Of a stretch of 34,649 nt of DNA, positions 1 to 34,649 are shown piece by piece. The first letter of the stretch is position 1, and each line of letters begins with the position of its first letter. The notes beneath the pieces were generated by a model. That model saw only the letters and a list, made by a program, of their open reading frames with translations. It made no database searches and had not been told where the DNA came from. A program made the translations under genes and the position numbers. The stretch lies in contig JAGLMD010000090.1 in the NCBI GenBank assembly GCA_023140175.1, positions 1 to 34,649 of the forward strand, in the 5' to 3' direction. The stretch is from Nanobdellota archaeon. Its GTDB lineage: Archaea; Nanobdellota; Nanobdellia; Woesearchaeales; WJIZ01.

Positions 1-987
1 TCAACAAAATTTATTACAGTCTCAAAAAAATTATTATTCTTATTCATAATCTTGGTTTTTATTGCTGCTTGTAATCCAAAAATAGACTCTACTCAACCAA
101 TAAACACCAGTCAATCAATATTTTCTTTTAATTGTGATAACATTTCTGATCAGAATGTTAGAAATATTTGTTTTACTGATTTAGCATTAAAAAAACTAGA
201 TATATCTGTTTGTGATAATATTGTAAGAAATTCGATTTATCAGGCAGATTGTTATAATAATGTTATAACCATACTAAAAGATAAAGAGATTTGTAAGAAT
301 ATTAGTAATATTAATCGTAAAGACTGGTGTTTTATAGGGCTTGCAATTGCAAAAGAAGATTTGTCAATATGTAATGAAATATCTGATATAGTCTCTAAGA
401 AGAGGTGCATAAGGGGCGTAGTAACAAAAACAAAAAATGTTTCAGTATGTGAAGATTTTCAGGGATCACTTAGGGATAGCTGCTATACAGCAGTGGCAGG
501 TTCTAAAAATGACTCTTCATTTTGTAATAATATAATTTATGAGTCCAACAAGGATTCTTGTATGAAACATGTTGCTATTGAAAGTGAAGACGTTGAATCA
601 TGCAAATCATTGAAAGATTCATATAGTAAAACTAGCTGTATATGGGAAATTGCTGATAGAAAGGATGAACCAAATTTATGTGAATCTATTGTTGATGATA
701 ATATTACAAAATACTATTGTATCTTAGATATCGTACAAGATACAAAAAATATTGATGACTGTAATTTGATAAAAGATTCAGATAGATTTAAAGAACTTTG
801 TTTTGGGAATGTCGCTGTTCGCACTCCCGACTTGTCTATCTGTGATGAGATAAAGACGGAAGTAACTAAAGATAATTGTGTTGAAACTGTAAACAGATAT
901 ATTGATTATTACTCAATGTGCGACCTTATTCAAGATGAATATTACAAGGATAAATGTAAAAAAGGTTATCCAGCTAATTCTGAATAA
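1..987 (+). CDS. Cys-rich repeat lipoprotein, 5'-truncated by the window edge
   Basis: Frame 1 is open from base 1: STKFITVSKKLLFLFIILVFIAAC (signal peptide plus lipobox), so the TTG at 52 in the ORF track is internal. Followed by about 7 degenerate repeats of roughly 30-37 aa with paired Cys (e.g. 'AIAKEDLSICNEISDIVSKKRC'). Confidence 0.8.
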   Translation, partial: STKFITVSKKLLFLFIILVFIAACNPKIDSTQPINTSQSIFSFNCDNISDQNVRNICFTDLALKKLDISVCDNIVRNSIYQADCYNNVITILKDKEICKNISNINRKDWCFIGLAIAKEDLSICNEISDIVSKKRCIRGVVTKTKNVSVCEDFQGSLRDSCYTAVAGSKNDSSFCNNIIYESNKDSCMKHVAIESEDVESCKSLKDSYSKTSCIWEIADRKDEPNLCESIVDDNITKYYCILDIVQDTKNIDDCNLIKDSDRFKELCFGNVAVRTPDLSICDEIKTEVTKDNCVETVNRYIDYYSMCDLIQDEYYKDKCKKGYPANSE

Positions 988-1127
988 AATCCCTCTAAAA
1001 ATTTTAGCGGAAAACTCTATAATTCGCCTAGTCATGGCACTTTACAGGCACTTATTGATACATGATTATTTGCGTCAATAGTCATAAAGACTGCTATATC
1101 TTCGGCAATTATGGATTTAATTATATA

Positions 1128-1200
1128 CGCCCACGCCGGGAATCGAACCCGGGTCTGCTGGACCGCAACCAACTATTCTAATCCACTATACTACGCGGGC
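1128..1200 (-). tRNA. tRNA-Arg (anticodon GCG)
   Basis: Reverse complement GCCCGCGTAGTATAGTGGATTAGAATAGTTGGTTGCGGTCCAGCAGACCCGGGTTCGATTCCCGGCGTGGGCG: 7-bp acceptor, T-arm CCGGG-TTCGATT-CCCGG, anticodon stem GTTGG/CCAGC with loop TTGCGGT. D stem is weak. Confidence 0.9.
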
Positions 1201-1290
1201 ATAAACTTTGTAGATTTAATTGCCTATTTATACTTATTGAAATTCTTGAATTAGATATTTTGTCACTTATAAGTGGCTACAAAAGCGGAA

Positions 1291-1300
1291 GGTTTATATA
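1291..1300 (+). promoter_or_regulatory. Archaeal TATA box (ggtttatata) upstream of the 1357/1446 operon
   Basis: TATA-like motif preceded by a purine-rich BRE-like stretch (gcggaa), before an SD-like ggtga and the ATG at 1357. Confidence 0.5.
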
Positions 1301-1356
1301 GTAGATGTATTAACATATATGCTCAGGGGGAGTAAAATATAAATAGGTGAACAACT

Positions 1357-1449
1357 ATGTATATAACAAAGGAAGCAATATTAAGGAAAATTGATAAAGA
1401 GATAAATAGAGATTTCCCTATATTTAGTGAGGAGATGGTTCTGGAATGA
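1357..1449 (+). CDS. 30-aa micro-ORF MYITKEAILRKIDKEINRDFPIFSEEMVLE, overlapping the next start (ATGA)
   Basis: ATG after SD-like 'aggtga'; TGA at 1447-1449 overlaps the ATG at 1446 of the REC-GGDEF gene. Below the ORF-track size cutoff. Confidence 0.5.
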   Translation: MYITKEAILRKIDKEINRDFPIFSEEMVLE

Positions 1450-2684
1450 TCTTAGATCATGAATCAATAGGGATAGATACCAGAGAGAAAGATAGGGAGA
1501 AAGCCCCTATTAAAGGAGATAATAGAATTGAAAATCTTGAGAGAGTAGTAAATAAGACTATCCTTATTGTTGATGATGAACCAGATATTATTAGTTCATG
1601 TTCTGAGGCTTTTAAATCTGAAAATAAATCTGAAGATTATAAAGTAAATTATAAAGTAATTAGTACTTCAAATGCTGATGAAGCACTTGAGAAATTTCGT
1701 AAGGGTGGTATAGATTTAATCCTATCTGATTATAATATGCCAGATAAGAATGGTTTAGAATTACTACAAGAGGTAAGAGAGATAAGCAATAAAGAGAATA
1801 AACCATATACTGGTTTTGTATTGATGACTGGGCATAGTAGCAATGAAATAGCTGTAGGAACCATAAGAGGTAAAGGAGATAATTACCTAAGCAAGCCATT
1901 TAAGATTAAGGAATTAATAGAACAAGTAAAAAATACACTCCAAAGAGTAGAAGAAGAAAGGAAAAAAGAAGAGGAGATTTGCAAGCTTCGTGAAATGGCC
2001 ACTCTTGATGCAGGAACTGGGTTGCTTAATCGTGGGCAATATAAATTATCCTTACAAAAAGCTATTGAGCATGCAGAAGAAAATAATGGTTATGTTGGAA
2101 TCATAGCTGTTGATCTCCAGAATTTTAAGCCTGTAAATGACATGATGGGACATCATGTTGGTGATAAAATGATCAAACAAACAGCTGATTTCCTGAATGG
2201 AACAAGCAAGGCAGATAGAAATGAAACTGCTTATTCTTTTTTAAAGAGAAGTGCAAGATCTGGAGAAGTAGTATGGTTAAGAACTGGCGGAGATGAGTAT
2301 TTAGGCATATTTATGGGAGGAAAGGATAAAGGAGATGCTTTGAAAGGATATGCTAAGAGATTGTATGAAGAAGCGAATAAATTTGCCACAGAGCAAAATA
2401 AGAATATAGGTGAAAATATTGATTTTGCATTGAATATAGGGGTAGATTATGGTAAAGATAATTTTCATAAACTAGCAATGCATGCAGAAGATGTTGTTTA
2501 CCTGCAAAAAGCATTAAGTAAAGCAAGGAATGGCTCTAAAGAAAAGGAATCAGAAGTGCTTTCAAAACTTGAATTTCCTGCCGGACTTAATAATCCCTCT
2601 GATTTGCCATTAGATTCATTATTTTATAATCCAGAGAATGTAATGCAATATAAATTAGCAAGAGAACTAAATCTTGGAAGATAA
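1446..2684 (+). CDS. Response regulator with REC domain and GGDEF-like (diguanylate cyclase-type) domain
   Basis: REC: ILIVDDEPD, LILSDYNMPDKNG, LMTGHS, YLSKPF. GGDEF-like: DAGTGLLNR, DLQNFKPVNDMMGHHVGDKM, RTGGDEYLGIF. Confidence 0.88.
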   Translation: MILDHESIGIDTREKDREKAPIKGDNRIENLERVVNKTILIVDDEPDIISSCSEAFKSENKSEDYKVNYKVISTSNADEALEKFRKGGIDLILSDYNMPDKNGLELLQEVREISNKENKPYTGFVLMTGHSSNEIAVGTIRGKGDNYLSKPFKIKELIEQVKNTLQRVEEERKKEEEICKLREMATLDAGTGLLNRGQYKLSLQKAIEHAEENNGYVGIIAVDLQNFKPVNDMMGHHVGDKMIKQTADFLNGTSKADRNETAYSFLKRSARSGEVVWLRTGGDEYLGIFMGGKDKGDALKGYAKRLYEEANKFATEQNKNIGENIDFALNIGVDYGKDNFHKLAMHAEDVVYLQKALSKARNGSKEKESEVLSKLEFPAGLNNPSDLPLDSLFYNPENVMQYKLARELNLGR

Positions 2685-3143
2685 TATAAAATTCTTAATT
2701 AATTTTGTTTTATAATCAGCAAAAGTATGCCAAAATGTTATTATTTCTTTATCTTTGAATTCCAATACTTTATGTGCATAGATATAATTTCCCAGATATT
2801 CTTTGAAAGAGCGCTGCTTTTTTGTTGCTAATACAAGTTCTGTCTTAGATATATAGCCCGGGTCAATATTAACTGTTCTTTTTTTGTTTTTGCTTAATTT
2901 CTGTTCAATCTCTGCTGTTTTTTCCCTGATTTCAATTAAATCGTTCTTTTCTATTGTTTTTTCAAAGACTAAAATAATTTTTTTAAGATTCTTTCCGAAT
3001 TCTTTTTCATAATAATTTGTAAAGTTGAAGTCATATTCTGGGCTTTTGGCTTTTATTTTTCCGAACTCTTTTTCAAGGATAGAGATAGAGTTATTAAGAA
3101 GTTTCTGGTTTGGATACATGATTGCAAATAATAAACTTTTCAT
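2667..3143 (-). CDS. DUF4416 family protein
   Basis: IDPGYISKTELVLATKKQRSFKEYLGNYIYAHKVLEFKDKEIITFWHTFADYK resembles the DUF4416 pattern; overlaps upstream ORF by ATGA. Confidence 0.65.
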   Translation of the reverse strand: MKSLLFAIMYPNQKLLNNSISILEKEFGKIKAKSPEYDFNFTNYYEKEFGKNLKKIILVFEKTIEKNDLIEIREKTAEIEQKLSKNKKRTVNIDPGYISKTELVLATKKQRSFKEYLGNYIYAHKVLEFKDKEIITFWHTFADYKTKLIKNFILSSKI

Positions 3144-3355
3144 ATCAGCATTTCTTCTATTGTTTCTTTGATGAATTCTTCAGCTTCTTTTTTGTTTAAT
3201 ATGATATCAGAGTAGTTTTTAATGATATTCTTAATCCTTAAAAGGGATTTTTCTTCAATTTCTTCTCTTTCTGATTCTGTCCATGAGTAAAGTTGTGCTT
3301 TTTCAAAAGCATCTGCACTATAATCAACTATTTCACCACTTATAGCGGAAGACAC
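3140..3355 (-). CDS. Small acidic protein (71 aa), GTG start, coupled to the DUF4416 gene
   Basis: Stop overlaps the start of 2667..3143; GTG at 3353-3355; in-frame TAA immediately upstream. Confidence 0.55.
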   Translation of the reverse strand: MSSAISGEIVDYSADAFEKAQLYSWTESEREEIEEKSLLRIKNIIKNYSDIILNKKEAEEFIKETIEEMLI

Positions 3356-3435
3356 AAATATTTATATAATTTGTTTGTGTCTTCCTGACATAGTAGCTGA
3401 CTATATATTGTTTAAAATTTACGTCAGCTACTATG
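3347..3435. repeat. Two adjacent perfect inverted repeats with AT-rich spacers
   Basis: GGAAGACACAAA (3347-3358)/TTTGTGTCTTCC (3374-3385), 15-nt spacer; CATAGTAGCTGAC (3389-3401)/GTCAGCTACTATG (3423-3435), 21-nt spacer. Confidence 0.9.
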
Positions 3436-3519
3436 AATGTTTCTTGGATTCTGGCTTATTTGTATGCTTTAGCAGAATCTTATGCAGTACAATATTCCCT
3501 ATGCATCTAGCTAAAGATT

Positions 3520-4353
3520 TTATAACACTATTTTTTCCCATTTTGAATTATTTAATTCTTTGATTGTTTTATTTAATAGGCTCTCTAAATATATTAAAGC
3601 AATTTTTTTGTCAATTTGATATGCTTTGTTATTTTTAATACGATTCACTAAATTCCCGCCCAACTCATGATCTAAAGTCTTTAGCAAGATAGAATTATCA
3701 ATAATCCTATTGACAGCTAATTTGATAAGCCAGAGATTTCTTATTGCAAGATATATCTCATTTATGGGTGTGTCCTTAGTAATTATACTATAATCAAGTT
3801 TCATCCTTAAAGATAGTTTAGGTATTTCTATTTTTTTAGGTAAGTTTAGAATGCCATAAATGGTCTTGCTGTCTTTTAATTGATAGATTAAATCTAAGCT
3901 GGAGGAATATGAATTATAAATTGTTTCGAGATCATAAATCTGCAAATCCAATTTTAATCCTAGTTTCTTAGCTTTTTCCTTAATTTCTATTATATTTTTA
4001 TATTTTTCTCCAAGTATTTTCCAAAATTTTTTCTTTACAACAACTAAAATATCTATATCGTTATAATTCTTATAGTTATTATAGACTATAGAGCCATATA
4101 ATGTTATAGAAACCACATCTTTTAGATTTGATAAGATAATTTTCTCTATTTTCTTATCAATTGACGATTGCTTCTGGTTATATTCCAGCTTCTGAAGCAG
4201 TAACTTACTGTCAAGCAAGCTTATTTCCCTTAATTTTGGCCTTACATATCTGCTTAGATAATTACTGTCCTGTTGATTAAGCTTTTTGTTTTTTAGTTTT
4301 TTATCTATTACTTCCAATTCCTTTCTTGTGAGAATAATGCTTTTTTGAATCAT
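3520..4353 (-). CDS. Nucleotidyltransferase-fold protein (minimal NTase with helical C-terminus)
   Basis: GS-x(n)-DxD NTase signature: ITLYGSIVYNNYKNYNDIDILVVV; helical C-terminal region. Confidence 0.7.
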   Translation of the reverse strand: MIQKSIILTRKELEVIDKKLKNKKLNQQDSNYLSRYVRPKLREISLLDSKLLLQKLEYNQKQSSIDKKIEKIILSNLKDVVSITLYGSIVYNNYKNYNDIDILVVVKKKFWKILGEKYKNIIEIKEKAKKLGLKLDLQIYDLETIYNSYSSSLDLIYQLKDSKTIYGILNLPKKIEIPKLSLRMKLDYSIITKDTPINEIYLAIRNLWLIKLAVNRIIDNSILLKTLDHELGGNLVNRIKNNKAYQIDKKIALIYLESLLNKTIKELNNSKWEKIVL

Positions 4354-4397
4354 ATAATAGTTATAAGTATTAAGGTCTATATAAATATTTCTATTTT

Positions 4398-5969
4398 TTA
4401 ATAATCATGGAGGCTTATCTGGCCTTTTCTTTTGTTTTCCTTTACTTTCAGCTTTTCAAAATCCTGGCCCACTTGTTTTTTTATATCTATGGCTATGTTT
4501 TTTCCAAGAATCTGTGAGAGCTTCATCAAGTCTGTTTCTTTTACATCTCTGACATCTTTTATCTTGTTTCTGTAGAGTTTTCTGGCTCTTACCCTTCCAA
4601 TATTCCTGAATTTAAGCAAAGTTATGAGCTCTTCTTTTACGCCATTTTTTACTCTTATCCTAAGTTTCTTTAATTCTGGCATGAGTGCTTTAAACTGGAG
4701 TATTCTTGTGATCTCTTCCATGCAGTAAATAAGCCAGTCTGCAATATCAAGCTTTGCTCTTATTTCGCCAGGCCTTATATTATATTCCCCAAGGAGATAT
4801 TCTTCATCTTTTTCTTCGATCCAGTCATGTATAAATAGGGCTGTTTTTACAGCATTCTCAAAGAGTTCATAGTCTATATCATAGATAGATGGCTCTTTCA
4901 TTATGAGGTCATCCCCATATTTAAGCAATGCGTCTTGTATCTTATCCTGATCCTTGACCCTGGATCTTAATTGCGGCCTCATCTCTAATGTTGAGGAGAT
5001 TACATGCAGGAAAGAAAATGAAGGGACTTTCTTGTTTGATGATTTCTGCAGGATTTCAACAAAAAAATGAGCTGTGTAAGGATCTATGTATAGTTCTGCT
5101 ATTCTCTTGCCAAGTATGGTTGCTTTATACTTATTGTCTTCTGATATGAGGTCTGAGGCTGATTTGAAATCAGAGAAATCTTCCTTAGTTTCTGAGCCCA
5201 TGATAAATTCCCATTCTTCAAGCATGTCAAGCATTTTCTCTATTATAGACTGGAGCTTTTTTGTATCTGCAAACTGATATGCCCAGAATGTCTTTGAGAA
5301 GAATTCAAATATTGAGTTTTTTGTCGTGACAAAGTTTGTTGCTATTAATGATAGGACATAAGTCCTAAGAACTGGTTCTACAGCAAGCTTTGAGAAGATT
5401 GGTTCTGCCTCACCGTTGATATAACGCTCTGTCAACTCTTTTTTTTGAGATTCTGAAGAAGAAACTATAATCGCTTCTCCTTTGTTATCAAACTTTGGCC
5501 TGCCAGCTCTTCCGGACATCTGCTTGTATTCCAGGACTGGAATATATTGCAAGCCCCGATGACCATATCTTCTCAGATCTTTCAGGATGACCCTAAATGC
5601 GGGTAAATCAACACCTGCAGCTAATGTTGGAGTAGCAGCTATAATCTTTATTGTTTTTTTTCTAAAATTATCTTCGATTAATTCCCTTTGTTTTGATGTA
5701 AGGCCTGCATGATGGAAGGCTATTCCTTTCTTAAGGCAAAAAGCTAATCTCTTGCATTGTTTTGTTGGCTTTGTCAAGGAATGAAGTGCCTGTTCTGAGA
5801 GTTCATTGTTAGTTGGGTTTGTTTCTTTAATTTTCTTGGCAATCTCTTCTGCTGTTTTTTCTGCAGAATTCTTTGTGTTGGCGAAGATTATTGCCTGTTT
5901 TCCTTTAGCTATCGTATCAAATGCTATATTTAATGTTGAATCTGAATAAATCTCTTTTATCTTAAGCAT
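4398..5969 (-). CDS. Hel308/Ski2-like helicase lacking the N-terminal RecA1 (Walker A/DExx) domain
   Basis: Starts at the RecA2 boundary (KGKQAIIFANTKNSAEKTA), then AFHHAGLTSKQRELIEDNFR, IKIIAATPTLAAGVDLPAFRVI, YKQMSGRAGRPKFDNKGEAI, winged-helix/ratchet and HhH-like C-terminus. No Walker A or DExH in this ORF. Confidence 0.85.
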   Translation of the reverse strand: MLKIKEIYSDSTLNIAFDTIAKGKQAIIFANTKNSAEKTAEEIAKKIKETNPTNNELSEQALHSLTKPTKQCKRLAFCLKKGIAFHHAGLTSKQRELIEDNFRKKTIKIIAATPTLAAGVDLPAFRVILKDLRRYGHRGLQYIPVLEYKQMSGRAGRPKFDNKGEAIIVSSSESQKKELTERYINGEAEPIFSKLAVEPVLRTYVLSLIATNFVTTKNSIFEFFSKTFWAYQFADTKKLQSIIEKMLDMLEEWEFIMGSETKEDFSDFKSASDLISEDNKYKATILGKRIAELYIDPYTAHFFVEILQKSSNKKVPSFSFLHVISSTLEMRPQLRSRVKDQDKIQDALLKYGDDLIMKEPSIYDIDYELFENAVKTALFIHDWIEEKDEEYLLGEYNIRPGEIRAKLDIADWLIYCMEEITRILQFKALMPELKKLRIRVKNGVKEELITLLKFRNIGRVRARKLYRNKIKDVRDVKETDLMKLSQILGKNIAIDIKKQVGQDFEKLKVKENKRKGQISLHDY

Positions 5970-5989
5970 AGAACGATTGGAAAAAGAAG

Positions 5990-6000
5990 AAATTTATAAG
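5990..6000 (-). promoter_or_regulatory. TATA box for the truncated helicase (minus-strand cttataaattt)
   Basis: About 26 nt upstream of the ATG at 5969, the spacing expected for a leaderless archaeal transcript. Confidence 0.55.
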
Positions 6001-6001
6001 T

Positions 6002-7936
6002 TTACTGTTTGAGATAAAAAAGCTTAACCTCGGGCCTTTTTTTCAGAATAACTGTCCATTCTCTTTTCACAGATTCTTTTCCATCTGAGACAGTAACTGA
6101 GACTTTCTTTTTGCCAGGAGTATTATACTTCAGGACAAGGGTATTGCCTGTTTTCAGTGACTTGAAAGGAGATGTCTGCCAGGTGTAAGAAAGATCATCA
6201 TTATCAGGGTCAAAAACATCAACTGAGAACATAATTTCATCGCCTATATAGAATTCCTGGTTGTCTATCTGAGCAGAGCTTGTCAGGATTAAAGGCCTGT
6301 TTACATTATTTATAACTATAGTTGTGCTCTTTGTTGCGTTAAGGCTGTTGTCTTCTACCATGAATGTTAACTCAAGAATCTTAGATTTATCTCTTATTAC
6401 AGTATCATATCCTGGAGTCCAGATAAACCTGTTTGATTTGAAATAAGAGCCTTTTGGCATGGGATAAACAGAATAAGTCAATTCGTCTTCATCCGGGCAT
6501 TTAGCATCTAAGATTATTTCAACTAATTGATTTTCATCTGTTGTTATAGGGGAGATATCATTAAGTGTGGGCGGCTGATTGACTGGCAGGATATTTACTT
6601 TTGCATATTTTTCATCCTTAAGAAAACCGTCTGATACTGTGACTTTAACCTGGTGTGTGCCAACTTGATCATCATTTGTCTTATAGTTATTTTTATTTAT
6701 AATGCCCTTAAATGAAAAAGTCAGGGAATCATTATCTGTATCATAAGCTAGAACCTCAAAATTTACAATATCGCCTGCATTTATTGTAATATCTGGGACA
6801 TCTACTATTACTGGCTTTCTGTTATTATTGAATACCCTGACTTTAATCTGCTGTGTTGTTGTCAGGTTATTTGATGAAGCATCGACATACATTATAAATT
6901 GCTTGTTCATGATATGATAGTTTCTTGCTATGTCATCAAGAATTGTTTCTTTTGTGACAGTATCAAAACTGGGTTTCCATTTTATAGTATTAGACCTGAA
7001 ATATGCTCCTTCTGGCAGGCCATATACTGTTACATCTACTTCATCTCCATCTAGGTCAGTATAATTCAATGGAATCTCTAATTGCTGGCCCTCTGAGATC
7101 CAATAACTGGATATATCCAATAATTCCGGCGGCCTGTCAACATTTTCGACAAGGATTTTTATTTTTATCTCTGCAGAAAAATCAATATCATCCCATATCT
7201 TAATAATGGCTGTATAAAGGCCTGCATCATCATATGTTGTCTGCCATTTGGCGTCATTTCCTAATGGCTCTGAAATATTATAGGATAAAGAATAGGATTC
7301 AAAATCAGGAAGAGTAAGTTCTAAGAGATCTGTTTCTTTTACAGTTATACTTAGAAAATCCCCTAATAAAAGAGACCTGTCAAAGTCCCCTACTTCTATT
7401 GTCCATTTAGTTGAAACATCATTGACACTATCCGAGACGACCGCTTCCAGGGTGTGGGTACCTTCGCTATAGAAATCAGATATATAGACATAATATGTCC
7501 CTTCTGATACTGGCTCTTCATCTAAAAGCCATGTTATATTCAATTTATCTTCATTGATATCAGAGGCTGCTACATTAAAGAAGATGCTATCTCCTTCTCC
7601 TATGTACAATTCTTCCTGCTTTGGCGCAATGACTTCTATTTCAGGAAACTCTTCTTTCTTATATATGACTAAAGTAACATTCTCTGTTGTCAATAGCCTT
7701 CCATCTGATACAGTCACTTTTGTGTTATATATTCCTGCATCTCCATAGTCTGTCTGCCATGTGCCTTTTTTTGAGAGCGGCTTATTGAAGAAATAGGTTA
7801 AAGTATCGTTATCCTGGTCATAGGCTTGAGGCCTTAGATTGACATAATCGGTTTCCTGGTATTCAAAAATAGCTGCAGAGCTAAATATAATAGACATTAG
7901 AAGAAATAAAAAAAATGTCAATGCGCATTTCTTCAT
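6002..7936 (-). CDS. Secreted multidomain PKD/cadherin-like surface protein
   Basis: Signal peptide MKKCALTFFLFLLMSIIFSSAA; repeated 'DxxGxYxxxVxVSDG' Ig-like units. ATG at 7936 after a GGGGGG SD-like run is preferred over the 7954 start. Confidence 0.75.
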   Translation of the reverse strand: MKKCALTFFLFLLMSIIFSSAAIFEYQETDYVNLRPQAYDQDNDTLTYFFNKPLSKKGTWQTDYGDAGIYNTKVTVSDGRLLTTENVTLVIYKKEEFPEIEVIAPKQEELYIGEGDSIFFNVAASDINEDKLNITWLLDEEPVSEGTYYVYISDFYSEGTHTLEAVVSDSVNDVSTKWTIEVGDFDRSLLLGDFLSITVKETDLLELTLPDFESYSLSYNISEPLGNDAKWQTTYDDAGLYTAIIKIWDDIDFSAEIKIKILVENVDRPPELLDISSYWISEGQQLEIPLNYTDLDGDEVDVTVYGLPEGAYFRSNTIKWKPSFDTVTKETILDDIARNYHIMNKQFIMYVDASSNNLTTTQQIKVRVFNNNRKPVIVDVPDITINAGDIVNFEVLAYDTDNDSLTFSFKGIINKNNYKTNDDQVGTHQVKVTVSDGFLKDEKYAKVNILPVNQPPTLNDISPITTDENQLVEIILDAKCPDEDELTYSVYPMPKGSYFKSNRFIWTPGYDTVIRDKSKILELTFMVEDNSLNATKSTTIVINNVNRPLILTSSAQIDNQEFYIGDEIMFSVDVFDPDNDDLSYTWQTSPFKSLKTGNTLVLKYNTPGKKKVSVTVSDGKESVKREWTVILKKRPEVKLFYLKQ

Positions 7937-7975
7937 GGAATTTACCCCCCTCAATTTAAAAAAATAAAAAGAAAT

Positions 7976-9190
7976 TTATTCTACCTGTATGATATTATCG
8001 ATTACAGGCGGCCTGTTTACATTTATCACAGTTACCTTAACTTCCTGAGTGTCTTCCAGCTCGCCATCGGATGCTGTTACTATGATCCTATAGACTCCGC
8101 TGTCATCATATGTTGTCTCCCAAATGCCACCATCTCCAATCGGCTCTGAGATAGTGTATGTTATTTCATCTTCATCTGGATCAGATGCTTCTGGAGCTAA
8201 TGTTACTATCTCGTTTTCCTTGATTGTTATGTCAGGAATAATTTTCAATACAGGGGGCCTGTCAACATTATTTACAGTTATAGACCAGATAAGAGATACT
8301 GTGCTTATTGAATCAGATACATCAAGCTTTAGTGTGTGTGAACCCGCGCTTGTGTAATCTGCTAGATATGTATATGATTCTTCATATGATACCTCTTCTC
8401 CATCAAGTTTCCATGCATATACCAGTTCATCTTCGTTAAGGTCTGAAGCCATTATTTCAAAGTCTATTTCTGTGTCTTCATCAATTTCCTGTATCATCTC
8501 TTCCGGGCTTTTTTCATCAATTGTTGGAGCCTCTTCTTTCTTATTGACTATTAATAAAGCGTCTTTTGATGAGGTAAGCTCGCCATCGGATGCTGTGATG
8601 GTTATTGTATATTCACCCATATCTCCGTATGTTGTCTGCCATTGCCCTTCTTCACCTAATGGGGTGCTATATGTGAATTTTAATATATCTTCATCAGGAT
8701 CATAGGCAACTGGCTTGAGATTTACAAGGTCTGTTTCCTGGACTATTATTACAATCTCCCTACCTGCTGGCTCTTCTTCGGGTTCTTCCGTGATAAGTTC
8801 TGGTTCTTCTATTTCTTCTTTTGGCTCTTCTATTATGATTTCCAGTTCTTCCAACTCTTCTTCGGGCTCTTCGATTATAATCTCGAGTTCTTCTATTTCT
8901 TCTTTTGGCTCTTCTATTATAATTTCCAGTTCTTCAAGATCTTCTTCGGGCTCTTCTTCCTCTTTAATTATAGTGACACCCAGTTCCCCTTCTGGCTCTT
9001 CGATTATGATTTCCAGTTCTTCCTCTAGTTCTGGAAATGAGGGTTCTGTTTCTATATCTTCTTCAACCTTTATATCCTCAATTGGAACATAAGAAACATC
9101 TGTCGGAACACCTTCCTGCAACTCTTCGCATCCTGAAAATAGAAATGCAGCAATTAACAGACCAGCGATATAGAACATTATTTTATTCAT
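7976..9190 (-). CDS. Lipoprotein with acidic Glu/Pro repeat linker and PKD/cadherin-like domains
   Basis: Lipobox AAFLFSGC; linker 'EELEIIIEEPKEEIEELEIIIEEPEEEL...'; Ig-like repeats 'WQTTYGDMGEYTITITASDG'. Paralogous to the downstream 6002..7936 gene. Confidence 0.8.
   Translation of the reverse strand: MNKIMFYIAGLLIAAFLFSGCEELQEGVPTDVSYVPIEDIKVEEDIETEPSFPELEEELEIIIEEPEGELGVTIIKEEEEPEEDLEELEIIIEEPKEEIEELEIIIEEPEEELEELEIIIEEPKEEIEEPELITEEPEEEPAGREIVIIVQETDLVNLKPVAYDPDEDILKFTYSTPLGEEGQWQTTYGDMGEYTITITASDGELTSSKDALLIVNKKEEAPTIDEKSPEEMIQEIDEDTEIDFEIMASDLNEDELVYAWKLDGEEVSYEESYTYLADYTSAGSHTLKLDVSDSISTVSLIWSITVNNVDRPPVLKIIPDITIKENEIVTLAPEASDPDEDEITYTISEPIGDGGIWETTYDDSGVYRIIVTASDGELEDTQEVKVTVINVNRPPVIDNIIQVE
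8760..9020. repeat. Low-complexity tandem coding repeat (Glu-rich linker)
   Basis: Reiterated 'tcttctattatgatttccagttcttcc...ttttggctcttctatt' units encoding EELEIIIEEP(K/E)EE. Confidence 0.75.
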
Positions 9191-9371
9191 TAATATTACA
9201 CCCCATTGAGTTTATTGTAAAAACTATTTTTTATCATTCTATGATACTAACTTATATTTAAATCTTTTGGGTAGTGAATTACAACCAGATTGGGACGAAT
9301 CAGGAAAAATGAAGAGCAAGACTAAAGAATCACTAACTTTTATAAATAAATAACTATTCTAAAAGGGAATA

Positions 9372-10724
9372 ATGGTATTAGAGAAATTAGGAAATTCACT
9401 GAAGAATACCCTGAGTAAGATAGCTAAGGCTGTATTTGTTGATGAGAAGCTGATAAATGAACTTATAAAAGATATTCAGAGAGCATTATTGCAGGCAGAT
9501 GTGAATGTAAAGCTTGTTTTTGAGTTTACAAAGAATATCAAGGAGAGGGCACTTAAGGAAGATACTCCTGCTGGGCTGACCAAAAAAGAGTACCTGATAA
9601 ATATAGTGTATGAAGAACTGGTGGAGTTTCTAGGCGGGGAAGGCTATAAGATTGACATAAGCAAGAAGCCTTTTAAGATAATGCTTGTTGGCTTATTTGG
9701 CTCTGGAAAAACAACAACTGCCGGCAAATTGGCTATTTTCTTTACAAAGAGAGGATATAAAGTAGGATTACTGGGGTTGGATATACACAGGCCAGCTGCA
9801 ATAGAGCAGCTTGAGCAGATTGGAAAAGGGGTTAATGTTCCTGTTTTTGTGGATAGAGACAACAAAGATGTGTTGAACATATGTGATAAGTTTGAAGAAG
9901 AGCTTAATAAATTTGATATAATTATAATAGATACTGCAGGAAGGGATGCATTATCCAAGGATCTTATAGAGGAGATTGAAGGATTAAACAGCAGGATAAA
10001 GCCGGAAGAGAGATTGCTTGTTATTTCTGCAGATATTGGACAAGCTGCAGAGAAACAGGCAGAGCAGTTTCATGAGAGCTGTAATATTACGGGAGTTGTA
10101 GCTACGAAGATGGATGGAACTGCAAAAGCCGGAGGAGCATTAAGCGCATGTGCAGTCACTGAAGCTCCGATCAAATTTATCGGAGTAGGAGAAAAGGTTG
10201 ATGATCTTGAAGAGTTCAAGCCAAAGAATTTTGTTTCGAGGCTTTTGGGGATGGGTGATCTAGAGGCTTTACTTGAGAAAGCAAAGGGAGCAATAAGTGA
10301 AGAGGATGCAGAAGACCTGGGAAAAAGATTCCTTAAGGGTGATTTTAATCTTCTTGATCTATATGAGCAGATGCAGGCTATGAAAAAAATGGGACCTTTG
10401 AACAAAATTGTTGAGATGATACCTGGTTTTGGACAGTTAAAACTGCCAAAGGAAGCTCTCAAGACACAGGAAGGGAAACTGGAGAAATGGAAGTTTGCCA
10501 TGCAGAGCATGACAAAGGAAGAGCTGGAAGAGCCTGAGACAATGGATGCTTCAAGAATTGACAGGATAACTAAAGGATCTGGATTAAGCGCCAGGGATAT
10601 CAGAGAGCTGATAAAGCAGTACAGGCAGAGCAAAAAGATGATGAAGATGATGAAGGGCAGCGGAGACATGAACAAGATGATGAAGAAGATGAAGGGAAAG
10701 ATGCCTAAAGGGTTTGGGATGTGA
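9372..10724 (+). CDS. srp54: Signal recognition particle 54 kDa protein (SRP54/Ffh)
   Basis: GLFGSGKTTTAGKLA, DTAGRD, ATKMDGTAKAGGALS, Met-rich M domain (QMQAMKKMGPLNKIVEMIPG...). Confidence 0.98.
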   Translation: MVLEKLGNSLKNTLSKIAKAVFVDEKLINELIKDIQRALLQADVNVKLVFEFTKNIKERALKEDTPAGLTKKEYLINIVYEELVEFLGGEGYKIDISKKPFKIMLVGLFGSGKTTTAGKLAIFFTKRGYKVGLLGLDIHRPAAIEQLEQIGKGVNVPVFVDRDNKDVLNICDKFEEELNKFDIIIIDTAGRDALSKDLIEEIEGLNSRIKPEERLLVISADIGQAAEKQAEQFHESCNITGVVATKMDGTAKAGGALSACAVTEAPIKFIGVGEKVDDLEEFKPKNFVSRLLGMGDLEALLEKAKGAISEEDAEDLGKRFLKGDFNLLDLYEQMQAMKKMGPLNKIVEMIPGFGQLKLPKEALKTQEGKLEKWKFAMQSMTKEELEEPETMDASRIDRITKGSGLSARDIRELIKQYRQSKKMMKMMKGSGDMNKMMKKMKGKMPKGFGM

Positions 10725-10733
10725 GGGATTGAG

Positions 10734-10919
10734 ATGGCTAGAAACAAACTTGTAACAGTAGGATTAGCAATATTTGTTTTGTTGTTAAGTTTACATTTTG
10801 GAAATGAAGCATATATTAGGTTTGATACTGGAACTGATTTTTTTGGAATGATAATTGCTTCATTACTGACATTAAGTAGCTTAATAATATTGGGAAATTT
10901 AATAAAAGAATTGTCATAA
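10734..10919 (+). CDS. Small membrane protein (61 aa, two predicted TM segments)
   Basis: Hydrophobic ORF starting 10 nt after the SRP54 stop. Confidence 0.5.
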   Translation: MARNKLVTVGLAIFVLLLSLHFGNEAYIRFDTGTDFFGMIIASLLTLSSLIILGNLIKELS

Positions 10920-10961
10920 TTTTTTATTAATCTATATCCAAAAATTACAGCCCACCATTTA

Positions 10962-11028
10962 CTAGACTTTTGCAGTTTTACTCATAAAAGCAAGACACTA
11001 TTATCATATATAAAACGCAAAAGTCTAG
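10962..11028. repeat. 18-bp inverted repeat with one bulged A
   Basis: CTAGACTTTTGC-A-GTTTTA (10962-10980) versus TAAAACGCAAAAGTCTAG (11011-11028). Confidence 0.9.
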
Positions 11029-11071
11029 ATTCAGTAAAACTTATATACTAAATTAGATATAATACCAGTTT

Positions 11072-11680
11072 ATGATTCAGGTAAATCTCTCAAGTTTCAA
11101 TATGACAGGAGCTGAATTCTCTGTCCAGGAGGCGACAAATGTGCTCCAGCCTTTGCTGATACTGGCTGCAGGGATATTTGTGTATTCTTTTTTTGTATTC
11201 AAGTTTTATCGCTTCCTTGCGAAGAAAGATATTTTTGGCCTGAACCTGAGCCAGTATAATGAAGCAAAGCATTCTTTCTTCTCTAAACTTTTTGATATTG
11301 TTGCGTATATTGTTGAATATATACTCATATTTCCATTATTTGTATTTTTCTGGTTCTTGGTTTTAGTTATATTCATCACGGTAATCTCAACCAGGCCTTT
11401 TCTAGATATATTGGTCGCGTCTATGGCATTAGTGACAGCAATAAGGATAAGCGCCTATTATAATGAGGATCTATCAAGGGATCTTGCAAAGATGATACCA
11501 TTTGCATTATTGGGAATATTCATAATAGATGTCAAGCTTATCTCTTTTGTACAGCTTTTTGGAATATTTGGGCAATTTATAGCAGCATGGAAGACAGTTA
11601 TATATTATCTGTTCCTTACTATTGTGCTGGAAATTTTGCTTAGGATGTATGCAGGAATTATCGGGCTTTTTAAGAAATAA
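11072..11680 (+). CDS. Integral membrane protein, unknown family
   Basis: Multiple hydrophobic segments; TATA (cttatata, about 11040) roughly 27 nt upstream of the ATG. Confidence 0.65.
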   Translation: MIQVNLSSFNMTGAEFSVQEATNVLQPLLILAAGIFVYSFFVFKFYRFLAKKDIFGLNLSQYNEAKHSFFSKLFDIVAYIVEYILIFPLFVFFWFLVLVIFITVISTRPFLDILVASMALVTAIRISAYYNEDLSRDLAKMIPFALLGIFIIDVKLISFVQLFGIFGQFIAAWKTVIYYLFLTIVLEILLRMYAGIIGLFKK

Positions 11681-11681
11681 T

Positions 11682-12299
11682 TTACTCCCACATCTTAGGA
11701 TAGAATTCATCTTCCCATTCAAACAATGCTTCATCTTCTATATCTGTAAACCCGAGTTCATAGCATTTATTAAGAATCTCTATGCTATTATCTGACTGCA
11801 TTGATGCATATTGGACTAATAGTTGAGATTGGGGCGTGAGGGGGTTTGCAAGAGATTTGATTTCATAGTTCAGCTCTACTTTTTTCTCTTTGTTATTGAA
11901 TTCCAGAACCATGGTTTCAGTACCAAAATCAAGAGAGCAAGTAAGGAAAACTGCTTCTTTTATCTTATCTACTAATGAAGCGAATTTATCAGCTTCCTGC
12001 AGATTGGCTTCATCAAAGCTTGTTAGGCCCATTCCGGTAAGTCCATTGATCTTTGAGGCAGTATCATTAAAGACTTTTTTCACAGAGCTTTCATTGATGA
12101 ATATGTTAACAACAATGCTGTCTATTCTTTTTTCTGTCTTTAAGGCTAATTTAGGATATTTTTTGTTAAACTCTTTAAATATTAATTCTATTTTTTCCAA
12201 TTGTTTATCTAATGCCGGGTCATTCTCTGCAGAATGCCTTTCAATACCTGCAATTAGCCTTGCAATTTCTTTTATTTCTTTTTCAATAAGTGTTGCCAT
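11682..12299 (-). CDS. Conserved-type hypothetical protein (205 aa)
   Basis: Long ORF with globular composition; convergent with 11072..11680. Confidence 0.65.
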   Translation of the reverse strand: MATLIEKEIKEIARLIAGIERHSAENDPALDKQLEKIELIFKEFNKKYPKLALKTEKRIDSIVVNIFINESSVKKVFNDTASKINGLTGMGLTSFDEANLQEADKFASLVDKIKEAVFLTCSLDFGTETMVLEFNNKEKKVELNYEIKSLANPLTPQSQLLVQYASMQSDNSIEILNKCYELGFTDIEDEALFEWEDEFYPKMWE

Positions 12300-12386
12300 A
12301 GGGTTATAGTTTTTTGAGAATTATTTAAAGCTATCGAAATCTCAAATTCAAAACAATTAAAAACATAACAGTTTAACTTAATATTC

Positions 12387-13649
12387 ATGGAAATCATAGC
12401 TGACTTACATATCCACTCTAAATACAGCCGGGCTACTGGAAGAGAGCTTGATTTAGAAAATCTAGAAAAATGGGCTAAGGTAAAGGGGGTTAAGCTGCTT
12501 GGCACAGGAGATTTCACCCATCCTAAATGGATTGATGAGATAAAGAACAGCCTTACAGAAGATGGCTCTGGAATTTTAAAGTCAAAAAATGGATTTCCTT
12601 TCATTCTCCAGACAGAGATCTCATTAATATATACTGACATGGGCAAGGGAAGGAGGATACATAATATTGTCTATTCTCCTGATCTGGATGCTGCAAAAAA
12701 GATTACAGAGTGGTTGTTGACTAAAGGAAGGGTTGATTATGATGGGAGACCAATCTTTAAGATACCAGGTGCTGAATTTGTCGAAAAACTAAAAGCGATA
12801 GATGAGAGGATAGAGATAGTGCCTGCGCATATCTGGACACCATGGTTTAGCTTATTTGGCGCCAATTCTGGCTATGACAGGATAGAAGACTGCTTTAAGG
12901 ATATGACAAAGCATATCTTTGCGTTAGAAACAGGGTTAAGTTCAGATCCTGCGATGAACTGGAGAATCTCTGCATTAGATAAGTATACATTGATAAGCAA
13001 TTCTGACTTGCATTCTTTTTGGCCGTGGAGAATTGGAAGAGAGGCAAATGTCTTTGAGCTTAATGAATTAAGCTATTCTGCAATTATGGATACTATCAAA
13101 ACAAAAAAAGGCTTTATTGAAACTATTGAAGTTGATCCTGCTTTCGGAAAATATCACTGGACAGGGCATAGAAACTGTAATATAAATCTCAGTCCTAAAG
13201 AGGCATTGAAGTTTCATAACATATGCCCTAAGTGCGGCAAGACTTTGACTGTAGGAGTGGAGCAGAGAGTAGAAGAATTAGCAGACAGAGAGGAAGGATT
13301 TGTCCTTAAAGAAAGTATACCTTTCAAAAGAATGATACCTTTATCAGAGATATTGAGTGCGCTCCTGAAAAAGGCTGTTTCAACTAAAGGAGTATGGGAA
13401 GAATACCACAAGCTTGTCAAAGAAGAAAGAAGTGAATATGATATCCTAAGGAATGTATCTTTTGATGAATTGAAGAAACTGACAAATGAAAAGACAGCCG
13501 AGATTATAATCAGGAACAGAGAAGGAAGAATAGCGATAACGCCTGGCTACGACGGGGTTTATGGTGTGCCTAAGCTGGTGGATGAGATTAATATAGAGGA
13601 GAAAGAAGAACTAAAGCCAAAACAGAAAGGATTGAATGATTTTTTCTAA
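12387..13649 (+). CDS. Endonuclease Q (EndoQ) family, PHP-domain DNA repair nuclease
   Basis: IIADLHIHSKYSRATG, GTGDFTHP, SNSDLHS, zinc motif CNIN...CPKCGK; C-terminal ending 'QKGLNDFF' resembles a PCNA-interacting tail. Confidence 0.88.
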   Translation: MEIIADLHIHSKYSRATGRELDLENLEKWAKVKGVKLLGTGDFTHPKWIDEIKNSLTEDGSGILKSKNGFPFILQTEISLIYTDMGKGRRIHNIVYSPDLDAAKKITEWLLTKGRVDYDGRPIFKIPGAEFVEKLKAIDERIEIVPAHIWTPWFSLFGANSGYDRIEDCFKDMTKHIFALETGLSSDPAMNWRISALDKYTLISNSDLHSFWPWRIGREANVFELNELSYSAIMDTIKTKKGFIETIEVDPAFGKYHWTGHRNCNINLSPKEALKFHNICPKCGKTLTVGVEQRVEELADREEGFVLKESIPFKRMIPLSEILSALLKKAVSTKGVWEEYHKLVKEERSEYDILRNVSFDELKKLTNEKTAEIIIRNREGRIAITPGYDGVYGVPKLVDEINIEEKEELKPKQKGLNDFF

Positions 13650-13770
13650 GAATGCTGATTTTCTTGACGAGTTCTCGTCTAAAAAAACAAAACATTTAAA
13701 TACTTGTTATTCCCGATTAGCGTAAAACGGGATTATTCTCGTCTAAAAAAATTAAGGGGGATGAAAAATA

Positions 13771-14046
13771 ATGGCAAAGAAAGTAGCTAAAGTAGGAGTA
13801 AAGAAAGAATCAGGATATCTTTACTTTGTAGATAAAAAGGGAAATGTTGCCAGAGCCAAGATGGCAAGAGGCAAAAAGAAAGGCAAGACAAAAATTGAAG
13901 TAGTAAATAAAGCAGAAGTAAAGAAAGAAAAAGGAATGCTTTACTTTATTGATAAGCAAGGAGATGTTTCTTGTGCAGTAATGGCAAGAGGCGGAAAAAA
14001 GAAGAAAAAGGCTAAGAAGACAGCCAAGAAAAAGAAGAAGAAATAA
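13771..14046 (+). CDS. Small basic protein with internal duplication and Lys-rich tail
   Basis: Two units 'VKKESGYLYFVDKKGNVARAKMARGKKK' and 'VKKEKGMLYFIDKQGDVSCAVMARGGKK', then KKKAKKTAKKKKKK; SD ggggga upstream. Confidence 0.75.
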   Translation: MAKKVAKVGVKKESGYLYFVDKKGNVARAKMARGKKKGKTKIEVVNKAEVKKEKGMLYFIDKQGDVSCAVMARGGKKKKKAKKTAKKKKKK

Positions 14047-14092
14047 AGTCCCTTTATTTTTTATTTTTTTATTTATTATTTCTAAAAAAATG

Positions 14093-16411
14093 TCAAGAAT
14101 GATTTTTCTTAAAGAATAGAAGAAGGCATATAATAAAAGTGATTAGAGATATTATTCCCCCTATTACAAATGGAACTGGCAGATATTTTATCACTACTTT
14201 GTTTGATTGTGGATTTTCAAAATAGAAAGAAGAGATTACATTGAAAGTATTATGAAACTTAAATTTTTCACTGCCTATTTTCGCGTTCCAGCCGTCAAAT
14301 TGATAAAATGTTTCACTTGCCACTAGGTGTCCTTTTGAAATATTATCAGGAAGAGTAAGAATTATCTTATTTGGAGAGTAATAGTCTACTTTAACTGGAG
14401 TTATATTGCCTTTGACATTATTTACAGCTGAGAGTATTTCTTTAACTCCAAAAACAGATGAACCAGTTTTTGCAGAATTACGAGGAAAAATCTTATTAGG
14501 ATTAGACTGGGCCAATTGACGAAAGTAATCAGGATGCAGTTCATAGGATTTGTCAATTAGCAATATTAGATCATATTTATCTATTAACTCAGGTTTTAGT
14601 GATCCTGACAATACCAATGTGCTGCTTTTTGGATCAAAAAGATCTTCTTGTAGTAAGGAGTATAGGGGCTTTTCAAAATTTTTGCTCTTTCCGTAAAGCA
14701 ATGTTGCTTTATCAGCTACATAAAATCTTGGTAAAAATCTTTCATTTTCATAAATATGAGTAGAATAACCATAAGCAGTTGGGAAATCAGAATAGTTGCC
14801 TATAAGATTCAAAGAAGACACAGGTGTTCCTTCAATTCCTTTATCCTTAAGATTGATAGGAGAGATAATATATTTGTCATTTAAAATGCCACGCATCTTA
14901 GATAAATAAGAGGGGACATCGTTTATAGGCTTATTACCAACACCATTCTCAGCTATTGTTGTAAATATAACATAATTCATATACCACCCATTACCGCTGC
15001 ACCAGTCTGAAACATAAAAAGAAGGATTATATATAATTCTTGGACATATTCCTGAACCTACAAAAGATTCCTTCATCTTATGAACCCTGAATAGTTCTTC
15101 TGTCTTGGTTAATTCGTCTATTTTCTTAATAAGCTCGCTGTCCATTATATGCAGATCTCTATCAATATATTCTTTAGGAAAAGGAAAAACGAAAAATAGC
15201 TCAATTAACATTATTACGATTATACTGATGAAAACTATTCTTTTTCCAAATAATTTTTTCTTCCGAATTAAGCTATCATATCCTATTCCTATAAGGATTG
15301 CTGAGAAAAAAGGCAATAGAACCATGACACGCGACACGCCCCTTAGAGAATTGATAAGGGGTATACTATAAAGCAGTTTATCAATAAATGTGTCTGCAGC
15401 AATAAGAAATGCTAAAATTATTCCAGCAATAGAAAAAATAAAATAATAATTTAATGGTTTCTTCTTTAGTATCAGCACAATACCAGCAGAGATAATAAGG
15501 AGCTCTATAATACCTATACGTATAATAGTATTTTTAATTGTAAGATTTGAGAATGGGGAGTTTGAAATAAGATCACTTATGCCTCCTGCCCATATAAAAT
15601 GTGTATATGGCTGTTTAGTCCTTGAACCACCTTCATTGATATATTCCATATCCGGAAGTAATTTAGCAGCGGATAATCCTATTGTTATGACCATCAATAT
15701 AATAAAAACCAGGATTATTTTTAGAAATTTTTCTTCTTTAAATCCGCCAAAGGGTAAGCTAGCCAGAAATAACAATAAAGGAATAACCACCAAGAACCAA
15801 ATGAGATTACTGATTCCTCCAGAGAATATGATTAGAGACAAGAATAAAGAGCAGAGAATAGTATTTTTAAGCCATAATGTGTCTTTATCATTAAGCGCTT
15901 TTATAAGAAACAAGAGAGCAAAAGGAATGAACGCCATAGAATTAGTGAAAGGGAGCATACCGATCATAGCAACATAAAATCCTGATGTCACTATTGAAAG
16001 ACCGGCAATAAAAGATACCTTTAGATTGCCTTTTGTAATGTATTTCAAAAGAAAGAAAGTTCCGACCATGGACAAGAAGAGATAAAATGCAATAGTAATA
16101 TTGATGTTATATGGCGGATAAGGAACAAATAAAGAAATCAGCCAAGCTGCATCAAGAAAGGGGTACTCTGGATTGGCAAGGTAAGGGGTGCCAGAAGAAA
16201 CTTCAGGCATCCAAAAAGGCAGCTGATTATAATGCCATGCATACCTATTATTCAAAGAGTAGATAAAAGACCAGGATGAACCACTATCTGAATATAAATT
16301 GGGCCCTAGAAAAAAAATTAAGAATAAAACAGAGATAACAAGATACAAAATGCAATATCGTATTTCTTGCCTATGAAAGAATTTAGAATTTATGAGATCA
16401 AGTTTCTTCAT
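14093..16411 (-). CDS. Polytopic membrane protein, YfhO/GT-C glycosyltransferase-like
   Basis: Many TM helices, large extracytoplasmic C-terminal region; overlaps the downstream-oriented FAD oxidoreductase gene by 14 nt. Confidence 0.65.
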
Positions 16412-17972
16412 TGTATGTTTCCTCGGTATTAACTTCCCATATATTCTCTTTAGATTTTACATCTTTAATAATATTATCTATTGCTACCATAGCAGTTAGC
16501 ATAGAATGATCAGAATTATTATACCTATGCATCCCGTTCCTGCCTACTAAAAAAAGATTTTCAAAATTGTCAGTAAAATTTCTAATAATATGAAATCTAT
16601 CATATGTGCCAAAGTAAGCAGGATATGTCTTCGGCATTCGAATGATTATACTATCTATGACATCATCTTTTTCTATAAAGCCTATCTTAGATAATTCAGC
16701 TATAGCAAATTGAGAGAGCCCTTTATCTGTTTTAGACCAGATTTCATCTCCTTTATTGCAGATATATTCTAAGCCGAGCAATACTTTATTTTCGTCTTTT
16801 AACAGATATGGGCTCCAATTATTAAATATCTGAAGCCTTGCAAGATTAACTTTTCTTTCTTGTATGTAAATCCAGTTGTCTGGGATAATATTATTAATGG
16901 TCTTTATTTTGGTCTTGTTTTTTATTTTAAGCTTTTTTAGAAGCAAGCCAACTGTTATAAAATCACGATATTTTAATCCTTTAGCCACTTCTTGAACCTC
17001 TTGGGGCACTTGTTCACCAAGACCTTGTATTAAATCTTTAACTGGCATGGTGGAGAAAAAGTAATCTCCTTTTTGAGTCTTGACTTTGCCAGTAGCCTGA
17101 TCTTTTATCCTGGATTCAACAATTTTATTATTCTTATATTTTAGACCTATGACCTTGTGCTTTAAATATATCTTTCCTCCTTTTCTCTTAATAATCCCTG
17201 CAACCTCATCCCATAATTGACCTGGGCCTAACTTTGGATACATAAATTGCTGAATAAGGCTTGTTTCTGTATTTTTTTGTGAAATAGAACGATTTTTTGA
17301 GAAAGGAGTATTGAGCCCATGGAATATTGCTTTAGTTATGGATAGGCCCTTTATTCGTTGAGCACCCCATTCTGGACTAATCTTATTACAGGGAATCCCC
17401 CATACTTTCTCTGTATAATCCTTAAAAAATAGTAGATAGAGTTCTTTACCAAAACGATTTATAAAGAAATCCTCTAGAGATTTTTCTTTTTTAATAGGAT
17501 AAAGCCGAATTTTAATATAGCTTAAGCCTATCTTGATGATCCTGAACAAATCCAGATTTGAGAAGGTATTAAAATTCAAGGAAAGGGGGTAATCAAAGAA
17601 TTTACCGAGGAAGAATATTCTCGATAAGCGATTTCGAATCAGCATTACTTTATCTGTCTTTTCAGGATCAGGAGCATTAATTTTAGTTGAAAACTGGATT
17701 TTTCTTCTAAGTATGATATCATCTTTTGATGGCTTTCCTTGTAAAGGAAGAATATCCTGCCACCACTGCATAACTCTTTGAGACTTAGAAAAAAACCTAT
17801 GACCACCTATATCTATTTTGTTACCTTTAAAGTCAACAGTTTTTGAAATGCCCCCTATCTTATTACTCATTTCATAGATAACGGGCTTGATATCTGTTTT
17901 AGTGAGTAGTTCATAGGCAGCCGTTAAACCTGCAGGGCCTGCACCTATGATTACTGCTGTTTTTTTATCCAT
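16398..17972 (-). CDS. NAD(P)/FAD-dependent oxidoreductase (UDP-galactopyranose mutase/amine oxidase-like)
   Basis: [17 protein letters not shown] Rossmann motif; [51 protein letters not shown]. Confidence 0.85.
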
Positions 17973-18014
17973 TAATATACACCCAACAATACGACTATGA
18001 TGATGAAAAAGCGT

Positions 18015-18098
18015 TTATCTGACTGTAATATAAACTGCCAGAAGGAAAACCAAGAGGTATATGATTAGAACTAAAATCAAGTGGCTCAATTTTTTCAT
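18015..18098 (-). CDS. Putative 27-aa hydrophobic micro-peptide MKKLSHLILVLIIYLLVFLLAVYITVR
   Basis: Single-TM ORF in the intergenic gap between 17972 and 18135. Confidence 0.25.
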   Translation of the reverse strand: MKKLSHLILVLIIYLLVFLLAVYITVR

Positions 18099-18134
18099 AA
18101 TAAAATATAAAAAATAATAAATATAAAAAACTAT

Positions 18135-18509
18135 TTATTTTACATTTACAATAAGAGAATTCTTGCTTGTTTCGTCAATTATCTCAAATTTTCCGGTTTC
18201 GTCAAATGCAACATTTATTTTATCCCCGTCAGAAAGCTGTTTCTCTGAGAGTCTTGCATCTTCCATTGTTAGATAGTGTCCGTTTATGTCATCGTCAACA
18301 ATAAAGATAGTAAGGCTGTTTCCTTTTTCAATGGTTATTTTATCAGCATCAAAGCCTTCAGCTGTTAGTCTTACTTCATCTTCAAAAGTTATTTTTTCGC
18401 CTTCTTCTGCTTCTGTTGTTAGAATTGCATGGGTGCCAGTATCTTCTACGACCATGCATCCTGTCAGCAGAACAGCAAATAATGCTATAGCAATTAATAT
18501 TCTTTTCAT
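18135..18509 (-). CDS. Lipoprotein with cupredoxin-like domain
   Basis: Lipobox LFAVLLTGC; C-terminal 'ITIEKGNSLTIFIVDDDINGHYLTMEDARL...GKFEIIDETSKNSLIVNVK' looks cupredoxin-like with incomplete metal ligands. Confidence 0.6.
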   Translation of the reverse strand: MKRILIAIALFAVLLTGCMVVEDTGTHAILTTEAEEGEKITFEDEVRLTAEGFDADKITIEKGNSLTIFIVDDDINGHYLTMEDARLSEKQLSDGDKINVAFDETGKFEIIDETSKNSLIVNVK

Positions 18510-18592
18510 TTTATTTACCCCCCTTAACTAACTATAAGAATATGCTTGATTTTAAATAGGTTTCTATATTTTTACTATTGAATCATGGCAAA

Positions 18593-19555
18593 CTAAATCT
18601 TTATCTTTTCCTTAGCAAGAACAAGTTCCATAGACTTAATTGCTACTTCCATCTGTTTATTGTCTGGTTCTTTTGTTGTTATGTACTGGAGCATGATCCC
18701 AGGAAGAGAGATTAGTTTTACTATGGGGTTTCTAGAGTATTTGCCAGATAGCTTAAGGAGCTCGTATGCTATTGAGGCAATTGGAAAAACAAATATTATC
18801 CTAAGAGTAAATAGTATAATCTTCCTCATAATGAATGGAAGCGCGATAAAACCAGGAAATAATATGAGAATAATTGTGGGGATTAGGGCAAAGATGAATA
18901 TGCTTATGAATACCACCACAAATAAGAAGCTTGTGCCGCATCTAGGGTGTTTAGTAGAATATTTTTTTACATTTTTTACAGTTAGTTTTTTTCCTTCTTC
19001 ATAACAGTATACTGTTTTGTGCTCTGCGCCATGGTATTCAAAAACCCTTCTAAAATCCTTGGGAAGGGAAATGAGGTACATGTAAAGAAGTAAGATAGCT
19101 AATTTTATTATGCCATCAATTAAATTAAATAGCATTGGAGATGATTCTTCTTTTACGCCAGTAAGCATGCTAAGGATATAAGGCAGAGCAACAAAGAGAA
19201 AAATACCAAAGGCAAATGCTATAATCAAAGTGAAGACCATCTGAGTATTTGAAAGCTGCTCTTCTTCTTCTGAAACCTGGCTGGCAGACCATGTAAGTGT
19301 CTTTATTCCCAATACAAGCATTTCAATAAGATTTGCAATGCCCCTTATGAAAGGGAATTTAAGGAACTTTGGCTTTTTCTTTATTTTTTTTATTTGAGTA
19401 ACTATTTTTCCTTTCTCATTTCTTACAGAAGTTGCATAATAATTAGGAGAGCGCATCATCACCCCTTCAATCACTGCCTGGCCGCCTATTGTCGGTTTCA
19501 TTCTTAATTTGATTTTCTCTTGGTTTATTAAAGTTGCTATTTTATTAAAATTCAC
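18593..19555 (-). CDS. DUF1385 family (YqhQ-like) membrane protein
   Basis: GGQAVIEGVMMRSPNYYATSVRNEKGKI; EYHGAEHKTVYCYEEG; HPRCGTSFLF. The true start may be 19501 (MKPTIGGQ). Confidence 0.88.
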   Translation of the reverse strand: MNFNKIATLINQEKIKLRMKPTIGGQAVIEGVMMRSPNYYATSVRNEKGKIVTQIKKIKKKPKFLKFPFIRGIANLIEMLVLGIKTLTWSASQVSEEEEQLSNTQMVFTLIIAFAFGIFLFVALPYILSMLTGVKEESSPMLFNLIDGIIKLAILLLYMYLISLPKDFRRVFEYHGAEHKTVYCYEEGKKLTVKNVKKYSTKHPRCGTSFLFVVVFISIFIFALIPTIILILFPGFIALPFIMRKIILFTLRIIFVFPIASIAYELLKLSGKYSRNPIVKLISLPGIMLQYITTKEPDNKQMEVAIKSMELVLAKEKIKI

Positions 19556-19625
19556 TTTACATTCAGCCTACTCTTTTCTTGTTTTAGTTGATAAGATATT
19601 TAAAGAAAGGTTTATAATAATTTTT

Positions 19626-19940
19626 ATGGAGAAAGGATTTAGGTGCAAGAGATGCGGAGAATGCTGTAAGGCTTCGCCAAAATTAAGTGATGAAGATATA
19701 AGAAGAATTCTTAAACTAGGAATAAAAAAGGAATACTTTGTAGAGAATATAAATGGCAAGGATTATATGATGATTAAGGATAATGTGTGTGTGTTTTTAG
19801 GGAAAAAAGAAGGGATGTATTATTGCAAGATATATGGGGCAAGGCCTGAGATATGTAGGATGTATCCTAATGGCAATTTTGAGAATTGCCAGCCTGAGAA
19901 ATTTGCTTTTGATGAATATCTGAAGAGGAAGAATGGATAA
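19626..19940 (+). CDS. YkgJ family cysteine-cluster protein
   Basis: MEKGFRCKRCGECCKASP ... CVFLGKKEGMYYCKIYGARPEICRMYP; overlaps nth by 8 nt. Confidence 0.8.
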   Translation: MEKGFRCKRCGECCKASPKLSDEDIRRILKLGIKKEYFVENINGKDYMMIKDNVCVFLGKKEGMYYCKIYGARPEICRMYPNGNFENCQPEKFAFDEYLKRKNG

Positions 19941-20580
19941 ATCTTATAGAATTATCAGGGCTCTTGAGATTTTGAAGAAAGAGCAATCCAGAACTATGCT
20001 TGGGGATATGAGCAAGAGATATGATCCTTTCAGGATTCTTATATCTACAATACTTAGTGCAAGGTCAAAGGATGAGGTTACTTATCCTATTTGCGAGAAC
20101 CTATTTGAAAAATATCCTACTGCAGAGAAATTGGCTAAAGCAAGGAAAAAAGAAGTTATAAAGATAATAAAGCAGATTGGATTCTATAACCGGAAGGCAG
20201 GTTATATAATAGATACTGCAAAGGGGGTTATTTCTGAGTATAGGGGAAAGGTTCCTAGTACGATGGAAGAGCTTAAAACTTTTCCAGGAGTTGGAAATAA
20301 AGTGGCAGGATGTGTCATGGTTTATGCTCATGGCTTAGATGAAATACCGATAGATGTACATGTGGCAGTTGTTTCCCATAGGGTTGGGTTAACAAAGAAT
20401 AAAAATCCAGATAAGATCATGGAAGATTTGAAAAGGATAACCCCTAGGAAATATTGGATGCTGGTAAATGATTTATTTGTATGGCATGGTAAAGAAGCAT
20501 GTGATACAAGAAAGCCGAGATGCTGGAAATGTAAAATAATAAAGCTATGCTTATATAAGAATAAAAATTTAAAGAAATAA
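19933..20580 (+). CDS. nth: Endonuclease III-like HhH-GPD DNA glycosylase with FeS loop
   Basis: LISTILSARSKD, MEELKTFPGVGNKVAGCVMVYAHG, IPIDVHVAVVSHRVGL, FeS Cys loop CDTRKPRCWKCKIIKLC. Confidence 0.95.
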   Translation: MDKSYRIIRALEILKKEQSRTMLGDMSKRYDPFRILISTILSARSKDEVTYPICENLFEKYPTAEKLAKARKKEVIKIIKQIGFYNRKAGYIIDTAKGVISEYRGKVPSTMEELKTFPGVGNKVAGCVMVYAHGLDEIPIDVHVAVVSHRVGLTKNKNPDKIMEDLKRITPRKYWMLVNDLFVWHGKEACDTRKPRCWKCKIIKLCLYKNKNLKK

Positions 20581-20581
20581 T

Positions 20582-21649
20582 TTATGCTTTGTTTACATAA
20601 ACTGTCTGTGTTGGATATGCAAATTCTATTTTCTCTTTCTGGAAGCTTTCTGTCAGAGCAAGATTTATTGCCTGCTGAGTGTCCATATAATCATTATATT
20701 CTTTACTATTCAAATAATAAACAACTTCATAGTTCAGGCTGAAATCACCAAATTCCCGGAAATGGGCCCTGTCTAAATCTGCCAGCTTAATCTTATCAAC
20801 TATCCCTTTCATAATCTCAGGAATCTTTTTTAGTTTTTTTACTGGAGTATCGTATGTAACACCGAAGCTGAAAACAATCCTTCTTTTCTGCATCTTTTTG
20901 TAATTATTCACCCTGGTGGATGTGAGTTCTCTATTTGAAACGACAAGCTCCTGGCCCTGCAGGGTTGTAATTCTTGTTGACTTTATGCCAATCTTCTTTA
21001 CAACACCCATATCCTTGCCTATTATTATGAAATCGCCAAGCTCAAATGGCTTGTCAAGATGGATTGAGATGGAAGAAAAAAGGTCTGCTATAATGTTTTG
21101 CAGGGCAAAGGCGATTGCAATGCCGCCTACACCCAGGCCAGCAATCAATGTGGAGATATCATAACCAAGATTGGACAAAAGGAAAAGAATGGCCACTACC
21201 CATAAAGTAATACCCCCCAGCCTCCCCAGAAGCCTCACAGAGCCTTCATCAACTCCCTTTTCTTCTTTCTTCCTTTTCTGAATTAATTTGAGGGTACTAT
21301 ATTGAATAGCTTTCTGGAATCCATGTACTACATAGTAGGTAATTACTACCAGAATTACATAATACATTGCTTTATCAATTATATCGATTACATTTATGAA
21401 TTGAAGAGAAAAATAAAGAGAAAGGATTACATAAAAAGGCCAGTGGATACTGTCAATGAACCGGACTGCCAGATCATCTAATTCTGTTTTTGTTTTTTTG
21501 GCTAATTTACCCAGCTTTTTTATGCCAAAAAACTTAAAGATTCTTAAGATTAAAATAGATGCTAAGAAGATACCAAAAGCTATCAAATATTGATGAACAG
21601 AATTTCCTCCCCAGCTTAAGTTTAATAACTTATAGTAGTCGATTGCCAT
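20582..21649 (-). CDS. mscS: MscS family mechanosensitive channel
   Basis: GLGVGGIAIAFALQNIIADLFSSISIHLDKPFELGDFI; IGIKSTRITTLQGQELVVSNRELTST. Confidence 0.93.
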   Translation of the reverse strand: MAIDYYKLLNLSWGGNSVHQYLIAFGIFLASILILRIFKFFGIKKLGKLAKKTKTELDDLAVRFIDSIHWPFYVILSLYFSLQFINVIDIIDKAMYYVILVVITYYVVHGFQKAIQYSTLKLIQKRKKEEKGVDEGSVRLLGRLGGITLWVVAILFLLSNLGYDISTLIAGLGVGGIAIAFALQNIIADLFSSISIHLDKPFELGDFIIIGKDMGVVKKIGIKSTRITTLQGQELVVSNRELTSTRVNNYKKMQKRRIVFSFGVTYDTPVKKLKKIPEIMKGIVDKIKLADLDRAHFREFGDFSLNYEVVYYLNSKEYNDYMDTQQAINLALTESFQKEKIEFAYPTQTVYVNKA

Positions 21650-21689
21650 AGTCAGTTTAATGTATAAGGTCTATTTATATCTTTCTTTT

Positions 21690-22004
21690 TTATTTCTTGT
21701 GCTTCATTATCTGTGTATCTATCTTTTTTAATGCTCCAGAGATTGTTTTTTCAGCACCAAAATCCTGCTGCTCTGCATGAAATCTTCCGTGGTCGGAATC
21801 GAGATTCATTTTACAATAATAAGCTGGCCTGCCTCTTGATGTTTCTTTATGTATGTGGCAGTCAAGATTAATATGAATCTCATTGAAATCGGATTTATGC
21901 TTCTGTTCAAATCTTTCAAGCTTTTCATTAATTATTTGCAGTTCCTCTTCATTAACCCTAGAAAAATCACCTTTAAAGTTTATTTTGCTCTCCATATTAT
22001 GCAC
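21690..22004 (-). CDS. Ribosome-associated HPF/RaiA-like protein
   Basis: Short protein with HPF-like layout ('IINEKLERFEQKH...INLDCHIHKETSRGRPAYYCKMNLDSDHGRFHAEQQDFGAEKTISGALKKIDTQI'). Start may be internal (MESK). Confidence 0.5.
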   Translation of the reverse strand: MHNMESKINFKGDFSRVNEEELQIINEKLERFEQKHKSDFNEIHINLDCHIHKETSRGRPAYYCKMNLDSDHGRFHAEQQDFGAEKTISGALKKIDTQIMKHKK

Positions 22005-22046
22005 CTCATTGAATATGCTCTTTTTTTCTTTTTATAAATCTAATGG

Positions 22047-22667
22047 TTACCCTTCAATTAAGGGGACAAAGCGGACATCGCAGACATGTTTTTCAATTAG
22101 CCTATTTTTTGTCTTTTTTATTTTAAGGAGTTTTTGATAAAATTGGTTGCCTACTGGAATGACTAGGATTCCTTGTTCTTTTAGCTGGTCAATCAATGCT
22201 TTTGGAATCTCTTGTGCTGCTGCTGTAACTATGATAGCATCATAAGGAGCACCTTTTGCATATCCTTTTGTGCCGTCTCCTTTAATTTGTTTTATATTCT
22301 TATATTTCTTTAGGATATTCCTAGACCTTGATGATAATTTATCTATTCTTTCTATTGAGGTTACCTTTTTTGCGATTTTAGATAGGATTGCTGCCTGATA
22401 ACCTGAGCCTGTCCCTATTTCTAAGACAATCTTATCTTTGTTTAATTCCAATAATTCTGTCATCAATGCAACGATATATGGCTGGGAGATCGTCTGCCTA
22501 TTGCCTATGGACAAGGGGTAATCTGCATATGCTTCATCTAAAAGTTGTTTGGGAATGAATTCATGCCTTGGCACTTTTAGCATTGCTTCAAGAACTTTTT
22601 TGTCTTTTATATTGCGGGCCTTTATCTGGGTTTCAACCATCAATTCCCTTTCTTTTTCAAAAGCCAT
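22047..22667 (-). CDS. pcm: Protein-L-isoaspartate O-methyltransferase
   Basis: VPRHEFIP, ADYPLSIGNRQTISQPYIVALMTELL, VLEIGTGSGYQAAILSKIA, GDGTKGYAKGAPYDAIIVTAAAQEIP. Confidence 0.95.
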   Translation of the reverse strand: MAFEKERELMVETQIKARNIKDKKVLEAMLKVPRHEFIPKQLLDEAYADYPLSIGNRQTISQPYIVALMTELLELNKDKIVLEIGTGSGYQAAILSKIAKKVTSIERIDKLSSRSRNILKKYKNIKQIKGDGTKGYAKGAPYDAIIVTAAAQEIPKALIDQLKEQGILVIPVGNQFYQKLLKIKKTKNRLIEKHVCDVRFVPLIEG

Positions 22668-22668
22668 C

Positions 22669-23673
22669 TTAGTTATTCTGAATAATATTTATTTTCTCTC
22701 CACAAAATGGGCATTTATTTTCTTTTAGTGTTGTTTTTTCAATCTGATAACCATATCTGTCAATTAATTTAGCATTACATTTGGGGCAGAAGGTTGATTC
22801 AAAATCATTTCCCGGCAAGTTGCCGGCGTAGATATATTTTAAGCCTGATTTTTTTCCTATTTCTATTGCTTTCATAAGTGTTTTTTCAGGAGTTGCACCT
22901 AAATTATTCATCTTATACATGGGATGAAACCTTGAGACATGCCAGGGAATATTCTTATCTATTGATGCTATGAATTCTGAAATTTGAGTTAATTCTTTTT
23001 CTGAATCATTTTTTCCTGGAATTATTAATGTTGTAATTTCCAGGAATATTCCTAATTCATGATATAGTTTTATTGAGTCTAATACTGGCTTTAGTCTTGC
23101 ACATACGATATTTTTGTAGAATTCTTCACTGAAGGATTTTAGGTCAATGTTAGCAGCATCCAAGTAAGGTGAGATTTCTTTTAACGGCTCTGGGTTTATG
23201 AAGCCATTAGTCACAAATATGTTTTTTAATCCTTGTTTCTTTGCTAGTTTTGCAATATCAAAGGCATATTCATAGAAGATTGTAGGTTCTGTATATGTAT
23301 AGGCTATGGATTTACAATCGTTTTCTATTGCTGATTCAACTATTTCTTCTGGGGTTATATTTCTGCCATATATTCCATTTCCTGGCTGTGAGATATCAGA
23401 GTTCTGGCAAAATTGGCAGTGAAAGTTGCAGCCCATTGTTGCGATGCTGTAAGAGAATGTTCCCGGAAGAAAATGGAATAATGGCTTCTTTTCTATTGGA
23501 TCAACACCTGTTGAGATTGCTTTTCCGTAGACTAAAGAATATAGCTTGCCTTTTTGATTTTCCCTGACATGGCAGCTGCCTCTTTCATTTGGTTTTATTG
23601 TGCAGAGATGCGGACATAGCAAGCACTGTACCTGGTTATCTTTTAGTCTTTTGTAGAAGGAAGCTTCTTTCAT
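22669..23673 (-). CDS. amrS: AmmeMemoRadiSam system radical SAM enzyme
   Basis: CLLCPHLCTIKPNERGSCHVRENQKGKL, TMGCNFHCQFCQNSDISQPG, AYTYTEPTIFYEY, WHVSRFHPMYKM. Confidence 0.93.
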   Translation of the reverse strand: MKEASFYKRLKDNQVQCLLCPHLCTIKPNERGSCHVRENQKGKLYSLVYGKAISTGVDPIEKKPLFHFLPGTFSYSIATMGCNFHCQFCQNSDISQPGNGIYGRNITPEEIVESAIENDCKSIAYTYTEPTIFYEYAFDIAKLAKKQGLKNIFVTNGFINPEPLKEISPYLDAANIDLKSFSEEFYKNIVCARLKPVLDSIKLYHELGIFLEITTLIIPGKNDSEKELTQISEFIASIDKNIPWHVSRFHPMYKMNNLGATPEKTLMKAIEIGKKSGLKYIYAGNLPGNDFESTFCPKCNAKLIDRYGYQIEKTTLKENKCPFCGEKINIIQNN

Positions 23674-23741
23674 AGATATAGTTAAGACAATGAAATATTT
23701 AATGTTTTGGATTTAGAAAAAGAAAAAAAATAAAATAAAAA

Positions 23742-24797
23742 TTATGTGCATACACCGCTTACACATATTCCAGAGAGATTGCCTGCTGGGCAAGGATATG
23801 GGACATCATATTCATAGTCTCCAGAACAATAGAACTCTAAGAGAGTTGTACTATTCAGGCAATAATCTGTGTCCTCATAATATGTCTCGTTAAGATATCC
23901 TGAAACTGTTCCCTGGGTGTAGATTGACATACCATAATCAGTGTCACTGCATGAGTCTGGAATTCCATCGCATTCTCCGGCTGTGCATCCATAAGTGCAT
24001 TCTTCTACTAGTTCTGGGGTTGCACTGTAATCGCATGCTCCACCACTACAATAATAGTTATTATAGTCCTTATATACAGAGCTGTTCAGACAATAATTAG
24101 AGCCATAGCCATCAGAGTCATCACAATCCTGCTTGAATTCTGGTGTTACATTTGAATCACATTCTCCACTAGCACAGAAGTAATCTGTCAAATCTTGGTA
24201 TATATCATTTCCAATACAGTAACTTGATCCATAGCCATCAGTACCACAACTTTGTTGTGAACTTTGTTCATAATCTCCAGAGCAATAATACTCCAGGATA
24301 TTGCTTGAGTCTACACAATAGTCACCATCGCTGTACCATACGTCATTGTAGTATCCTGAAGCTGTGCCGAAAACAGATATTACATTGCCGCCATCTGTAT
24401 CACTACAGGAATCACAGTGCCCACAATCTGCTATACATGTGTCGCAGACTTCTCCTCCTTCACAGACACCATCTCCACAATCTGTTTCGTCATTATCTGT
24501 TGGTCCTGAACAACCATTGTCGTTGTAATCTATTGCACTATCTCCATCGTTGTCTGAGCCATCATCACATTCAACATTTGGGTCTGTTTCTGTGGTGTCT
24601 TGTCTACTTGTACATCCTGGATCTGCTGACATGCCATTACATCCTGCATAGTCACAGTATCCATCACCGTCATTGTCTATTTTGTCATTACATGCTTTTG
24701 CTGCCCTTGGATTTGGCTTGGCTATTGCCATGCTCAAAACTAATAACCCTACTATGAGTAAGGCACTTACTAATGCTAATTTTCCTTTTTTATCCAT
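23742..24797 (-). CDS. Secreted Cys/Asp-rich Ca-binding-like surface protein
   Basis: Signal peptide; 'CNDKIDNDGDGYCDYAGCNGMSADPGC' and 'CDDGSDNDGDSAIDYNDNGCSG' repeats; internal duplicated Cys/Tyr-rich units. Confidence 0.75.
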   Translation of the reverse strand: MDKKGKLALVSALLIVGLLVLSMAIAKPNPRAAKACNDKIDNDGDGYCDYAGCNGMSADPGCTSRQDTTETDPNVECDDGSDNDGDSAIDYNDNGCSGPTDNDETDCGDGVCEGGEVCDTCIADCGHCDSCSDTDGGNVISVFGTASGYYNDVWYSDGDYCVDSSNILEYYCSGDYEQSSQQSCGTDGYGSSYCIGNDIYQDLTDYFCASGECDSNVTPEFKQDCDDSDGYGSNYCLNSSVYKDYNNYYCSGGACDYSATPELVEECTYGCTAGECDGIPDSCSDTDYGMSIYTQGTVSGYLNETYYEDTDYCLNSTTLLEFYCSGDYEYDVPYPCPAGNLSGICVSGVCT

Positions 24798-24945
24798 TTT
24801 TTGCCCTCCATTAATTAATGTTTAATTGAACCCCATACATTCTATCATTTAACCTGTCTCAAAAAGCCCAACCCCATTATACAAAAAGATGCCCTATATA
24901 AATATATGTAATGATAGTTGGTGGTAAAAAAATCATATTTTGCAA

Positions 24946-26634
24946 TTATTTAAAATAAGCATTCAGGACATATTGCTGAACCATCCTATGTGTATTGAAG
25001 AAAGAGCCGTTAATTGCTATAGAATGCCTCATTATTTCAATCCAAGAATCCCTTTCATTATAGAATTTTGGAATAATAATATATTCAAGCTTTGAGTAAA
25101 GGTCTTCAACTTCTTCTTCATGTGTTGAGTGTTTTGAAGCAGACGGATGAGAGCCAATTGACCAGCCAGTAACATTCTCTATATGGCCTTCAAGCCACCA
25201 TCCATCCAGGATAGAGAAATGAGGTATGCCATTATGGGCTGCTTTCATACCTGATGTTCCGGATGCTTCCTTTGGCCTTAAAGGATTGTTAAGCCAGATA
25301 TCAACTCCAGAGACAAGGAACTTTGCTATATCTATATCATAATTCTCTATGTAGCAGACTTTTATTTTATGCTTGACAGAACGCATTGCTTCTATTATGC
25401 GCTTTATCACTTGTTTGCCTTCCCAGTCTTTTGGATGTGCTTTGCCTGCATAGATTATCTGCAAGCCTTTAGAATTCTCTGCTATTTTTAACAGCCGATC
25501 TATGTCAGAGAAAAGCATGTCTCCCCGCTTATAAGTGGCTGATCTTCGTGCAAAACCAATTGTGAATGTTTCTGAATCCATATCCAGCTTGTATTTTTTA
25601 TTTACGAATGAGACAAGCTTTTTCTTTGATTTCAGATGAGCTTTCCAAATCTCTTCTTTTGGAACTCCCAACACATATCTTAGATTAAAAGGGTCGCATT
25701 CCCAGCCAGGAAGATATTTATCAAATAATTTTCTGAATGGTTCAGCAGTCCAGAAGTACGAGTGAATGCCATTTGTTATAGATTCTATATGATAGCCAGG
25801 GAACATTGAACGAGAGACTTCGCCATGTTTCTTAGCTACGCCGTTCACGAATCTGCTAAATCTTAAACCCAGATAAGTCATATTAAGCTTGTTATTTATG
25901 AAAATGCCGCCCTTTATTTCTGGAGTTATGAAATCTCCGAGCATATTTTCAACAAGATGTTTTTCAAATTGATCGTGGCCTGCGGGCACCGGGGTATGAG
26001 TTGTGAATACACATTTTTCCCGTGCTTTTTGCATTTTGTTTTTAGATTCTCTTCTGCAAAGTTCAAGTGTAAGCAATGCAGAGTGGCCTTCATTCATATG
26101 GTATTTCTTCAGATTAGTGCAGCCAAGGCTTTCAAGCACCCTTACTCCCCCAATACCCAGAATAATCTCCTGTGCCAGCCTATAATGATCATCATTCCCA
26201 TACAAGTGGTGAGTAATTGTTTTATCATAATCAGAATTCTCTGGAAGGTCTGTATCAAGGAATATTATTGGATTTACTTTTCCGGTGATGCCGTTTAATC
26301 TATAGAGCCATGCTTTTATCTTCACATCCCTTCCTTCAATTTTTATACTGACCTTGTTCGGTAATGGATTTAGATAATTGTTTGGATTCCAATCTACATG
26401 CTCTTCAATCTGGTCTCCGTGCTCATTTATTATCTGCCTGAAATATCCTTTGTTATAAAGTAATGTGATTCCTATTACAGGCAATTCAAGGTCAGCAGCA
26501 CTCCTTAGAGTGTCTCCTGCCAATATGCCTAAGCCGCCGGAATATGTAGGAAGCTTAGAATCTATGCCTATCTCCATGCTGAAATATGCAACAAGAAGGT
26601 TATTGAAATCAATCTGAGACTCTGTTATTTTCAT
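24946..26634 (-). CDS. glgP: Alpha-glucan (glycogen/maltodextrin) phosphorylase
   Basis: VAYFSMEIGIDSKLPTYSGGLGILAGDTLRSAADL; HMNEGHSALLTLEL; FTTHTPVPAGHDQF; IGFARRSATYKRGDML; NPLRPKEASGTSGMKAAHNG. Confidence 0.95.
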   Translation of the reverse strand: MKITESQIDFNNLLVAYFSMEIGIDSKLPTYSGGLGILAGDTLRSAADLELPVIGITLLYNKGYFRQIINEHGDQIEEHVDWNPNNYLNPLPNKVSIKIEGRDVKIKAWLYRLNGITGKVNPIIFLDTDLPENSDYDKTITHHLYGNDDHYRLAQEIILGIGGVRVLESLGCTNLKKYHMNEGHSALLTLELCRRESKNKMQKAREKCVFTTHTPVPAGHDQFEKHLVENMLGDFITPEIKGGIFINNKLNMTYLGLRFSRFVNGVAKKHGEVSRSMFPGYHIESITNGIHSYFWTAEPFRKLFDKYLPGWECDPFNLRYVLGVPKEEIWKAHLKSKKKLVSFVNKKYKLDMDSETFTIGFARRSATYKRGDMLFSDIDRLLKIAENSKGLQIIYAGKAHPKDWEGKQVIKRIIEAMRSVKHKIKVCYIENYDIDIAKFLVSGVDIWLNNPLRPKEASGTSGMKAAHNGIPHFSILDGWWLEGHIENVTGWSIGSHPSASKHSTHEEEVEDLYSKLEYIIIPKFYNERDSWIEIMRHSIAINGSFFNTHRMVQQYVLNAYFK

Positions 26635-26667
26635 AACCCTTTTTTTGTTGAAGAAATATATAAATGT

Positions 26668-26877
26668 TTAGGTGCGATCGGATTTATAAAACCACAATTT
26701 TCTTGTTTCGGTTATTTTCCTTGAGCGTACCAAATTCAGGAACTCCATCTGTCTTAGATACTTTGAAACAGTTAGTTTATTTATCTTGAGGTTTCTTACA
26801 ATTTCAGAAATATTTACGCCTTTTCTTTTATGCTTTAAGTAATACAATATCTCCTTTTGATAATTTCTTCTTTTCAT
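26668..26877 (-). CDS. Small winged-helix transcriptional regulator
   Basis: HTH pattern 'VNISEIVRNLKINKLTVSKYLRQMEFLNLVRSRKI' plus basic wing. Confidence 0.65.
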   Translation of the reverse strand: MKRRNYQKEILYYLKHKRKGVNISEIVRNLKINKLTVSKYLRQMEFLNLVRSRKITETRKLWFYKSDRT

Positions 26878-26912
26878 GAACTATAGAAGCAAAACTAAAC
26901 TTTGCTTTTTTG

Positions 26913-27080
26913 TCAGCCTATTTTCTCATATATTCCCCTTGAATGTTCACAGGGCTGTTTATTCCAACTGCAGTTATTTATGCAACAACTTAGATGAACC
27001 ATCCCTTTTTTAAAGTCGCATAGGATAATACTCTCATTATTGTTTCCTAGTTCAGTGTTGCAATGTTTGCAGTTTGTCAT
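26913..27080 (-). CDS. 55-aa zinc-ribbon-like small protein
   Basis: MTNCKHCNTELGNNNESIILCDFKKGMVHLSCCINNCSWNKQPCEHSRGIYEKIG; CxxC plus further Cys/His ligands. Missed by the ORF track because it is under 60 aa. Confidence 0.7.
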   Translation of the reverse strand: MTNCKHCNTELGNNNESIILCDFKKGMVHLSCCINNCSWNKQPCEHSRGIYEKIG

Positions 27081-27154
27081 TTTGATTATGATATGAGCAG
27101 TTACAACCTATTTAAAGATATGGCAAATGTATGGCGAGAATAAGTAAAGTGTTG

Positions 27155-28783
27155 TTAGTAGTTAGAGATAAGTTCTCTTCCCTTGTTTGTTATGTAAACT
27201 TGTTTGACATTACCCTGCCTATTAGTCTGGATTAAACTTTTTAGCTGTAATTCCCTGAGCCAGCTTCTAGTAGTCATTCTTGAGAGAGCGAATTCTGTGC
27301 TGATAAGATTAAAGTTGACTATAGCATGTAAAGAGTTTTTATCTGAGATAAACCTCAGGATATCAATCTTTTTCTTGTCAAGGTGGATATCTTCTTTTTT
27401 TGGAGTTGGGAATAGATTAAATTCCTGTTTAAGGATTGATAGTTCACGTTTTTCAAAACTGCTTTCTATAATATGAATAATAACTATATTATTCGTGGAG
27501 CTAATCAAGTCATTTAATGTATAAAGAAATATCAATAAATCCCTAAAGCTATCCATCAATGAAATATACTCTAATCTATTTAGTAAAATGATTGACCTAT
27601 TGTTTTTATTTAGAAGGGCTTTTATTTCTTTAAGCAGGCTGTCTTTCTGAGAAATCTCCAAAATAGCTGCTTTATTAGAGAGCCTGCTTTTCAACCAGTT
27701 TAAATTTCCCCTGGACACGCATAAAAGAGAATATTTCTTATCAGCAAACTTGTTAAATACTTCAATGATTGCCTCAAAGGATTCATTATAGGAGATATAT
27801 GAATTTCCAGGCATTATTTGCTGATGTAATCTTCTTTGGCTGGAGATATCTCTTCCAATTAAGACTATGCCCTCAATATTGTTATCTTTGCCTTTAATAA
27901 TTGAGGTGTCAGATAAGAGCAAGATTGGATTTCCATCTTTGTCTTTTATTTCGTGTTCCAGAATTTCTGATTTTTTAGCTTTTAATGTTGATTTGATAAG
28001 ATCTATTAAAGAAGATATTTCTTCCGGGATTTCATTGCTATAGATATTTTTCGATAATATCTCTCTTTGTGAAAATCCTGTTTTTAATGCAATTGCATTG
28101 TTCCATGCTGTGATTATGCCACCTTTATTAATTGAGAAGATTAACTCTGTTGCACTATTGATGATATTATCCAGCTGGTCTCTTGATGATTTTAGTTCTT
28201 CTTCTGCTTTCCTGCGTACAAGAGCATTACCTATAATCTCAGCAGATATACGGAGGAGTGCTAGATCATCTTCACTCCATCTTCCTGATTCAAAAACATT
28301 ATCAAAGCCTATAAATCCTGCAAGTCTTGAGCCAGTATATAAAGGCAATACAAGAAGTGATTTAATATCCTGTGCTTCTAATATCTCCTTTTCTGCCTTT
28401 GCTTCTAGGGGAAGCTTTGAAACATCTTCTACATGAATAACTTCTCCGTTATTGAGTTTTTTCATCCACCATGGAACCATACTAGTAGGAAGATTCTGAA
28501 GATTATCTATTTGAGGGCTTACTCCTTCAGCACACCATTCATGTGTGTTGTCCATAGTTTTTTCATCTTCTTTGAAAAGAAATAGGTAAGCCCTGCATGC
28601 ACCATTCAATCTGCCTATTTCAGCAAGGGATATATTGATAGCACCATTAATATCAGAAACACAAACAAATCTGGATGAAATAGCTGCTATGGTTTTTTCA
28701 AATTCTAATTTTCGGTTGAGGGTTGTATCTACTTTAATTGGCTCTTGTAGGGAATTATCTTCAGTTGCATTCTTTTTTACCAT
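27155..28783 (-). CDS. GAF-PAS-DUF835-winged-helix one-component sensor/regulator
   Basis: GAF (AYLFLFKEDEKTMDNTHEWCAEGVSP...SLLVLPLYTGSRLAGFIGFDN), PAS (NSATELIFSINKGGIITAWNNA), DUF835-like (GNSYISYNESFEAIIEVFNKFADKKYSLLCVSR...NNRSIILLNRLEYI), C-terminal HTH. Confidence 0.82.
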   Translation of the reverse strand: MVKKNATEDNSLQEPIKVDTTLNRKLEFEKTIAAISSRFVCVSDINGAINISLAEIGRLNGACRAYLFLFKEDEKTMDNTHEWCAEGVSPQIDNLQNLPTSMVPWWMKKLNNGEVIHVEDVSKLPLEAKAEKEILEAQDIKSLLVLPLYTGSRLAGFIGFDNVFESGRWSEDDLALLRISAEIIGNALVRRKAEEELKSSRDQLDNIINSATELIFSINKGGIITAWNNAIALKTGFSQREILSKNIYSNEIPEEISSLIDLIKSTLKAKKSEILEHEIKDKDGNPILLLSDTSIIKGKDNNIEGIVLIGRDISSQRRLHQQIMPGNSYISYNESFEAIIEVFNKFADKKYSLLCVSRGNLNWLKSRLSNKAAILEISQKDSLLKEIKALLNKNNRSIILLNRLEYISLMDSFRDLLIFLYTLNDLISSTNNIVIIHIIESSFEKRELSILKQEFNLFPTPKKEDIHLDKKKIDILRFISDKNSLHAIVNFNLISTEFALSRMTTRSWLRELQLKSLIQTNRQGNVKQVYITNKGRELISNY

Positions 28784-28829
28784 TTCTACCCCCGCTATCC
28801 AAAATGCTTAGTATTATATTTAAATTTAC

Positions 28830-29429
28830 CTAAAAATCACTCAAGTTTCTATTCTTCTCAAACCTGTTCTTTTCCAATTTTAAGCCCTGCCAATCATGAA
28901 ATTTCTTTGGAATGTTTTTCAGGAAATATCTTTTGTTTTTTCTTTCTTTGATAAATTGTGAATCGTAATATTTTTCCCAATATTCATCATCGTTAAAATC
29001 TTCAAGGCCTTTTAGCAAATCATTTTCTGGCAATAGTTTTTCAAATTTTGGGAGAAGCTCATCTATTTTATCTTTATATATGGCCAGTTTTTCGTCTTTT
29101 GAGATAACAAAAGTTCCTCTTGAACTTTCTATCATGATTGTGAACATAGGAAATCTCGATAGAAACCAGTTTGCAATTAAATCCTCGACATAATGTTCCG
29201 GCTGAACCTTTCCATATACTATGCTGTGCTTACTTATCTTCAGCCTTATAAAAGCCCTAGAGCGTTGATAACAGCCTGCAACCTGGGAATTCCAGCCATA
29301 TATCTTCCTGCTTTCAGTTGTAGAAATAGAATTAATTGAGGCCTTACTCTGCTGCCTCAGCTTTTTTACGATTTTCCTGTCGAATTTTTTGTGTCTCGGA
29401 GCGAGATTGAAGCTCTTTTCTATAAGCAT
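28830..29429 (-). CDS. DUF4130 (TIGR03915-like) probable DNA metabolism protein; start uncertain
   Basis: RAFIRLKISKHSIVYGKVQPEHYVEDLIANWFLSRFPMFTIMIESSRGTFVISKD matches the DUF4130 'F.RF....YA.IEPEH.v..Lla.hF..RfP...w.I.d..Rg' pattern; close to a TIGR03916-like gene. Confidence 0.75.
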   Translation of the reverse strand: MLIEKSFNLAPRHKKFDRKIVKKLRQQSKASINSISTTESRKIYGWNSQVAGCYQRSRAFIRLKISKHSIVYGKVQPEHYVEDLIANWFLSRFPMFTIMIESSRGTFVISKDEKLAIYKDKIDELLPKFEKLLPENDLLKGLEDFNDDEYWEKYYDSQFIKERKNKRYFLKNIPKKFHDWQGLKLEKNRFEKNRNLSDF

Positions 29430-29748
29430 CTATTTCCTCCATAGTATGAAAGATTTTCTTATAATATTCTTCATAGCCCTCATTGCTTTCGCATTCATCT
29501 GCCTGGTGTTCTGAGCATACAGTGGGCCTTTTCTCGTAGATAGTGCAAAGATTGGTTTTAGGATCCTGATATTTACATGGAGTCTTTACCTCAATACACC
29601 ATTGGTTATCATGATCAATATATACAAACATATTTTCATGACATAGGAACCATTTAAGCTCCTCAAAGTCAATATCCTCCTTTGGCTCATCTACCTGTAT
29701 AGTCACATATTTACAACAGTGTCCGTCGCATTTTGAACAATTTGCCAT
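29344..29748 (-). CDS. YkgJ family cysteine-cluster protein
   Basis: MANCSKCDGHCCKYVTIQVDEP ... TPCKYQDPKTNLCTIYEKRPTVCSEHQADEC. Confidence 0.8.
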   Translation of the reverse strand: MANCSKCDGHCCKYVTIQVDEPKEDIDFEELKWFLCHENMFVYIDHDNQWCIEVKTPCKYQDPKTNLCTIYEKRPTVCSEHQADECESNEGYEEYYKKIFHTMEEIDAYRKELQSRSETQKIRQENRKKAEAAE

Positions 29749-29787
29749 TCGACTTTGAAATAGCAATTGGTTTATAAAACTAACTTT

Positions 29788-30912
29788 TCAGTTGAATTCA
29801 TGCAGCATTTTCTGCCTTTTTCCATTTAAGATGATGAAGGGTAAGGCCCGTTTCAATACAACACCAATGCTTTTTAGCTGTTGTTTCTTTTCTATTTCTA
29901 TATGATTTTTTTGCAATTCTAAAATCCTACTGGCTGACCTTGGGCCTATGCCCGGCACTCTTATTAATTCATCCCATGATGATTCATTTATATCAATGCC
30001 AGAATCAAAATGGTTTCTTGCTAAAGCTACTTTTGGGTCTATCTTCGGAAGCATTTCATTTTGCATAATATCTTTGAACTCATTTAATGAGATATGATAT
30101 TTCCTTAGCATAAAGTCTATGTTGTACAACCTATTTTCCCTTTTTAGAGGAGTCCTATCTTTAAATTGGAGCGGGGTTTTTGGAACTGGTGTAAAGGCAG
30201 AATAATAGCCTCTTTTGAGCTTGATATTCTTGTATTCCCAGTCAATCATTTTTAGGATTTCTAAGTCAGATTCATCAGAGCTGCCAACAACCAGCTGGGT
30301 TGTCTGGCCTGAGGGGATTTTCATCCTTTTAAGCCATGCCTGTCTTCTTAAAATATCTATCTTGTAATCTTTTACAGATGATATTTCAGATAATCTTGAG
30401 CTATTCGGCGCTTCTAAGTTGATTGACATCCTGTCAGAGAATTCTGAGGCATGTTTTATCAAGTCATATGATGTGCCTGGCAGGACCTTGAAATGGATAT
30501 AGCCCTGAAACTTGTATTTCTTTCTAATTAAGTTGACTGCTTCTATCATAAATTCTGTTGTCTTATCAGGGTCTTTCTCAACAGCAGAGCTTATGAACAA
30601 TCCTTCAACATAATTTCTGACGTATAAGGATATGAATACCTTTGCGAATTCTTCTGGCTCGAATCTTGCAGGATTCTTATTACAGCCCGAAGCATTGGCG
30701 CAATATTTACAGTCAAAGGAGCATACATTTGAGTAGAGGATTTTCCAGAGTGAGATACATTGGCCGTCTTCTGTGAATGAGTGACAGATGCCGCAGCCTG
30801 CTGCATTTCCAATCCTGTCATCTGTTTTTATCTTTCTTGGAGAAGCTGAGCTGGCGCAAGAATCCCATTTCGCTGATTGTCCTAATATTTCTACTTTTTG
30901 AAGTGTGTTCAT
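29788..30912 (-). CDS. Putative DNA modification/repair radical SAM protein (TIGR03916-like) with C-terminal HhH
   Basis: KWDSCASS, CGICHSFTEDGQCISLWKILYSNVCSFDCKYCANASGC; VEGLFISSAVEKDPDKTTEFM; C-terminal WDELIRVPGIGPRSASRILELQ. Confidence 0.9.
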   Translation of the reverse strand: MNTLQKVEILGQSAKWDSCASSASPRKIKTDDRIGNAAGCGICHSFTEDGQCISLWKILYSNVCSFDCKYCANASGCNKNPARFEPEEFAKVFISLYVRNYVEGLFISSAVEKDPDKTTEFMIEAVNLIRKKYKFQGYIHFKVLPGTSYDLIKHASEFSDRMSINLEAPNSSRLSEISSVKDYKIDILRRQAWLKRMKIPSGQTTQLVVGSSDESDLEILKMIDWEYKNIKLKRGYYSAFTPVPKTPLQFKDRTPLKRENRLYNIDFMLRKYHISLNEFKDIMQNEMLPKIDPKVALARNHFDSGIDINESSWDELIRVPGIGPRSASRILELQKNHIEIEKKQQLKSIGVVLKRALPFIILNGKRQKMLHEFN

Positions 30913-30968
30913 GAAAAACCGCCAAATACAGCAAAATTTATATTTTCAAGATTCCTATTGCTGCATGT

Positions 30969-31274
30969 ATGAAAGTACTGTTTATATGTAATCAAAATCA
31001 AAATAGAAGCAAAACAGCAGAAAAGATGTTTAGCAATAGCTTTCAGACTAAGTCTGCTGGATTGTATAATTCCAGGCCAGTTACAAAAAAACAGATTTCT
31101 TGGGCTGATACAATAGTTGTTATGGATGATGAGCAAAGGAAAGAAGTAGCAAAAAGATTTCCATCTATTTATTTGCAAAAGAGGATTCTTTCTTTGGGTA
31201 TTCCTGATATTTATCATTATAATCAGCCTGAGCTTATCAATTTATTTAGGTTAAAAATGAAGGAATTATTGTAG
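30969..31274 (+). CDS. Protein-tyrosine-phosphatase-like protein
   Basis: CX5R loop CNQNQNRS; MKVLFICNQNQNRSKTAEKMF; ADTIVVMDDEQ. Confidence 0.75.
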   Translation: MKVLFICNQNQNRSKTAEKMFSNSFQTKSAGLYNSRPVTKKQISWADTIVVMDDEQRKEVAKRFPSIYLQKRILSLGIPDIYHYNQPELINLFRLKMKELL

Positions 31275-32060
31275 CCATTCTTCAAACTGCTCAAATTTCT
31301 CACCACCAATATTCTGAAGCAAATTCTCACTAAGCACACTATAGCAGTAATCCATAATCTTCTTTAGATTAATTACATCTTCCTCATTATATTCTACCAA
31401 TAGGTTCAGATAATATTTGTCACCTGTTGCTTTGTACATTCGCCAGAGGGTTAGAGCATCTCCACCATAGAATTTCCCAATTATTTTGTTTCTTTGTATA
31501 TTGAATTGTTTTTCAATATTTTTTAGGCCGCCATTCAAGCCAAGCCTTGAGCAGCAATGCCTTAAATCTATATGCGGCAGATTTGGGAGAATATTGCAGC
31601 GTTTTTTTATGAATGGCAAATCAAAACTCGAGCCATTAAAAGTTATAATTAGTTTGTATTTTTTGAGCTCTTCTTTAAGGGCATGATAATTGAGGTTTAT
31701 GCCATTTATCATGGTCTTAGTTTCCAGGCCATCATAAAGGCCAATAACTGTAATATCTGCATTTCTGCCAAGGCCTTCTGTCTCAATATCCAGGAAGACT
31801 GCTTCTTCTTTGAAAAAATCATATAAACGCCATGTCTCTGTTGAATGAAGCTTGTCTATAAAATAAGATGAATCAAAGGAGTAAAGGGCTTTCTTTGCTT
31901 TGATAAGCTGCCTGTTGAAATATGATTTTTTGTTTTGTGAGATGCCTTTTATTCTTTTCTTGTCTATGAAAGCCTGCCAAGTATCTATGTTTTGATGCCA
32001 GAGGCTTTTTTCCTTATTTTCAGCTACTCTCTCAAGTATCTGGAATGTATTTCTTATCAC
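31266..32060 (-). CDS. YprB-type RNase H-like 3'-5' exonuclease domain protein
   Basis: AVFLDIETEGLGRNADITVIGLYDG; LIITFNGSSFDLPFIKKRC; IDLRHCC; LVEYNEEDVINLKKIMDYC. GTG start about 27 nt after a TATA (ctatataaac, minus strand). Confidence 0.8.
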   Translation of the reverse strand: MIRNTFQILERVAENKEKSLWHQNIDTWQAFIDKKRIKGISQNKKSYFNRQLIKAKKALYSFDSSYFIDKLHSTETWRLYDFFKEEAVFLDIETEGLGRNADITVIGLYDGLETKTMINGINLNYHALKEELKKYKLIITFNGSSFDLPFIKKRCNILPNLPHIDLRHCCSRLGLNGGLKNIEKQFNIQRNKIIGKFYGGDALTLWRMYKATGDKYYLNLLVEYNEEDVINLKKIMDYCYSVLSENLLQNIGGEKFEQFEEWLQ

Positions 32061-32390
32061 ACAAGAAGTTTATGATTAATGTAGTTTATATAGCTCACGC
32101 GCATATTTTTGTGTCCAGTGTAAATCAAATTTTTCCAAATAAGCTACTACATAAGCTATATTTTCTATAATCAGCTATGTCCAGTGCTCTATCAACAAAT
32201 CTCATTTTAATTTCCTTTCATTACGCCTCAAATGTCCTAAGAAGCAGTCAGGTTATTAATTGATTTTTCGAAATACTTCCTATTTCTTCAAGATTTGTCT
32301 TCCCTATGTAAGATAATCTTTCCCATTACATAGAAAACTACATTGATAACTTTCCTTAAGGGGAAATAGTAAACATTTGAGGTGAATTAA

Positions 32391-32591
32391 ATGAAAGCAA
32401 ACTTAGTCGATTTGATAATAGATAGAAACATTAGATTTCATATTATAGAGAAAGAAGTGATCAGGCTTCTCTCTAGCAAAATACCCCTAGACAGAAAAAT
32501 CGCAATATGGAAAACAAAGATTGCCAAATTCGGCAATAGAGCCTATTACCAAGACAGGTACCTGATAAAAACATTTCCAAGTAGATACTAA
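32391..32591 (+). CDS. Small basic protein (66 aa), unknown
   Basis: SD-like gaggtg about 10 nt upstream of the ATG; coding composition differs from its AT-rich surroundings. Confidence 0.5.
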   Translation: MKANLVDLIIDRNIRFHIIEKEVIRLLSSKIPLDRKIAIWKTKIAKFGNRAYYQDRYLIKTFPSRY

Positions 32592-32756
32592 AAACTGCAG
32601 TCCAATAGTAAAAATAATTAAAATTTAGCCCCGAAATCCCGAAAATATCGGCAAGTTCATATAAAAACGGTTAATTGCAATCGGGAGAAAGGGCTAAAAA
32701 AAGTAAGGGGCAAGAAAACAAAAAGTTTAATATATTGCATGTTGATATAATGATAT

Positions 32757-33329
32757 ATGAAGTTTAAAAATTGGTTTTCAACCAAACAGATCGGTTCAAT
32801 ATTCTTTGTTGTAGTTGGATTGTTTCTGTTTTCTGTCAAACCTGATGAAGCATTTGAAACACTTCGTTTTTTTGCTATTATTATGATTGTATTATCTGTC
32901 TTACAATTTTGGAATGAATCAGTTAGAAGATATAAAATTCTAGTACCTTACAAAAAAAATAGATATGATTCAGGAGCAGAAGAAAAAATTGCTGCTTACT
33001 TCAAAAGAAAGAATATTATTTACAATCATCATCCTGAAATAAAAGTTCCAAAACCATTTTGGATATTTACAATCCCTTTTGTAAATATTAAGTTAGAACC
33101 GGATTTTTTTCTTCCAGAATTTGATGTATTTGTAGAATATTGGGGTCTGATAAATGATCCCGAATACAAAAAGAAAAGTTATGATAGAAAAAAGAAGTTG
33201 TACAAAGATAATGCACTTGATTTTATATCATTATATCCGAAGAATTTGAGTAATTTAGATTTTGTTTTTACAAGTAAACTTTTAGATTTGATTAAAGAAA
33301 GAGATGGTAATCTAAGGAAATATAGATAG
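32757..33329 (+). CDS. Membrane-anchored putative PD-(D/E)XK-like nuclease
   Basis: N-terminal TM (IGSIFFVVVGLFLF ... FFAIIMIVLSVLQFW), then 'DSGAEEKIAAYFKRKNIIYNHHPEIKVP...LEPDFFLPEFDVFVEYWGLINDPEYKKKSYDRKKKLYKDN'. Confidence 0.7.
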   Translation: MKFKNWFSTKQIGSIFFVVVGLFLFSVKPDEAFETLRFFAIIMIVLSVLQFWNESVRRYKILVPYKKNRYDSGAEEKIAAYFKRKNIIYNHHPEIKVPKPFWIFTIPFVNIKLEPDFFLPEFDVFVEYWGLINDPEYKKKSYDRKKKLYKDNALDFISLYPKNLSNLDFVFTSKLLDLIKERDGNLRKYR

Positions 33330-33392
33330 TTTTCTTGCCCTTATTTCTTGTTCTTGATGTTATCGCATTCGCTCTTTTTATGGAACGCCCCT

Positions 33393-33767
33393 TCTCCCGA
33401 CTTTTCGGACGAAATTTGACCCCACTTTGTAGGGTCAAAGAAACTAACAACAATTAGTTGCAATTTTTTTCTATTGATGATTATTATGATAATTCATTTG
33501 TCGGAAAAAATAATAACAACATAGGGTTCACTCACGGCTAAAATTTTCTTTGAAAATTTTATCCTATTCCGAAAGGTAAAAACCATACTCTGTATGGTTT
33601 TTCCCTCTCTAGTCAGAGTTCACCAATGTTATTATTTTTCCCTCTCTATTATTATCAGACAGCACTTCGTGCTTCAATAATCTACATGATAATCAATAGA
33701 AAAAAACTCTTCGCCTATCGGCTCGTTTTGCCCCACTCTGTAGGGCAAAAGCAACTAACAAGAATTA
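33393..33767. repeat. Nested hairpin cluster with two diverged direct repeats
   Basis: Direct repeats 33420-33456 and 33731-33767 (5 mismatches in 37). IR tttttttctattgat (33464-33478)/atcaatagaaaaaaa (33692-33706). IR ggaaaaaataataaca (33503-33518)/tgttattatttttcc (33628-33642). Hairpins at 33415-33439, 33539-33561, 33578-33602, 33661-33673, 33726-33750. Confidence 0.9.
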
Positions 33768-33813
33768 TATTCATCAAAAAAGACTTTCTAAAAATAGAAG
33801 GAGCCTCAGAAAA

Positions 33814-34080
33814 TTACCCATATATTACCTCATGGTGATCAAAATCTTCAAACGAAACAAATTCTCTTGATACATCATAGGAAAATACTAAGACAAAATG
33901 TCCTATGTGAACTCTTTTTGATTCTTTCATATCGTGTCTTAGATTTTTGTAGTGCTCTACATCCCCAGAATTCACTACTTCACCTATCTTCTTCAATATT
34001 CTTTCATATATTAACTTATCTTTCTTTGATATCTTAATTAATTTCTTTTCAAGTTCTGGCTTAATCTCAAATTCACGCAT
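33814..34080 (-). CDS. RelE/ParE-superfamily toxin
   Basis: MREFEIKPELEKKLIKISKKDKLIYERILKKIGEVV...KRVHIGHFVLVFSYDVSREFVSFEDFDHHEVIYG; overlaps the antitoxin gene by 8 nt. Confidence 0.85.
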   Translation of the reverse strand: MREFEIKPELEKKLIKISKKDKLIYERILKKIGEVVNSGDVEHYKNLRHDMKESKRVHIGHFVLVFSYDVSREFVSFEDFDHHEVIYG

Positions 34081-34315
34081 GTTGGATGTGTCTCCTTAAT
34101 TCATCGACACTACTGAATTTGACTCCCTTCTGTTTCTTTATTCTATTTAACTTCTCAATATACTCAGGTCTAAGTTGGGGCTCCAATAATTCTTCCTCAA
34201 ACTTATTAATAACAAAATTTACAGCGTCAGATTTATTTTTTAATCCATACTTACCTTTCACGATAGTAAGAACCCTATCTTCACGATCTCCCAGATTGAC
34301 AATTGCTTGAACCAT
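34073..34315 (-). CDS. DUF2683-family antitoxin
   Basis: MVQAIVNLGDREDRVLTIVKGKYGLKNKSDAVNFVINKFEEELLEPQLRPEYIEKLNRIKKQKGVKFSSVDELRRHI; directly upstream of the RelE-like toxin. Confidence 0.85.
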   Translation of the reverse strand: MVQAIVNLGDREDRVLTIVKGKYGLKNKSDAVNFVINKFEEELLEPQLRPEYIEKLNRIKKQKGVKFSSVDELRRHIQHA

Positions 34316-34405
34316 ATTATCACCTTTATTATAATTTATAATAAATAATAATAAAATATTATATAAATGTTTCGATTTTCTGGGACCTTTTATTCATTAA
34401 CTAAA

Positions 34406-34555
34406 AAGATCTTCGAGCTTGATACGAAAGTCTTTTTTGAACTCGAAAATCCTAAAGACTTTATTTATGCAAGCTTAAAACAGTTTTTATGGATTTTCGT
34501 TTTCACTTCGTGAAAAGAATATAACAAATGTTACACATCCATAAAACGAACACTG
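34406..34555. repeat. Second hairpin cluster upstream of the toxin-antitoxin operon
   Basis: AAGATC-TTC-GAGCTT (34406-34420); AGCTTG/CAAGCT enclosing AAAGTCTTT (34427-34435)/AAAGACTTT (34454-34462); TTTTATGGAT (34485-34494)/ATCCATAAAA (34537-34546) enclosing TTTTCAC-TTC-GTGAAAA (34500-34516). Confidence 0.8.
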
Positions 34556-34649
34556 CTAGAATTAATATTACTTCGCAAGGTGGGGCAAAAAGAGGAAATT
34601 ATTTTTTCAAAGGCTCTTTTGCTTCAATAATTAATGCATCTTTATCTAG

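Follow-up and report, generated by a model that had tools for sequence, protein, structure and literature searches.

Results

A composite region beside a toxin-antitoxin pair

What is the dense cluster of nested hairpins at positions 33393-33767, beside a toxin-antitoxin pair in a 34,649-nucleotide stretch of archaeal DNA (hereafter the window, meaning the whole stretch that was analysed)? An earlier note, made from the sequence alone, had proposed a structured RNA or a folded single-stranded DNA (ssDNA) element. We found no coding sequence in the region other than a 70-aa ORF that looks spurious, and both of its strands fold 9-12 SD better than dinucleotide-shuffled controls, with z-scores of −9.1 (plus) and −10.1 (minus) using RNA parameters and −9.5 (plus) and −11.9 (minus) using DNA parameters. 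An equally good fold was seen in 0/100 shuffles for each combination of strand and parameters. The repeats and hairpins which the note had described are present: an outer inverted repeat at 33464-33494 and 33676-33706 (31 nt at 81% complementarity, the outer 15 bp pairing perfectly), an inner one at 33503-33518 and 33627-33642 (94% complementary), the hairpins TAAAATTTTC-TTT-GAAAATTTTA (~33538-33562) and AAAAACCATAC-TCT-GTATGGTTTTT (~33578-33602), and several further local hairpins, all of their stems nested and none crossing. The right arm of the outer repeat is adjoined by a hairpin AGCAC-GAA-GTGCT (~33661-33675, minus strand).

The convergent gene layout also held, in that a plus-strand 190-aa ORF (ending at 33329) and a minus-strand ParE/RelE-like gene (33814-34080) face each other across the region; the label "nuclease" given to the former finds no support from Pfam, where this ORF has no match. 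Inverted repeats CGGGAGAAAGGG...GGGGCAAGAAAAC / GTTTTCTTGCCC...CCCCTTCTCCCG (32680-32720 with 33330-33400) flank the 190-aa ORF, which suggests that it too lies inside a mobile or structured unit. The note had recognised no resemblance to tRNA, rRNA or a simple terminator, and Rfam 15 at the gathering threshold returned nothing except tRNA for the window and 13 homologous loci, while at a permissive threshold the window gave chance-level matches only (E up to 5).

The earlier reader missed a 42-bp direct repeat (33415-33456 and 33726-33767, 83% identity), and with it the fact that two or more repeat families are combined here. Searches by BLAST and with covariance models resolved the region into two kinds of module, which we call element a and module b. 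It is a mobile three-way-junction repeat with a copy of a second hairpin module on either side, and one of these two copies travels with the toxin-antitoxin pair. The secondary structure proposed by the earlier note is real and conserved, and its DNA alternative is better supported than its RNA alternative, but this is not a single element. The refuting conditions which the note had set were tested and left its proposal standing.

Conserved structure of element a

On the minus strand, element a (33503-33642; covariance-model score 118-133 bits) forms a closed three-way junction. In an alignment of 63 copies this consists of a long outer helix P1 (33627-33642 with 33503-33518), a helix P2 with an internal loop or bulge (~33616-33624 with 33525-33533) and two hairpins, P3 (33571-33609; covarying helix 4) and P4 (33536-33564; helices 5-6), both of which also appear in the fold of the window copy. 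The apex of P3 is of the TAC-(NNN)-GTG type, here ATAC-AGA-GTAT; a 2-nt UG bulge near its base is visible in the alignment, and the hairpin can be as short as three base pairs or as large as a long arm into which sub-hairpins are inserted. P4 lies inside a conserved AGG...CCGT which closes it. The 31-nt imperfect outer inverted repeat, which encloses element a, is outside the conserved covariance model and the family. An early suspicion of a tandem-GA k-turn in P2 was abandoned; this motif is not conserved, and several subfamilies have a continuous helix instead.

Standard pairs occupied 95.5% of the pair cells in the 63 copies, against 70.6% after shuffling and 43.5-60% in slid controls. Double changes were found at 48 of 49 pairs, with 658 doubly changed cells observed against 175 expected; kinship among the copies inflates these double-change counts, and the slid controls retain that kinship. 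The outcome was the same for 71 further copies, taken separately from two other genomes (91.3% paired versus 70.0%). Compensatory changes exceed both the shuffled and the slid controls, and element a is a nucleic acid of conserved structure. The homologues with compensatory changes which the earlier note had called for were found by covariance-model searches, such changes being already visible among the five homologues from the first rounds of BLAST.

Family size and distribution

Our comparative data are metagenome-assembled genomes (MAGs). With a covariance model built from six copies, element a was found in 36 of 288 sampled Woesearchaeales genomes. A second model, built from 63 copies, identified at least 390 copies in 14 genomes, including at least 32 in G111, at least 47 in G152, at least 53 in G178, at least 68 in G169 and at least 106 in G187, a genome of ~1.5 Mb; these counts are lower bounds, since no more than 150 candidates were scored in each genome. 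Every positive genome in a phylum-level sample belonged to the same order, Woesearchaeales, and in an exact-pattern scan of 85,462 genomes nearly all matches were from Woesearchaeota, together with one from Aenigmatarchaeota and one bacterial match which is probably due to chance. Two subfamily patterns had no exact match among 2.9 million viral contigs. No description of the family was found in a search of the open-access literature. Element a is apparently a large, undescribed family of short branched DNA repeats in these uncultivated tiny archaea.

Solitary halves of the element were also seen. Within 765 kb, solitary 3′ halves (n = 12) outnumbered solitary 5′ halves (n = 3), and at L231:6615-6692 and L233:5217-5240 solitary 3′ halves lie in tandem directly downstream of full copies.

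Placement and mobility

In 765 kb from two congeneric genomes (G169 and G187), 87% of which is coding (ORFs of at least 80 codons), 63 of 66 copies were intergenic. Relative to the element, the genes on either side took the four possible strand arrangements about equally often (17/16/16/15). This rules out that the element acts in general as a leader, attenuator or terminator, and a cis-regulatory role was rejected on the strength of this random orientation to genes.

Two copies from one genome (L131 and L133, G031) are 99% identical, and their flanks are at background identity directly outside P1. Other similar pairs likewise have unrelated flanks; a few share flanks, and these may represent larger duplications. 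Four copies in G187 which lie in bounded syntenic gaps are absent from G169, where the gap is 200-218 bp shorter at three of the four sites, which suggests that a unit of ~200 bp was inserted. Where both genomes have copies, the regions mostly differ in orientation or gene content. Of the 16 occurrences of a 20-nt hairpin, ACATGTCCTCCGGACCTAGT, in G187, 9 lie 31-80 nt 3′ of an element copy and on its strand; this hairpin is a possible second end of the G187 unit. Taken together, the mobility of element a is well supported: its intergenic placement, its freedom of orientation, its absence from syntenic gaps and its unrelated flanks point to a mobile repeat similar to miniature inverted-repeat transposable elements (MITEs) or REPs rather than to a leader or terminator.

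No signal of target-site duplication was detected (4.59 observed versus a null of 4.65 ± 0.09). Nor was orientation linked to GC skew (33 of 66 copies), and there was no replication-strand bias. Adjacent copies were head-to-head in all three pairs in G169 and G187, with further cases in G248 and G267. It should be noted that the arms of P1 are nearly always complementary, yet the outer P1 sequence differs among copies of one genome, which is unusual for an end that is read by a transposase.

The folded strand: DNA or RNA

We found that G-U cells far outnumbered A-C cells (182 versus 26 in the 63 copies, and 108 versus 29 in a further count), which identifies the minus strand of the window as the constrained, folded one. 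With RNA parameters the sense strand gave the better fold of the two in 132 of 133 copies, by a mean of 9.2 kcal/mol, and with DNA parameters it did so in 131 of 133. Of 265 apical loops, 174 were triloops, 84 of these being c(GNA)g; 5 were GNRA and none were UNCG. GNA loops closed by C-G form extraordinarily stable DNA mini-hairpins (PMC4686876). These loop types are moderate evidence for folded DNA and fall short of proof, since triloops are also found in RNA. The c(GNA)g triloops, together with the gene-independent orientation, the high dispersed copy number and the presence/absence turnover, lead us to prefer DNA; the balance leans that way over structured RNA by roughly 2-3 to 1, and we infer that the active form is DNA.

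Module b and the toxin-antitoxin unit

Module b is a 59-nt double hairpin which occurs twice in the window as a direct repeat, both times on the minus strand. Copy 1 (33397-33455; 81.7 bits, model R3) comprises GTTAGTTTC, the hairpin CTTTGACCCTAC-AAA-GTGGGGTCAAA and a small hairpin TTTC-GTCC-GAAA. Copy 2 (33708-33766; 58.5 bits, R3) is on the 3′ side of the toxin-antitoxin genes, as read in their direction. On the opposite side of the gene pair, GTTATATTC followed by TTTTCAC-GAA-GTGAAAA (34485-34532, minus strand) is a module-b-like site; the model match is weak (18.2 bits, E = 0.24), and the layout is also visible in the sequence. Both genes are on the minus strand: a toxin gene of the ParE/RelE superfamily (33814-34080; PF05016, E = 0.011, under the Pfam cut-off) and an antitoxin-like DUF2683 gene (34073-34315; PF10884, E = 6.8e−10). 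The unit which holds them (33814-34440) has a 78.6% identical paralog, toxin gene included, on contig C23 of the same genome (L050:482-1113), and the homology of this duplicated unit stops at the module-b hairpin.

A T-G wobble at pair 25-33, which pairs on the minus strand only, lies just below the apical triplet in 16 of 16 module-b copies. Their apical motif, TAC-NNN-GTG, also tops P3 in many copies of element a, and the module-b model gave weak matches (22.9 and 23.4 bits) to the corresponding P3 hairpin of two copies, those in C28 and G018. Close pairs of module b were in direct orientation in 8 of 8 cases, and two such pairs, in other genomes, bracket genes of toxin-antitoxin type: a PIN toxin pair in G152:C31 and several pairs in G015:C29. 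In relation to neighbouring genes in general, the orientation of module b was not significant (18 versus 12), and for this reason we do not call it attC. Both in the window and in G178:C123, modules a and b share their orientation and are no more than 100 bp apart. Modules b may be sites of the same enzyme as element a, or of a related one.

Three further observations were made around module b. A third branched hairpin module, of the GGAAAATTCGG-TCGCTTACGC-TAAATCGCCAAGCGATTT-CCGAATATTTCC type, adjoins it in many genomes of the order and was seen just 3′ of it (plus orientation) at L023, L024, L029, L031, L035, L041 and L043. A small palindrome, TTAACAGG...CCGATGTTAA, comes after module b in some cases (L022:1540-1566, also L026 and L032) and looks like the core site of a tyrosine recombinase. 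In two genomes of different families, an RNase_H_2-type gene lies near the module-b/toxin-antitoxin region, in the window at 31266-32060 and at L265:6992-7744 (G152:C31), the latter judged by eye from its N-terminus; a shared integration neighbourhood and conserved synteny are candidate readings of this common neighbour.

Search for a mobilising enzyme

No Y1 transposase was found in the copy-rich genomes G169, G178, G246, G031 and G005, which as MAGs may be incomplete, and its absence from several genomes rich in copies was our reason for rejecting an IS200/IS605 or RAYT origin. No protein in 21 genomes scored over the cut-off for the integron integrase (TIGR02249). Only 14 of 134 copies of the element have the R-box pair RYYYAAC...GTTRRRY, and 6 of 16 copies of module b have GTTRRRY. 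No recurrent gene family was found beside the 66 copies. XerA-like tyrosine recombinases are widespread and lie near copies in G187:C40, G031:C92 and G018:C5; they look like the universal chromosomal housekeeping XerA, as the G018 gene stands among ribosomal and RNA-polymerase genes. An autonomous copy carrying a gene between split halves was also considered, and the candidate split pairs in the 765 kb look like chance.

Discussion

We consider it probable (about 0.6) that the core at 33503-33642 (minus strand) is a copy of a non-autonomous mobile DNA repeat family whose folded single strand is read by a putative enzyme. One particular single strand folds into P1, the junction-bearing P2 and the arms P3 and P4, often with c(GNA)g-type caps. 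A candidate enzyme of the host or the element would recognise the strand in this fold, and not terminal repeats in double-stranded form. The enzyme would then excise or copy the folded unit, which measures ~95-180 nt or, in one lineage where an accessory hairpin lies on the 3′ side, ~200 bp, and would insert it into intergenic DNA in either orientation and without target duplication. That a structure-reading enzyme moves element a is our inference, and the evidence on the other side is that neither a mobilising enzyme nor a gene family recurring beside the copies was found. The missing link to GC skew also counts against an ssDNA route, as lagging-strand transposition predicts one if skew marks the direction of replication. 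A wider proposal is tentative: that the Woesearchaeales harbour a novel class of mobile elements which act as ssDNA folds and have a structure-reading recombinase or transposase of their own. The TAC-NNN-GTG code with its T-G wobble would then mark both the dispersed three-way-junction repeats and the hairpins around toxin-antitoxin and other cassettes, and one enzyme would drive both the spread of repeats and an integron-like traffic of cassettes.

Could element a instead be a conventional MITE of a DDE insertion sequence, with double-stranded terminal inverted repeats and with covariation arising from cruciform-templated repair and shared ancestry? The near-perfect P1 arms look like such repeats, its many intergenic copies and their AT-rich surroundings are typical of MITEs (PMC10969869), and transposase-like genes lie beside two copies (G055:C45 and, as a fragment, G000:C28). 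We nevertheless regard this as unlikely, given the missing target-site duplication and the variable outer P1 sequence within a genome; templated repair, moreover, leaves the conserved junction and bulge sequences, the strand-specific wobbles and the loop type unexplained. A functional RNA transcribed from the minus strand, either the product of a small-RNA gene in many copies or a part of an mRNA that acts in cis (leader, terminator or stability element), would account for the strand-specific G-U wobbles and compensatory changes, which are typical of conserved RNA, and for the sense-strand advantage in RNA folding, and some copies do lie upstream, in sense, of infB-like and thrS-like ORFs. This reading seems quite improbable to us, however, because the four arrangements of neighbouring genes are equally common, because at least 106 copies in a 1.5-Mb genome with turnover between congeners is unlike a housekeeping RNA, and because the loops are c(GNA)g triloops instead of GNRA or UNCG and there is no Rfam match.

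The last alternative is an integron attC cluster (CALIN), the hairpins being attC sites of gene cassettes which include a toxin-antitoxin cassette. CALINs are on record from archaea, Nanoarchaeota among them (PMC9668308), and both the direct orientation of close module-b copies and the end of the duplicated toxin-antitoxin unit at a module-b hairpin are in keeping with one. The scarcity of R-boxes in both modules, the failure of any protein to reach the integron-integrase cut-off, the dispersal of element copies without orientation to genes and the non-significant orientation of module b make this very improbable.

If element a is a mobile repeat of folded ssDNA, DPANN archaea gain a high-copy, structurally constrained mobile repeat, and around a hundred such insertions per 1.5 Mb are unexpected in small, dense DPANN genomes. 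Both the asymmetry of the strands and the chemistry of the loops favour natural selection on a DNA fold over selection on an RNA fold, something seldom visible in comparative data. Such repeats also break assemblies and can be confused with RNA genes or attC sites. Were one enzyme to read both the repeats and the cassette-bracketing hairpins, this would be a new ssDNA recombination system.

Comparison with known systems

The subterminal hairpins of IS200/IS605 elements are read as ssDNA, and these elements make no target duplication. Element a would also be read as ssDNA and shows no sign of target duplication either, but differs in that the whole unit is one closed fold, with no Y1 link and no GC-skew orientation bias. 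Prokaryotic MITEs such as ERIC, BOX and QMITE2 share with it a length of 100-200 bp, an intergenic and AT-rich placement, terminal inverted arms and a non-autonomous nature; element a, however, has no target-site duplication, its arm sequence is not conserved and its interior fold is strand-specifically constrained. The functional form of integron attC sites and CALINs is a folded single strand, as is proposed here, and the direct repeats of module b around toxin-antitoxin genes recall them, whereas here R-boxes are rare, the integrase was not found and element a is dispersed rather than arrayed. The layout of the toxin-antitoxin units bracketed by module b is like that of Xer/dif (pdif) modules (PMC6449649), a resemblance only; the sites here are hairpins.

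Differences are also seen from the REP/REPIN sequences of TnpA-REP (RAYT) systems, in that element a is archaeal, forms a much larger branched three-way junction (95-180 nt, with no conserved 5′ GTAG, against a REP core of 20-60 nt with 5′ GTAG) and occurs in several copy-rich genomes without a Y1 transposase. The likeness lies in being short, palindromic and intergenic, in tens to hundreds of copies with compensatory changes, and in forming inverted doublets in places, as in the head-to-head adjacent pairs (3/3) of G169 and G187. REPs and REPINs are thought to move as folded ssDNA (PMC3116915, PMC8266576), and with at least 106 copies in one genome and 63 of 66 copies intergenic, element a likewise belongs among high-copy extragenic palindromes.
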